From: Mesoterricola silvestris
Lineage (GTDB): Bacteria; Acidobacteriota; Holophagae; Holophagales; Holophagaceae
Direction: 5' to 3'
Assembly: GCF_030295405.1 (NCBI RefSeq)
Contig: NZ_AP027080.1
Span: forward strand, 310,001 to 374,000
DNA: 64,000 nucleotides
Shown here in pieces: positions 1 through 64,000 of this stretch. A program made the position numbers and the translations under genes. Position 1 is the first letter of the stretch; each line of letters starts with the position of its first letter. Under the pieces are notes generated by a model that had not been told where the DNA came from, did not search any database, and saw only the letters and a list, made by a program, of their open reading frames with translations.

Positions 1-1085
1 TCGGCGGTGCCCAGGGTGGCCGTGACCAGGGCCTGGGTCTCGCCGCGGGTGAAGAGGCAGGAACCGTGGGCCGCGGGCAGGACGCCCACCTCGATGTTCA
101 GGGGACGGATCTGGTCGAACTTGCGGCCGTCGAGGCGCGCGCCCTGCTTGAGGATGGCGTTGCGGAAGAGGGTCTCCTTCAGCGTGTCGAAGCTCTCGAC
201 GACATCCTTCTTGAGCTCGGGCTTGTCCTTGGTGAGCTCGGCCACGGCCTCCTTCTTCAGGGCGTCGATGGCCTTGTAGCTCTCGATCTTGACCTTCATG
301 GTCAGGGCGGCCAGCAGCTTCTCGGCGTACTTGGAGGCCACGAGCTTGTAGATCTCCTCGTTGCGCTCGGGCTTGACGGCGACCATCTTGGTCTTGCCGA
401 CCTTGGCGCGGAGCTCCTTCTGGAGCTTGACGAGGGTCTTGATGTTGGCGTGGCCGAACTCCAGGGCCTTGACCATCTCGGCTTCCTGGAACTCGCTGGC
501 GCCGCACTCGACCATCACCAGGGCGTCCTCGGTGCCGGCGACCAGGAGATCCAGGTCGGAATCGGGGCGCTGGCTGACGGTGGGGTTGATGACGAACTTG
601 CCGTCGACACGGCCCACGCGCACGCCGCCCACGGGGTTGTTGAAGGGGATCTCGGAGATGATCAGGGCCGCGGAGGCGCCGACCATGGCCAGGACGTCGG
701 GCTGGTGGTCGCCGTCGAAGCTGATGACCTGGGCGGTGATGACGGTGTCGCCGTTGTAGCCTTCCTCGAAGAGGGGGCGCAGGGGGCGGTCGATGAGGCG
801 GGAGACCAGGGTTTCCTTGGTGGTCTGCTTGCCTTCGCGCTTGAAGAAGCCGCCGGGGATCTTGCCGGCGGAGAACACGGGCTCGCGGTAGTCCACGGTC
901 AGGGGGAAGAAGTCGATGCCTTCCCGGGGTTCCGCGACGCATACAGCCACGAGGACCATGGTGTCGCCCTGGCGGACGATGACGGAACCGGCAGCCTGCT
1001 TGGCGATGCGGCCGGTCTCGATGCTGATGGGGGTCCCGCCCAGGTCGATGCTGACGGTGGTGGGGTTGAATTTAAGGGCGTTCAT
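1..1085 (-). CDS. pnp: Polyribonucleotide nucleotidyltransferase (PNPase), N-terminal part, cut by the window edge
   Basis: Degrades RNA 3' to 5' by phosphorolysis and belongs to the RNA turnover machinery. The first 361 residues are present; a full PNPase has about 700. They include the first RNase PH-like core (residues about 10-145, with GGFFKREGK and RPLRPLF typical of PNPase), the helical linker, and the start of the second core (LDGRKFDQIRP near residue 315). The C-terminal half with the KH and S1 domains lies outside the window. ATG at 1085 is preceded by AGGAG. It is downstream of rfbB on the same strand with a 189-bp gap, not behind rpsO as is common. Identity is clear. Confidence 0.96.
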   Translation of the reverse strand, partial: MNALKFNPTTVSIDLGGTPISIETGRIAKQAAGSVIVRQGDTMVLVAVCVAEPREGIDFFPLTVDYREPVFSAGKIPGGFFKREGKQTTKETLVSRLIDRPLRPLFEEGYNGDTVITAQVISFDGDHQPDVLAMVGASAALIISEIPFNNPVGGVRVGRVDGKFVINPTVSQRPDSDLDLLVAGTEDALVMVECGASEFQEAEMVKALEFGHANIKTLVKLQKELRAKVGKTKMVAVKPERNEEIYKLVASKYAEKLLAALTMKVKIESYKAIDALKKEAVAELTKDKPELKKDVVESFDTLKETLFRNAILKQGARLDGRKFDQIRPLNIEVGVLPAAHGSCLFTRGETQALVTATLGTA

Positions 1086-1274
1086 GGATTCTCCTGGGAC
1101 CTCGGTCCCGAAGTGGCTCCCTGATTGCGATCCCTCCATGAAACCCTCCGCCGGAACGTATGGGAGGAGGTGGGCTTCCTGCAGAGGTCGCTGCCGACGG
1201 GAGCGAACGGATCGGCACGTCAATCCTATCACATTGGGAAATAAGAGGCCCGTCTTCCCTGCCCCCGGGGAGGG

Positions 1275-2243
1275 TCAGGGCAGGTACCAGGCCACCGTCC
1301 TGCGGAGGCCTTCCCGGAAGTCCACCTGGGGCTCCCAGCCGAGCTCGGTCCGGATCCGGGTGGAGTCGATGGCGTAGCGGCGATCGTGGCCGGGGCGGTC
1401 CCGCACGAAGGTCAGCAGCCGGTGTCCGGTTCCCTGGGGCCTGCCCAGCCGGCTGTCCACCGCCTCGCACAGCTGGTTGAGGAGCTCCAGGTTCCTCCAT
1501 TCGTTCCGGCCGCCCACGCAGTAGGTCCGTCCCGGGATGCCCCGGAGGGCCGCGGCTTCCAGGGCGGCGCAATGGTCCTCCACGTAGAGCCAGTCGCGGA
1601 CCTGCTGGCCATCGCCGTACACGGGCACGGGTTCCCCCTTGGCGAGGCGGTCGATGGCCAGGGGGATGAGCTTTTCGCGGTGCTGCCGGGGGCCATAGTT
1701 GTTCGAGCAGTTGGTCGTGATGGCCGGGAATCCGTAGGTGTGGTGGTAGGCCCGGACCAGATGGTCGCTCCCGGCCTTGGTGGCGCTGTAGGGGCTGTTG
1801 GGGGCGTAGGGGGTCGTTTCCGAGAAGGCGCCGGTCTCTCCCAGCGCGCCGTATACCTCATCGGTGGACACGTGGACGAAGCGGCACCCGGTATCCCCGG
1901 CCCAGACCTGGCGGGCCGCCTCGAGCAGCGAGAAGGTGCCGAGGAGGTTGGTCGCCACGAAGGCGGCTGGACCCGTGATGCTGTTGTCCACATGGCTTTC
2001 CGCGGCCAGATGGAAGAGGAGCCGTACCTGGCGGCGGTCCAGGAGTTCCACCACCCGTTCCCGGTCCTGGATATCGGCCCGGATCAGTTCGACCCGGGGG
2101 AGACCTTCGATCTGGGAGGGGTCGGCGGCATAGGTCACCTTGTCCACCACCAGAATGTTGTCCTCCGGATGGGCGCGGTGCCAGCGATGGACCAGGTTCG
2201 AGCCGATGAAGCCGGCGCCCCCGGTGACCAGGATGGTGCTCAT
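1275..2243 (-). CDS. rfbB: dTDP-glucose 4,6-dehydratase
   Basis: Second step of dTDP-L-rhamnose synthesis, converting dTDP-glucose to dTDP-4-keto-6-deoxyglucose with bound NAD. The 322-aa protein is an extended SDR: TGGAGFIG at residues 7-14, HLAAESHVD, STDEVYG and the catalytic YSATK are all present. The ATG at 2243 is chosen because it starts exactly at the Rossmann fold and overlaps the rfbD stop by 4 bp; an upstream in-frame ATG at 2339 would add 32 residues of out-of-frame rfbD sequence. It is the last gene of the coupled series rfbA-rfbC-rfbD-rfbB. Slightly short for RmlB (about 340-360 aa) but complete. Confidence 0.94.
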   Translation of the reverse strand: MSTILVTGGAGFIGSNLVHRWHRAHPEDNILVVDKVTYAADPSQIEGLPRVELIRADIQDRERVVELLDRRQVRLLFHLAAESHVDNSITGPAAFVATNLLGTFSLLEAARQVWAGDTGCRFVHVSTDEVYGALGETGAFSETTPYAPNSPYSATKAGSDHLVRAYHHTYGFPAITTNCSNNYGPRQHREKLIPLAIDRLAKGEPVPVYGDGQQVRDWLYVEDHCAALEAAALRGIPGRTYCVGGRNEWRNLELLNQLCEAVDSRLGRPQGTGHRLLTFVRDRPGHDRRYAIDSTRIRTELGWEPQVDFREGLRRTVAWYLP

Positions 2244-3085
2244 GGCCTTTCCCCTTTCCGGACGGAGGCCACCTGGGCCAGCGCCTCCTGCCAGGGGGGC
2301 ATGAGGTCCCGGCCCAGGAGGCGGCGCTTGTCCCCGCACAAAACCGAATAGGCTGGGCGGCGGGCAGCAGTCTTGAATTCAGCGGTCAGGCATGGCCGCA
2401 GGTCGGCCTCCACGCCCATCTGTCGGAAAATTTCCACGGCGAACCCGTGCCAGGTGGTTTCGCCCTGGCAGGTCATGTGCACGAGGCCCTGCCATCCCCC
2501 GGTCAGGGCCGCCTCCAACTGGAGGGCCAGGGCCCCGCAGCTGGTGGGTGCGCCGCGCTGGTCGTCCACCACCCGGATGGGTTCGCCCCGGGCGGCCTTG
2601 TCCAGCATGGTGGTGAAGAAGTTGCGCCCCTGGTGGTCGTACAGCCAGGAGGTCCTGGCGATGAGATGGCGGGGGGCAAGCCGAGCCATGGCCTCCCCAA
2701 GCAGCTTGGACCTGCCGTAGGCCGAAAGGGGCGAGGCAGGGTCCTCTTCCCGGTAGGGCCGGGCGCCTTGGCCGTCGAAGACGTAATCCGTGGAGATTTG
2801 CACCAGGACGGTCCCCTGGGCCGCGCAGGCCTCCGCGAGCCAGCCGACGGCCGTGCCATTGACGAGGGTGGCCCGCTCCTCCTCCGCCTCGCATCGATCC
2901 ACCTGGGTGAAGGCACCCAGGTTCAACACGGCGTCCGGCCGGAAGGTGGCCATGGCCGCCCGGATGGAGTCGCGGTCCGCAAGATCCAGGCTCGTCTCAT
3001 CGGGTCCCAGGAGCTCGTGGGCCTGCCAGGTCCGGAGCACCGCCTGGGCGAGCTGCCCCGATGCGCCCGTCAGGAGGACCTTCAT
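2240..3085 (-). CDS. rfbD: dTDP-4-dehydrorhamnose reductase
   Basis: Last step of dTDP-L-rhamnose synthesis, NAD(P)H-dependent reduction of dTDP-4-keto-rhamnose. The 281-aa protein has the N-terminal TGASGQLA nucleotide-binding motif, STDYVFDG, and the active-site YGRSK; length matches RmlD. Start (ATG 3085) overlaps the rfbC stop by 4 bp (ATGA) and its own stop overlaps the rfbB start by 4 bp, so translation is probably coupled through the operon. Confidence 0.95.
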   Translation of the reverse strand: MKVLLTGASGQLAQAVLRTWQAHELLGPDETSLDLADRDSIRAAMATFRPDAVLNLGAFTQVDRCEAEEERATLVNGTAVGWLAEACAAQGTVLVQISTDYVFDGQGARPYREEDPASPLSAYGRSKLLGEAMARLAPRHLIARTSWLYDHQGRNFFTTMLDKAARGEPIRVVDDQRGAPTSCGALALQLEAALTGGWQGLVHMTCQGETTWHGFAVEIFRQMGVEADLRPCLTAEFKTAARRPAYSVLCGDKRRLLGRDLMPPWQEALAQVASVRKGERP

Positions 3086-3588
3086 GGAGCGGCGTTCCGG
3101 CGGGCCGCTTCGTCCAGGACGAAGGGATTGGCCGGATCCGCCTCGTGGCGGATCTCATCCACGGGAAAGGTCCTGCCCGGACCCTTGAAAAGCCGGTTGG
3201 GGCTGTTCAGGACAAGCCCTGGCTCCTCGCTCGTGCACCGGTAGCAGTGGACGACGCCCCGGGGAACCAGGAGGGAGCCGGGATTGCCGGCACCCAAGGT
3301 CAGTTCCATGCGGTTGAGGTAGGTGGGGCTGTCGGGCCGGTTGTCCCAGAGCGTGACCAGGAATTCGCCGGGTCCCATCCAGGAGAACAAATCCGCCTGG
3401 TCCGCATGCTCGTGGGGGCCCCGCAGGACGCCGGGGAGGGTGACGCTCACGTAGCACATGGCCGGGTGGTAGTCTGCTTCCAACTGGTCATGGCGGAACA
3501 CCTCAGCCAGCCAGCCTCGCTCGTCCGCGAATTTCCGGATAGGGGTGACGATCACCCCCTGGATGGGCCCATCCCTGAATTCCAGCAT
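3082..3588 (-). CDS. rfbC: dTDP-4-dehydrorhamnose 3,5-epimerase family protein
   Basis: Third enzyme of the dTDP-rhamnose pathway, double epimerisation at C3 and C5. The 168-aa sequence is a cupin of the RmlC family with the RGPHEH histidine motif near residue 56 and the second motif RGVVHCY. ATG at 3588 shares one base with the rfbA stop (TGATG), and the end overlaps rfbD by 4 bp. The sequence is more divergent than the other three pathway enzymes (HEHADQADLF replaces the usual HFQ...QGKLV), so a related cupin epimerase acting on another dTDP-sugar is possible, but position strongly supports RmlC. Confidence 0.85.
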   Translation of the reverse strand: MLEFRDGPIQGVIVTPIRKFADERGWLAEVFRHDQLEADYHPAMCYVSVTLPGVLRGPHEHADQADLFSWMGPGEFLVTLWDNRPDSPTYLNRMELTLGAGNPGSLLVPRGVVHCYRCTSEEPGLVLNSPNRLFKGPGRTFPVDEIRHEADPANPFVLDEAARRNAAP

Positions 3589-4337
3589 CAGTCCTCCCGC
3601 GGGATATCGGGGAAGGGCATGGGCTCCTGGGTCGCCAGTTCTCCCGCCCTGGCCAGGCTGGGAAAGGTGCCGGCATCCGACCACCAGCCCCTCAGCATGC
3701 CGAAACTCAATTTCCCTCTTTGAAGATAGGCATTATTGACATCCGTGATCTCCAGTTCGCCGCGGCGGGAAGGGCGGATGGTGCGAATGATATCGAAGAC
3801 GTCCCGGTCATAGAAATAGATGCCGGTCACCGCGAGATCGGACTTGGCCTCCGTGGGTTTCTCCTGGATATCGATCACCCTGTCCCCGGCCACCTGGGCG
3901 ACGCCGAACCGGTGCGGGTCGGGCACGGCCTTCAAAAGGATCCGGGCGCCCCCGCCCTGGGCTGCGTAGGCCTGGACCTGGGGACCCAGCTCCTCCTGGA
4001 ACAGGTTGTCGCCAAGGATGACGCACATTTCCTCTCCGCCGGCGAAGTTCTCGCCCAGGGATAGGGCCTGGGCGATGCCTCCCGCCTCGTCCTGGACCTT
4101 GTAGGAGAACCTGCACCCGAAATCCTTGCCGCTGCCAAGGCAGCGCACGACATCGCCCATGTGCTCGGTGCCGGTGACGATCAGGATCTCCTCGATCCCC
4201 GCCTGCTTCATCTTCCAGGCCGGATGCCAGATCATGGGCGCGTTGCCCACCGGGAGGAGATGCTTGTTGGTCACTTTGGTCAAGGGGAAGAGGCGGGATC
4301 CCTTTCCGCCAGCGAGGATGACTCCCTTCAGTCTCAT
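3588..4337 (-). CDS. rfbA: Glucose-1-phosphate thymidylyltransferase, short form
   Basis: First step of dTDP-rhamnose synthesis: dTTP plus glucose-1-phosphate gives dTDP-glucose. The 249-aa protein carries the nucleotidyltransferase signature LAGGKGSRLFPLTK at residues 8-21, the KHLLPVGNAPMI sugar-phosphate loop, ILGDN, and EKP. It is the short RmlA type (about 240-250 aa), lacking the roughly 45-residue C-terminal extension of the enterobacterial enzyme. It heads the rfbACDB operon, read away from the divergent lipoyl-like gene at 4526. Confidence 0.93.
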   Translation of the reverse strand: MRLKGVILAGGKGSRLFPLTKVTNKHLLPVGNAPMIWHPAWKMKQAGIEEILIVTGTEHMGDVVRCLGSGKDFGCRFSYKVQDEAGGIAQALSLGENFAGGEEMCVILGDNLFQEELGPQVQAYAAQGGGARILLKAVPDPHRFGVAQVAGDRVIDIQEKPTEAKSDLAVTGIYFYDRDVFDIIRTIRPSRRGELEITDVNNAYLQRGKLSFGMLRGWWSDAGTFPSLARAGELATQEPMPFPDIPRED

Positions 4338-4472
4338 TGGTTCTCCCTGCGCGGATGGAATGGGATGGCCTCATCACCTTATCACAGGAAAAATAAGGGG
4401 CGTCCGTTGCACAGCGCGGCCCCCCGCGGGGGCCGGGTGGCGATTTTCTCAAGTATTTTTCGGTTCCCAATC

Positions 4473-4501
4473 TTGCGCGAACTGTAGGATTACCATACTT
4501 T
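4473..4501 (+). promoter_or_regulatory. Putative sigma70-type promoter
   Basis: TTGCGC at 4473-4478, a 17-base spacer and TACTTT at 4496-4501 lie just before the lipoyl-like gene, giving a predicted start near 4508 and a leader of about 18 nt containing CGGAGG. This is pattern matching only. The same 188-bp divergent gap also holds a CCTTAT/ATAAGG inverted repeat (4377-4382 and 4393-4398), which may belong to rfbA control. Confidence 0.45.
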
Positions 4502-4525
4502 CCACGAAGAACCACGGAGGTATGC

Positions 4526-4753
4526 ATGATCATCCGGGCGGAGTGGCCGGGCTATGTCATGGGGGTGCTCGTCGCCCCCGGCCAGGAGGTGGAGGAGGAT
4601 GAGTCTCTTATGCTCCTGGAGGGAACCGACTCCGGCCACACGCCCTTCTACGTGAGTGCGCCCGAGTCCGGCAAGATCAAGCGCATTCTCCTCGAGGAGG
4701 GGGATTTCGCAGAGGAGGATGACGAGCTGGTGGAGCTCGCCGACATGGACTGA
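4526..4753 (+). CDS. Biotinyl/lipoyl-like mini-domain protein without attachment lysine
   Basis: A 75-residue acidic protein that reads as a single biotinyl/lipoyl hammerhead: WPGYVMGVLVAPGQEVEED, then SAPESGKIKRILLEEGDF and a final DELVEL. In carrier domains the modified lysine sits in the hairpin between the two halves (E-x-MKM or ETDK). Here that turn reads EGTDSGHTP and contains no lysine, so it probably cannot be biotinylated or lipoylated. The ATG at 4526 follows CGGAGG. pyrC starts 59 bp downstream on the same strand. The function is unknown; it could be a structural or regulatory relative of the acyl-carrier domains. Confidence 0.75.
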   Translation: MIIRAEWPGYVMGVLVAPGQEVEEDESLMLLEGTDSGHTPFYVSAPESGKIKRILLEEGDFAEEDDELVELADMD

Positions 4754-4812
4754 GGCGCGGGGCGTTTCCGGGGTTCCGATCCTGTAAGATGGGAAGGTTC
4801 CTGGAGCCGCCC

Positions 4813-6102
4813 ATGACCCTGTTGATCAAGAATGCGCGCCTTGTCGATCCCTCCCAGAAGTGGGATGGTCCTGCCTCCCTCCTGGTGGTGGACGGCCAGG
4901 TCGCGGCGGTGGGCGAGAACCTGGTGGACCCCCGGATCGAGGGAGCCGAGATCGTCGACGCTGGGGGCCGGCTGCTGGTTCCGGGCCTCGTGGACCTGCA
5001 CGTGCATTTCCGGGAACCTGGGCAGACCGCCAAGGAGAACATCGAAACCGGCTGCAGGGCGGCGGTGGCCGGCGGGTTCACCGCGGTGTGCGCCATGGCC
5101 AACACCAAGCCGGTGAACGACTCGGTGGCCATCACGGAGATGATGCTGACCCGTGCCCGGAAGGCCGGCCTGTGCCGCTACTTCCCGCTGGGCACCGTCA
5201 CGAAGGGCGCCGCGGGCGAGGAGCTCACGGACTACGGCACCCTCAAGGCGTCCGGGTGCATCGCCTTCAGCGATGACGGCCTGCCGGTGATGAACGCGGC
5301 CATCATGCGCCGGGCCCTGGAATACACGGGCTGGCTGGACATGCCCATCGTCGCCCACGAGGAGGACACGAACCTCGCCGCCAAGGGCTACATCAACGAG
5401 GGCGCGGTGAGTGCCTACCTCGGCTGCCTGGGCATCCCGGCCGCCGCCGAGGAGGCCATGGTCGCGCGGGACATCGTCCTCGCCGAGCACACCGGAGGCC
5501 ACGTGCACCTGGCCCACCTGAGCACCAAGGGTTCCCTGCGCCTGGTGCGCGAGGCCAAGGCCCGGGGCCTGAAGGTCACCTGCGAGGTGACGCCCCATCA
5601 TTTCGCGCTGACGGACCGGGAACTGGTGAAGTTCGATTCGGACTTCAAGATGAACCCGCCCCTGCGCAGCCAGGCCGACCTCGACGCCATCCTGGAGGCC
5701 CTCGCGGACGGCACGGTGGACGCCATCGCCACGGACCATGCGCCGCACACCTGGGACGACAAGGAGTGCGAACTGCGCGACGCGTCCTTCGGCATCATCG
5801 GATTGGAGACCGCGTTGCCGCTCACGCTGGAGCTGCTGGTGGACAAGAAGGTCATCACGCTCTCGCGCGCGGTGGAGTTGCTTTCCGGCGGCCCCGCCCG
5901 GGTCTTCCACCTGGACCGCCAGGGGCTCGGAAGCCTCAAGCCGGGTTCGGCGGCGGATTTCACGCTCGTGGACCTGGAGGCCAGGGTCACCGTGGACCGC
6001 GCCTTCGTGCAGAGCCGGAGCTTCAATACGCCCTTCAAGGGATGGCAGCTACCCGGCAAGGTGGTGGCGACCTGGGTCGGGGGTGCGAAGGTGTGGGGCT
6101 AG
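4813..6102 (+). CDS. pyrC: Dihydroorotase, class I
   Basis: Closes carbamoyl-aspartate to dihydroorotate in pyrimidine synthesis. The 429-aa amidohydrolase has the metal motif DLHVHFREPG near residue 59, FSDDGLPV (the aspartate that replaces a carbamylated lysine in class I enzymes), further metal histidines in VAHEED and HLAHLST, and TDHAPH near residue 304. ATG at 4813 is preceded by GGAG at 6-base spacing; the upstream in-frame ATG at 4789 lacks a ribosome-binding site. Likely cotranscribed with the lipoyl-like gene. Convergent with the sugar transferase at 6151. Confidence 0.95.
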   Translation: MTLLIKNARLVDPSQKWDGPASLLVVDGQVAAVGENLVDPRIEGAEIVDAGGRLLVPGLVDLHVHFREPGQTAKENIETGCRAAVAGGFTAVCAMANTKPVNDSVAITEMMLTRARKAGLCRYFPLGTVTKGAAGEELTDYGTLKASGCIAFSDDGLPVMNAAIMRRALEYTGWLDMPIVAHEEDTNLAAKGYINEGAVSAYLGCLGIPAAAEEAMVARDIVLAEHTGGHVHLAHLSTKGSLRLVREAKARGLKVTCEVTPHHFALTDRELVKFDSDFKMNPPLRSQADLDAILEALADGTVDAIATDHAPHTWDDKECELRDASFGIIGLETALPLTLELLVDKKVITLSRAVELLSGGPARVFHLDRQGLGSLKPGSAADFTLVDLEARVTVDRAFVQSRSFNTPFKGWQLPGKVVATWVGGAKVWG

Positions 6103-6150
6103 CGCGCTTCTGGGCGCCGTCGCGGGGCCTTCTATTACGTAGACAGGCTC

Positions 6151-6831
6151 CTAGCGGGCGCCCTGTCCGAACAGCACCACCTTGACCGTCTGGAAGACGA
6201 TGAAGAACCACATCCCGAGGCTCCGGTTCTCGATGAACTTCAGGTCGAAGGAGAGCTTGATCCGGGTTCCATCCAGGGAGTCCACATATCCCTGCGTCAC
6301 CTGGGCGAGGCCCGTGATTCCGGGCTTGACCTGGAAACGTTCCTCGTAGTGCGGGATTTCCTTGAGGAAGCATTCGACGAACGTGGGCTGCTCGGGACGG
6401 GGGCCGACCAGGGCCATGTGGCCCGCGAGCACGTTCCAGAACTGCGGTAGTTCGTCGATCCGGGTCTGACGCAGGAACCGGCCACCGGGGAGGATCCGGT
6501 CGTCCTCGTGGGCGCAGAAGCGGGCATGCCCGTGGTGGTCGTGGTGCATGGAGCGGATCTTGAAGATGCGGTAAGGCTTGCCATTCCGGCCAATTCGTAT
6601 TTGCGAAAAGATGGGATTGCCCCGGTCCACGATCATCACGTAGACCATGCTGACCAGGAGGATCGGCAGGGTGACAAAGAAGAGGAACAGGGTGGCAACC
6701 CAGTCGATCCCATAGATCAGGTCCAGACCCTCGCCAATACGGGCCTCGTCGGAATCCACGTCCCTGGGCGGAACGCCCATGCGGGGGAATTCAAGCGTCA
6801 GGGCTGATTTTTGTTCCTCTGGTGGGGTCAT
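6151..6831 (-). CDS. Membrane-bound undecaprenyl-phosphate sugar transferase (bacterial sugar transferase family)
   Basis: Probably starts exopolysaccharide or O-unit assembly by placing a sugar-1-phosphate on undecaprenyl phosphate at the inner membrane. The 226-aa protein has one hydrophobic segment (about residues 44-65) followed by the family block: KIRSM, DELPQFWNVL, GPRPEQP and PGITGLAQV. ATG at 6831 is chosen because it forms a 4-bp ATGA overlap with the stop of the upstream epimerase. It lacks the extra N-terminal transmembrane helices of the WbaP type, so it is the short PglC-like form. The sugar specificity cannot be read from sequence. Confidence 0.88.
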   Translation of the reverse strand: MTPPEEQKSALTLEFPRMGVPPRDVDSDEARIGEGLDLIYGIDWVATLFLFFVTLPILLVSMVYVMIVDRGNPIFSQIRIGRNGKPYRIFKIRSMHHDHHGHARFCAHEDDRILPGGRFLRQTRIDELPQFWNVLAGHMALVGPRPEQPTFVECFLKEIPHYEERFQVKPGITGLAQVTQGYVDSLDGTRIKLSFDLKFIENRSLGMWFFIVFQTVKVVLFGQGAR

Positions 6832-7793
6832 TGGGACACTCTGATGTGTTTCTGTGGGCGAGGTGCGGCGGGCGCCAAACTTGAAAACCAATCCGTCGTC
6901 TCTTGGAGACCATGCCCAAGCCGAGTGACAGGTTCCCAGTCTATTACCTTTTTCGCCAAGGTCGAGTCGAGAACAGAGCGAAATTGCTCTCCATGTATTG
7001 CCGGGGCATGGGAAATTCCAGGTGGAACGGCGAAACGTTCCTGGAGGATGTGAGCCAACTGGGCGATGGATGTCTCAATCCCGGTTCCCAGGTTGAGAAC
7101 GCCCTGGGGCTGATGCCTGAGGATGAGACGGGCCGCACGGGCAAGATCCTTGACATACACGAAATCACGGGTCTGCTCACCCTTGCCGTTGACTCGGAGG
7201 GGCTGGCCCTTGAGGCCCTGGCCGATCATCAACGCGACGACGCCGGCTTCACCCTTGCCGTTCTGGCGGGGGCCGTAAACGTTGGAGAAGCGCATCGAAC
7301 AGGATTTGAGGCCCCTGTAGTGGTGAAACGATGCCAGGTATTTATCAATACTTAGCTTAGCGACGCCATAAGGAGAACAGGGGCGTTCGGGGTGGGTTTC
7401 GTCCTGGGGGCCCGATTGGGGCTCGCCATAGATGGCTCCTCCGGAGGAGGCAAAGGCGAAATAGGCCAAGCCGTTGTTAAGCCCCAGTTCCAGAAGCCGG
7501 AGGGAATTGATGATGTTCAGTTGGGCGTCCAACACGGGATCCGCGGCGCTCTTCCGAACGTCGATCTGGGCCGCATAATGAAAGATGGCTTCAGGCCGGA
7601 AGGCGCGCAGGGTTTCAGCGGCGCGCGCCGAATCGATGCTTGTGCATTCAAACCTGGCTTTGGGGTTGAGATTGGCATCGGATCCCGACGAAAGATCGTC
7701 AATGACCAGAACCTCGTAACCATCCTGGATAAAAGCATCGACAGCATGGCTTCCGATGAAGCCAGCACCGCCGGTGACGAGAATTCGTTTCAA
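6828..7793 (-). CDS. NAD-dependent sugar epimerase/dehydratase (GalE-like)
   Basis: Extended SDR acting on a nucleotide sugar, most likely UDP-hexose 4-epimerisation. The 321-aa protein has VTGGAGFIGSH at residues 6-16, a catalytic YGVAK, and FSNVYGPRQ and GKGEQTRDFVYV, which are typical of UDP-glucose/GalNAc 4-epimerases. It is coupled by a 4-bp overlap to the sugar transferase, suggesting it makes that enzyme's donor. Base composition is visibly less GC-rich than in neighbouring genes (more A/T at third positions), which may mark transfer. Exact substrate unknown. Confidence 0.85.
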   Translation of the reverse strand: MKRILVTGGAGFIGSHAVDAFIQDGYEVLVIDDLSSGSDANLNPKARFECTSIDSARAAETLRAFRPEAIFHYAAQIDVRKSAADPVLDAQLNIINSLRLLELGLNNGLAYFAFASSGGAIYGEPQSGPQDETHPERPCSPYGVAKLSIDKYLASFHHYRGLKSCSMRFSNVYGPRQNGKGEAGVVALMIGQGLKGQPLRVNGKGEQTRDFVYVKDLARAARLILRHQPQGVLNLGTGIETSIAQLAHILQERFAVPPGISHAPAIHGEQFRSVLDSTLAKKVIDWEPVTRLGHGLQETTDWFSSLAPAAPRPQKHIRVSQ

Positions 7794-8210
7794 GGAGGGT
7801 CCCTCGCTTAACGATGGCGTTCCAAGCCACGGCGGTCAAAAACGGCCGACGCTGGTTGGGTCGCGAGAAAATATTGATTATTCGTTAGAGTCGCTGCGTG
7901 ACTCTATTTCGATTTCATCATACCGCACTTGGCCTCACGGATGAACGCATGAGAAGCGTTCGCAGAGCTCGGTTATTCGATTCACATGATTTGATCATAA
8001 AGCTTAATGAGAGCATGGGATAATCAAAGCTATCCAAACCGGGTAGGGTGGTGGAAATAAAGATGTGAATACAGGTCCACAACCGGTCTGGTCGGCCGGA
8101 TCTTCAATGCAAAATCTATTACTGAAAAAATCATGTTTCACAAATTATTATTGCTTGGGTCTTGAAATGTTTTGAAACAGGAACCGGGTGAGGTCGTACG
8201 GAATTCTGTG
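7794..8210. other. AT-rich intergenic region without a gene
   Basis: 417 bp between the SLBB gene and the epimerase gene, both read on the minus strand. It is the most AT-rich stretch of the window. Two short perfect stem-loops are visible: AGAGTC/GACTCT (7887-7892 and 7900-7905) and GAACGC/GCGTTC (7943-7948 and 7956-7961). It presumably holds the promoter and leader of the epimerase-transferase pair. I found no convincing open reading frame, known riboswitch core or clear terminator. Confidence 0.6.
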
Positions 8211-11096
8211 CTACTTGATGGCGTTCAGGATCAGAGCCAGCGGCGTGATGGCCTGGATGTTCTCCTGCCACGTGGTATCTCGACGCACCCGCTGGGGCAC
8301 CAGGACGGCATCGCCGGGTTCCACGTACTCCCCGAGGACACTGCGATCGAGGATCCGGCCATCGGCCTTCAGCAGGCGGATGTTGGAATCATCCGCGTTG
8401 CGGGTGAGGCCGCCGGCGACCTTCAGCATGTCGCGGACCTTGAAGCCCGAGGCGACGTGGTAGGCCATGAAGGGGCTGGCGGTCTCGCCGATCACGTAGG
8501 CGGTTTCGGTGCGGCGGGGGACGATGATCTCGTCCCCGTCCTGGAGGTCCACGTCCAGGCGGGTGTCGCCCGCGAGGATGGCGGGGACGTTCACCACCAG
8601 GCGGTCCAGGCTGCCGGTGCCCAGGCCATGGAGGATGGGGGTCTTCAGGAGGTTGCCGGTGGTGGGCTGGCGCTTGGTCTCGTTGAGGCGGTCCAGGATG
8701 TTGTTGACGCTGCCCAGGGCGGGGGCCTTGGTGTTGGAGCGCTGGGCTTCCAGGCTGAAGGAATCCACGTTGGTGGTGGTGGTGAGGGGGCGCAGGAAGA
8801 TGGAACCCTGGGGCATGGCCTCGGAAGTGAGGCCGCCGGCACGGTTCAGGATCTCCCGGAGGCTGGTCCGGTTGGAATCCAGGACGTACACGCCGGGGCG
8901 GACCACCTGGCCCCGGAGGGTGACGCTCCGGTGGGGGCGGTAGTCGGGCTTGGCGTAGACGTTGATCTGGTCCTGGGGCCTGAGGAGGGGGTTGATGGCC
9001 TCGTCGGCGAGCTGGACGGGGCTGGAGGTCTCGGAGGAAAGCAGCTTCGTGAGGTCCAGTTTCCTGACTTCGCTGGGCTTGCCTTCGCGGGTGTGGGCCA
9101 GTTCGGCCACGAGGCGGTCGGCCTGGTTCAACAGGACGCCGGTCTGGAACAGGAGATCGGAGGCGCGCATGCCTTCATGGAAGGGGAAGGTGCCGGGACG
9201 GCTGACGGGGCCCAGGACCTGGACGGTCTGGGGCAGGCGCAGGTCGGAGATGCGGTACAGCTCGATCTGGTCCCGGTCCTGGAGGAGGACGTTGTGCTCG
9301 GGATCCCCCGCGAGGGCCTTGGCCAAATCGAAGGCGAGGTACGTGGTGCGCTCGTCGGCCAGGGTGCGGACGATCTCGCCCCGGTGCAGGTAGGTGTCGG
9401 GAAGCACCTGGGATTCCCGGCGGAGGAGTTCGCCCACCCGGAGGCCCTCGGTCCGGGAGAAGGACCCGGGCACCCGGGCCCAACCGGAGACGGTGACGAG
9501 CTTCTCCCGGAGCTCGCGGCTGGTGAGGGCCGAAAGCACGTCGCCCCGCCGCAGTTCCGTGCGGCCGGCACCGGCCAGGGGGACATCGGTGGCGTCCAGG
9601 ACGCCGCCCTTGCCCACCCGGCGGAGCACGAGGCTGTCGTCGAAGGCCTGGAGGGCGAGGCCCCCGGCGAAACGCAGGGCCTGTTCGACGGTTTCGCCGG
9701 GCAGCATCTCGAACTGCATGGAAGGGGCCTTGCCGTCCGAATTCCAGCGCACGAGCCAGCCGGGGAGGCCGTTGTTTTCCATGGAGACGTTATCGGCCAG
9801 GGCCTCCTGCTCGGTCACCTTGGGGGTGCGCTGATCGCCGCGGGCCTGGACGCTGATGCGCTCCAGGCGCTTGCGGAGCTGCACGAGGCGCTCCTCGATG
9901 AGGGCCCGCTCGGCGAGGGTGGGCTCCTGGAAGCCCGTGGCCGTGGCGGCCACCGGGCCCATGGGGAGGGAGGCGGAGGCGGCCGAGGCCTTCAGGGCCT
10001 CCTGCTCCTGTTCCAGCTCCCGGTCCCGGACCATGGAGGCCTTGATCTTCTCCTGGTCCTGTTCCTTGGCGGGATCGAACTCGTCCAGGCCCTCGCGCTC
10101 GCCCAGCAGGGCCTCGGCGTGCATGCGGTTGACGGAGCCCTTGGGGCCCAGGCGGAACTCCTCGGCCGCGATCTGTTCCTTGAGGTTGGCGATCTCCTTG
10201 TCCAGGCGGGTCTTCACCTTCCGGGGCTGCAGGTCGCCAGTGGCGGCCACCACGCGGGTGAAGGCGCCCTCCAGGGTCACCTGGTTGAAGGCCAGGGGCA
10301 CGAAGATGGTGTCGCCGCTCTGCAGGCCGAAATTCATGTTGCCGAGGCCTTCGGCGCGAAGGGGGTAGAGGTCCACCTGGTGCACGGCCTTCCCGCCGCG
10401 CATGACCCGGATCTGGCGGTAGCTGCCGGAGGCGGTGGGGCCCCCCGCGAGGCTCAGGACATTCACGAGGCTGCTGAGGCTGGGCACCAGGTAGCCCCCG
10501 GGGCGGTACACCTCGCCCAGGACGAAGACCCGCACTTCCCGCAGCTTGACGACGGCCAGATCCACCGTGGTCCGGCTGAACTGCTGGCCCACCTTGGCCT
10601 GGACGGAGGCGCGGGCCTTGGCAAGGCTCATGCCCGCCACCTTGATGGAACCGACCTTGGGGATCACCAGTTCTCCGCGGCCGTCCACGGTGCCAGGGAC
10701 CTCGAAGTTGGCGCTGCCGAAGGCGCTGAGCTGGACCTGGTCGCCGATGCCCAGGACGTAGTCGTCCGCGATGCCGCCCTCGGTGCCCGTGGACGAGGCC
10801 TGGCGGGTGGCGAAGAGATCCTCGGCGAAGCGCTTGGGGCCCTTCTCCCGGGCCTTGGCGGCCTTGATCTCGGCCTGGATGCGGTCCTGCTCGGTCTGGG
10901 CCTGGCGCGCGGCCTCCGGCGTCTGCGGGCTCCGCGGGGCGCTGGCGGCGCGGGGGGTGGCATCCGCCGCCAACGCCCCGCCCGCCTGGGCCGCGGAGGC
11001 GGCTTGCCGGAGGCTTTGGAAATCGGTGGCGCCCGGTTCCTGCGCCACCAGGGCGAGGGCCGTGAAGAAGATGCCTGTGAAGCGGGGACGAATCAT
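8211..11096 (-). CDS. Large polysaccharide export protein with multiple SLBB repeats
   Basis: Outer-membrane or periplasmic channel component for exopolysaccharide export (Wza/OPX class). The 961-aa protein begins with a signal peptide (FTGIFFTALALVAQ), then an Ala/Gln-rich linker, a polysaccharide export domain (about residues 110-200, from DDYVLGIGDQVQLSAFG), and a series of SLBB-like units each marked by a GxVxRPG-type turn: LGEVYRPGGY, SGWARVPGSF, LGPVSRPGTF, RGQVVRPGVY, IGETASPFM. A charged coiled-coil-like insert lies around residues 320-420. Wza is about 380 aa, so this is a greatly expanded form. No lipobox cysteine is visible. ATG at 11096 follows AGGTGG. Confidence 0.88.
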   Translation of the reverse strand: MIRPRFTGIFFTALALVAQEPGATDFQSLRQAASAAQAGGALAADATPRAASAPRSPQTPEAARQAQTEQDRIQAEIKAAKAREKGPKRFAEDLFATRQASSTGTEGGIADDYVLGIGDQVQLSAFGSANFEVPGTVDGRGELVIPKVGSIKVAGMSLAKARASVQAKVGQQFSRTTVDLAVVKLREVRVFVLGEVYRPGGYLVPSLSSLVNVLSLAGGPTASGSYRQIRVMRGGKAVHQVDLYPLRAEGLGNMNFGLQSGDTIFVPLAFNQVTLEGAFTRVVAATGDLQPRKVKTRLDKEIANLKEQIAAEEFRLGPKGSVNRMHAEALLGEREGLDEFDPAKEQDQEKIKASMVRDRELEQEQEALKASAASASLPMGPVAATATGFQEPTLAERALIEERLVQLRKRLERISVQARGDQRTPKVTEQEALADNVSMENNGLPGWLVRWNSDGKAPSMQFEMLPGETVEQALRFAGGLALQAFDDSLVLRRVGKGGVLDATDVPLAGAGRTELRRGDVLSALTSRELREKLVTVSGWARVPGSFSRTEGLRVGELLRRESQVLPDTYLHRGEIVRTLADERTTYLAFDLAKALAGDPEHNVLLQDRDQIELYRISDLRLPQTVQVLGPVSRPGTFPFHEGMRASDLLFQTGVLLNQADRLVAELAHTREGKPSEVRKLDLTKLLSSETSSPVQLADEAINPLLRPQDQINVYAKPDYRPHRSVTLRGQVVRPGVYVLDSNRTSLREILNRAGGLTSEAMPQGSIFLRPLTTTTNVDSFSLEAQRSNTKAPALGSVNNILDRLNETKRQPTTGNLLKTPILHGLGTGSLDRLVVNVPAILAGDTRLDVDLQDGDEIIVPRRTETAYVIGETASPFMAYHVASGFKVRDMLKVAGGLTRNADDSNIRLLKADGRILDRSVLGEYVEPGDAVLVPQRVRRDTTWQENIQAITPLALILNAIK

Positions 11097-11147
11097 GAAT
11101 CCACCTTTAATTTTACAATCGTAGCATCACTGTTATACGCATTCTAA

Positions 11148-11176
11148 TGGGTACGCGCGGACGCCATCCCCGTCAA
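11148..11176 (-). promoter_or_regulatory. Putative promoter for the SLBB export gene
   Basis: On the minus strand TTGACG (11176-11171), a 17-base spacer and TACCCA (11153-11148) precede the export gene by about 50 bp. Upstream, CCTGGA/TCCAGG and CCTCC/GGAGG stem-loops may end transcription of the kinase gene. The -10 match is weak, so this is tentative. Confidence 0.3.
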
Positions 11177-11222
11177 CCTCCCGGCCGCCGGAGGCCGCCT
11201 GGAAATCCAGGAAGGTCGGGTT

Positions 11223-12128
11223 TCAGCCGATGCGGATCATTTCCTTGAAGGCCTCGACGCGGTTGGCGTAGTCCCCGTCCTGCAGGGCCTGCACCCGCTC
11301 CGTGCCGAAATCCTGCACGGCGAAGCTGGCCATGACCGTCCCGGCCAGGGCGGCGCGCTTCATGGTGGCCAGGTCCAGGGTCCCGGCCGCGGCGAGGTAG
11401 CCCAGGAATCCGCCGGCGAAGGTGTCCCCGGCGCCGGTGGGGTCCTTCACCTCTTCCAGGGGGAAGGCGGGGGCCGCGAAAAATCCTTCGGGCGTGAAGA
11501 GCAGCATCCCGTACTCCCCGCGCTTGACCACGAGGATGCGGGGGCCCAGGTCCCGGATCTTCCCGTAGACCTTCAGGAGGTTGCGCTCCCCGGTGAGGGA
11601 GCGGGCCTCGGCCTCGTTCACCAGGAGGATATCGATCTCCTTGAGCACCTCGAGGAGGGCGGGCCGCGCCCCGTCGATCCAGAAATTCATGGTGTCCAGG
11701 GCGATCCAGGCGGGGCGGGTGGCCATCTGCCGGACCACGTCCAGCTGGAGGGTGGGGTCGATGTTGCCCAGGAAGAGGTAGGGGGCGGTGCGGAAGGCCG
11801 CGGGCAGGTCCGGCTTGAAGCCCGCGAAGACGTTCAGGTGGGTCTCGAGGGTCCGGGCCTCGTTGAGGTCGGTGCCGTACTGGCCCTTCCAGTGGAAGCT
11901 CATGCCGGGGGTGCGCACCAGGCCCCCGAGGTCGATGGGGCGGCCCTCGAAGACCCGGTACTCCGCCGGGCCGAAATCCTCGCCCACGATGGCCACCACC
12001 TGCACCGGGTGGAACCGGCTCGCGCTCAGGGAGAAATGGCTGGCGGACCCGCCCAGGATGTTGTCCCGGCGGCCCGAAGGGGTTTCGAGGTCATCGAAGG
12101 CGACGCTGCCGACGGCGAGGAGGCTCAT
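11223..12128 (-). CDS. PfkB-family kinase, probable adenosine kinase
   Basis: Ribokinase/PfkB-fold kinase of 301 aa. Visible motifs: GGSASHFSLSASRF (residues 26-39, substrate lid and GG motif), NEAEA (171-175) and DPTGAGDTFAGGF (229-241) with the catalytic Asp235 and anion hole. ATG at 12128 follows GGAG at 7 bases; an in-frame ATG further upstream (12164) lies inside the leader hairpin and is disfavoured. The sequence alone does not fix the substrate. The SAH riboswitch in its leader points to adenosine, the toxic product of SAH hydrolysis; removing it as AMP pulls the SAM cycle forward. Other PfkB sugars remain possible. Confidence 0.82.
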   Translation of the reverse strand: MSLLAVGSVAFDDLETPSGRRDNILGGSASHFSLSASRFHPVQVVAIVGEDFGPAEYRVFEGRPIDLGGLVRTPGMSFHWKGQYGTDLNEARTLETHLNVFAGFKPDLPAAFRTAPYLFLGNIDPTLQLDVVRQMATRPAWIALDTMNFWIDGARPALLEVLKEIDILLVNEAEARSLTGERNLLKVYGKIRDLGPRILVVKRGEYGMLLFTPEGFFAAPAFPLEEVKDPTGAGDTFAGGFLGYLAAAGTLDLATMKRAALAGTVMASFAVQDFGTERVQALQDGDYANRVEAFKEMIRIG

Positions 12129-12163
12129 GGGGTGCTCCGGACGTTTGGGGATGGCGATGGACA

Positions 12164-12195
12164 CTCACCCGGCGCCCTTTCGGGGCCCAGGTGAG
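12164..12195 (-). promoter_or_regulatory. Competing hairpin, likely riboswitch expression platform
   Basis: On the minus strand CTCACC (12195-12190) can pair with GGTGAG (12169-12164), with an inner GCCC/GGGC pair. The CTCACC arm shares three bases with the 3' pseudoknot strand of the SAH aptamer (ACGCTC, 12198-12193), so hairpin and aptamer cannot both form. This is the arrangement expected of an expression platform. No U-tract follows, so the mode (termination or translation) is open. Confidence 0.55.
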
Positions 12196-12269
12196 CGTCG
12201 TTGGACAGAGCGGAGGCCGCCGAGCCTAGGCCGTCCTGGGGGGGACGGCTCGCAACGCTCCTCGGTGAC
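12189..12269 (-). promoter_or_regulatory. S-adenosylhomocysteine (SAH) riboswitch aptamer
   Basis: Read on the minus strand the leader contains CCGAGGAGCGTTGCGA, then a 7-bp hairpin (GCCGTCC/GGACGGC), then AGGCTCGG, then CAACGACGCTCA. These blocks, in this order, are the conserved core of the ahcY-motif (SAH) riboswitch. Pairings are visible: P1 CCGAG (12265-12261) with CTCGG (12224-12220); the 7-bp hairpin (12249-12243 with 12236-12230); pseudoknot GAGCGT (12260-12255) with ACGCTC (12198-12193). SAH riboswitches are known to turn genes on when SAH rises. Here it precedes a PfkB kinase, not ahcY. Confidence 0.9.
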
Positions 12270-12274
12270 ATTAG

Positions 12275-12304
12275 ATCCTACCTTGTGGATCCCTTGCCGG
12301 GCAA
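12275..12304 (-). promoter_or_regulatory. Putative promoter for the SAH riboswitch-kinase transcript
   Basis: On the minus strand TTGCCC (12304-12299), an 18-base spacer and TAGGAT (12280-12275) place a start near 12268, exactly at the 5' edge of the riboswitch P1 stem. The fit with the aptamer boundary raises confidence in both. Confidence 0.5.
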
Positions 12305-12320
12305 CGGGATTCGGGGGGGA

Positions 12321-13355
12321 TCAGGCCATCCCGTGTTTGGAAAGAATGGCGCTGCGCTGCTTATCGAACTCGGCCTGGGTGATGAGCTGGCTGTCGAAGA
12401 GATCCTTGAGCTCGGTGAGCTCCTCCTTGACGGTCTTGGCGGGGGCGGGGGCCGCCTGGCCCGCGGGGTAGGGGGCCTGGGCCATCTGGCCCATGGCGCC
12501 GCCCATCTGCTGGCCCATCATGTTGCCCATGCCCACGCCCATGCCCAGGCCCATGCCCATCCCGGCCAGTCCCCCGGGGTTCTGGGCGGCCAGGGGCACC
12601 GAATCGGCCACCTGCATCTGGGTGTAGGCGCCCATGACGGGGGCCATCATGCCCACCGAGGTGCGCTTGTCCATCATGGCCTCCACCTCCTCGGGGAGGC
12701 TGATGTTCTCGATGAAGAGCTTGGAGCACTCCAGGCCCATGGTCTGGAATTCGGGATCCATCTTCTGGCGCAGCAGGTCCGAGAGGTCGTCGTAGTGGGC
12801 GGCCAGGTCCAGGGCGGGGACCTTGGCCTCCCCCAGGGCGTCGGTGAACTTGCTGATCAGGCTCTTGCGGAGCTGCTCGGTGATGTCGTCCTTGGTGTAG
12901 ACGCCGTTGGTGCCCACCAGCTCCTTGAGGAACTTCTTGGAATCCTTCACACGGATGGAATAGATGCCGAAGGCCCGGATGCGCAGCATGCCGAAGTCGG
13001 CGTCCCGCATCATGATGGGGTTGGAGGTGCCCCACCCCAGGTCGTTGTAGAGCCGGGTGTTGGTGAAATAGACCTCGGACTTGAAGGGGCTCTCGAAGCC
13101 GTACTTCCAGCCCTTGAGGTCGGCCAGGATGGGCATGTTGCGGGTGGAAAGGGTGTGGGTGCCGGGGGTGAAGGTGTCGGCGAACTGCCCCTCGTGGACG
13201 AAGGTGGCCTCCTGGCTTTCGCGCACCACCAGCTGGGCGTTGTTCTTGATCTCCTGGTTGCGCACCGGGAAGCGCCAGGCCAGCACGTCGTTGGAATCGT
13301 CGAGCCACTCAATGATTTCAATGAATTGAGCCTTGCCCCAGTCCATAAAAGCCAT
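12321..13355 (-). CDS. SPFH-domain protein with C-terminal SHOCT motif (virion core protein-like)
   Basis: 344 aa. N-terminal about 250 residues form an SPFH/band-7-like region (FIEIIEWLDDSNDVLAWRFP, ending in a helical LFIENISLPEEVEAMMDKR), followed by a Met/Gly-rich low-complexity linker (GMGMGLGMGVGMGNMMG) and a final SHOCT domain (LTELKDLFDSQLITQAEFDKQRSAIL). No transmembrane segment is evident. Members of this family are thought to form membrane-associated scaffolds; the client is unknown. ATG at 13355 follows AGGAGG, which rules out the longer in-frame start at 13526. Stand-alone between the SAH riboswitch gene and the formyltransferase pair. Confidence 0.85.
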   Translation of the reverse strand: MAFMDWGKAQFIEIIEWLDDSNDVLAWRFPVRNQEIKNNAQLVVRESQEATFVHEGQFADTFTPGTHTLSTRNMPILADLKGWKYGFESPFKSEVYFTNTRLYNDLGWGTSNPIMMRDADFGMLRIRAFGIYSIRVKDSKKFLKELVGTNGVYTKDDITEQLRKSLISKFTDALGEAKVPALDLAAHYDDLSDLLRQKMDPEFQTMGLECSKLFIENISLPEEVEAMMDKRTSVGMMAPVMGAYTQMQVADSVPLAAQNPGGLAGMGMGLGMGVGMGNMMGQQMGGAMGQMAQAPYPAGQAAPAPAKTVKEELTELKDLFDSQLITQAEFDKQRSAILSKHGMA

Positions 13356-13393
13356 ATAAGGCCTCCTCACGGCGCATGCCGATGGGAAGAAGT

Positions 13394-13681
13394 TTACGAC
13401 TTCTTCCGGCTTTTGGGCGGTCCCGGGTTGGGAATCCGCGTCCGGGTGAACACCGTGCGCGAATCGGAATCCACCACGCACCGCCACCCCCGGCTCTCCC
13501 CGGGCATGCGCAGGTCCACCTCCCATCCGCCCGTGGCGCCGTTCAGGTGCACCCGCCGCGCGCTGACGGCGATGCCGGAGGTGGCGTGCTCGGCGATGGC
13601 CCGGGCCTCCCGGGCCGTGGCCACGGGCCGGGCCTGGGCGGCCCCGCCCAGCAGGAGGAGGGCGGCGAGGAGGGCCTTCAC
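13394..13681 (-). CDS. Small secreted protein, PepSY-like
   Basis: 95-aa protein with a clear signal peptide (VKALLAALLLLGGAAQA) and one small domain, from AREARAIAEHA to WRCVVDSDSRTVF, whose layout (helix, two strands, Val-Asp-Ser turn) resembles a single PepSY domain; this match is by eye. A basic tail PKSRKKS ends it. The start is GTG at 13681, overlapping the stop of the formyltransferase gene by 4 bp (GTGA), so it is translationally coupled. Function unknown. Confidence 0.7.
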   Translation of the reverse strand: MKALLAALLLLGGAAQARPVATAREARAIAEHATSGIAVSARRVHLNGATGGWEVDLRMPGESRGWRCVVDSDSRTVFTRTRIPNPGPPKSRKKS

Positions 13682-14595
13682 TTCGCTTCGGGGATGCCCA
13701 GTTCCCTGAGCCATACGGCGTGCACCGAGGGGCGCTCGCTGCGGATCCCCTCCTTGCGCAGGGTGTGGATGCGCAGCGCGCCGTCCCGGAAGCCCAGGAG
13801 GATCCCCTCCCGTCCCTCCCGGAAATGGCCCTGGGGGCAGGTGGAGGCCGAAGGCAGGGCCCAGGCCACCTTCACCATGCCCCGGTCCGTTTCCAGGAAG
13901 GCGTTGGGCCAGGGGTCGGCCACGGCCCGCACGAGGTTGAAGGCCTCGTGGAGGGGGTGGGTGAGGTCGAGGCGGCCGTCCTCGGGGGATCGGCCGCCGA
14001 AATAGGTGGAGGGGCCGAGGCTCTTCTGGGGGATGCGCTTGGCGGTGCCGTCCACGAGCCCCGGGACCAGGGCCTTGACCAGGGTCCTGGCGGCCGCGGC
14101 GGAGCGGAGGGTGAGGCTCAGGGCGGTCTCGTCCCAGGCGATGGGCAGGGGGGTCTGGCCGATGATGTCGCCGTCGTCGGGCTTGGCGGTCATGGTGTGG
14201 AGGGTGATGCCCGTGGCGGTCTCCCCCTTCACCAGGACCCAGTTGATGGGGGCCCGGCCCCGGTAGGCCGGAAGGAGGGAGCCGTGGAGGTTGTAGGCCC
14301 CCTTCTTGGGCAGGTCCAGGTAGCGCTGGTGGATCATTTCCCGAAAATAGAAGCTGAAGAGGAAATCCGGGGCCATGGCGGCGATGGACCGGTAGACCCG
14401 GTCGCTGTTGAAATCCTTTTCCATGTGCACCGCGATGCCGTGCTTCTGGGCCAGGGCGGCGGGGGGGGTGAACCAGGCCTCGTCGGGGCGCTGGGGGTAC
14501 GTGTAGAGGGCCTGCACGTTGATGCCCGCCTCCAGGAGCCCGGCCAGGGCCTCGTGGCCGACGGAGGAATAGGCGCAGACGATGGCTGTGGTCAT
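13678..14595 (-). CDS. ArnA-type sugar N-formyltransferase, stand-alone
   Basis: 305-aa protein aligned by eye with the N-terminal formyltransferase half of ArnA: FSFYFREMI, NLHGSLLPAYRGRAPINWVLVKGETATGITLH and VRAVADPWPNAF. The catalytic Asn-His of NLHGS and the Asp in KPDDGDIIG are kept. It uses N10-formyltetrahydrofolate to formylate an amino sugar on a nucleotide carrier. The ArnA dehydrogenase half is absent and no other arn genes are nearby, so an O-antigen or exopolysaccharide amino sugar is as likely as aminoarabinose. ATG at 14595 follows GGAGG; the longer in-frame start (14655) has no such site. It is not Fmt, which acts on Met-tRNA. Confidence 0.85.
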   Translation of the reverse strand: MTTAIVCAYSSVGHEALAGLLEAGINVQALYTYPQRPDEAWFTPPAALAQKHGIAVHMEKDFNSDRVYRSIAAMAPDFLFSFYFREMIHQRYLDLPKKGAYNLHGSLLPAYRGRAPINWVLVKGETATGITLHTMTAKPDDGDIIGQTPLPIAWDETALSLTLRSAAAARTLVKALVPGLVDGTAKRIPQKSLGPSTYFGGRSPEDGRLDLTHPLHEAFNLVRAVADPWPNAFLETDRGMVKVAWALPSASTCPQGHFREGREGILLGFRDGALRIHTLRKEGIRSERPSVHAVWLRELGIPEAK

Positions 14596-14702
14596 GGGGG
14601 TGCCTCCGGGGAAGGTCCATCCTAACCTCCGGACCCTTCCTGCCGTATTCTGCACCAGGAGGCTCCGTTCCTGTAGAGTCGATGGCGGAGGGTACGGAAT
14701 TG

Positions 14703-15794
14703 ATGGACCTGCGTCCTTTGATCGTGGCCGGCCTCCTGGGCGTCGCCGCCCAGGTGTGGGCGGCGCCCGCCCCGGAGGACCCCTTCTTCCTCCCCCCCGA
14801 CGCCAAGGCCTACATCCTCAAGGCCACGGGCTCGGCGCCCACCACCCAGACCAAGCTCCAGGACCTCCTCCAGGCGCTCTTCCAGAAGCGCAGCGAGGGC
14901 GGGCTGGGCCTGGTCTACGACAACACCCGCACCCGCACGGTGGGCGAGGTGTGGACCGAAGGCAAGGCCAACTGCCTGTCCATGACGGCCTTCTTCGTGT
15001 CGGCGTGCCGGGCCATCGGGATCCACGAGGAGTACGCGGAGGCCCTGAACACCAACCACTGGCGCAAGGCGGGGGGAATCGTCCGCTTCGAGCGGCACGT
15101 GGTGGCCCTGACGCCCGCGCCGCCCCGCAACGACCTCATCGCGGATTTCGTGCCGGAGCTGCGGAAGCGCTACGGCACCTACAAGGTCGTCGTCCTGCCG
15201 GAATCCCGGTTCCGGGCCCTGTTCTACAGCAACCGGGCCGTGGAACGCCTCACGGAGGGGGACATGGAAGGCGCCCGGGAGCAGGCGCAGCTTTCCCTGG
15301 ACGCGGATCCCAAATCGAGCGTCGGCTGGAACATCCTGGGCGTCGTGCTGGCCTCCGGCGCGGACCTGCCCAAGGCCGAGGAGGCCTACCGCCGCGCCAT
15401 GGAGCTGGACCACCGCGACGGCGCGCCCATCGGGAACATGGAGGCCCTCCTGCGCAACACGGGCCGGGCGGAGGAGGCCCAGCGCTACCGGGTCCTGGGG
15501 GAAACGGTGCGGAAGAAGGATCCCTACTTCCACGCCTACCTGGCCGAGGAGGCCCTGGTGGAGGGCGACCTGGGCGAAGCCCAGACCCGGATCCGCTCGG
15601 CCCTGAAGATCCTGCCCAAGGACCCGGACTTCCTGCTGCTGGCGGCCCGGGTGCGGCTGGCGACCGGGGACCTGGACGGGGCCATCCGGAGCCTCGAGGA
15701 CGCCCGGAAGTACGCGGACCCGGCGGAGCAGGAGCGGTACAACAGCAAGATCGAGGGGATCCAGGGGATGAAGGGCGGAAAGGTGGAGCGCTGA
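14703..15794 (+). CDS. Secreted transglutaminase-like/TPR protein
   Basis: 363 aa with a signal peptide (LIVAGLLGVAAQVWA). The first half has a transglutaminase-like core: EGKANCLSMTAFFVSACRAIGI carries the nucleophile Cys, and His residues follow in NTNHWRK and ERHVV. The second half consists of TPR repeats (residues about 180-350; AKAEEAYRRAMELD, GDLDGAIRSLEDARK). Such proteins are often periplasmic, but no substrate can be named. ATG at 14703 is chosen because it sits directly before the signal peptide and has GGAGG upstream; ATG at 14682 lacks a site. Divergent from the formyltransferase gene. Confidence 0.75.
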   Translation: MDLRPLIVAGLLGVAAQVWAAPAPEDPFFLPPDAKAYILKATGSAPTTQTKLQDLLQALFQKRSEGGLGLVYDNTRTRTVGEVWTEGKANCLSMTAFFVSACRAIGIHEEYAEALNTNHWRKAGGIVRFERHVVALTPAPPRNDLIADFVPELRKRYGTYKVVVLPESRFRALFYSNRAVERLTEGDMEGAREQAQLSLDADPKSSVGWNILGVVLASGADLPKAEEAYRRAMELDHRDGAPIGNMEALLRNTGRAEEAQRYRVLGETVRKKDPYFHAYLAEEALVEGDLGEAQTRIRSALKILPKDPDFLLLAARVRLATGDLDGAIRSLEDARKYADPAEQERYNSKIEGIQGMKGGKVER

Positions 15795-15801
15795 CGCCCG
15801 G

Positions 15802-16290
15802 CTAGGCCAGGACCCCCCGCCCCGATTTGATCCGCTCCACGATGGTGCTGGAGCTGTGCCCCGGCAGGAACGGGATGAGCACGAGCCTGCCCCCCCGCGC
15901 CTCCACCACCTCCCGCCCCACCACGGTCTCGGGCGTGTAGTCCCCCCCCTTGGTGAGGATGTCGGGCTGCAGGGCGGTGATGAGTTCCAGGGGGGTGTCC
16001 TCCTCGAAGCGCACCACGGCGTCCACGCTGCGCAGGCCCAGCAGCACCCGGGCCCGGGCCGCCTCGTCCTGCAGGGGCCGGCTGGGGCCCTTGAGCCGGG
16101 CCACGGAGGCGTCGGAGTTCAGGCCCACCACCAGGAAGTCCCCCAGGGCCCGGGCGTCCTCCAGGTACTGCACGTGGCCCGGGTGGATCAGGTCAAAGCA
16201 ACCGTTGGTAAAACAGAGCTTGCCATTCCGGGTGGGGTGGGCCCGGAGGAAGGCCTGGGCGTCGGGGAAGTAGCGGGCGGGTGAAGTCAT
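15802..16290 (-). CDS. rfaE2: D-glycero-beta-D-manno-heptose 1-phosphate adenylyltransferase (HldE C-terminal type)
   Basis: Activates heptose-1-phosphate with ATP to ADP-heptose for LPS inner core. The 162-aa cytidylyltransferase-fold protein has [17 protein letters not shown] (residues 27-43) with the HxGH nucleotide site, then [15 protein letters not shown] and [11 protein letters not shown], all characteristic of RfaE domain II. The kinase half found in E. coli HldE is absent, so this is the split form and a separate kinase gene is expected elsewhere. Divergent from the zinc-ribbon gene at 16347. Confidence 0.93.
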
Positions 16291-16346
16291 GGGAATCCTG
16301 GAGTAAGCTGGTAGTTCCGGCCGCCGGCCGGTTTCAAGAGGATGCC

Positions 16347-16631
16347 ATGCCGCTGTATGAATACCGCTGCGAAACCTGCGGCGAAAAGGAAGAAAAACTG
16401 GAGGGCTTTTCCGCTCCCACCGAGCACGCCTGCGAACACTGCGGGACGGCGGCGGGGATGAAGCGCCAGATCTCCCGCACGGCCTTCAACCTGGCCGGAG
16501 GGGGCTGGCACGCCCAGGGCTATTCGGGCCCCGCCCCGGAAAAGAAGGAGGCCGCCCCGGCGCCCTCCTCCGCCCCCAAGGGGGGCTGCGCCGGCGGGTG
16601 CGCCTGCCATTCCCCGGCCAAGGACAACTGA
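16347..16631 (+). CDS. FmdB-family zinc-ribbon protein
   Basis: 94-aa protein starting [13 protein letters not shown], with two cysteine pairs (CETC at 8-11 and CEHC about 20 residues later) that form the FmdB-type zinc ribbon, and a Pro/Ala-rich tail ending in a Cys/Gly cluster ([10 protein letters not shown]). Family members are putative regulatory proteins of unknown target. ATG at 16347 follows AGAGG; the in-frame extension to 16281 reads through the divergent promoter. A GGGAATG/CATTCCC stem at 16638-16659 follows the stop but lacks a T-run. Confidence 0.85.
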
Positions 16632-16794
16632 AAATCGGGAATGGTGCTGGACATTCCCCTGGATTTCGGTAACATTTCAGATTCCCGGGTCCCTCGGGCC
16701 CGTGGAATTTTCGCCCGACGTCATCCCGCATGACCTCTCCGGCGCCGGCGAGCGGCGAACACCTTGCCGCCTGCCCAAAACATAGGAGGATGGT

Positions 16795-17193
16795 GTGCCA
16801 ACCATCAATCAGCTGATCCGCCAGGGGCGGAGCACCTTCGAGAACAAGACCAAGAGCCCGGCGCTGGACGCCTGCCCCCAGAAGCGCGGCGTGTGCACCC
16901 GGGTCTTCACCACGACGCCCAAGAAGCCGAACTCGGCCCTCCGCAAGGTGGCCCGCGTCCGTCTCACCAACGGCATCGAGTGCACCACCTACATCCCCGG
17001 CGTGGGCCACAACCTGCAGGAGCACAGCATCGTGCTCATCCGCGGCGGCCGCGTGAAGGATCTCCCGGGCGTGCGCTATCACGTGGTCCGAGGCACCCTG
17101 GATGCCACCGGCGTCGCCGGCCGCAACCAGTCCCGTTCCAAGTACGGCGCCAAGCGCCCCAAGGCGGGTGCCGTCGCCGCCAAGAAGAAGTGA
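16795..17193 (+). CDS. rpsL: 30S ribosomal protein S12
   Basis: 132-aa S12 of the decoding centre, with [11 protein letters not shown] at the N-terminus, [19 protein letters not shown] containing the lysine linked to streptomycin response, and [13 protein letters not shown] with the second such lysine; both are wild-type. Starts with GTG at 16795 behind AGGAGG; an ATG-free alternative start was not found. First gene of the str cluster; 163 bp separate it from the upstream zinc-ribbon gene, where its promoter must lie. Confidence 0.98.
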
Positions 17194-17200
17194 GGTAGAC

Positions 17201-17671
17201 ATGAGCCGCCGTTCCAGCCCCGCCAAGCGCGAAATCCTGCCGGATCCCGTCTACAACAGCCTCACCGTCTCCAAGTTCATCAACGTCCTGATGGAGCGCG
17301 GCAAGAAGTCCACCGCCGAGCGCATCCTCTACGGGGCGCTGGAGATCGTCGCCAAGAAGTCCGGCGAGGAGGCCCTGGAGGCCTTCCAGAAGGCCCTGAA
17401 CAACATCAAGCCCTCCGTCGAGGTGAAGTCCCGCCGCGTCGGCGGCGCCACCTACCAGGTGCCCGTGGAGGTTCCCCAGAGCCGCCGCCAGTCCCTGGCC
17501 ATGCGCTGGCTCAAGACCTATTCCGCCGGCCGCGGCGAGCGCACCATGCGCGACAAGCTCGCCGGCGAGATCCTGGACGCCATGAACTTCCGCGGTTCCT
17601 CCGTGAAGAAGAAGGACGACGTCCACAAGATGGCCGAAGCCAACAAGGCCTTCGCCCACTTCCGCTGGTAG
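17201..17671 (+). CDS. rpsG: 30S ribosomal protein S7
   Basis: 156-aa S7, the 16S rRNA 3'-domain assembly initiator. Family motifs [23 protein letters not shown] and [11 protein letters not shown] are intact and length is standard. It starts 7 bp after rpsL (TGAGGTAGAC ATG, so the ribosome site overlaps the rpsL stop). Followed by a strong intrinsic terminator, which separates it from fusA. Confidence 0.98.
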
Positions 17672-17683
17672 GACCAGGACCTT

Positions 17684-17724
17684 CAAAAACGGGGCCGATC
17701 ATGACGGATCGGCCCCCGTTTTTG
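17684..17724 (+). terminator. Rho-independent terminator after rpsG
   Basis: The long stem CAAAAACGGGG-CCGATC pairs with GATCGGCCCCCGTTTTTG (one bulge), with the right arm ending in TTTTT. The symmetrical A- and T-runs make it bidirectional in form. It sits between rpsG and fusA, which are usually one operon. Confidence 0.9.
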
Positions 17725-17783
17725 CCCGGTGCAAATGCAACCCTAATCTGATATTTGATTCCTGAACTCTGAAGGAGGCCCCC

Positions 17784-19892
<2,109 letters not shown>

Positions 19893-20162
19893 AAGAATTC
19901 CGGGCGTCGAGGCGCCGGGACGAAGTCACAGCCCCCACCCGGGGGTGAGGTCGCCCGAGATCCCCAGGGATCGAGACCTCTTCATACGAAGCTTGACGGA
20001 GGGGAAACCCTCCCGATTGCCTTGAAAATCAAAAAAAGCCATTGCGAAATCGATGGCTTTTGCTATTCTGACTAGCCCTGTCCCTGTTATCGGGACAACA
20101 AAACCCATGGGCGGTCAGCGCCCCACGTCTATGGACGGTACAACCGTCCCACTGGAGTGAAG
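19893..20162 (+). promoter_or_regulatory. Structured leader/intergenic region before the S10 cluster
   Basis: 270 bp between fusA and rpsJ contain several stem-loops in the direction of transcription: a nested one with outer GAGGTC/GACCTC (19947-19952 and 19975-19980) and inner GATCCC/GGGATC arms; a perfect GGAGGG-GAAA-CCCTCC tetraloop hairpin (19998-20013); and AAAGCCAT/ATGGCTTT (about 20035-20060), flanked by an A-run and T-run like a terminator. S10 leaders are autoregulated by L4 in enterobacteria; whether this one is cannot be told. No gene is seen in it. Confidence 0.6.
20042..20069 (+). promoter_or_regulatory. Putative promoter for the ribosomal protein cluster
   Basis: TTGCGA (20042-20047), a 16-base spacer and TATTCT (20064-20069) lie inside and just after the last leader hairpin, giving a start near 20076, about 87 nt before rpsJ. 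If real, the upstream hairpins act on fusA readthrough and not on the main ribosomal transcript. Confidence 0.4.
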
Positions 20163-20489
20163 ATGAAAGACAATATTCGCATCCGTCTGCGAGCCTTCGA
20201 CCACCGTCTGCTGGACCAGTCCACCCGCGAAATCGTGGAGACTGCCAAGCGCACCGGGGCGCAGGTTGCGGGGCCCATCCCCCTTCCCACGCGCACGTCG
20301 AAGTACACCGTCAACCGCTCTCCCCACGTCGACAAGAAGAGCCGCGACCAGTTCGAGATCCGCACCCACAAGCGGCTCCTCGACATCCTGAACCCCACGC
20401 AGAACACCGTGGACACCCTCATGCGCCTGGACCTCCCGGCGGGTGTGGATGTCGAGATCAAGGTGTTCAGCCGGCAGGGCAACAGGTAA
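20163..20489 (+). CDS. rpsJ: 30S ribosomal protein S10
   Basis: 108-aa S10, also the NusB partner (NusE) in antitermination. Family blocks [22 protein letters not shown] and HKRLLDI are intact. ATG at 20163 with GGAG six bases upstream; the GTG two codons earlier is inside the ribosome site and is rejected. First gene of an unbroken 30-gene array running to rplQ at 34503. Confidence 0.97.
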
Positions 20490-20504
20490 AGGGAGGCGAC
20501 GATA

Positions 20505-21131
20505 ATGACCAAGGGAATCATCGGCAAGAAGCTGGGCATGACCCAGATCTTCAATGAAAAGGGACAGGTCGTCCCCGTTACCGTAATCCAGGCCGGCCCG
20601 TGCGTGGTCGTCATGCGCAAGACCGTGGCCCGCGACGGCTACGAGGCTGTCCAGGTGGGTTTTGTGGACCCCCAGGGCGGCAAGCGCGCCTCCAAGCCCG
20701 AGAAGGGCCACTGCGAGAAGCACGGCGTGGCTCCCGTCCGGGTGCTCCGCGAGCTGAAGGTGGACGCCACCGACACCCTCAAGGAAGGCGACTCCATCGT
20801 GGCCTCCCAGTTCGAGGGCGGCGCCAAGGTGCACGTCACCGGCATCAGCAAGGGCAAGGGCTTCGCCGGCGTCATGAAGCGCCACCACTTCAAGGGTGGA
20901 CGCGCGACCCACGGCTCCATGTTCCACCGCGCCCCCGGCTCCATCGGCGGTTCGTCCTACCCCTCCCGTGTGTGGCCCGGTATGCGCATGGGCGGCCACA
21001 TGGGCGCCGAGCAGGTCACCGTCCGGAATCTGGAAGTGGCCCGCGTGGACGCCGAGAACAACCTGCTGCTCATCAAAGGCGCCGTTCCCGGCCCCAAGGG
21101 CGGCTACGTCGTGATCAAGCAGGAGGCGTAA
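20505..21131 (+). CDS. rplC: 50S ribosomal protein L3
   Basis: 208-aa L3, an early 23S assembly protein near the peptidyl transferase centre. [15 protein letters not shown] at the N-terminus and the signature [16 protein letters not shown] are present; the Gln methylated in E. coli L3 lies in a region not alignable by eye. Fifteen bp after rpsJ with a GGGAGG ribosome site. Confidence 0.97.
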
Positions 21132-21132
21132 G

Positions 21133-21762
21133 ATGGCGGTCTTCTCTCATCCCGTTCTTAACCTGGATAACAAGCAGGTGGACACCGTCGAGCTCATGGC
21201 CGAGGTGTTCAAGCTTGAAGAGATCAACAATCACCTGATCTGGGAATCCGTGCGGCACCACCTGGCCAGGCGCCGGGCCGGCACCGCCAAGACCAAGGAC
21301 AAGTCCGAGGTCTCCGGTTCGGGTCGCAAGCTGTGGAAGCAGAAGGGCACCGGCCGCGCGCGCGTCGGTTCCATCCGCTCCATCATCTGGAAGGGCGGCG
21401 GCACGGCCCACGGCCCCAACCCCCGCAGCTTCGATTACGCGTTCCCCAAGCGGGCCCGCCGTTCCGCCCTGCGCAACGCCCTCTCCGCGAAGTTCGCTTC
21501 CGGCCAGGTCGTGGTCGTGGAGAACTGGACCGTGGATTCCCACAAGACCAAGGCCCTCATCGCGACCCTCGCCAAGCTGGGCGTCGCGGGTTCGGCCCTC
21601 CTGGTGGGCACCTCCGACAAGGCGACCCTTGCCGCGGGCAACAACCCCAAGCTCCACACCATCGAGAGCCTGGGCGTCAACGTCTATGACCTTCTGAAGT
21701 TCGACCAGGTTGTCTTCTCCAAGGAAGCCATCCTGGCCCTCCAGGAAGTGGTGAAGCCATGA
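21133..21762 (+). CDS. rplD: 50S ribosomal protein L4
   Basis: 209-aa L4 of the exit tunnel wall; in enterobacteria also the S10 operon regulator. The tunnel loop GSGRKLWKQKGTGRARVGSIR (20 of these residues are conserved type) and the KGGGTAHGP segment are visible. Starts one base after the rplC stop region and overlaps rplW by 4 bp. Confidence 0.97.
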   Translation: MAVFSHPVLNLDNKQVDTVELMAEVFKLEEINNHLIWESVRHHLARRRAGTAKTKDKSEVSGSGRKLWKQKGTGRARVGSIRSIIWKGGGTAHGPNPRSFDYAFPKRARRSALRNALSAKFASGQVVVVENWTVDSHKTKALIATLAKLGVAGSALLVGTSDKATLAAGNNPKLHTIESLGVNVYDLLKFDQVVFSKEAILALQEVVKP

Positions 21763-22034
21763 CCAAGATTTTCGAAGTGATCCGCAAGCCCCTTCTCACC
21801 GAGAAGGGCCAGCTCCTGCGCGAGGCCAACATCCAGGTCTTCGAGGTCGCCGTCTGGGCCTCCAAGCACCAGATCAAGGAAGCCGCCGAACTCCTTCTCC
21901 AGGCCAAGGTCAAGTCCATCCGCACCGTCAAGATGCCCAGCAAGAGCAAGCGCCTGGGCCGCTGGATGGGCACGACCGGCAGCAAGAAGAAGGCCTACAT
22001 TGAACTGGTCGAGGCCACCGAGGCCGCGCAGTAA
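21759..22034 (+). CDS. rplW: 50S ribosomal protein L23
   Basis: 91-aa L23, docking site for trigger factor and SRP at the tunnel exit. IRKPLLTEKG and the VKSIRTVKMPSKSKRLGR extension are typical. ATG overlaps the rplD stop (ATGA). The slightly short length is within the family range. Confidence 0.96.
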   Translation: MTKIFEVIRKPLLTEKGQLLREANIQVFEVAVWASKHQIKEAAELLLQAKVKSIRTVKMPSKSKRLGRWMGTTGSKKKAYIELVEATEAAQ

Positions 22035-22108
22035 CGACCGTTCTTCCATTCGCCGGGCGGACAAGAAATGCCACTATCGCCCGGCCCTTTTGAGGCATGA
22101 GGATAACC

Positions 22109-22930
22109 ATGAGCATCAAGCTGCTCAAGCCCACGACCCCCGGTCAGCGGGGCATGTCCAAGCAGGGATTCGAGGAGATCACCACCGATCGCCCCGAGCG
22201 CACCCTCCTGGGCACCCGCAAGCGTTCCGGCGGCCGTTCCAACACCGGCCGCGTCACCACGCGCCACATCGGCGGCGGCCACAAGCGCCGCTACCGCGTC
22301 ATCGACTTCAAGCGCAACAAGGCTGACGTTCCGGCCCGGGTCGCCACCATCGAGTACGACCCCAACCGCTCCGCCCGCATCGCGCTGCTGATCTACGCCG
22401 ACGGCGAGAAGCGCTACATCCTGGCCCCCGACGGCCTGGAAGTGGGGCGCACCGTCCTCTCCGGCAAGAACGCGGACATCCTGGTGGGCAACTCCCTGCC
22501 CATCAAGAACATCCCCCTCGGCACCGAAGTCCACAACATCGAGCTGAAGCCCGGCAAGGGCGGGCAGATCGCCCGCGCCGCCGGCACCTTCGCCCAGGTG
22601 GTGGCCAAGGACGTCGACTACGCCCAGCTGCGCATGCCCTCCGGCGAGATCCGCAAGATCCACGTGGAGTGCTTCGCCACCATCGGCAAGGTCGGCAACC
22701 TGCAGCATGAGAATGTCGCCCTGGGCAAGGCCGGCCGCAGGATCTGGCTGGGCGTTCGCCCCACGGTCCGCGGCGTGGTCATGAACCCGGTGGATCACCC
22801 CCACGGCGGCGGCGAAGGCCGCACCTCCGGCGGCCGTCACCCCGTGACGCCCTGGGGTCAGCCGACTCGCGGCTTCAAGACGCGCTCCAACAAGCGCACC
22901 ACCAAATTCATCATCAAGCGGATCAACTAG
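22109..22930 (+). CDS. rplB: 50S ribosomal protein L2
   Basis: 273-aa L2, required for peptidyl transferase activity. The hallmark [19 protein letters not shown] with the essential His near residue 229 is intact. ATG at 22109 follows GAGG; an in-frame ATG 12 bases upstream is less well spaced. A 74-bp gap to rplW is wider than most in the cluster. Confidence 0.98.
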
Positions 22931-22941
22931 GAGGGGTATTC

Positions 22942-23226
22942 ATGGCTCGTTCGCTTAAAAAAGGTCCGTTCATCGATGCCCACCTCCAGAAGAAGGTGGA
23001 CACCGCCCAGCAGCAGGGCGACAAGCGGGTCATCAAGACCTGGTCGCGCCGCTCCACCGTGGTCCCCACGATGATCGGCCTCACCATCGCCGTGCACAAC
23101 GGCAACAAGTTCATCCCTGTCTACGTCACTGACAACATGGTGGGCCACAAGCTGGGGGAGTTCTCCCTGACCCGCACCTTCAGGGGCCACGCCGGCAAGT
23201 CCGACGCCAAGGCCAAGGGGAAGTAA
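22942..23226 (+). CDS. rpsS: 30S ribosomal protein S19
   Basis: 94-aa S19 of the 30S head. [15 protein letters not shown] and the signature [16 protein letters not shown] are complete. AGGAGG lies 8 bases before the ATG and overlaps the rplB stop region. Confidence 0.97.
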
Positions 23227-23227
23227 G

Positions 23228-23575
23228 ATGACGACCATCGTTAGCAGCGCCACGCTCCGGCACCTGCGGGGATCGGCCCAGAAGGCCCGGCTCGTGATCG
23301 ATCTGATCCGGGGCAAGAAGGTGGGCGAGGCCCAGTGGATCCTGGCCTCCACCAAGAAGTACGCCGCCGACCACATCAAGAAGATCCTGGACTCCGCGGT
23401 GGCCAACGCCATCGACAAGGATGCCGCCGTCAATCCCGACGAACTCTTCGTCAAGAGCGCGTTCGTGGACGAGGGCTTCCGCATGAAGCGCGTCCGCCCC
23501 GCCCCCATGGGCCGGGCCTACCGCGTGCAGAAGCGCACCTGCCACATCACGCTCCAACTCGGTCGGGAGGAATAG
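23228..23575 (+). CDS. rplV: 50S ribosomal protein L22
   Basis: 115-aa L22, whose hairpin lines the exit tunnel beside L4. The tip sequence KRVRPAPMGRAYRVQKRTCHITL is the wild-type macrolide-relevant loop. Starts one base after the rpsS stop codon, so coupling is likely. Confidence 0.97.
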   Translation: MTTIVSSATLRHLRGSAQKARLVIDLIRGKKVGEAQWILASTKKYAADHIKKILDSAVANAIDKDAAVNPDELFVKSAFVDEGFRMKRVRPAPMGRAYRVQKRTCHITLQLGREE

Positions 23576-23578
23576 ACC

Positions 23579-24226
23579 ATGGGTCAGAAAGTTCATCCGT
23601 ACGGCTTCCGTATCGTCCACAACAAGAACTGGCACTCCAAGTGGTTCTCCAAGCGTGAGTACGCGACCCTCCTCCACGAGGACCTCAAGCTCCGCCGCGA
23701 ACTGAAGAAGCAGCTCCACGGCCTGAACGCCATGGTGTCCAAGATCGACATCGAGCGCGCCGCCGACAAGGTGACCGTCCGCATCTTCACCGCCCGCCCC
23801 GGCATCGTCATCGGCCGCAAGGGCGCCGAGATCGACAAGCTCCGCGAGGAGCTCCAGGCCAAGCTCAAGCGTCCCGTGAGCGTCGACATCCAGGAGATCA
23901 AGAAGCCCGAGATCGACGCCCAGCTGGTGGCCGAGGGCGTCGCCCAGCAGCTCGAGCGCCGCATCGCCTTCCGCCGCGCCATGCGCAAGGCGGAGGAAGC
24001 CGCCATCCGTTTCGGTGCCAAGGGTTTCAAGATCAAGGTTTCCGGTCGACTGAACGGCGCCGAGATCGCCCGCACCGAGGACTATCTCTCCGGCCAGATG
24101 CCCCTCCAGACGATCCGGGCCAACGTTGACTACGGCTTTGCCGAGGCCAACACCACCTACGGCATCATCGGCGTCAAGGTGTGGGTGAACCTCGCCGAAG
24201 CCGCCGTCGAAACCGTGAAGCGCTGA
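23579..24226 (+). CDS. rpsC: 30S ribosomal protein S3
   Basis: 215-aa S3 at the mRNA entry channel. N-terminal [14 protein letters not shown] motif [15 protein letters not shown] and the C-terminal signature [27 protein letters not shown] (shown only in part) are intact. AATAG AC ATG spacing of 3 bp after rplV. Confidence 0.97.
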
Positions 24227-24236
24227 GGTAACAGCC

Positions 24237-24656
24237 ATGTTGATGCCCAATAAGGTAAAGCACCGCAAAGTCCAGAAGGGCCGCACCTGCGGCGTTTCGA
24301 CCCGCGGCAACGAGATTTCCTTCGGCGATTACGGGCTCAAGGCCCTGGAGCACTGCTGGCTCACCAACCGGCAGATCGAGGCCGCCCGTATCGCCATGAC
24401 CCGCCACATCAAGCGCGGCGGGCGCATCTGGATCCGGATCTTCCCCGACCGGCCCACCACCAGCAAGCCGGCCGAGACCCGCATGGGTTCCGGCAAGGGC
24501 GCGCCCGATGGCTGGGTGGCCGTGATCCGTCCCGGCCGCATCCTGTTCGAGATGGAAGGTGTGGACGAAGCCACTGCGAAGGAGGCCCTGCGCCTCGCGC
24601 AGATGAAGCTCTCCGTGGCCACCGAGTTCATCTCCCGAACCCCCCCGGAAGAGTGA
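24237..24656 (+). CDS. rplP: 50S ribosomal protein L16
   Basis: 139-aa L16, contacting the A-site tRNA elbow. Start [16 protein letters not shown] is the family N-terminus, and [17 protein letters not shown]-type and [13 protein letters not shown] segments follow (the first here reads [15 protein letters not shown]). TGAGGTAACAGCC precedes ATG. Confidence 0.97.
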
Positions 24657-24666
24657 GAGGCACGAG

Positions 24667-24870
24667 ATGAACAAGAAGAATCCATTCAGCGAACTGGCCG
24701 GCAAGAGCATCGAGGAGCTGGCGCAGCTGGAGGCCGATCTGGCCGCCAAGCGCTTCACCCTGCGCTTCCAGCATGCCGTGGGACAGGTGGAGAACACCGC
24801 CGAGATCCGCAAGACGCGCCGCGAACTGGCCCGCGTCAAGACCGCCCTCAAGTCCAAACTGGCTGTGTGA
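24667..24870 (+). CDS. rpmC: 50S ribosomal protein L29
   Basis: 67-aa two-helix L29 at the tunnel exit. The pattern [24 protein letters not shown] and the final [12 protein letters not shown] are diagnostic. GAGAGG ribosome site overlaps the rplP stop. Confidence 0.96.
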
Positions 24871-24877
24871 GGAAACC

Positions 24878-25135
24878 ATGAGCCTAGAACATAAGATGAT
24901 TCGCAGTGGCGTGGTGGTCTCCAACAAGGCCGACAAGACGGTGGTGGTGAAGGTGGAGCGCAAGTTCCAGCACCCCCTGTACTCCCGGACCGTGAAGCAG
25001 ACCGCGAAATTCATGGCCCATGACGAGACCAACGCCTGCCAGATCGGCGACGTGGTCAAGATCGTGGAGTCCCGTCCCCTTTCCAAGCGCAAGCGCTGGA
25101 TGGTCCTGGAGATCACCCAGAAAGCTGGCGAGTAA
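24878..25135 (+). CDS. rpsQ: 30S ribosomal protein S17
   Basis: 85-aa S17, an OB-fold primary 16S binder. [15 protein letters not shown] and the signature [18 protein letters not shown] are complete. The ATG at 24878, 7 bp past rpmC and behind GAGGAA, is chosen over an in-frame start at 24773 that lies inside rpmC. Confidence 0.97.
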
Positions 25136-25144
25136 GGAGCCGAT

Positions 25145-25513
25145 ATGATTCAGATGGGATCCATGCTAACCGTCGCCGACAATTCCGGCGCCAAGAAGAT
25201 CTGCTGCATCCTGCCCCTGGGCGGCGGTGTGGGCAGGATCGCCCAGCTGGGCGATGTGATCACCGCTTCCGTCAAGGAAGCCATCCCGGGCGGCACGGTC
25301 AAGAAGAAGGCCGTCGTCCAGGCCGTCATCGTCCGCCAGCGGAAGGCCTTCCGCCGCAAGGACGGCTCCTACATCCGCTTCGACGAGAACGCCGCCGTCA
25401 TCATCAAGAAGGATGGCGAGCCGGTGGGCACCCGCGTCTTCGGACCCGTGGCCCGCGAACTGCGCGAGCGGAAGTACATGAAGATCGTTTCCCTCGCCCC
25501 TGAGGTGCTCTAA
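25145..25513 (+). CDS. rplN: 50S ribosomal protein L14
   Basis: 122-aa L14, at the subunit interface (bridges with h14) and the binding site of Rsf[18 protein letters not shown] and the signature around [17 protein letters not shown] are present. Stop and rplX start share one base (TAATG). Confidence 0.98.
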
Positions 25514-25788
25514 TGGATAAGCCGACCAAGATGAAGCTCAAGAAGGGCGACGAAGTGGTCGTCATCGCGGGCAAGGAAAAGGGCAAGCGCGGCCAGATCG
25601 CCAAGGTCCAGCCCGCCACCAACAAGGTGGTGGTGTCCGGCCTGAACATGATCAAGAAGGCCACCAAGCCCAACCAGCAGACCGGTGAAGGCGGCGGCAT
25701 CATCTCCAAGGAGGCCCCCATCCACGCCTCCAACGTGATGCTCATCGACCCCACCACCCAGAAGCCCACCCGCAAGCGGGCCCAGTAA
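25513..25788 (+). CDS. rplX: 50S ribosomal protein L24
   Basis: 91-aa L24, 23S assembly initiator with a KOW motif ([20 protein letters not shown]). Shares one base with the rplN stop. Slightly short compared with the E. coli protein (104 aa) but similar to many other phyla. Followed by an unusual 179-bp non-coding spacer. Confidence 0.96.
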
Positions 25789-25967
25789 GAATTTTCCATT
25801 CCATTCCTTCACATCCGTGAGAGAATGGCCCTTCCGCCGATGGATCTCCGTCGGCGGAAACAATTGACAACCGAGGTTGGAAGGAAACGGGCCGGACCGC
25901 CGGTGCCAAGCCCTTCCGCCCTCCCGAACCCTGGGGATGTAGTCGTCCCCCGGAAATGGAGGAACGA
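25789..25967 (+). promoter_or_regulatory. Two-hairpin spacer between rplX and rplE
   Basis: In an otherwise tightly packed cluster this 179-bp gap holds two adjacent stem-loops: 25801-25812 with 25817-25828 (CCATTC...GAATGG plus TCAC/GTGA, one mismatch) and a perfect 9-bp TTCCGCCGA/TCGGCGGAA (25832-25840 and 25851-25859). A consensus -35 TTGACA lies at 25864-25869 but no good -10 follows. It could be an attenuator, processing site, protein-binding leader or internal promoter. I see no open reading frame. Confidence 0.55.
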
Positions 25968-26522
25968 ATGCCCAACAATGCGGAACCCCGCATCAAGTCC
26001 CGCTACCACGCCGAAGTGGCCGGGAAGCTCCGAACGGAATTCGGGTACACCTCTGCCATGCAGGTGCCCCGTCTCAACAAGATCGTCATCAACATGGGCG
26101 TCGGCGACGCCATCCAGAACATCAAGGTCCTGGACGTCGCCGTGGAGGAGCTCACCGCCATCGCCGGCCAGAAGGCCGTCGTGCGCAAGGCCAAGAAGAG
26201 CGTCGCCCAGTTCAAGCTGCGCGAGGGCATGCCCATCGCCTGCATGGTGACCCTCCGTGGCAACCGCATGTGGGAATTCCTGGACCGCCTGGTGAGCCTG
26301 TCGCTCCCCCGCGTCCGCGACTTCCGCGGCGTGCCCACCAAGTCCTTCGACGGCCGCGGCAACTACACGCTGGGCCTCAAGGACCAGCTGATCTTCCAGG
26401 AGATCGACTACTCCAAGGTTGAAAAGATGAAGGGGATGAACATCACCTTCGTGACTTCAGCGCCCACGGACCCCGAGGCCCGTGCCCTGCTTGCCCACCT
26501 GGGCATGCCTTTCCGGAAATAG
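25968..26522 (+). CDS. rplE: 50S ribosomal protein L5
   Basis: 184-aa L5, binds 5S rRNA and contacts S13. The signature [18 protein letters not shown] and [22 protein letters not shown] are intact. ATG at 25968 is 5 bases after GGAGG; an in-frame ATG four codons upstream overlaps that site and is rejected. First gene after the structured spacer. Confidence 0.97.
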
Positions 26523-26531
26523 GGAGCCCCC

Positions 26532-26717
26532 ATGGCAAGCACCAACAAGATCTTCAAGGATAGCGTCAAGCCCAAGTTTTCCACTCAGCACCGGAACCGC
26601 TGCAAGGTGTGCGGCCGTCCCCGGGGCTACATGCGCAAGTTCGAACTCTGCCGCCTTTGCTTCCGCAAGCACGCCCTCGCCGGCGAGCTCCCGGGCGTCC
26701 AGAAGTCCAGCTGGTAA
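26532..26717 (+). CDS. rpsZ: 30S ribosomal protein S14, zinc-binding type
   Basis: 61-aa S14 of the short C+ class. Two CxxC pairs (CKVCGRPRG and CRLCFRK) form the zinc site, followed by the usual LPGVQKSSW terminus. The long zinc-free S14 of enterobacteria is 101 aa, so this is the zinc type. Located in the standard rplE-rpsN-rpsH slot. Confidence 0.96.
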
Positions 26718-26729
26718 GGAGAGGCATCC

Positions 26730-27125
26730 ATGAACACTGATCCGATCGCCGATTACCTCACCCGCCTCCGCAATGGCATCATGGCCGGCCACGACGCCGT
26801 GGTCGTGCCCGCCAGCAAGATGAAGGAGCGCCTCTCCGCCATCCTGAAGCAGGAAGGCTACATCCACGGCTACAAGGCCGTCGAGCACGAGGGCCGCGAC
26901 TACCTCATCATCCAGGTCAAGTACGTGAAGAACGGGGAATCCGTCATCCACGGCCTCAAGCGCATCTCCAGCCCCGGCCTCCGCGTCTACGCGGGCGTCA
27001 AGGAGATCACCGAGGTCCAGGGCGGCCTGGGCATCTCCATCCTCACGACCCCCAAGGGCCTGCTCACGGGCAAGGACGCCCGCAAGCAGAACCTGGGCGG
27101 TGAAGTCCTGGCCCACGTCTGGTAG
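26730..27125 (+). CDS. rpsH: 30S ribosomal protein S8
   Basis: 131-aa S8, which in E. coli represses the spc operon by binding mRNA near rplE. N-terminal [13 protein letters not shown] and C-terminal [20 protein letters not shown] are intact. A link between S8 and the hairpins ahead of rplE would fit the E. coli precedent but is only a suggestion. Confidence 0.97.
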
Positions 27126-27159
27126 AAACCGCTCTCCAACCTTTTCCAAGGAAACCATC

Positions 27160-27696
27160 ATGTCTCGCATCGGAAAAAAGCCAGTGGCACTGCCGTCAGG
27201 CGTCAAAGTGACCATCCACGGGGCTGAGGCCGTCGTCGAAGGCGCCAAGGGCAAGCTCTCCTGCCCGATCCCCCAGGGGATCAGCCTCGAAGTCGCGGCC
27301 GATTCCATCAACCTTACCCGTGTCAACGACGAGGCCCAGAACCGGGCCTTCCACGGCCTCACCCGCGCCCTGATCAACAACGCCGTCGTCGGCGTGACCA
27401 CGGGCTGGAAGAAGGAACTGGACATCGTCGGCGTCGGCTACAAGGCTGCCATGGAAGGTGAAACCCTCCGCCTCGACCTGGGCTACAGCCACCCGATCAA
27501 CTATGTCGCTCCCCAGGGCATCGCGATCGCCGTGGAGAAGAACACTCACCTCGTCGTGACCGGGATCGACCGCCAGCTGGTCGGCCAGGTCGCCGCGGAC
27601 ATCCGCAAGTACCGGAAGCCGGAACCCTACAAGGGCAAGGGCGTCCAGTACACGGGTGAAGTCATCCGCCGCAAGGCCGGCAAGACCGGGAAGTAG
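27160..27696 (+). CDS. rplF: 50S ribosomal protein L6
   Basis: 178-aa L6 with two related domains, near the GTPase centre. MSRIGKKPVALPSGV and the signature PEPYKGKGVQYTGEVIRRKAGKTGK (quoted in part) are clear. ATG at 27160 follows AAGGAA; the longer in-frame start at 27100 lies inside rpsH. Confidence 0.97.
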   Translation: MSRIGKKPVALPSGVKVTIHGAEAVVEGAKGKLSCPIPQGISLEVAADSINLTRVNDEAQNRAFHGLTRALINNAVVGVTTGWKKELDIVGVGYKAAMEGETLRLDLGYSHPINYVAPQGIAIAVEKNTHLVVTGIDRQLVGQVAADIRKYRKPEPYKGKGVQYTGEVIRRKAGKTGK

Positions 27697-27705
27697 GGAG
27701 CAACC

Positions 27706-28068
27706 ATGGCTAACGACATCTCGATCCGCCGTCAGAAGACCAAGACCCGCATCCGGGGCCGCATTTCCGGCACCCCCGAGCGTCCGCGTCTCACCATCTA
27801 CAAGAGCCTCAAGAGGATCTACGTGCAGGCCGTGGACGACACCCAGGGTGTCACCATCGCCGCCAGCAGCTCCCTCGAGAAGGGCCTGCGGGAAACCCTG
27901 GCCTCCGGCTCCAACATCGCAGCCGCCAAGGCCGTCGGGGAGAGCATCGCTGCTCGCCTGAAGGAAAAGGGCATCACGTCCGTGGTGTTCGACCGAAACG
28001 GTTATGTCTATCACGGCCGCGTCAAGGCGCTGGCCGATAGCGCCCGGGCTGCCGGGCTCCAGTTCTAG
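27706..28068 (+). CDS. rplR: 50S ribosomal protein L18
   Basis: 120-aa L18, 5S rRNA binder. [20 protein letters not shown] and the final [15 protein letters not shown] are typical. GGGAGCAACC precedes the ATG, 9 bp after rplF. Confidence 0.97.
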
Positions 28069-28081
28069 GAGGGTGAGGAAC

Positions 28082-28609
28082 ATGGCATACAATGCACCAG
28101 ACACCAAGCCCCAGTCCCAGAGCGGCGACCAGCAAGGCGAAATGAAGGACCAGGTCATCTACGTGGGCCGCGTCACCAAGGTCGTGAAGGGGGGCAAGAA
28201 CTTCTCCTTCAGCGCGCTGGTGGTCGTGGGCGACGGCAATGGCAAGGTGGGCTACGGCCTCGGCAAGGCGCTGGAAGTGCCTTCCGCCATCAAGAAGGGC
28301 ATCGAGAGCGCCAAGCGGAACATGATCACCGTTCCCGTGTCGCCCAACCGGAGCCTGCCCCATCCCATCACCGGCCGCTTCGGCTCCGGTTCGGTTCTCA
28401 TGAAGCCCGCCCCCGAGGGCACCGGCGTCATCGCCGGCGCCGCGGTGCGCGCCATCATGGAAGCCGCCGGCATCAACAACGTGCTCACCAAGAGCCTCGG
28501 TTCCTCCAACCCCCACAACGTGGTCCGCGCCACGTTCGAGGGCTTCAAGAACCTCATGGATCCCTACACGGTCATGACCAACCGTGGCCTGGATCAGGCG
28601 GAGGCCTAA
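28082..28609 (+). CDS. rpsE: 30S ribosomal protein S5
   Basis: 175-aa S5, a fidelity protein of the 30S body. Double-stranded RNA-binding region [21 protein letters not shown] and the later GIIAG-like [18 protein letters not shown] are present. N-terminus is extended and Gln-rich (about 20 residues) before the conserved core. ATG at 28082 follows AGGAGG. Confidence 0.97.
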
Positions 28610-28807
28610 ATGTCCCAGCTCCTCGGCAAGCAGGTCGTCCTGACCCTGAAGCGTTCCACCATCTGCACCGTGCCCAAGCACCGCGCCTTCATCCAGACCC
28701 TCGGTCTCAAGACGATCGGTGATACGCGCGAGTGCGAATACACGCCGAATGTGCATGGCATGGTCAAGCTCATTCCGTACCTCATCGACGTCACGGTGAA
28801 GGGGTAA
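28610..28807 (+). CDS. rpmD: 50S ribosomal protein L30
   Basis: 65-aa L30 with the family core LKRSTICTVPKHRAFIQTLGL and a final GMVKLIPYLIDV. ATG is adjacent to the rpsE stop (TAA ATG). L30 is absent from some phyla, so its presence is informative. Confidence 0.94.
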   Translation: MSQLLGKQVVLTLKRSTICTVPKHRAFIQTLGLKTIGDTRECEYTPNVHGMVKLIPYLIDVTVKG

Positions 28808-28810
28808 GTC

Positions 28811-29278
28811 ATGAAGCTCAATGAACTGAGGCCCGCAGAGGGCGCCACGAAGAACCGCAAGCGCATCGGCCGGGGCAAGGGCTCCGGCAACGGCAAGACC
28901 GCCGGAGCCGGCGAAAAGGGCCAGAAGTCCCGCCGGGGCTACAGCTCCCAGCGCGGCTTCGAGGGCGGCCAGATGCCCCTGCACCGCCGCCTTCCCAAGC
29001 GCGGTTTCACCAATATCCATGCCATCCAGCTCCAGGAGCTGGGCCTGGACTTCATCAGCGCCCACTTCGCCGAGGGCGAGACGGTGTGCCTGGAAGCCAT
29101 GAAGGACAAGAACCTGCTCGCCCCCAAGATGGGCGGGATCGTCGTCCTCAAGCGCGGCGAGCTCACCCACAAGATCACCGTGGTGGCCGACCGGGTCACC
29201 AAGGGCGCGCGGGAGGCCATTCTGGCCGTGGGCGGCACCATCCAGGAGCCCCCCTGCTCCAAGCAGGCGGCCAAGTAA
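28811..29278 (+). CDS. rplO: 50S ribosomal protein L15
   Basis: 155-aa L15 with the Gly/Arg-rich N-terminal extension ([20 protein letters not shown]) reaching into 23S r[18 protein letters not shown], and the C-terminal [11 protein letters not shown]. Three bases after rpmD. Confidence 0.97.
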
Positions 29279-29303
29279 TCCTCTCCGTTAGGATCTGAAT
29301 CGC

Positions 29304-30650
29304 ATGGAAAAGCTCCGGCAGTTGTTCTCCAACCCCGAACTTCGCAAGCGCCTCCTGTTCACGCTCATGATGCTGGTGATCTACCGGCTGGGCGTGCACG
29401 TGTCGGTGCCCGGCGTCAACGCCGAAGCCCTGGCCAAGAACCTGGGCAAGGCCGGGGATCTGTTGAACGTGGTCGATCTGTTCTCGGGCGGCGCCTTCAA
29501 GAAGTTCTCGGTGTTCGCCCTGGGCATCACCCCGTACATCACGGCCAGCATCGTCCTCCAGCTCATGGGCGCGGTGGTGCCGACCCTTGAAAACCTCCAG
29601 AAGAAGGAAGGGGAGGCCGGCCGCCAGAAGATCAACCAGTGGACCCGGTACCTCACCGTGGGCCTGGCCTTCATCCAGGGCTTCGGCATCGCCTCCCTGG
29701 CCCAGAGCCTCGGCCCCGACGTGGTCATCAACCCCGGCCTCGGGTTCAAGTTCCTGTGCGCGTTCACGTTGTCCACCGGAACCCTCTTCGTCATGTGGAT
29801 CGGCGAGCAGATCACGGACCGGGGCGTCGGCAACGGCATCTCCCTCCTGATCTTCGCCGGCATCGTGGCCGGGCTGCCCAAGGCCCTGGAAACCATCGGC
29901 ACCATGTTCCTGGCGTCCCTCAAGGGCGCCGGCAACGTGGCCCCGCCGGGCGTCTTCCTGCTCCTGCTGGCCTCCATGTCCGTGGTGCTCCTGGCCGTGG
30001 TCCTGGTGGAGAACGCCTACCGGAACATCCCCATCCACTACGCCCGGCGCGTGGATTCCTCCCGCATGGCCAGCCAGCGGAGCTCGTACCTGCCCCTCAA
30101 GGTGAACACCGCGGGCGTCATGCCGGTGATCTTCGCCAGCTCGGTGATCTTCTTCCCCGCGACCATCGCGCAGTTCACCCGGTGGGAGTGGCTGAGCAAG
30201 GCCTCCAGCTACATCAGCCCGCAGTCCCACTTCTGGACCTACACCCCCATCTTCGTGGGCGTGGTCATCTTCTTCGCCTTCTTCTACACCAGCATCGTCT
30301 TCAATCCGGATGAGACCGCCGACAACATGAAGCGGTCCGGGGGCTACATCCCCGGCATCCGGCCCGGAAAGGAGACCTCGGTCTACATGGACAGCATCCT
30401 GTCGAAGCTCACCTTCGCGGGCGCCGTGTACCTGGCCCTGGTTTCCATCGTTCCCCTCGTGATCACCAATTCCATGCCGGGTCTGAACTTCTACTTCGGC
30501 GGCACCTCCCTTCTCATCGTCGTCGGCGTGGCCATGGACACCGTGGCCCAGTTCGAAAGCTACCAGGTCATGCGCCGCTACGACGGCTTCCTGGAGAAGG
30601 GCCGCATCCGGGGTGGCCGGCTGGCACGCTCGGGAGCGAAGACGTCATGA
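29304..30650 (+). CDS. secY: Protein translocase subunit SecY
   Basis: 448-aa inner-membrane channel of the Sec translocon with ten hydrophobic helices. RLGVHVSVPGVN near the N-terminus, the cytosolic loop GGRQKINQWTRY (here AGRQKINQW), and FNPDETADNMKRSGGYIPGIRPG are SecY hallmarks. Overlaps adk by 4 bp (ATGA). Confidence 0.97.
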   Translation: MEKLRQLFSNPELRKRLLFTLMMLVIYRLGVHVSVPGVNAEALAKNLGKAGDLLNVVDLFSGGAFKKFSVFALGITPYITASIVLQLMGAVVPTLENLQKKEGEAGRQKINQWTRYLTVGLAFIQGFGIASLAQSLGPDVVINPGLGFKFLCAFTLSTGTLFVMWIGEQITDRGVGNGISLLIFAGIVAGLPKALETIGTMFLASLKGAGNVAPPGVFLLLLASMSVVLLAVVLVENAYRNIPIHYARRVDSSRMASQRSSYLPLKVNTAGVMPVIFASSVIFFPATIAQFTRWEWLSKASSYISPQSHFWTYTPIFVGVVIFFAFFYTSIVFNPDETADNMKRSGGYIPGIRPGKETSVYMDSILSKLTFAGAVYLALVSIVPLVITNSMPGLNFYFGGTSLLIVVGVAMDTVAQFESYQVMRRYDGFLEKGRIRGGRLARSGAKTS

Positions 30651-31300
30651 AAATCCATATCCTTCTCGGGGCCCCTGGCAGCGGAAAGGGAACCCAGGCC
30701 AAGCGCCTGGTTCAAAAAAGGTCTTTGATACACCTGAGCACAGGTGATATTCTGAGAGATGCCGTCTCGAAAGGGACGGAGATTGGCCTTCGGGCCAAGG
30801 CCCTCATGGCCAGTGGCAAGCTTGTGGATGACGACACGGTTAACGGTCTTGTTTTCGCGCGGCTGCAGAACGAGAGCGGAGATGTGTTGTTTGATGGATA
30901 TCCCCGGACCCTTCAACAGGCTGAATCCTTGGAGACTTTCCTCTCCTCCCAGGGAATCAGCCTCGGATTCGTGATCGACATCTTCGTCCCCGAGTCTGTC
31001 TTGGAAGCCCGCGTGGTGGATCGTATGGTGTGCAGCAACAACGATTGCGGCGCCATCTACCACCTCGTCACAAAGCGGCCCCACCAGGAAGGCGTCTGCG
31101 ATGTGTGCCACAGTCCGCTGAAGCACCGCGCCGACGACTGTTCCGAAGCCTTCAGGAGCCGGATGGTCGAGTTCAACAAGACCTTCCAGCCTCTCCAGGC
31201 CCACTACAAGGGAAGGCCGAACTATCGCTCCGTCGACGGCAACCTCGCGCCGGACGCGATCCACGCCACCATCCTTGACCTTTTCCAGGAGCAAGCTTGA
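30647..31300 (+). CDS. adk: Adenylate kinase, zinc-LID type
   Basis: 217-aa kinase interconverting AMP, ATP and ADP. P-loop [10 protein letters not shown] at residues 8-17, [20 protein letters not shown]. The LID has four cysteines (CSNNDC, then CDVC) as in zinc-binding adenylate kinases, but the first pair is separated by four residues and not two. Third-position GC is clearly lower than in its neighbours. Coupled to secY by a 4-bp overlap and to infA by 4 bp; map, often between them, is missing. Confidence 0.95.
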
Positions 31301-31515
31301 GCAAAGAAGAAGCCATTGAGCTCGAAGCCACAGTGGTGGAGTCCTTGCCCAATGCCGTGTTCCGGGTCGAGTTGGAAAACAAGCACCAGGTACTGGCCCA
31401 CATCAGCGGCAAAATGCGGAAGAACTTCATCCGCATCCTCCCGGGCGACCGGGTCCTGGTGGAAGTCACGCCCTACGATCTCAGCCGTGGCCGGATCATC
31501 TACCGATTCAAGTAA
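31297..31515 (+). CDS. infA: Translation initiation factor IF-1
   Basis: 72-aa OB-fold factor that blocks the A site during initiation. [35 protein letters not shown] and YDLSRGRI are diagnostic. Start codon is TTG at 31297, overlapping the adk stop (TTGA); this gives the standard 72-residue length and no ATG is available upstream. Confidence 0.95.
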
Positions 31516-31544
31516 CCTCACACATTAATCCCTGGGGGAAACCC

Positions 31545-31661
31545 ATGAAAGTCAGGCCCTCTATCAAGAAGCTGTGCGAGCACTGCAAGGTGGTCCGCCG
31601 CGAAGGCATCAACCGGATCATCTGCAAGAAGAATCCCAAGCACAAGCAGCGCCAAGGCTAA
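31545..31661 (+). CDS. rpmJ: 50S ribosomal protein L36, zinc-binding type
   Basis: 38-aa protein [14 protein letters not shown]... with Cys11, Cys14, Cys27 and His33 forming the L36 zinc site. ATG at 31545 follows GGGGGAA. It occupies the conserved infA-rpmJ-rpsM position. Confidence 0.95.
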
Positions 31662-31670
31662 GGAGTCAAC

Positions 31671-32039
31671 ATGGCACGCATCGCAGGCATCGATCTGCCA
31701 ATTGCCAAGCGCATCGAGATCGCGCTCACGTACATCTATGGCATCGGTCGCCCCAAGGCTCAGAGCATTCTGACCCGGGCCAAGGTGGACTTCAGCACCA
31801 AGGTGCGGGATCTCACCGAGGACGAGGTCGGGCGCATCCGTCGCGTCATCACGGCCGAAGAGACCGTGGAAGGCGATCTGCGCAAGAACATCGGACTGGA
31901 CATCAAGCGCCTCATGGACATCGGTTGCTACCGGGGGCTCCGCCACCGGAAGGGGCTCCCCGTCCGTGGACAGCGCACTCACACCAACGCGCGCACCCGC
32001 AAGGGCAAGCGCAAGACCGTGGCCGGCAAGAAGAAGTAA
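31671..32039 (+). CDS. rpsM: 30S ribosomal protein S13
   Basis: 122-aa S13 of the 30S head, contacts P-site t[28 protein letters not shown] and the signature [21 protein letters not shown] (in part) are intact, with a Lys-rich tail [17 protein letters not shown] precedes the ATG. Confidence 0.97.
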
Positions 32040-32055
32040 AGGTTGAGGAACTGAT

Positions 32056-32463
32056 ATGGCAAAGACTCAGTCAAAGACCGCCGGCAAGAAGGTGGTCAAG
32101 AAAAAAGAAAAGAAGAACGTCCCCCACGGCGTGGCGCACATCCAGGCCTCGTTCAACAACACCATCATTTCCATCTCTGACCCCATGGGGAACATGCTCA
32201 GCTGGGCGTCCTCCGGCAACCAGAACTTCCGGGGCACCCGGAAGGGAACGCCCTTCGCCGCGCAGATCGCGGCGGGCGTCGCCGCCGAAGCCGCCAAGGA
32301 ACAGGGCATCCGCAGTGTGGATGTCCGCGTGAAGGGACCCGGGGCTGGCCGCGAAAGCGCCATCCGCGCCCTGAACGCCGCCGGCATTTCCGTGACCAGC
32401 ATCCGCGACGTCACCCCCATTCCCCACAATGGCTGCCGCCCCCCCAAGCGGCGCCGGGTTTAA
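32056..32463 (+). CDS. rpsK: 30S ribosomal protein S11
   Basis: 135-aa S11 of the platform. [19 protein letters not shown] and [17 protein letters not shown]...[18 protein letters not shown] (quoted in two parts) are complete. N-terminal 25 residues are Lys-rich. Sixteen bp after rpsM. Confidence 0.97.
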
Positions 32464-32478
32464 GAGAGGAGGAGAACC

Positions 32479-33111
32479 ATGGCTCGATATCAAGACGCCG
32501 TCTGCCGCCTCTGCCGTCGCGAGGGCATGAAGCTCTATCTCAAGGGTGAGCGCTGCTTCAAGGAGAAGTGCTCCTTCGAGACCCGCAAGGGCAAGATTCC
32601 CGGCCAGCACGGGGCCGCCAAGGCCAAGAAGCCCACCGGCTACGCCCTCCAGCTTCGCGAGAAGCAGAAGGTCAAGCGCATCTACGGCGTGCTGGAAAAG
32701 CAGTTCCGCCTCTATTTCGAACGTGCCGAATCCAAGAAGGGCGTGACGGGCCACAACCTGCTCTCCTTCCTGGAAAGCCGTCTCGACAACGTTGTCTTCC
32801 GGCTCGGGTTCGCCCCCAGCCGCGCCGCCGCTCGCCAGATGGTGATGCACGGCCACATCCTGGTCAATGGCAAGCGCTGCGATATTCCCAGCTACCAGAC
32901 CAAGAGCGGCCAGAGCATCGAGATCTCGGTCAAGGCCCAGGCCAACGATTTCGTGAAGTCCTCCCTGGAAACCGCGGCTGGCCGCGGAATTCCCCAGTGG
33001 CTCACCCTCGACGCCGGCGCCTTCAAGGGCTCCGTCATCGCGGTTCCCAAGCGGGAAGATGTTCCTCTTGACATCAACGAGCAGCTGATCGTCGAACTCT
33101 ACAGCAAGTAA
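32479..33111 (+). CDS. rpsD: 30S ribosomal protein S4, zinc-binding type
   Basis: 210-aa S4, 16S 5'-domain primary binder; translational repressor of the alpha operon in E. coli. The N-terminus has [18 protein letters not shown] and a fourth Cys soon after, as in the C+ zinc form. S4 RNA-binding motif [15 protein letters not shown] follows. GGAGGAGAACC precedes ATG. Confidence 0.97.
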
Positions 33112-33121
33112 GGGGACAGGA

Positions 33122-34093
33122 ATGCTGAACATCAGCGATTTCCAGAGGCCGCGTTTCGCGGAGGTCAGTGCGAGCTCCAAGACGGGTTCGTACGGCGAGT
33201 TTGTCGCCTATCCCTTCGAACGCGGTTTCGCCACCACCTGCGGCCATTCCCTTCGCCGGGTGCTGCTCAGCAGCATCCAGGGCGCGGCCGTCACCAACGT
33301 ACGGATCAAGGGCGTGCAGCACGAGTTCACGGCCATGCCCGGCGTGTGGGAGGACATCACCCACATCCTCCTGAACCTCAAGGAAATCCCTTTCAAGCTT
33401 CATTCCTCCCAGCCCCAGATCGTGACCATCAGCCACAAGGGCGAAGGCGTGGTGACCTCCGGGTCCATCCGCTGCAACCAGAACGTGGAAGTGATGAATC
33501 CCGACGTGCACATCGCCACCCTGGGCGAGGACGGGGAACTTGAGATGGAAATCCAGGTCTCCATGGGCCGGGGTTTCGTCACCGCCGACCGCAACCTGGA
33601 CGAGAAGCTGGGCCTGGGGTTCATCCCCCTGGATTCCAACCACAGCCCCATCACCCGCGTGAACTACATCGTCGAGCCCGCCCGCGTGGGCCACAGCACG
33701 GACTACGAGAAGCTGACCCTCCAGGTGTGGACGAACGGCACGGTCGATCCCAAGGACGCCGTGAGCGATTCCGCCCTGATCCTCCGGGAGCACTTCCTCA
33801 TCTTCGCCCGCCAGGACGAGGATGCCGTGGAAACCGAGCAGGGCGCCACGATCCTCACCACCGAGGGCGTGAACGGCATGCTGGGCAAGTCGGTCGAGGA
33901 ACTGGAACTGTCCGTCAGGGCCAACAACTGCCTGCGCAACGCCAATATCACCACCATCGGTGAGCTGGTGCAGCGCACGGAAGCGGAACTGATGAAGACG
34001 AAGAACTTCGGCAAGAAGTCGCTCCAGGAGATCAAGGACGAGCTCGCTCGCATCGGCCTCTCCCTCGGCATGCGCATCGAACAAGAAGTCTAA
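33122..34093 (+). CDS. rpoA: DNA-directed RNA polymerase subunit alpha
   Basis: 323-aa alpha. N-terminal dimerisation domain ([21 protein letters not shown]) and C-terminal domain ([37 protein letters not shown]) that binds UP elements and activators. Ten bp after rpsD; twelve before rplQ. Length standard. Confidence 0.98.
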
Positions 34094-34104
34094 GGAGCTT
34101 ACCC

Positions 34105-34503
34105 ATGCGTCACAATGTCACCGGCAAGCGCCTTGGCCGTACCACCAACCAGCGCAAAGCCCTCATGAAGGGTCTCGCCATCTCGATCATCGAGCATGAG
34201 CGCCTCCAGACCACCCTCGTGAAGGCCAAGGAACTCCGCAAGTTCGTGGAGCCCTTCATCACCCTGGGCCGCAAGGACACCGTCGCCAACCGTCGCCTCG
34301 CGATGGCCCGCCTGGGCAGCAAGAAGGCCGTGGAGAAGCTCTTCTCCGAGGAATTCTCCGCTCGCTTCGTCGGCCGTCCCGGCGGCTTCACCCGCATCCT
34401 CAAGACGGACCACCGCCTGGGCGATGCCGCGGACATGGCGATCATCGAGCTCGTGGATTACGTCCTGCCCGAGCCCAAGGAAGCCGAAGCCACCGCGGAA
34501 TAA
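34105..34503 (+). CDS. rplQ: 50S ribosomal protein L17
   Basis: 132-aa L17: MRHNVTGKRLGRTTNQRKALMKGLA at the N-terminus, GGFTRILKTDHRLGDAADMAIIELVD at the end of the core (both quoted in part), and a short acidic tail. Last gene of the ribosomal array, followed by an intrinsic terminator. Confidence 0.97.
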   Translation: MRHNVTGKRLGRTTNQRKALMKGLAISIIEHERLQTTLVKAKELRKFVEPFITLGRKDTVANRRLAMARLGSKKAVEKLFSEEFSARFVGRPGGFTRILKTDHRLGDAADMAIIELVDYVLPEPKEAEATAE

Positions 34504-34522
34504 GCGAACGGCTGAAACGTCG

Positions 34523-34550
34523 AGAGCGCCCTTTCCGGGGCGCTCTTTGC
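34523..34550 (+). terminator. Rho-independent terminator after rplQ
   Basis: Perfect 9-bp stem AGAGCGCCC/GGGCGCTCT (34523-34531 and 34538-34546) with a TTTCCG loop, followed by TTTGCGTTTT. Ends the S10-spc-alpha transcript. Confidence 0.85.
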
Positions 34551-34572
34551 GTTTTGGGGTCCGGACGGTTGG

Positions 34573-34975
34573 GCCCGTTCCGGCTGTCCCTGCCGGTGGC
34601 TGCTCGGTTGGTGGTGGCGGTCCCTGGGCATGGGGACGACCCACCGGGGTTCCGTCCGGAAGCGCCGACCCACCGGGAGCGCTCGCAGCAAGCATGCTGC
34701 GAGCGCTTTGCCGTATCCGGGCCAGGAATTGGGAAGGGGCTGGGTCCTGGGGATCGGTAGTCCTCAGCCCACACCCCCCCCACGTATCCGATCCTCAATC
34801 CGCAATGGATAACGGCAAGCGCGGGCAGCAGTCATGCTGCCTGCGCTACCGATGGGTCGGCGTGCCCGGGTGGAACCCCGGTGGGTCGCACCCACGCCCA
34901 GGAACCAACCCGCACCCCACCGCGGCCCCCGGCAGGGGAACTCGAGAGGGGGCGGGAAGCCGGGTTGGCCGGGGC
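34573..34975. repeat. Composite inverted intergenic repeat, family 1 (two head-to-head units)
   Basis: The gap between rplQ and purA holds no gene. Two related units face each other. Unit 1 body about 34619-34677 ends in a perfect 13-bp hairpin (34678-34690 and 34695-34707, AGCGCTCGCAGCA arm). Unit 2 is the reverse complement: hairpin 34818-34830 and 34835-34847 (one G-U), then body 34848-34906. The bodies share CGACCCACCGGGGTTCC and CGCCGACCCA. A third unit lies at 50413-50563. The design resembles REP/BIME elements. Confidence 0.75.
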
Positions 34976-34977
34976 TC

Positions 34978-36282
34978 TTACAGGAGGTTGGCCAGGAAAC
35001 TGCCGGGTTCCACGTAGCCTTCCACCCGGTCGGGGCCGGTGCTGAGGTAGGCGATGGGGGTGTCCACGCTTTCGGTGAGGGCGTCCAGGTAGGCGCGGGC
35101 CTCAGCGGGGAGGCGGGCGGGGTCCTGGATGCCGCGGGTGGGGGTGGACCAGCCTTTGAAATACTTGATTTCGGGCTTGAGGTCGTTCCAGTCCTGGATG
35201 CAGGAAGGGATGCGGGTGCCCACGCGGCCTTCGCCGTCGCGGTAGCCGACCACCAGGCCCACCTGGTCGAAGCCGTCCAGCACGTCGAGCTTCATGAGGC
35301 CCAGGCCGTCCACGCCGTTCACGCGGCAGGCGTGGCCGGTGATGACGGCATCGAACCAGCCGCAGCGGCGGGGGCGACCGGTGGTGGTGCCGAATTCCCG
35401 GCCCAGGTCCCGGATGCGGTCCCCGGTGGCGTCCAGCAGCTCGCTGGGCATGGGGCCGGCGCCCACCCTGGTGGTGTAGGCCTTGGCGACGCCCAGGACG
35501 TGGGACAGGGCCTTGGGGGGAAGTCCGGTGCCGGTGAACAGGCCGCCGATGCTGCAGTTGGAACTGGTGACGTAGGGGTAGGTGCCGTGGTCGATGTCCA
35601 GGAGGGTGGCCTGGGCGCCCTCGAAGAGGATGGATTCGCCCCTGCGCCAGGCGCTCCACAGGTGGTCCTGGATATCCCCGATGAGGGGGAGGAGGGGCTG
35701 GGCGATGGCCAGGAGGTCCCGGGCGGTGTCCTCCACGGAGGCCAGGCCCGCGCCGGGGCCCAGGAGCTGGGCGACCTCGGCGTGGCCGTGGCTGATGCGC
35801 TCCCGGAGGGTGTCCGGGTGCAGGAGGTCGCCCATGCGAACCCCCATGCGGGCGGCCTTCATTTCGTAGGCGGGCCCGATGCCCCGCCCGGTGGTGCCGA
35901 TCTTGTTGAGCCCGCCCTCGCGCCATTTGTCCAGGGCGATGTGGTGGGGCAGGATGATGTGGGCCTTGTCGGAAATGAGCAGGCGGCCAGACAGGTCGAA
36001 CCCACGTTTGGCCAGCCGGTCCAGCTCCTGGAGGAAGACCTCCAAATTGAGCACCACGCCCGACCCCACCCCCAGGAAGCACCCCTCGTGCAGGGCCCCG
36101 CTGGGCACCTGGTGCAGGGCGATGCTCACCCCATCCACCACCACCGTGTGCCCCGCGTTGTTCCCCCCCTGGAACCGCACCACGTTGCGGAACCGTCCGC
36201 TCAGCAGGTCCACCAGTTTGCCCTTGCCCTCATCCCCCCACTGCAGCCCGAGGATGGCCAGATTCTCCGCAAGAACGCCCAT
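34978..36282 (-). CDS. purA: Adenylosuccinate synthetase
   Basis: First committed step from IMP to AMP, joining aspartate with GTP. 434 aa with GLQWGDEGKGK (P-loop and catalytic Asp), NNAGHTVV, the IGTTGRGIGPAYE block, and C-terminal TTTGRPRRCGWFD. ATG at 36282 gives standard length; the track-like upstream TTG at 36297 adds five residues without benefit. Isolated minus-strand gene between repeat elements; divergent from clpC with a 670-bp gap largely filled by repeat family 2. Confidence 0.96.
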   Translation of the reverse strand: MGVLAENLAILGLQWGDEGKGKLVDLLSGRFRNVVRFQGGNNAGHTVVVDGVSIALHQVPSGALHEGCFLGVGSGVVLNLEVFLQELDRLAKRGFDLSGRLLISDKAHIILPHHIALDKWREGGLNKIGTTGRGIGPAYEMKAARMGVRMGDLLHPDTLRERISHGHAEVAQLLGPGAGLASVEDTARDLLAIAQPLLPLIGDIQDHLWSAWRRGESILFEGAQATLLDIDHGTYPYVTSSNCSIGGLFTGTGLPPKALSHVLGVAKAYTTRVGAGPMPSELLDATGDRIRDLGREFGTTTGRPRRCGWFDAVITGHACRVNGVDGLGLMKLDVLDGFDQVGLVVGYRDGEGRVGTRIPSCIQDWNDLKPEIKYFKGWSTPTRGIQDPARLPAEARAYLDALTESVDTPIAYLSTGPDRVEGYVEPGSFLANLL

Positions 36283-36344
36283 TACCTTTACCCCCAACCT
36301 CCAGATTACCGCGCCCAGGCCGGGTCTCCTAGGGATGGAATCGT

Positions 36345-36822
36345 ACGGGTCCCGGACGTTCGGCCCGGGTCGTCATCGCCGGACAAGCCGGCGATGACGG
36401 GGGTTCCGGGGGGGACGAGGGGGCTGGGCTCCGCCCATTTCCTCCGTTGAGCGGGGGGGTGTTCGGAGCAGCCGCGCTCCCCGGGAGGCCCCTTCGAAGA
36501 GGGTGGCCCCCAAGGCCTGAACGCCTCGTTTCGCGTGAAGCCCCACGGTCCGGGACAGGCGCCGACGCTGAATGCCGGGCCCTTCCCACCTTTCCCAGCC
36601 CTTTGCACAACTCAACGTCGGGGCCGTTCAACCTCCACCCAGGCTCACTCGCAGCGCCCCCCCCACCCCCTAGGCCGCACCGGAGGGCCCCAGCGCCGGC
36701 CCACCCTCGCCCCCCACCGAAGCCGGAACGCGCCAGCACCCCTCCCCCGTCCCGGATCCGTCCCAAATCCGTTGGCGCAGCTTGCCTGCGCCAACGACCC
36801 GGGTCGAAGGTCCGGAACCCGG
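36345..36822. repeat. Composite inverted intergenic repeat, family 2, copy A
   Basis: Element of about 478 bp in the purA-clpC divergent gap. Left end: body 36345-36370 followed by a perfect 12-bp hairpin CGTCATCGCCGG/CCGGCGATGACG (36371-36382 and 36388-36399). Right end is inverted: hairpin 36770-36780 and 36786-36796 (GTTGGCGCAG arm) then body 36797-36822; the two bodies match at 22 of 26 positions. The interior is C-rich and has no credible gene. Copy B is at 61988-62420 with the identical left hairpin. Confidence 0.75.
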
Positions 36823-36872
36823 ACACCCCCTTCGCCACCACCCTTGGGTACAGGAACCAATTGGGGACACCG

Positions 36873-36906
36873 GGACCGGATGAGGCTAACCTTTAGTGTC
36901 CGGTCC
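36873..36906. promoter_or_regulatory. Inverted repeat upstream of clpC, possible operator
   Basis: Perfect 8-bp arms GGACCGGA (36873-36880) and TCCGGTCC (36899-36906) separated by 18 bases, 47 bp before the clpC start. It could be a repressor site or an mRNA hairpin. I recognise no known stress operator (not CIRCE, not a CtsR heptad repeat). Confidence 0.4.
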
Positions 36907-36952
36907 TGTCTTCACTGGGGAGGCGGGGTTCAGAAAATTCCGGGGGGGCCGC

Positions 36953-39409
<2,457 letters not shown>

Positions 39410-39508
39410 TTGAAGAATCCGCCTCGTAGGCGGCCTGACCTTCCAGGGAGATCCACGGCCCCTTCGGGCTTGGGAATTCAATGCTCGACCTTATGTAATG
39501 GATCATGA

Positions 39509-42055
39509 ATGAGATTGACTGCCGAACTCCAGCGCCTGACCCCTCGTCGCCCACGCCTTGGCCCGTGGGCTCGGGGCCTGTCGCCCCTGGTGCTGGCGGC
39601 CAGCCTCCAGGCCCTGCCGGCCCTGGCCCAGGATTCCGAGGTCATCACGAAGATCGAAGTCATCGGGGCCCAAAAGCAGACGGCGGAGACCATCATCTTC
39701 AAGACCGGGCTGAAGACCGGCGACGATCTGCGCAACGTGGACCTCACGGCGATCCTGGACAAGCTCTGGGCCACCAACGCCTTCGACGACATCAAGTTCC
39801 AGGCCGATGACGAGGGCAACGGCAAGAAGCTCATCATCCTCGTCAAGGAGCGGCCCCTCATCAAGGAAGTGGACTTCCGGGGCGGCACCGAAGTGGGCCT
39901 CAGCTCCCTGAAGGACAAGATCAAGGAGAAGAAGCTCACCATCAACCCCGACACGGTCTACGACCCGGAGGCCGCGCGCAAGGTGAAGGACCTCATCGTC
40001 GACCAGTGCGCCGAGAAGGGCTTCCGCAATCCCGTCATCGAGGTGAGCCTGGAGCCCATGGGGCCCACCACCTCCCGCCTTGTCTTCGAAATCAAGGAGG
40101 GCGGGAAGGTCCGGATCTACCGCATCGCCTTCCGGGGCAACAAGGCCATCGGCAGCAAGGCCCTGGCCAGCGTCATGGCCAAGACCCGCAAGCACTGGAT
40201 GTTCAGCTGGCTCACGTCCCATGACCTCCTGGTGGAGAAGAACCTGGACGAGGACCTGATGGCCGTGAAGAAGGCCTACTGGCGCCTGGGCTACAAGGAC
40301 GTCTTCGTGGGCAAGCCCACCATCGAGGTGCGGGACGTCACGGCCGAGAAGAACAAGAAGAAGAACGAGAAGCGCGCCAAGGAGGGCAAGTCCCCCAAGT
40401 ACGACCTGCGCGCGGAGCTGGTGATCCCGATCCTGGAGGGCGAAGCCTACTCCGAAGGCACCTTCAAGCTGGAGGGCAACGACAACGTCATCAAGGGTGA
40501 GGCCGGCGAGAAGTTCTACCGCACCAAGATCGCCGAGGCCAAGCGGGACAACCATTCCTGGCTGGCCAAGCTGCTGAGCATCAAGCCCGACATCAAGGAC
40601 CCCAAGCCGTCCGAGAAGCGGCCCTTCGATCTGGATTCCCTCAACCAGGGCATCGACAAGATCAAGGAGCAGTACAGCAACATGGGCTACATCATGTTCC
40701 GCGCCGAGAAGAAGATGGACGTGCGGGACGAGAACGGGGTCAAGAAGGTGGACGTGACCCTGAAGGTGGACGAGGGCGAGCTCTACACCGTGCGCCACCT
40801 GAATTTCGAGGGCAACAACGTCACCAAGGACAAGGTCCTGCGCCGGGCCATGATCCTCAAGGAAGGCGACCCCTTCCAGACCGAGCTGTTCAAGGACTCC
40901 TTCACGGGGCTGGGGCAGCTGGGCTTCTTCGACGTCAAGACCTCCGAGCCCAAGGTGGACATCGTCCCGGACAAGCCCCAGGTGGACATCACCATCAAGG
41001 GCGAGGAGGCCGGCGTCAACGAGGTGCTCTTCCAGGGCGGCTACGGCTCGGTGCTGGGCTTCTCCCTGGGCATGAGCTTCTCCACCCGGAACCTGGGGGG
41101 CGGCGGCGAGACGCTTTCGCTGAGCTACAACGGGGGCAAGTACCAGCGCATGGCCTCCATCTCCTTCACCGAGCCCTACATCTTCGACCTGCCGTACTCC
41201 CTCACCACCAGCATCTCGGACGGGACCACGGACTACGACGCCTCGCGGGTGGGCGCGGCCTACGCCTACAAGCAGCTCTCCCGGGCCCTGGGCGTGTCCA
41301 TGGGCACGCGGCTTTCCACCTTCATCCCGGGCAAGACCTGGGCCTGGTTCACCACGTACCAGGTGGGCTACACCTTCCGCATCCTGAAGATCGAAGGGGG
41401 CCGGAACTACTACTACCGCGACACCTCCTCCCAGCTCACGTCCACGGTGAACAATTTCATCACCTACAGCACCGTGAACCATCCCTTCAAGCCCACCCAC
41501 GGCACCAAGCTCTCCCTGGGCTTCGAGTACGGGGGCTGGCAGTTCGGTGGAGACCGGCCCTTCTACCGCACGACTCTCGAATTCGCCAAGTGGGCGAACA
41601 TCGGCGAGCGGCACATCTTCGGATTCAATTCCAGCTACGGGTACGTTCGCAACCTGACCAACGACAGTCTGGCCATCTGGGAGCTGTACCGGCCCGGCGG
41701 CGAGAATTCCATCCGCGGCTACACCTACGGCCAGGTGGGCACGGCGGCCAAGGACAACACCAACGCCTCCGTGGTGGTGGGTGGCAACAAGCAGTTCATC
41801 GCCAACGCCGAGTACCAGTTCAAGATCGCCGATCAGTTCCGCATCGTGGCCTTCTACGACGCGGGCAACGCCTGGGCCCAGGGCGTCAAGATCTTCCACG
41901 AATCCCTGCGGCGCAGCGCCGGCCTGGAGTTCCGCTTCTTCCTTCCCATCAGTCCGGCCCCGCTGCGGCTGATCTGGGCCCGCAAGCTCAACCCCTACGA
42001 ATTCGATACCGAGGGGAAGACGCAGTTCCAGTTCAGCATCGGCACCACCTTCTGA
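39509..42055 (+). CDS. bamA: Outer membrane protein assembly factor BamA
   Basis: 848-aa Omp85 core of the BAM complex. A signal sequence (LVLAASLQALPALAQ) precedes five POTRA-like units (about residues 45-470; repeat signs such as FRGNKAIGSKAL and FEGNNVTKDKVLRRAM) and a 16-strand barrel with the lid-lock motif SIRGY near 737 and a terminal Phe. A Lys-rich insertion (KKKNEKRAKEGKSPK) lies in the third POTRA. Length is slightly above the E. coli protein (810). Directly followed by skp. Confidence 0.95.
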   Translation: MRLTAELQRLTPRRPRLGPWARGLSPLVLAASLQALPALAQDSEVITKIEVIGAQKQTAETIIFKTGLKTGDDLRNVDLTAILDKLWATNAFDDIKFQADDEGNGKKLIILVKERPLIKEVDFRGGTEVGLSSLKDKIKEKKLTINPDTVYDPEAARKVKDLIVDQCAEKGFRNPVIEVSLEPMGPTTSRLVFEIKEGGKVRIYRIAFRGNKAIGSKALASVMAKTRKHWMFSWLTSHDLLVEKNLDEDLMAVKKAYWRLGYKDVFVGKPTIEVRDVTAEKNKKKNEKRAKEGKSPKYDLRAELVIPILEGEAYSEGTFKLEGNDNVIKGEAGEKFYRTKIAEAKRDNHSWLAKLLSIKPDIKDPKPSEKRPFDLDSLNQGIDKIKEQYSNMGYIMFRAEKKMDVRDENGVKKVDVTLKVDEGELYTVRHLNFEGNNVTKDKVLRRAMILKEGDPFQTELFKDSFTGLGQLGFFDVKTSEPKVDIVPDKPQVDITIKGEEAGVNEVLFQGGYGSVLGFSLGMSFSTRNLGGGGETLSLSYNGGKYQRMASISFTEPYIFDLPYSLTTSISDGTTDYDASRVGAAYAYKQLSRALGVSMGTRLSTFIPGKTWAWFTTYQVGYTFRILKIEGGRNYYYRDTSSQLTSTVNNFITYSTVNHPFKPTHGTKLSLGFEYGGWQFGGDRPFYRTTLEFAKWANIGERHIFGFNSSYGYVRNLTNDSLAIWELYRPGGENSIRGYTYGQVGTAAKDNTNASVVVGGNKQFIANAEYQFKIADQFRIVAFYDAGNAWAQGVKIFHESLRRSAGLEFRFFLPISPAPLRLIWARKLNPYEFDTEGKTQFQFSIGTTF

Positions 42056-42089
42056 TTCCTTCCCCAACACCGTCACCATGGAGCCACCC

Positions 42090-42671
42090 ATGCGCATCCT
42101 GAACGCCCTGCTGCCCCTGGCGGCCGTCGTGAGCCTTTCCGCCCAGGACATCACCCCCAAGATCGCCGTCTTCGTGCCCGATCGGCTCATCGCCAACACC
42201 GTGCGGGGCCGCCAGCTCTTCGCCGAACTGGAAGTCGTGAAGAAGAACCTCGAGGAGAAGCTCAAGGCCAAGGGCGAGGAAGGGGCCCGCCTCCAGGCCC
42301 AGCTCCAGTCCCCCAGCCTCAGCGACGCCGGCAAGGAGCAGATCACCAAGCAGCTCCGCGACGCCGACTACGAGTTCAAGAAGCTCCAGGAGGACAGCCA
42401 GGCCGAGTTCCAGAAGACCCAGCAGAAGGTCTTCGGCCAGTTCCAGCAGGAAGTGGGCCCCATCGTGGACGCCGTGGCCAAGGAGCAGAAGATCCAGCTG
42501 GTGCTCCAGTACCAGCAGGGCCTCATCGCCTACGGCGAGGAATCCTGGATGCTGGCCTTCACCAACGAAGTGGCCAAGCGCTTCGACGCGAAGTCCCCCG
42601 CCGCCCCCGCCGCGGCCAAGCCCGCCCCCGCCGCGAAGCCCGCGGCCAAGCCCGCTACCCCGAAGAAATAG
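42090..42671 (+). CDS. skp: OmpH/Skp-family periplasmic chaperone
   Basis: 193-aa protein with a signal peptide (ILNALLPLAAVVSLSAQ), then the Skp layout: strand (KIAVFVPDRLI), long alpha-helical arms (residues about 40-140), closing strand, and an Ala/Pro/Lys-rich tail (AAPAAAKPAPAAKPAAKP). Escorts outer-membrane proteins to BamA. ATG at 42090 with GGAG upstream; 34 bp after bamA. Three-prime end abuts dut, read from the other strand. Confidence 0.88.
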   Translation: MRILNALLPLAAVVSLSAQDITPKIAVFVPDRLIANTVRGRQLFAELEVVKKNLEEKLKAKGEEGARLQAQLQSPSLSDAGKEQITKQLRDADYEFKKLQEDSQAEFQKTQQKVFGQFQQEVGPIVDAVAKEQKIQLVLQYQQGLIAYGEESWMLAFTNEVAKRFDAKSPAAPAAAKPAPAAKPAAKPATPKK

Positions 42672-43133
<462 letters not shown>

Positions 43134-43205
43134 GGGCGCTCCGACCTGCCATCCTAACCCGCCGGGCCCCCTTCTGCGTTACCTTTCAAGAGTGCGGAGG
43201 TCACC

Positions 43206-44054
43206 ATGAGGATCGGGATCGCGTTGGCGACGTTGACGGTTTGTGCCGGCCTGGCGGCGGCGGACGGCCCCGGCTCCGGCAACCGCACCGAAGTGCGCAG
43301 CGAGCGGCTGGCCTTCGGTTCCAAGCTCTGGGTGAAGAACCGCAACGGCGCCATCCGGGTGGTGGGCTGGGACAAGGAGGAGGTGGCCCTCAGCGCCCAG
43401 ATCCGGGACAGCCCCAAGCGCAAGATCGATCTGGTGGTCCAGCACGTCGGCGCGGATCTGGATATCGAAGCCCAGTTCCAGCAGCCCATGGTCATGTTCA
43501 GCTTCGGCTTCTCCCCCAGCCCGCGGTGCGAAATGACCCTCAGCGTGCCGCGCCGGCTCCTGGGCCACTTCCGCACCACCAACGGCCCGGTGACCGTGTC
43601 CACCCTGGAGGGCTATGCCCGGTGCGAAACCACCAACGGCGACGTGGTGATCCGGGACCTCAAGGGCGAGGCCCTGGCCGAGACCACCAACGGCGCCCTG
43701 GAGGCCTACAACCTCAAGGCCCGCATCAAGGGCGGCACCACCAACGGCCGGATCCGCCTGGAGGACGTGGAGGGGGGCATCCAGGTGGAGACCACCAACG
43801 GCGGCATCGTCGCCCGCAACCTGGACGGCTGGGGGGAGGGGATCCGCCTGGAGAGCACCAACGGCGGCATCGACGTGGTCCTGGGCCGGGCCACGGGGAA
43901 TATCCGCGCCGAGAACTCCAACGGATCCATCGATATCAAAGTGCCCGGCGCCACGGTGGTGGAATCGGCCAAGCACTCGGCCCACGTGAAGGTTCCCGGG
44001 CGGGACCAGAAGATCACCCTGGAAACCACCAACGGCAGCATCACGGTCCGCTGA
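43206..44054 (+). CDS. Secreted DUF4097-like beta-helix protein with TTNG ladder
   Basis: 282 aa with a signal peptide (ALATLTVCAGLAAA). The C-terminal two thirds repeat T-T-N-G turns at residues 124-127, 142-145, 160-163, 178-181, 196-199, then variants at 217-220, 237-240 and 274-277. The first five are spaced exactly 18 residues, one turn of a right-handed beta-solenoid. The family (DUF4097/putative adhesin) is common in cell-envelope stress contexts, but no activity is known. First gene of a three-gene operon; M16-like gene begins 12 bp on. Confidence 0.85.
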   Translation: MRIGIALATLTVCAGLAAADGPGSGNRTEVRSERLAFGSKLWVKNRNGAIRVVGWDKEEVALSAQIRDSPKRKIDLVVQHVGADLDIEAQFQQPMVMFSFGFSPSPRCEMTLSVPRRLLGHFRTTNGPVTVSTLEGYARCETTNGDVVIRDLKGEALAETTNGALEAYNLKARIKGGTTNGRIRLEDVEGGIQVETTNGGIVARNLDGWGEGIRLESTNGGIDVVLGRATGNIRAENSNGSIDIKVPGATVVESAKHSAHVKVPGRDQKITLETTNGSITVR

Positions 44055-44066
44055 TAACCTGGAGGC

Positions 44067-45749
44067 ATGTTCGACCCGCGACCGTTCCTCCTGGCCTTCC
44101 TGGGCGCGGCCTGCGCCGCCCAGATCATCCAGCCCCCCGAGGTGGTGGACCGTACCCTGTCCAACGGCCTGAGGGTGCTGATGGTGGAAAGGCCGGGCGT
44201 CGGGGCGGTGCGGGCCGAGGTCTTCCTGCAGGGGGGCCGGGCGGCGTCCGGTGATCTGGCCCCCGCGGCCGCCGATCTCCTGGCCCGCAGCCTCTTCCGC
44301 CGCCAGGCTTCCGCCCAGGTGGAGAAGGACCTGGACCTGGCCCTGCGCCAGGAGGGCACCGCCTTCGAGACCCTCCGCCTGGAGCGCCTGCGCCAGGCCC
44401 GGCGCCCGGACCGGGCTCCCTCGGCGGAACTGCCGGCCCTCCAGGCCATGCACCGGGCGGCCCTGGGGACCATCCAGGACCGCCTCCGCCCCTCCGACGC
44501 CTGGGACGAAGTGGACGCCCTGGGGGGCACCCACCGCACCTGGGCGGTGACCGCCGACTACATCACCCACGGCCTGGATCTGCCCGCCGGCCAGGTGGAG
44601 GCCTGGTGCCGCCTGGAGGCGGCCCTCCTGGCCCACCCGGTCCTGGGGCGTTTCCCCCTGGAGCGGGAGCGGCTCCTCCTGGACGTGGACAACGGCAAGC
44701 CGCCGTGCCCCTCCTCCCTTTCCGTGCTGCTTTCCATGGCCCTGGCGGGGCGCCCCTACGCCCAGGCCTCGGAGTTCCACCGTTCCGACGTGGAGGCCAT
44801 CACCCTGGCCGATCTGAGGGCCCTGGGCCGCCGCCTCCTGGTGCCCGGGCGCATGACCCTGGTCCTGGTGGGGGACGTCCACGCGGAGGCCCTCCTGCCC
44901 GCCCTGGAGCGCGCCTTCGGGGCCCTGGGGCGGGGCGAGCCGGTGCCGGGACCCGCGCCCTTCAAGGACGACGATCCCATGAACGCCCTGGAATCCCCCG
45001 CGGGGCGCAAGCTCATGGTGAGCACCACCGGGGAGACCCGCATCATCGTGGGGTGGCGGATCCCCGCGATCAATCATCCCGACGGTCCCGCCCTGCGCGC
45101 CCTGGCCCAGGTGATGGCCGGCAGCCCTAGCGCCCGCCTCAACCAGGCCCTGCTCACCACCAAGGGGCTCGCCAGCTCCCTCACCCTCAACGCCGGGGTT
45201 CCCGGGGAGCGGGACCTGAACCTCCTGGTGCTGGAGGCCGAGCCCGCCCCGGGCCATTCCCTGGCGGAACTGGAGCAGGCCATCACGGGCGAAGTGATGC
45301 GGCTCCAGCGGGAGCCGCTGCCGGAGGCCGAGGTGCGCCGGGCCCAGCTCCAGCTGGAAGTGCGCCAGATCCAGGTGCAGGAGGACGCGGCGGCCCTGGC
45401 CGCGGTCCTGGGCAGGTCCCAGTGCCAGGGGGGAGACTGGCGCCTGGCCTTCCGGTCCCTGTCCGCCGCCCGGGACCTCCGGCCCTCGGACATCCAGGCC
45501 GCGGCCCGCACCTACCTGGATCCCTCCCGCATGACCCTGGCCCAGTTCGGGCCGGATCCGCTCCTGCTGCCCCTGGACGAGACCGAAAGCCGTCTGCTCC
45601 GGGTGCTCAACGCCCTGGTGCAGCGGCGCCTGAGCGACCCCGTGGAGGCCCAGGGCGTGCTGCGGGAGGCCCTCCGGCAGCTGCGCATGCTGAGCCCCGG
45701 GGAACGCCTGCAGACCCTCAAGCTCCTGGAAGCCCAGGTGGCGCCGTGA
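44067..45749 (+). CDS. M16-like peptidase-fold protein lacking the zinc motif (first of two)
   Basis: 560 aa with a signal peptide (FLLAFLGAACAAQ). The start of the mature chain (TLSNGLRVLMVERPGVGAVRAEVFLQGG) is typical of insulinase-family M16 proteins, and VLVGDVHAEALLPALERAFGAL is their domain 1 end. The HxxEH zinc motif, expected shortly after the GG segment, is absent (GGRAASGDLAPAAADLLARS), so it is probably not a protease by itself. A C-terminal 80-residue helical extension follows. Overlaps the second M16-like gene by 4 bp. Confidence 0.8.
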   Translation: MFDPRPFLLAFLGAACAAQIIQPPEVVDRTLSNGLRVLMVERPGVGAVRAEVFLQGGRAASGDLAPAAADLLARSLFRRQASAQVEKDLDLALRQEGTAFETLRLERLRQARRPDRAPSAELPALQAMHRAALGTIQDRLRPSDAWDEVDALGGTHRTWAVTADYITHGLDLPAGQVEAWCRLEAALLAHPVLGRFPLERERLLLDVDNGKPPCPSSLSVLLSMALAGRPYAQASEFHRSDVEAITLADLRALGRRLLVPGRMTLVLVGDVHAEALLPALERAFGALGRGEPVPGPAPFKDDDPMNALESPAGRKLMVSTTGETRIIVGWRIPAINHPDGPALRALAQVMAGSPSARLNQALLTTKGLASSLTLNAGVPGERDLNLLVLEAEPAPGHSLAELEQAITGEVMRLQREPLPEAEVRRAQLQLEVRQIQVQEDAAALAAVLGRSQCQGGDWRLAFRSLSAARDLRPSDIQAAARTYLDPSRMTLAQFGPDPLLLPLDETESRLLRVLNALVQRRLSDPVEAQGVLREALRQLRMLSPGERLQTLKLLEAQVAP

Positions 45750-46984
45750 GGGCCGCCCTCTTCCTCACCTGCGCGGCCCTCGCGGCCGCACCAGGCCCCC
45801 AGACCTTCTCCCTGCCTTCCGGCCTGAAGTGCGTGCTGCTGGAGAACCACGACCAGCCCCTCCTGCGGGTGGAACTGGCCACCCGGTGGCAGGGGGAGCC
45901 GAAGCCCGGCATGGCGGTGTTCCTGGGCCAGCTCATGGGCTCCGGGGGGGTGGGGGCCTTCACCCGGGCCGAGTTCAACCGGGCCCTGGACGACCAGGGC
46001 ATCACCTTCGGGTTCCAGGCCCGGCCCGGCCTCTTCCGCTGGACCCTGGCCACGGACAGCCGCAGCCAGGAGCCCGCCATGGAGCTGTTGGCGGACGCGG
46101 TGTTCCGGCCGGTTTTCGATCCCCAGGCCGTGGCGGCCCTGCGCCAGGCCGATGGCCAGCGCCTCACGGCCGGCACGGCGGCGGACCGCGGGCGGGCCCG
46201 CTTCCTGGGAGCCCTGGGGGACCCCCCGGGGGAGGCGCCCGCGCCGCGGGGCGCCCTGGAGGGCCTGGAGTTCGCCGACCTCCAGGGCTTCCGCCAGCGG
46301 GTGCTGCGTCCGGAGCATTCGATGCTGGTCCTCCACGGGGACCTGAGCCTTTCGCAGGCCAAGGAACTGGTCTTCCTGCATTTCGGGCTTTGGGGCCCGG
46401 CCTCCGCCCCGCCGGCCGGGGCGGCGGTGCCCCCCCCGGCGGAACCCCGGCTCCTGGAGGTGCTGGAGGGGGGCGAGGCGGAGCTGTGGGCCGGACGGAC
46501 CAGCGATGGGTGCGACCCGGCGGTGCGGGAGCTGCTGGCGGACCTGCTGGAGCAGCTGCCCCGGGTCCTGTCCCCGGGCCTGGTGCGGGAATTCAGCCTC
46601 GGTCCCGGCCAGCCGCTCCTCGTCAAGGTCAAGGCGGGCGCCGCCGGGAAGGACGGCCTGGTGGCGGCCTTCCTGGAGACCCTGGGCACCCTGAGGACCC
46701 GGGGCTTCACCGGGCGGGACCTGGAGCGGGCCCGCACCCGCTGGAACGCCCGCATCGGGGCCCTGCCCCTGCATCCCCAGGACCTGGTGCGGCGCCTGGA
46801 GGAAGGGGTCCTGGACCCGGCCTTCCGCAGGCGGGTGGAGGCCGTGAGCCTGGCGGACGTCAACGCCGCCCTGGCCGCCCTGCTGGCCCCGGCGGACCTG
46901 CGGTTCCTCCTGCTGGGCGGGGACGCCGCCCTGGTTCAGAAGGCCGAGGACGCGGGCCTGGGGCCCGCGGTGGCCATCAACTGA
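45746..46984 (+). CDS. M16-like peptidase-fold protein lacking the zinc motif (second of two)
   Basis: 412 aa, GTG start at 45746 overlapping the stop of the first M16-like gene (GTGA). Signal peptide (ALFLTCAALAAA), then PSGLKCVLLENHDQPLLRVELATRWQGEPKPGMAVFLGQLMGSGG (quoted in part), which aligns with the M16 start but has no HxxEH. In most M16B pairs one partner is active and one is not; here neither shows the motif. Probably secreted as a heterodimer with the previous product. Convergent with purC, overlapping by 8 bp. Confidence 0.78.
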   Translation: MRAALFLTCAALAAAPGPQTFSLPSGLKCVLLENHDQPLLRVELATRWQGEPKPGMAVFLGQLMGSGGVGAFTRAEFNRALDDQGITFGFQARPGLFRWTLATDSRSQEPAMELLADAVFRPVFDPQAVAALRQADGQRLTAGTAADRGRARFLGALGDPPGEAPAPRGALEGLEFADLQGFRQRVLRPEHSMLVLHGDLSLSQAKELVFLHFGLWGPASAPPAGAAVPPPAEPRLLEVLEGGEAELWAGRTSDGCDPAVRELLADLLEQLPRVLSPGLVREFSLGPGQPLLVKVKAGAAGKDGLVAAFLETLGTLRTRGFTGRDLERARTRWNARIGALPLHPQDLVRRLEEGVLDPAFRRRVEAVSLADVNAALAALLAPADLRFLLLGGDAALVQKAEDAGLGPAVAIN

Positions 46985-47858
46985 CCCCGAAGCGGGAGGC
47001 CAGGTCCAGGTACCGTTCCTGGATGCCCTGGATCACGTGGGGGGGCAGGTGGGGTGCCGGCGGCTGCTTGTTCCAGTGGGGGAGGGTCTCCAGGTAGTCC
47101 CGCAGGAACTGCTTGTCCAGGCTCGGGGGGTTGGCGCCGGGCTTCCAGGCGTCCGCCAGCCAGTAGCGGCTGGAATCGGGCGTGAGCACCTCGTCGATGA
47201 GCATCAGGCTGCCGTCCTCCAGGAGCCCGAACTCGAACTTGGTGTCGGCCAGGAGGATGCCCCGTTCCAGGGCCAGTTCGCAGCCCCGGCGGTAGAGTGC
47301 CAGGCTGGCGTCCCGCACCCGCAGGGCCAGGTCCTGGCCGATGAGGCCGGCCATGGTGGCGAAGTCGATGTTCTCGTCGTGGCCCTCCTCGGCCTTGGTG
47401 GAGGGGGTGAAGATGGGCTCGGGCAGGCGATCGGCGTTCCGCAGGCCCGGGGGCAGGGGGATGCCGCAGACGGTGCCGGCGCGGCCGTACTCCTTGAGGC
47501 CGGAACCGGCCAGGTAGCCGCGCACCACGCACTCCACGGGCAGGGGGGCCGTCTTGCGCACGAGGATGGAGCGGCCCTCCAGCAGGGCGGCGTAGGGCCG
47601 CAGGACCTCGGGGTAGGCCTCCACCCGGGTGGCTTCCAGGTGATTGGGCAGGAGGCCCCGGGTGGCGTCGAACCAGAAATTGGCCACCTGGGTGAGGATC
47701 CGCCCCTTGCCCGGGATGCCTTCGGGCATGATGCAGTCGAAGGCGGAGATGCGGTCCGTGGCCACGATGAGCAGGCTGCGACCCAGGTCGTAGACGTCCC
47801 GCACTTTGCCCCGCCGGAAGGCGGGGAGGGGCAGGTCGGTGGTGAGAAGTGCGTCCAT
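46977..47858 (-). CDS. purC: Phosphoribosylaminoimidazole-succinocarboxamide synthase
   Basis: Joins aspartate to CAIR in purine synthesis. 293 aa of the longer SAICAR synthase type: GKVRDVYDLG, VATDRISAFD, VVRGYLAGSGLKEY, ADTKFEFG and DEVLTPDSSRYW are all intact. ATG at 47858 follows GAGGA; the much longer in-frame ORF upstream belongs to the TPR gene. Eleven bases after that gene's stop, so they form an operon. Confidence 0.96.
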   Translation of the reverse strand: MDALLTTDLPLPAFRRGKVRDVYDLGRSLLIVATDRISAFDCIMPEGIPGKGRILTQVANFWFDATRGLLPNHLEATRVEAYPEVLRPYAALLEGRSILVRKTAPLPVECVVRGYLAGSGLKEYGRAGTVCGIPLPPGLRNADRLPEPIFTPSTKAEEGHDENIDFATMAGLIGQDLALRVRDASLALYRRGCELALERGILLADTKFEFGLLEDGSLMLIDEVLTPDSSRYWLADAWKPGANPPSLDKQFLRDYLETLPHWNKQPPAPHLPPHVIQGIQERYLDLASRFGVS

Positions 47859-47869
47859 GGGGTCCTCGC

Positions 47870-48922
47870 TCAGGGGGTGGGGGGCAGTTCGGGGATGTGC
47901 CGGGGGGTGGGGGCCAGCCAATGCAGGGCCATGGGCAGGAGCTGGTAGCGGTTCTGGATGTTCACCCACCGGGACAGCTCGGTCTCTCGTACGGTCGCTC
48001 CGGGACCGGTGACGGGCAGGCCCCGGTCGGTGCAGAAGGTCTTCACCTCGGCCCCGGTGACCCCCAGGAGGGTGGGCAGCACGTCGAAGGGGTAGGTGTT
48101 CTCGTGGGGGGGGGCGGCCAGGATCCGGTAGTCGAAGGTCTCCCGCAGCACCGAAAGGGTGGCCTCCCGGTTCAGCTCCAGGGCCGCGTCCAGGTGGGGG
48201 AAGGGGTCCTGGCCGCCCAGGCTCCGGGCCTGGGCGGCGCCCAGGTGGGCCAGGGGGTGGACGGGGTTGGCCTTGAGGAGCTTGGCGAAGGCTTCGCCCG
48301 CCTCCAGGGCCCTGCCCAGATTGATGAGGCATTCACCGCGGTGCAGGAGGGCCTCGGGGTTGCGGGGGTCCTGGTTCAGGATGCGGTCCGTGACCTCCAG
48401 GAGCTCCTCCACCATGCCGGCCTTGCGCAGGAGGGCCGAGAGGTTGTCCAGGGCCGTGCGGTGGCTGGGGGTGAGCAGGAGGAGCCGCTCCAGGAGCTCG
48501 ATGGCGTGCGCATCGTCGGGCTCCTGTTCCGCGCGCTGGGCCCAGTCCCACAGGACCTCGGCCTGGCGCGCCACGGGGTGGCCCAGGGTGCCCCGGCGCT
48601 CGTCGGAGGGATGCAGGAGCTGGGTGCACACCCAGGTGTAGCGCGCCGGATCCCGGCCCCCGGCGGAGCCCAGCTCGTCCTCGATGGCGCGGATGATGGT
48701 CTTCAGTCCGCGGTCCCACAGGGTGGGCACGGGCATCTGCACATGGGTCTGGAGCTCCCGCCGCAGGGGCTGGAGGGGATCCCCGGTGCGGCCCAGGTGG
48801 AGCTTGAGGCGCAGGAGGCGCAAATCGCCGGGGGGGTCCGACTCCACCCGCACCCGCAGGGCAAGTTCCCCCGTGTCGGGGTCGAATCCGTCGAGGAGGA
48901 GGTACTGGAGGTGCGCCCGCAT
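47870..48922 (-). CDS. TPR-containing protein of unknown function
   Basis: 350 aa, cytoplasmic (no signal or membrane segment). N-terminal domain (residues 1-110) is unrecognised; the middle has tetratricopeptide-like helices (AIELLERLLLLTPSHRTALDNLSALL, PEALLHRGECLINLGRALEAGEAFAKLL, quoted in part); the C-terminus has a short FDVLPTLLGVTGAEVKTF segment. It is the upstream gene of the purC pair. No function can be assigned. Confidence 0.7.
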   Translation of the reverse strand: MRAHLQYLLLDGFDPDTGELALRVRVESDPPGDLRLLRLKLHLGRTGDPLQPLRRELQTHVQMPVPTLWDRGLKTIIRAIEDELGSAGGRDPARYTWVCTQLLHPSDERRGTLGHPVARQAEVLWDWAQRAEQEPDDAHAIELLERLLLLTPSHRTALDNLSALLRKAGMVEELLEVTDRILNQDPRNPEALLHRGECLINLGRALEAGEAFAKLLKANPVHPLAHLGAAQARSLGGQDPFPHLDAALELNREATLSVLRETFDYRILAAPPHENTYPFDVLPTLLGVTGAEVKTFCTDRGLPVTGPGATVRETELSRWVNIQNRYQLLPMALHWLAPTPRHIPELPPTP

Positions 48923-49003
48923 AGGAAGAGATTAGCAAAGGTAGTTGACCTCGAGTCCTTTACCCATGAAGATTGGGATGTTCCAGATCCGCAGGGAGCT
49001 CCC

Positions 49004-49618
49004 ATGAAAATCTCGTCGGCCGTCGGTTGCGCCCTCCTCGCCCTGGCACCCGCGACGGTGCATGCGGGGGGTCTCGAAGTGGGGCTGTTGGTGGACAAGC
49101 AGGTGGGCAAGGCCCAGACGCTCGCGGCGCCTTCCAACGGGCTGAAGGCCGGCAACTACGATTCGGTGGGCCCCACCGGGGTGGGTTTCCGGGCGGCCTA
49201 CACCTTCCTGGATCTGAAGATCGCCGGGGTGGGCGCGGTCCTCACCTACCATCCCAAGGCGGAGGGGGACCTGAAGCTGGGTTCGAACAACCTGGGCAAG
49301 TTCGGTTCCGAATATTCCTCCGTGGGCCTGCAGGCGGACTGGAAGTTCATCATCAACCTCAACGCGGGCATCGACTACCGCTTCGAGAAGCTGACCACCT
49401 CCGGGCCCGGGCTGCCTTCGGAGACCACGAACCAGGGCCGCCCCTGGGTGCGCGCGGGCGTGGGGTTCTCCGCTCCGCTGCCGGTGGTGAGCCCCTTCGT
49501 GCGGCTTGAGGTGGCGGCGCCCCTCAGCACGTCCTCCAAGGGCGACAGCAACGAGGAATTCCGGAAGGCCATGTCGCCTTCCTTCCAGGTGGCCCTCTAC
49601 GGGGGCATCCGCTTCTAG
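49004..49618 (+). CDS. Small outer-membrane beta-barrel protein
   Basis: 204 aa with a signal peptide (VGCALLALAPATVHA) and an alternating hydrophobic pattern through to a terminal Phe (YGGIRF), as expected of an 8-strand OmpA/OmpW-like barrel inserted by BAM. ATG at 49004 follows GGGAG. Eight bp before the MBL gene, so likely cotranscribed. Ligand unknown. Confidence 0.7.
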   Translation: MKISSAVGCALLALAPATVHAGGLEVGLLVDKQVGKAQTLAAPSNGLKAGNYDSVGPTGVGFRAAYTFLDLKIAGVGAVLTYHPKAEGDLKLGSNNLGKFGSEYSSVGLQADWKFIINLNAGIDYRFEKLTTSGPGLPSETTNQGRPWVRAGVGFSAPLPVVSPFVRLEVAAPLSTSSKGDSNEEFRKAMSPSFQVALYGGIRF

Positions 49619-49625
49619 GGACCCC

Positions 49626-50387
49626 ATGGAACTGCGCGTTCTAGGTTGTTCGGGAGGCGAAGCCGAAGGCAGTCGCCTGACCGGCCTCCTGGTGAACGGC
49701 ACCGTGGCCATCGACGCCGGGAGCCTCACCCAGGCCCTCACCCTGGCCGAGCAGGTGAAGGTCCGTCAGATCTTCATCAGCCACTCGCACCTGGACCACA
49801 TCTGCACCCTGCCCTTCTTCACCAAGAACATCTTCGGGCACACCCAGGTTCCCGTGGAGATCCACGCCCTGCCCGAGACCCTGGACGCCCTGCGCCGCCA
49901 CCTCTTCAACGACGAGCTGTGGCCGGACTTCTCGGTGATCCCCAGCCCCGACAACCCCATCATCCGGTTTTCCGAGATCGAGCCCGGCCGCACCTACGAG
50001 GTGGAGGGCCTGCGCGTCACGCCCATCCCCGTGAACCACCTGGTGCCCTGCGTGGGCTACCGGGTGGAGGACGACCACTCCGCCTTCATCTTCAGCTCGG
50101 ACACCGCCGCCACGGACCGGGTCTACGAGGAGGCCAACGCCACCGCGAACCTGCGCCTCTTCATCACCGAGGCCAGCTTCCCCAACGCCCAGGCCTGGCT
50201 CGCGGACGCCGCCAAGCACCTGACGCCGGAAAAGCTGGGGGAGGAACTGAGGAAACTGAAGGTCGACGTCCCCGTGGGCATCTACCACCTGACCCCGGGG
50301 GACCGCGAGGTGATGCTTCCGGAACTGTCGGCGCTGGGGGACCCGCGGTTGACGCTGCTGGAACAGGACGCGCGCTTCGAGTGGTAG
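49626..50387 (+). CDS. Metallo-beta-lactamase-fold hydrolase, class II cyclic-nucleotide phosphodiesterase-like
   Basis: 253 aa. The metal motif HSHLDH with the following ICTLPFFTKNIFG matches the class II 3',5'-cyclic-nucleotide phosphodiesterase branch of the MBL fold; later ligands are NHLVPCVGY and FSSDTAATD, and GIYHLTPGD near the end. No signal peptide, so cytoplasmic. The assignment to cAMP/cGMP hydrolysis is by family resemblance only; an RNase-Z-like or quorum-lactone activity is not excluded. Confidence 0.75.
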   Translation: MELRVLGCSGGEAEGSRLTGLLVNGTVAIDAGSLTQALTLAEQVKVRQIFISHSHLDHICTLPFFTKNIFGHTQVPVEIHALPETLDALRRHLFNDELWPDFSVIPSPDNPIIRFSEIEPGRTYEVEGLRVTPIPVNHLVPCVGYRVEDDHSAFIFSSDTAATDRVYEEANATANLRLFITEASFPNAQAWLADAAKHLTPEKLGEELRKLKVDVPVGIYHLTPGDREVMLPELSALGDPRLTLLEQDARFEW

Positions 50388-50412
50388 CGGGGGCCGGAGT
50401 CCGGAGCTTCCG

Positions 50413-50563
50413 GCCCGTTCCCTTCGTACCCGCCGGTGGCCGCAGGCCGCATGGACCGGGTTCCCGTGGGCGGGTGCGACCCACAGCGGTTCCGTCCTCA
50501 GGCGCCGACCCATCGGTACCGCCGGGTCCAGTCCTCGCTGCGCTGCGGGCTGGATCCGGCGGT
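50413..50563 (+). repeat. Intergenic repeat family 1, single unit
   Basis: Third copy of the element at 34573-34975. Upstream part (GCCCGTTCC...GCCGGTGGCCGC) and body 50459-50517 (GTGCGACCCA, GGTTCCGTCC, GCGCCGACCCATCGG) match units 1 and 2; it ends with a 14-bp hairpin ACCGCCGGGTCCAG/CTGGATCCGGCGGT (50518-50531 and 50550-50563, one G-U). The 300-bp gap it fills (50388-50684) has no gene. Confidence 0.7.
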
Positions 50564-50684
50564 TAGCCGTAGCTCGGGGTAGACGGGGCCGAGGAGGCAG
50601 CCGGGTTCGATAAGGTTTCAGCCTTGGTTCCTCCTTGCCATTGCCGGGGTTGAGTGCCATGTTTAGCACGAAAGGCGGTACCAA

Positions 50685-50948
50685 ATGCTTCCTCGACTGG
50701 TCCCCGTAAGTGATATGAAGAGACAACCCGGCAAGATTCTCAACGAGTTACGTCAAGGCAGAGAACTCATGGTGATCACGGAACATGGCAAAGCCGCGGG
50801 TGTCCTAATGGACGTCGCCAGCTACGAAGCCTTGGCGCGGCGAGCCAAGATCCTTGATGCCCTGAGCGCGGGCGAGAGAGAGGTCGCCGAAGGCAAGGTG
50901 CACTCCTGGGAAGACGTGAAGGCGGAGCTTGCTACGTGGCAACGCTGA
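50685..50948 (+). CDS. Phd/YefM-family antitoxin
   Basis: 87 aa. VSDMKRQPGKILNEL and ELMVITEHGKAAGVLMDVASYEAL follow the Phd/YefM DNA-binding fold; the acidic, flexible C-terminus (EVAEGKVHSWEDVKAEL) would wrap the toxin. It overlaps the toxin gene by 13 bp. A short inverted repeat GTGC-N8-GCAC upstream (in the 50660s) may be its operator. Composition is markedly less GC-rich than the chromosome, pointing to horizontal arrival. Confidence 0.85.
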   Translation: MLPRLVPVSDMKRQPGKILNELRQGRELMVITEHGKAAGVLMDVASYEALARRAKILDALSAGEREVAEGKVHSWEDVKAELATWQR

Positions 50949-51241
50949 AAATCCTCTTCACGGATCGTGCATTAAGGGAAATGCGTGAAATCCTGGGATT
51001 CATTGCCCAGGACAATCCGGGCGCCGCGTCAGATCTTGCCGAGCAGATTATGAAATCCCTCGACAACAAGGCCAGATTCCCGAAGTCGGGTCGTAGAATT
51101 CCAGAAGCACCGGACCACCCAGCTAGGGAACTTATTCTGCCGCCATGCAGAATTTTCTATTCCATGAATGAAAAAGCGCTCCACGTCCTCGGATTAATAA
51201 GGTCTGAACAGCAATTCCTTTTGTCCAGGTTAGGCCATTAG
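50936..51241 (+). CDS. RelE/ParE-family toxin
   Basis: 101 aa, GTG start at 50936 within the antitoxin gene. LKILFTDRALREMREILGFIAQDNPGAASDLAEQI and GRRIPEAPDHPARELILPPCRIFYSM (quoted in part) match the ParE/RelE superfamily: two helices then a beta sheet with a basic surface. It could inhibit gyrase (ParE) or cleave mRNA (RelE). The residues that would decide are not assignable by eye. Lower GC than neighbours. Confidence 0.82.
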   Translation: MATLKILFTDRALREMREILGFIAQDNPGAASDLAEQIMKSLDNKARFPKSGRRIPEAPDHPARELILPPCRIFYSMNEKALHVLGLIRSEQQFLLSRLGH

Positions 51242-51353
51242 AGCGATTGGCTGACCCAACGTTCGACCCCGGACCCCGCAGTCGTTCGTTCTCCCCACGG
51301 CGACCCGTGCATTCGGCAGGTGCCGATGGAACAGGCCGGAGGTTCCCATAACC

Positions 51354-51383
51354 GAAAATGGGCCGGGAGGATTCCCGGCCCAT
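51354..51383 (-). terminator. Rho-independent terminator of the ATP synthase operon
   Basis: Perfect 11-bp stem ATGGGCCGGGA/TCCCGGCCCAT (51358-51368 and 51373-51383), tetraloop, and on the minus strand a following TTTTC. It lies 19 bp past the atpC stop. Confidence 0.8.
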
Positions 51384-51401
51384 GGTGCTGTTCGCGGCCT
51401 T

Positions 51402-51818
51402 TCAGTGGCCGATGGGTCTTCCCGCGGCCTGGAGGCGGACCAGGCTGGCGTTGAGCTTGGCCTGGGCGCGGTCCAGGTCCTCTTCGGTTTCGGCGTCCTT
51501 GATGAGCTTGAGGGCGCGGACCCGGGCGGCCTCGGCGCGGTCGGCGTCGATCATCTCGACGGTCTCGCTCACGCGGGCCAGGACGGTGACGTGCTCGGGG
51601 CCCACTTCCGCGAAGCCGCCGAAGACCGTGAGCCAGTGCTTCTGGTCGTTCTCGGTGTAGTAGACGAGGCCGTCGCCGATGGCCGTGACCAGGGGGGTGT
51701 GTCCGGGCAGGACGCCGTAGTAGCCGGCTTCGGCGGTGGGGAACTGCAGCTCCGACACGTGGGCGGAGAACACCCGGCGCTCGGGGGTCAGCACTTCGAG
51801 GAGGATGGAATCGGTCAT
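51402..51818 (-). CDS. atpC: ATP synthase F1 subunit epsilon
   Basis: 138-aa epsilon, rotor stalk and intrinsic inhibitor. N-terminal beta sandwich (LEVLTPERRVFSAHVSELQFPTAEAGYYGVLPGHTPLV, in part) and a C-terminal helical hairpin (RAEAARVRALKLIKDAETEEDLDRAQAKL). Last gene of the operon, 7 bp after atpD. Confidence 0.95.
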   Translation of the reverse strand: MTDSILLEVLTPERRVFSAHVSELQFPTAEAGYYGVLPGHTPLVTAIGDGLVYYTENDQKHWLTVFGGFAEVGPEHVTVLARVSETVEMIDADRAEAARVRALKLIKDAETEEDLDRAQAKLNASLVRLQAAGRPIGH

Positions 51819-51825
51819 GGCAGCC

Positions 51826-54160
<2,335 letters not shown>

Positions 54161-54163
54161 GGG

Positions 54164-56297
<2,134 letters not shown>

Positions 56298-56301
<4 letters not shown>

Positions 56302-57059
56302 TGGGCACCTCCCACCTGCTGGATGGACTGGTCGATGACCCGGGCGGCCACATCGCCCGTCACCTGGTTCTGCAGGCGCCGGGTGGCGCCCTCCACGGCG
56401 AGGGTGGCCACCAGGGTGCGCAGCTCGGCTTCGGCGGCGCGCTTCTGGTAGTCGATCTCGGCCCCGGTCTGGGCCCGAATCTGGGCGGCCTCCGCCTGGG
56501 CGGACTGGATGATGCGCTCCTTCTCGGCTTCGGCCTCGGTCTCGGCCTTGGCCATGATGCCGGCCAGTTCCGCCTGGAGGCCCGCCATGCGGCCCTCCAA
56601 CTCGGCGATCTGGGCATCGGCCTCGGCGCGTTCGCGCTCGGCCTGGCTGAGCTTGTCCTCCAGCTCCTTGGCGCGGGCCTTGAAGGCGCTGGAAAGGGCG
56701 CCCTTCAGGAGGAAGAAGAGGAGGCCCGCGAACAGGGCGAAATTGAAGGCCTGCACCGCGAACTTGCCGGGGGCCTGCAGCTCCATGCCGAAGAGGTGGA
56801 GGGCCTGATGGCCGCCGCCGTGCTTTTCGCCGGCGGCTTCGTGGCCGCCTTCGGGGGCGGCGCCCTCGTGGCCTTCGGGCTTCGCCTCATGCCCTCCGGG
56901 TTGGGCTTCATGCCCTTCGGGCCGGGCTTCATGCCCTTCGGGCTGGGCTTCGGGTTTGGCCTGGGCGTGGCCCGCGGGCTCCTGGGCCCGCAGGGCGGGG
57001 GCGCCCAGGGCGAGGCCGGAGAGGAGGGCCAGGAAGATGAAGGGGCGAAGGATGTTCAT
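56298..57059 (-). CDS. atpF: ATP synthase F0 subunit b with secreted-type leader and Gly-His-Glu repeats
   Basis: 253 aa, far longer than the usual 155-170. Residues 1-25 look like a signal peptide (FLALLSGLALGAPALRAQ). Then about 65 residues of repeats, EGHEARP, EGHEAQP, GGHEAKP, EGHEGAAP. Then a transmembrane helix (about 100-122, FNFALFAGLLFFLLKGAL) and the usual charged stalk helix (KELEDKLSQAERERAEADAQIAELE). Function of the extra segment is unknown; periplasmic metal binding is conceivable. Shares one base with the b' stop. Confidence 0.9.
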
Positions 57060-57571
57060 CAGGCCCGCCGGAGAAGATGGGAAACCATGGATTCGGAGAG
57101 GGCTTCCACCTGGGCCATGAGATCGGCCTTGGCCGATTCCTGGGTGGCCCTCAGCTCGGCCAGGGCGCGCTCGCGGTTCTGGGCGGATTCGGCCCGGGCC
57201 TTCTCCAGCAGGGCCTCCTTTTCCCGGGACGCGGCGGCGGAGAGGCTCTTGCGGTGCTCGAAGGCCTGGGCCCGGAGCTCCTTGAGGCGGGCGGCGTAAT
57301 CCGCCTGGCGCTGTTCCACCAGGGCGGTGGCCTCGGCCCGGCGGCTGGCGCCCGACTGGATGGCCGTCTCCCGGTCATCCATGACCTGGATGATGGGCTT
57401 GAAGAAGACGTACTTGAGGAAGACGAAAAGGGACGTCACCAGGACCATGACGAAGAGGAGGGTCGCCGGGTCCACCTTCATGGGATCCGGCAGGGCGTCC
57501 ATGAAGCTTTTCGGTTCGCCCGCCAGCAGAATCCCGGCCCCGCCAATCGACATCACACCATCAGGTAGCAC
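57059..57571 (-). CDS. ATP synthase F0 subunit b' (second b-type subunit)
   Basis: 170 aa: one transmembrane helix (TLLFVMVLVTSLFVFLKYVFF, residues about 36-56) and a long charged helix, the b/b' stator design. FKPIIQVMDDRETAI just after the membrane is typical. GTG at 57571 is chosen because GGGAGG lies just upstream; the in-frame ATG at 57553 has no ribosome site. With the b gene it forms the heterodimeric stator seen in bacteria with two b-type genes. First gene of the operon; no atpB or atpE precedes it. Confidence 0.9.
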   Translation of the reverse strand: MLPDGVMSIGGAGILLAGEPKSFMDALPDPMKVDPATLLFVMVLVTSLFVFLKYVFFKPIIQVMDDRETAIQSGASRRAEATALVEQRQADYAARLKELRAQAFEHRKSLSAAASREKEALLEKARAESAQNRERALAELRATQESAKADLMAQVEALSESMVSHLLRRA

Positions 57572-57699
57572 GGATTCCTCCCATCGGCCTGCGTTTCCCC
57601 TCAGCTTGGACCGCCTGGGGCGCAGGAAGGAAGGTCCTTGATAAGGGAGCAGGACATTCTCTCAACTTCCCATCCATAGCTCAAGCGAGGGATTTCAGC

Positions 57700-57728
57700 T
57701 TGACGCCCCGTGGGTCCCGTGAGAGGAT
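57700..57728 (+). promoter_or_regulatory. Putative promoter of the tRNA pair
   Basis: TTGACG (57700-57705), a 17-base spacer and GAGGAT (57723-57728) lie 16 bp before tRNA-Val. The -35 is good and the -10 weak. The same 173-bp gap must also serve the divergent ATP synthase operon. Confidence 0.35.
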
Positions 57729-57744
57729 CAATGTTCGGCGATAC

Positions 57745-57820
57745 GGGCGATTAGCTCAGTCGGTAGAGCAGCTGCTTTACACGCAGCATGTCGGCGGTTC
57801 GAGTCCGTCATCGCCCACCA
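57745..57820 (+). tRNA. tRNA-Val (anticodon TAC)
   Basis: 76 nt including an encoded CCA. Acceptor GGGCGAT pairs with ATCGCCC; D arm GCTC/GAGC; anticodon stem GCTGC/GCAGC with loop TTTACAC (anticodon TAC, reads GUA and other Val codons); T arm GGCGG-TTCGAGT-CCGTC with one G-U. All conserved positions fit. Confidence 0.95.
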
Positions 57821-57841
57821 GAAATGGTGCTTTGAAAACCA

Positions 57842-57918
57842 GGGGTTGTAGCTCAGTCGGTTAGAGTGACGGCCTGTCACGCCGTAGGTCGCGGGTTCGA
57901 GCCCCGTCAGCCCCGCCA
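57842..57918 (+). tRNA. tRNA-Asp (anticodon GTC)
   Basis: 77 nt including an encoded CCA. Acceptor GGGGTTG pairs with CAGCCCC (one T-G); D loop AGTCGGTTAG; anticodon stem ACGGC/GCCGT with loop CTGTCAC (anticodon GTC); T arm GCGGG-TTCGAGC-CCCGT. Cotranscribed with tRNA-Val 21 bp upstream. Confidence 0.95.
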
Positions 57919-57928
57919 GTAAAAGGAT

Positions 57929-57958
57929 GCGCCCTCGCAATGAGGGCGCGTTTTTTTA
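57929..57958 (+). terminator. Rho-independent terminator after the tRNA pair
   Basis: Perfect 8-bp stem GCGCCCTC/GAGGGCGC (57929-57936 and 57942-57949), GCAAT loop, then GTTTTTTT. Only 14 bp separate it from the der start codon, so der must rely on readthrough or on a promoter inside the tRNA region. Confidence 0.92.
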
Positions 57959-57971
57959 GGGAGCCACCCTC

Positions 57972-59642
57972 ATGAAACTCCCCATCGTCGCCCTGTGTGG
58001 TCGTCCCAACGTGGGCAAGTCTACCCTTTTCAATCGCCTGACCCGGAGCCGGGCGGCCCTGGTGCACGATCTGCCGGGCATGACCCGGGACCGGAGCTAC
58101 GGGCGGGTCACCTGCCTGGATGAGGCCGGGGACCCCACGGAGGTCTTCGAACTGGTGGACACCGGCGGCCTGGACTTCGACGGGGCCGACGTCATCACCA
58201 TGGGCATCACCCGCATCGCCGAGGCCGCCATGCAGGAGGCCCACGTGCTGGTCCTCATGGTGGACGCCCACGACGGCTGGAACCCCGACGACGCCGAGAT
58301 CGCCGGCCGCATCCGGGTCCAGGGCAAGCCCTCCATCCTGGTCATCAACAAGATCGACGGCGTGCGGGGCGGGTCCCCGGACAGCGCCTTCTACGAACTG
58401 GGTTTCGATGAAGTGCACATCCTTTCCTCCGCCCACGGGGACGGGGTGCCGGAACTGCTGGCCAGCATCCAGGCCCATCTGCCCTTCCACCGCTCCCCCG
58501 AGGAGGCGGAGATCCACGATCCCGGCGACGAGCTGCGCTTCGCGGTGATCGGCCGTCCCAACGTGGGCAAGTCCTCCCTGGTCAACAAGTTCCTGGGCTA
58601 CGAACGGAGCCTGGTGAGCGACGTGGCCGGCACCACCCGGGATACGGTGGATACGGTGTTCCAGGTGGAGGAGCGCATCTACCGCCTCATCGACACCGCC
58701 GGCATCCGCCGCAAGGGCAAGACCAACGAAGGCGCCGAGAAGCTCTCCATCCTCAAGGCCAAGCAGGCCATGGCCCGGGCCGACGTCTCCCTCCTCCTGG
58801 TGGACGCGGTGGAGGGGGTGACCCACCAGGACGCGGTCATCGCCGGCTACGCCCAGGACGCCGGCGCCGCGGTGATCATCCTCGTGAACAAGTGGGACCT
58901 GGTGGAGAAGGACACCTTCACCTCCCTGGCCATGGAGGACCGGATCCGCCAGGATCTGGGCTTCCTGCAGCACTCGCCCATGATGTTCGTGTCGGCCCTC
59001 ACGGGGCAGCGGGTCTCCAAGGTCTTCACCCTCATCCACGAGGTGGCCGACGCCCATGCCCGCCGCATCCCCACCGGCAAGCTGAACACCTTCCTCCGGG
59101 AGGCCGTGTCGAACTTCCCCCCGGCCGCCGTGGAGGGCCTGAAGCCCAAGCTCTACTTCATGACCCAGGTGGGCGTCCGTCCCCCCAGTTTCGTCATCAA
59201 GACCAACACCGACCGGGAAATGCATTTCAGCTACCAGCGGTACCTGGAGAACCGCCTGCGGGAGCAGTTCGGTTTCGTGGGGACCCCCATCCGCCTGGCC
59301 TTCCGCAAGCGCGGGGTGGGCGAAGGCCAGGACGAGGGCACCGCCAAGGTCCGGAAGATCCTGGACCCCGGCGAGGGCCTGAAGCCCAGCCGGAGCGCCG
59401 AAGCCAAGGCCCACGCCTCCCAGGGCCCCACCGCCCGGACCTTCCGCCGCCCCGAGGGGGAGGCCGCCCAGGCGAGGCCCCCCCGTCCCGCCCGGGCCAA
59501 GGCTGCCAAGCCGGCTACCGCACGTCCGACCCGGACCCCCAAGGCCGCCCCCGCCAAGGGCCGCGCCTCCCGGGGCGTGAAGGGCCTTTCGGCCACCCGG
59601 CCGGGCCAATCAGCCAAGCGGCAGGTCAGCAAGAAGAAGTAG
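57972..59642 (+). CDS. der: Ribosome biogenesis GTPase Der (EngA) with basic C-terminal tail
   Basis: 556 aa, about 100 more than usual. Two tandem GTPase domains, each with GRPNVGKS (residues about 10 and 194), DTGG/DTAG and NKID/NKWD, then a KH-like domain ending at FRKRG near residue 446. The remaining 110 residues are a low-complexity tail rich in Ala, Lys, Arg and Pro (for example RPARAKAAKPATARPTRTP). The core acts in 50S assembly; the tail may add rRNA affinity. ATG at 57972 follows GGGAGCC. Confidence 0.95.
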   Translation: MKLPIVALCGRPNVGKSTLFNRLTRSRAALVHDLPGMTRDRSYGRVTCLDEAGDPTEVFELVDTGGLDFDGADVITMGITRIAEAAMQEAHVLVLMVDAHDGWNPDDAEIAGRIRVQGKPSILVINKIDGVRGGSPDSAFYELGFDEVHILSSAHGDGVPELLASIQAHLPFHRSPEEAEIHDPGDELRFAVIGRPNVGKSSLVNKFLGYERSLVSDVAGTTRDTVDTVFQVEERIYRLIDTAGIRRKGKTNEGAEKLSILKAKQAMARADVSLLLVDAVEGVTHQDAVIAGYAQDAGAAVIILVNKWDLVEKDTFTSLAMEDRIRQDLGFLQHSPMMFVSALTGQRVSKVFTLIHEVADAHARRIPTGKLNTFLREAVSNFPPAAVEGLKPKLYFMTQVGVRPPSFVIKTNTDREMHFSYQRYLENRLREQFGFVGTPIRLAFRKRGVGEGQDEGTAKVRKILDPGEGLKPSRSAEAKAHASQGPTARTFRRPEGEAAQARPPRPARAKAAKPATARPTRTPKAAPAKGRASRGVKGLSATRPGQSAKRQVSKKK

Positions 59643-59672
59643 GACCGCGATCCCGAGGCTACCGGCCCACCC

Positions 59673-60452
59673 TCAGAAGGTGGCCGGGATGATCCCCCCG
59701 TCCACCTGGATGGAACTTCCCGTGAGGTAGCTGGCACGTTCACTGCACAGGAAGGCGATGACCTCCCCGATCTCCTCGGGGCGGCCGAGGCGGCGTAGGG
59801 GTATGGCGGCGTTGGATTTCTCGAAGTACTCCTCCACGGTGGTGCCGTCCTTCCGGGAGCGCACCTCGGCCAGGTGGAGCTGGCGGTCCGTGAGGACGTG
59901 GCCGGGAAGCAGGGCGTTGACCAGGACATTGTCGGGGCCGAATTCCGTGGCCATGGTCTTGGTGAGGGCCGACAGGCCCGCCCGCAGGGTGCTGCTGATG
60001 GTGAGGAGGGGCGCGGGCAGCTTGGCCACCAGGGACGTGATGTGGACGATGCGGCCCCACCGGCGCTCCCGCATGCCGGGCAGGACGAGCCGGCTCATGC
60101 GCACGGTGTTCAGGAGGGTGCTCTGCACGCCGCTCTCCCACTGGGCCTCGGTGAGCTCCAGGAAGGTGGCGGCGGGGGGGCCCCCGGTGTTGGTGACCAG
60201 GATGTCCACCTGGCCGAAGGCGGCGAGGGTGGCCTTGAACCAGTCCTCCAGGTCCGCCGGGTTCGTCACGTCGCAGGGGACGGCGAGCACGGACCCGCCC
60301 AGGTCGGCCTTGGCGGCCTCCAGCGCGGCCCGGTCCCGGCCGCAGATGGAGACCCGGCAGCCCTCCTTCACCAGGGCCGCCGCGGCGGCCTTCCCCAGGC
60401 CCTTGCTGGCGGCCGCCACCATGGCCACGCGGCCCTTGATCCCCAGGTCCAT
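59673..60452 (-). CDS. Short-chain dehydrogenase/reductase family protein, atypical active site
   Basis: 259 aa with the SDR Rossmann start ([21 protein letters not shown]), NTGG and ITS. The active-site Tyr-x3-Lys is replaced: the segment [19 protein letters not shown] aligns so that Tyr becomes Ser and Lys becomes Arg. A divergent SDR subgroup with an S-x3-R pattern is known, so this is probably not decay. Substrate unknown. ATG at 60452 follows GGAGG; the upstream in-frame start at 60524 lies in the divergent promoter gap with the MFS gene. Confidence 0.82.
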
Positions 60453-60577
60453 TGGGCACCTCCCTGGGCCCCAGGCTGCCACGAACGGGGTCCGGCCGGA
60501 AGCCATGACTTCCGTGGGAGACAAGGGGGGGCCCCTCCGGTAGCCTTGATCTCAAACCACTTTTTCCGGGACCCCCC

Positions 60578-61963
60578 ATGACGGAAGCCATCAAACGATC
60601 CCTTCGCCACTCCGTGGCGGCCCGCTGGACATCGCTGCTCATCGTGAGCTTCACGATGCTCTGCGGCTACTACGTGGCCGACGTCATGTCGCCCCTGAAG
60701 CCGCTCATCGAGCAGCAGCTGAAATGGACCAGCGCGGAGTACGGCTTCTTCACCGGGGCCTACGCCTGGTTCAACGTGTTCCTGGGCATGCTCATCTTCG
60801 GCGGGATCATCCTGGACAAGATGGGGGCGCGGTTCACGGGCATCCTCTCCAGCGCCCTGATGGTGGCGGGCTGCGCGGTGAAGTGGTGGGCCGTGAGCAC
60901 CCATTCCCTGGACCACGCGGTGGTCCCCCTCCTCAACGTCAAGGCCCAGGTCATGGTGGCCTCCCTGGGCTTCGCGGCCTTCGGGGTGGGCATCGAGATC
61001 ATCGGCGTCACCGCCACCAAGGTCATCGCGCGCTGGTTCAGGGGCTACGAGATCGCCCTGGCCATGGGCCTCCAGGTGGGCACGGCCCGCATCGGCACCG
61101 CGCTGGCCCTGGAGCTCGGCGCACCCATCGGCGCCTACTTCAAGGCCGTGGGAGCTCCCGTCCTGCTGGGCGTGATCCTTTTGACCATCGGGCTGGTGGC
61201 CTACGTCTTCTACTGCGCCATGGACCGCAAGCTGGACAAGACGGAGGAGGAGAGCGGCCAGAGCAGTGAGGACGAGGAGGCCTTCCGCATCTCGGATATC
61301 CGGGAAATCCTGAGCATCAAGGGGTTCTGGTACATCACGATCCTGTGCGCGCTGTTCTACTCGGCCGTGTTCCCCTTCCTCAAGTACGCGCCGGATCTCA
61401 TGGTTCAGAAATTCCATGTCAAGGACAGCTGGGCCGGCGCCATTCCGGGGATCCTGCCCTTCGCCACCATCCCCCTCACGGTGGTCTTCGGCAACTACTA
61501 CGACCGCAAAGGCAAGGGCGCATCCCTGATGATCATCGGCTCCCTCCTCCTGGTGGTGGTCCATTTCATCTTCACCGTGCCCTTCCTGAGCCACTGGACC
61601 GTGGCCCTGGCCGCCACCATCGTCCTGGGCTTCGGCTTCTCCCTGGTGCCTTCCGCCATGTGGCCCTCCGTGCCCAAGTTCATCCCCCACCGCCAGCTGG
61701 GCACCGCCTACGGCCTGATCTTCTGGACCCAGAACCTGGTGGCCCTCTGGGGCATCCCCTACCTCATCGGCTACGTGCTGGACCGCTTCTGCATCACCGG
61801 CACCCGGGTGGTGGACGGCGTGAGCAGCCCCGCCTACAACTACACCCTGCCCATGGTCATCTTCACCTGCCTCGGCCTCCTGGCCGTGGTCTTCGGCCTC
61901 CTCCTGAAGCGGGAGGACCGCATCAAAGGCTTCGGCCTCGAACTCCCCTGCCGGGAGCAGTAG
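60578..61963 (+). CDS. Major facilitator superfamily transporter
   Basis: 461-aa inner-membrane transporter, about 12 hydrophobic segments with a charged central loop (residues about 215-240, KLDKTEEESGQSSEDEEA). The loop-2 motif appears as GGIILDKMGARFTG, and an equivalent NYYDRKGKG lies in the second half. The central acidic loop and the GYYVADVMSPLKP start recall MFSD1-like dipeptide or organic-anion carriers, but the substrate is not assignable. Divergent from the SDR gene. Confidence 0.85.
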   Translation: MTEAIKRSLRHSVAARWTSLLIVSFTMLCGYYVADVMSPLKPLIEQQLKWTSAEYGFFTGAYAWFNVFLGMLIFGGIILDKMGARFTGILSSALMVAGCAVKWWAVSTHSLDHAVVPLLNVKAQVMVASLGFAAFGVGIEIIGVTATKVIARWFRGYEIALAMGLQVGTARIGTALALELGAPIGAYFKAVGAPVLLGVILLTIGLVAYVFYCAMDRKLDKTEEESGQSSEDEEAFRISDIREILSIKGFWYITILCALFYSAVFPFLKYAPDLMVQKFHVKDSWAGAIPGILPFATIPLTVVFGNYYDRKGKGASLMIIGSLLLVVVHFIFTVPFLSHWTVALAATIVLGFGFSLVPSAMWPSVPKFIPHRQLGTAYGLIFWTQNLVALWGIPYLIGYVLDRFCITGTRVVDGVSSPAYNYTLPMVIFTCLGLLAVVFGLLLKREDRIKGFGLELPCREQ

Positions 61964-61987
61964 CCACCACCCCCGCTCCGTATTCGC

Positions 61988-62420
61988 ACGGGTCCCGGAC
62001 CTTCGCCCCGTTTCGTCATCGCCGGACAAGCCGGCGATGACGGATGGACCGGAAGGAACGCGGGGCCTGTGCCGCGCCCATTCCCTTCGTTGAGCGGACG
62101 GGAATCGTGAAGGCGAGGGCCCTCCCGAAGGCCCCTCCCCAGGAGCGCGGCTTCAATGGCTTGAGGGATTCGCTTCGCGTTCCCCATCCCGGCCCCGGTC
62201 GCCGCCGACGCTGATTGGCGTGCCTCCCCCACACCCCCTTGAAGCCACCTCAAACCAGCGTCGGCGCTCCCCAACCTCCTCCCCGCCCCACGCGAAGCTC
62301 CCCCCCAAACTGGGTCGGGGCCAATGGGTGAAACACAGCCCCAAAACCCGAGCCGCAATCATTCCGTTGCTGCGGGCCATGGCCCGCAGCAACGACCCGG
62401 GTCGCAATTCAGGGACCCGC
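61988..62420. repeat. Composite inverted intergenic repeat, family 2, copy B
   Basis: About 433 bp between the convergent MFS and rhodanese genes. Left body 61988-62013 and hairpin CGTCATCGCCGG/CCGGCGATGACG (62014-62025 and 62031-62042), identical to copy A. Right end inverted: 14-bp hairpin CGTTGCTGCGGGCC/GGCCCGCAGCAACG (62365-62378 and 62381-62394), body 62395-62420. Interior blocks such as CGTTGAGCGG and CGCCGACGCTGA recur in copy A in the same order. No gene is seen. Confidence 0.75.
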
Positions 62421-62440
62421 ACGATCCCGTCACCTCGCCC

Positions 62441-62719
62441 CTACAGCAGGTTTGTCCAGGGGCCGGCGTTGTGGACTTCGCTGCAGCCTTCGCGTTCGAG
62501 GAACTGCTTGGCCATGGCTGAGCGGCCTCCGCTGGCGCAGAAGACGATCACCGGGATCCGGGGGTCGATCTCGGCCACCCGGAGCTGGAGCTGGTCCAGG
62601 GGGATGTTGACGCTGCCGGGGACGCTGCCCTGGCCGAACTCGGCCGGGGTCCTCACGTCCACGAGCTGGGCGCCTGCGGCTTTGAGCTGGTCGAAATCAC
62701 CCACGGCGTTGGCCTCCAC
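62441..62719 (-). CDS. Rhodanese-like domain protein (possibly the frameshifted half of a membrane-anchored form)
   Basis: 92 aa if read from GTG at 62719. AQLVDVRTPAEFGQGSVPGSVNIPLDQL and the active-site loop FCASGGRS (Cys present) make a complete rhodanese domain for sulfur transfer. The open frame continues upstream only as unlikely Ser/Cys-rich sequence. The other frame just upstream encodes a start, ribosome site and transmembrane helix, as in membrane-anchored single-domain rhodaneses. So a one-base frameshift (real or sequencing) or two overlapping genes are possible. Confidence 0.75.
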   Translation of the reverse strand: MEANAVGDFDQLKAAGAQLVDVRTPAEFGQGSVPGSVNIPLDQLQLRVAEIDPRIPVIVFCASGGRSAMAKQFLEREGCSEVHNAGPWTNLL

Positions 62720-62801
62720 GGAAGAAGAGCAGGATCTGCTTGACGATGAAGAGGACTCCATAGACCAGGACCAGGAACAGCATCGCCTTGCCCAGGTACA
62801 T
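62697..62801 (-). CDS. Short transmembrane ORF in front of the rhodanese domain
   Basis: 34 codons: ATG at 62801 behind AAAGGA, a hydrophobic helix (AMLFLVLVYGVLFIVKQILLF) and a basic end (FRGGQRRG), then TGA. It overlaps the rhodanese frame by 23 bp. Best read as the displaced N-terminal anchor of the rhodanese; a free-standing micropeptide is the alternative. Confidence 0.5.
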   Translation of the reverse strand: MYLGKAMLFLVLVYGVLFIVKQILLFFRGGQRRG

Positions 62802-62859
62802 GGGATCCTTTCATAAGATGCTTTGAAGATATCCTTGTTCCGTTCCCGGAGGCGATTCC

Positions 62860-63378
62860 ATGACATCCATCGAAGAAAGGGCCCGGGCCATCCGCCTCGT
62901 GTGCACGGACGTGGACGGGGTGCTCACCACGGGGGCCCTGGTGTACGGCACGGACCCGCGCCACACCAAGGTCTTCCACGTGCGGGACGGGGCGGGCATC
63001 AAGTGGCTCCAGCGCTTCCGCATCCCCGTGGCCTTCATCTCGGGGCTGGATTCGCCGGCCACGGTGCACCGGGCCTGGGACCTGAAGGTGGAGGACTGCT
63101 TCGTGGGGCACCTGGCCAAGAAGCCGGTGCTGGACCAGCTGTGCGCCAAGTACGGCCTGGCCCCGGAGGAGGTGGCCCACGTGGGGGACGACCTGGCCGA
63201 CCTGCCCCTGCTCAACCGGGTGGGTCTGGCCTGCTGCCCCCGGGACGCGGTGGCCGAGGTGCGCGCGGCCTGCCACTTCGTGGTGCCCGTGGACGGCGGC
63301 GCCGGCGTTTTCCGCGCGGTGGCCGAGGCCATCCTGCGGGCCCAGGGGCACTGGGACGAGGTGGTGGCCTCGTACTGA
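62860..63378 (+). CDS. kdsC: 3-deoxy-D-manno-octulosonate 8-phosphate phosphatase
   Basis: Removes phosphate from Kdo-8-phosphate in LPS synthesis. 172-aa HAD phosphatase without a large cap: DVDGVLTTG (nucleophile Asp and acid/base Asp), VAFISG, AKKPVLDQL and GDDLADLPLL. Tetramer type by length. ATG at 62860 follows GGAGG. Eighteen bp before the outer-membrane protein gene, suggesting an envelope operon. Confidence 0.94.
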   Translation: MTSIEERARAIRLVCTDVDGVLTTGALVYGTDPRHTKVFHVRDGAGIKWLQRFRIPVAFISGLDSPATVHRAWDLKVEDCFVGHLAKKPVLDQLCAKYGLAPEEVAHVGDDLADLPLLNRVGLACCPRDAVAEVRAACHFVVPVDGGAGVFRAVAEAILRAQGHWDEVVASY

Positions 63379-63396
63379 ACTAGACTGGAGACTTCA

Positions 63397-63978
63397 ATGG
63401 GATCTGCCATGCATTTCAAGCGCAGGACACTGGCCACCGCCGGGGGATTCCTCCTGGCCTCCGCCCTCTGGGCCCAGGAGGCCGAGCCTTCCACCCTGGG
63501 GTTCCAGGTGCGGGGCAGCTTCCCGGAATCGGGCCTCGCGGACGCCGTGGGCGGAGGCAACGCGCCGGGGGTGGGCGTCAGCCTCCTCATGGAGAACGAC
63601 CTGGCCGACTACTACCCGGGCTGGCGCTACCGGGTGGGCCTGGGCATGGATTTCTGGTTCTGGGGCAACCTCACCAAGCTCCCCGGCTCCGCGGGCAAGG
63701 TGTCCGTGGGCCACCTGGACGTCGAGGCCGTGCGGATGCTCCGCCCCGGCGGCGGCCCCTACCTGGTGGCCGGGGTGGGCATCTACCAGTGGGGCTGGTC
63801 CAAGACCGACCCGGTGCTGGGCAAGGTGGACCAGAAGGTGGGCCACGCGGCGGGCACCTTCGGCTTCGGGTACCGCATGACCCGTTCCCTGGATTTCGAA
63901 CTGAAGGCCCTCATGGGCAAGATGGACCCCGACACCACCGCCGTGGCCATCATGGCGGCGGCGACGTACCGGTTCTAG
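63397..63978 (+). CDS. Outer-membrane beta-barrel protein
   Basis: 193 aa with a signal peptide (TLATAGGFLLASALWAQ) and alternating strands through to a terminal Phe (ATYRF). Pattern and size fit an 8-strand barrel; the closest analogy in the window is the barrel at 49004. ATG at 63397 with GGAG upstream is preferred over the ATG four codons later, which has no site. Downstream gene lies beyond the window. Confidence 0.7.
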   Translation: MGSAMHFKRRTLATAGGFLLASALWAQEAEPSTLGFQVRGSFPESGLADAVGGGNAPGVGVSLLMENDLADYYPGWRYRVGLGMDFWFWGNLTKLPGSAGKVSVGHLDVEAVRMLRPGGGPYLVAGVGIYQWGWSKTDPVLGKVDQKVGHAAGTFGFGYRMTRSLDFELKALMGKMDPDTTAVAIMAAATYRF

Positions 63979-64000
63979 CCCGATTCCCCGACCCACTCCA

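Follow-up and report, generated by a model that had tools for sequence, protein, structure and literature searches.

The leader of a PfkB-family kinase gene in the 64-kb window, which is the whole stretch of DNA analysed here, very likely contains a genuine S-adenosylhomocysteine (SAH) riboswitch. As judged from the available sequences, its target would be a purine nucleoside kinase, most likely an adenosine kinase, in a loop that SAH turns on. In the family to which the window belongs, SAH riboswitches probably run a two-part regulon for SAH disposal, formed by ahcY and an adenosine-removing kinase. According to this broader reading, the kinase would have come under SAH control at least twice, riboswitch and kinase would have passed from one genus to another as a unit, next to a kinase copy that is not regulated, and the strand shared by the pseudoknot and an alternative hairpin would be the switch.

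The aptamer in the kinase leader

The window was scanned with all 4227 Rfam families, and the SAH riboswitch model RF01057 matched the minus strand at 12269-12186 over its full length (cmscan, model positions 1-78 of 78), scoring 51.2 bits where the gathering score is 37. The E-value of this match was 1.6e-6 for the 64-kb window against all the families and 2.9e-8 for a genome-wide search with the single model. The aptamer is located in the 5' leader of the kinase gene, on the same strand and 57 nt before the kinase ATG. A sequence-only reading of this DNA had placed a SAH riboswitch in the interval 12128-12304 and had proposed the covariance model and a comparison of related leaders as checks. 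Both have now been run; the presence of the riboswitch is borne out, with a score above the threshold, whereas the extent had to be corrected, since the aptamer occupies less than the whole interval. Apart from this riboswitch, Rfam matched two tRNA genes in the window (57745-57915) and nothing else.

The three conserved blocks described in that reading were found in the order claimed, and P1, the 7-bp inner hairpin and the 6-bp pseudoknot can all form. In P1, the 5' strand CACCGAG (12261-12267) pairs with the 3' strand CTCGGCG (12224-12218). The inner hairpin (12230-12249) is formed by GCCGTCC (12249-12243) and GGACGGC (12236-12230), and the pseudoknot by the 5' strand GAGCGT (12255-12260) and the 3' strand ACGCTC (12198-12193). 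These elements are kept with compensatory changes in 33 riboswitches from related genomes, where the three helices jointly show 91.2% of cells paired. For P1, 91.8% of cells are paired and four pairs have changed on both sides, and in the inner hairpin both-side changes were found among the relatives at six of the seven pairs. Pseudoknot cells are paired in every sequence (100%), with exchanges of G-C to A-U and of C-G to U-A. Twelve pairs changed on both sides, compared with a mean of 8.0 after shuffling, and none of 500 shuffles reached as high a number; when the partners were slid by 1 to 3 columns, pairing fell to 26-45%. Judged by its sequence, the RNA is a SAH riboswitch of the ordinary type, belonging to the known class and not to a new one, and the kinase that follows it is probably a gene of the SAM cycle.

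One core base differs in the window, which has CCTAGGCTCGG where most relatives have CCCAGGCTCGG, at a nearly invariant position. The change is from C to U, just before AGGCUCGG, and the remaining core blocks are kept. CCTAGG replaces CCCAGG in the window and in one relative (G004).

Downstream of P1, the leader can form an alternative, anti-pseudoknot hairpin (12160-12199, minus strand). Its 5' arm is CGCTCACC, which includes bases of the pseudoknot's 3' strand, and its 3' arm is GGTGAGTG at 12169-12162. Both structures use one strand and are mutually exclusive. With a fold of -33.0 kcal/mol, this hairpin is the strongest among 36 leaders. Across 33 leaders the pairing of its arms is maintained with compensatory changes, and so it is in a separate alignment of 29 sequences. 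At column 96, C is replaced by U in four sequences, and the pseudoknot partner has changed from G to A in all four, while the hairpin partner is A in three of them and still G in one. The joint change of this column with both of its partners is what a bistable switch predicts.

The expression signals around the hairpin vary among the leaders. In one genome of the second genus (G093), the 3' arm of the hairpin (GAATGAG) runs into a GAGG Shine-Dalgarno sequence, and in three others (G065, G073 and G078) the start codon is located about 20 nt or less past the hairpin; in these four leaders, SAH binding should thus free the ribosome site. The arrangement in G093 suggests, at the sequence level, an SAH-ON switch. 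In the window, about 30 nt separate the end of the hairpin from the kinase ATG, and a Shine-Dalgarno sequence, GGAG (12135-12138), is placed 6 nt before the ATG; the kinase leaders of four other genomes (G004, G001, G018 and G077) have GGAG as well. A scan for intrinsic terminators found no U-tract terminator in the leader, and bound-like and free folds modelled for 10 leaders gave no consistent change in Shine-Dalgarno release or accessibility. The output step in the window may be translation or termination, both being possible, and the ON direction is here deduced from the riboswitch class and from the relatives.

A candidate -10 element, TAGGAT (12275-12280, minus strand), closely precedes the aptamer, with a weak -35 element, TTGCCC (12304-12299), at a spacing of 18. 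A TAnnnT element at this place was read by eye, without an estimate of chance occurrence, in all 11 kinase leaders, and suggests that the kinase leader has its own promoter. A strict scan for sigma-70 consensus promoters gave no match in the leader.

The kinase and its probable substrate

The kinase gene runs on the minus strand from the ATG at 12128 to a stop codon ending at 11223 and encodes 301 amino acids. An in-frame GTG (12162-12164), which would add 12 residues, was considered as the start and rejected, because G004 and G001 lack it and because GGAG precedes the ATG; this GTG falls within the 3' arm of the alternative hairpin. The protein matches PF00294 with 81.4 bits (cut-off 25.8) and carries the invariant catalytic motif DPTGAGD at residues 229-235. 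None of the NCBIfam equivalogs reached its cut-off for the kinase, the best scoring 52.3 of 400; the nucleoside kinase model NF041164 gave 24.6 of 450, far under its cut-off.

Comparison with solved structures is more specific. The closest PDB sequence match is 3kd6 (E 1e-90, the next match having E 1e-12), deposited as 'Crystal Structure of Nucleoside Kinase from Chlorobium tepidum in Complex with AMP'. An AlphaFold2 model of the kinase (pLDDT 91) superposes on 3kd6 with a TM-score of 0.95 and 48% identity, making it the top structural match and the sole close solved structure. It is followed by a Methanocaldococcus nucleoside kinase, and classical adenosine kinases are weakly similar in sequence (E 6e-4 to 7e-4). 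The earlier proposal of a probable adenosine kinase gains support from the AMP-bound 3kd6, from operons in which the kinase gene accompanies ahcY, and from the mtnP, mtnA and purF neighbours found elsewhere. Adenosine is, on this sequence-based evidence, most likely the substrate.

The subfamily is found in 53 of 60 sampled genomes of the phylum and in many other phyla, including Acidobacteriota-, Bacteroidota-, Chlorobi-, Geobacter- and Nitrospirota-type genomes. In other classes and phyla, an mtnP-type gene (S-methyl-5'-thioadenosine phosphorylase) adjoins the kinase gene in 22 loci, in most cases immediately upstream and in the same orientation. Downstream of the kinase, an mtnA-like gene is present in nine Ignavibacteria-type loci, and a purF-like gene, named from its sequence alone, in nine flavobacterial loci. 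For mtnP and mtnA, the identity of representative genes was confirmed with NCBIfam. These neighbours show a broader tie of the subfamily to the salvage of SAM by-products and purines. A link between the kinase and ahcY in other phyla was also considered and rejected, ahcY being present within 10 kb in none of 80 loci. Genes for adenosine deaminases, for a purine nucleoside phosphorylase and for an MTA phosphorylase are present in the genome of the window as well, so that phosphorylation is one fate of adenosine among several.

Targets and history of the riboswitch in the family

The genome, a single contig of 4.99 Mb from the Holophagae branch of Acidobacteriota, contains two SAH riboswitches, and the second one precedes ahcY. 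In the family, 68 of 77 genomes carry at least one SAH riboswitch, 81 in total. The downstream gene was read for 66 of these, and it is ahcY in 55 cases and the kinase in 11, with no other gene represented; one further riboswitch extends past the end of its contig, and the remaining 14 were left unread. The pairing with a PfkB kinase proposed from the window is therefore recurrent: the riboswitch directly precedes the kinase in 11 of the 77 genomes, three from the genus of the window (G000, which is this genome, G001 and G004) and eight from a second genus (G018, G065, G067, G073, G076, G077, G078 and G093). By coordinates, the distance from aptamer to kinase in these 11 genomes is about 35-145 nt. 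In three additional genomes the order is riboswitch, ahcY and kinase, on one contig in G011 and G026 and pieced together from two contigs in G031. The listed genomes of the second genus each have two kinase copies, one with a SAH riboswitch in addition to one without. A search for weak SAH riboswitches before the other kinase copies found none in the loci covered. Three draft genomes (G089, G080 and G082) have two riboswitch-ahcY loci apiece, for which duplication or mixed bins are possible.

In a sample of 396 genomes of the phylum, two genomes outside the family gave SAH riboswitch matches, both below threshold; neither has ahcY or the kinase within the 10 kb read, and both were judged to be chance matches. 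Above-threshold SAH riboswitches thus occur, within the sampled phylum, only in the family of the window. This restriction suggests a single acquisition of the riboswitch, perhaps by horizontal transfer.

In a maximum-likelihood tree of 57 kinases, the three riboswitch kinases from the genus of the window form one clade (100/99), and the eight from the second genus form another together with two kinases from the ahcY operons (100/99). From the well-supported branches, at least two changes must be assumed between kinases placed directly behind the riboswitch and kinases in the operon; this count of origins is a minimum, because the deeper branches are weak and the tree is partly unresolved. Compared with the ahcY riboswitches of G026 and G031, the kinase riboswitches in the second genus show 64-80% identity, and they are nearer to these than to the ahcY riboswitches of their own genus. 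These sequence relationships suggest that a riboswitch-ahcY-kinase operon may have lost ahcY and then moved.

Proposed function and comparison with known systems

SAH is a toxic by-product of methylation, and its hydrolysis is a reversible reaction that is kept forward by removal of the products. In the preferred reading, SAH accumulating from methylation would bind the aptamer and stabilise P1 and the pseudoknot. The bound state would withdraw the CGCTCACC strand from the downstream hairpin and leave the leader open for expression, so that SAH would switch the kinase gene on, in line with the known class. AhcY, under its own SAH riboswitch, would convert SAH to homocysteine and adenosine, and the kinase would convert adenosine to AMP, drawing the reversible AhcY reaction toward hydrolysis and recovering the purine. 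Counting against this reading are the sub-threshold scores in curated families, the weak similarity to classical adenosine kinases, the absence of ahcY near the kinase in the 80 loci of other phyla, the deaminase route for adenosine, the altered core base, and the folding and terminator results for the leader.

Among the alternatives, the one with the largest share of the remaining probability, still unlikely, accepts the riboswitch and gives the kinase another main substrate, either a different nucleoside or a salvage product of methylthioadenosine or 5'-deoxyadenosine, with SAH reporting SAM use in general. The association with mtnP and the mtnA-like gene in the loci described above would fit such a role, and 3kd6 is labelled simply 'nucleoside kinase'. 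However, the product of MtnP is already methylthioribose-1-phosphate, and from what is known of the pathway the route through MtnA has no need of a kinase, while the ahcY operon and the AMP in 3kd6 indicate adenosine. It is very unlikely that the aptamer of the window has lost SAH binding, either through the core C-to-U change at its nearly invariant place or because an alternative hairpin of such stability, unmatched among the leaders compared, always wins; against this stand the RF01057 score, well over the threshold, and the relative G004, which has the same base change and keeps all helices.

It is also highly improbable that the riboswitch is a leftover from a riboswitch-ahcY-kinase operon after deletion of ahcY, with SAH control of the kinase alone serving no selected role. 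The greater similarity of the second genus's kinase riboswitches to the ahcY riboswitches of the operon genus, and the common clade of its kinases with two operon kinases, would fit such a deletion. The genus of the window, however, forms a separate clade, and aptamer, pseudoknot and alternative hairpin are intact and compensated in all lineages, which suggests continuing selection. The reading as a SAH-responsive adenosine kinase gene is preferred to all three. If it is true, an SAH-sensing RNA that controls adenosine removal would close the hydrolysis loop genetically, and the cell could clear both SAH and the adenosine freed on its breakdown. It would also provide a function, directly testable, for a widespread PfkB subfamily that has been left as generic carbohydrate kinase in curated libraries.

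The targets of SAH riboswitches given by Leyn 2014 include ahcY, metF, metH, COG1189, PF04020 and COG1385 (PMC4239095). Sun 2013 adds PF04993 and mentions beta/gamma-proteobacteria and Mycobacteriaceae among the carriers (PMC3766115). No kinase is among these listed targets (PMC4239095; PMC3766115), and the open-access literature searched yielded no relevant report pairing a SAH riboswitch with an adenosine kinase. The kinase gene is therefore probably a new target of a known class of riboswitch. With the RF01057 systems described before ahcY, metF and metH in beta- and gamma-proteobacteria, the leader of the window has in common the aptamer family, its helices, the pseudoknot and the signal pathway (PMC4239095; PMC3766115), and the sister riboswitch of this genome controls ahcY; it differs in having a nucleoside kinase as its target. 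The Chlorobium tepidum nucleoside kinase of 3kd6 shares 48% identity over the full length, the fold and the motifs of the same subfamily, but it is not known to have a SAH riboswitch. The motif found with the metK and ahcY operons of Chlorobi is a different one, SAM-Chlorobi (PMC2864571). The adenosine kinases of Mycobacterium tuberculosis and eukaryotes have the PfkB/ribokinase fold in common with the kinase of the window (TM about 0.7) and presumably the same reaction, whereas the M. tuberculosis enzyme has about 20% identity in the structural match and belongs to a separate branch of the superfamily. The SahR regulons of alpha- and delta-proteobacteria likewise place SAM-cycle genes under SAH-responsive control, but SahR is a protein regulator and not an RNA, and the core targets reported for it are ahcY, metH, metF and metK (PMC4239095).
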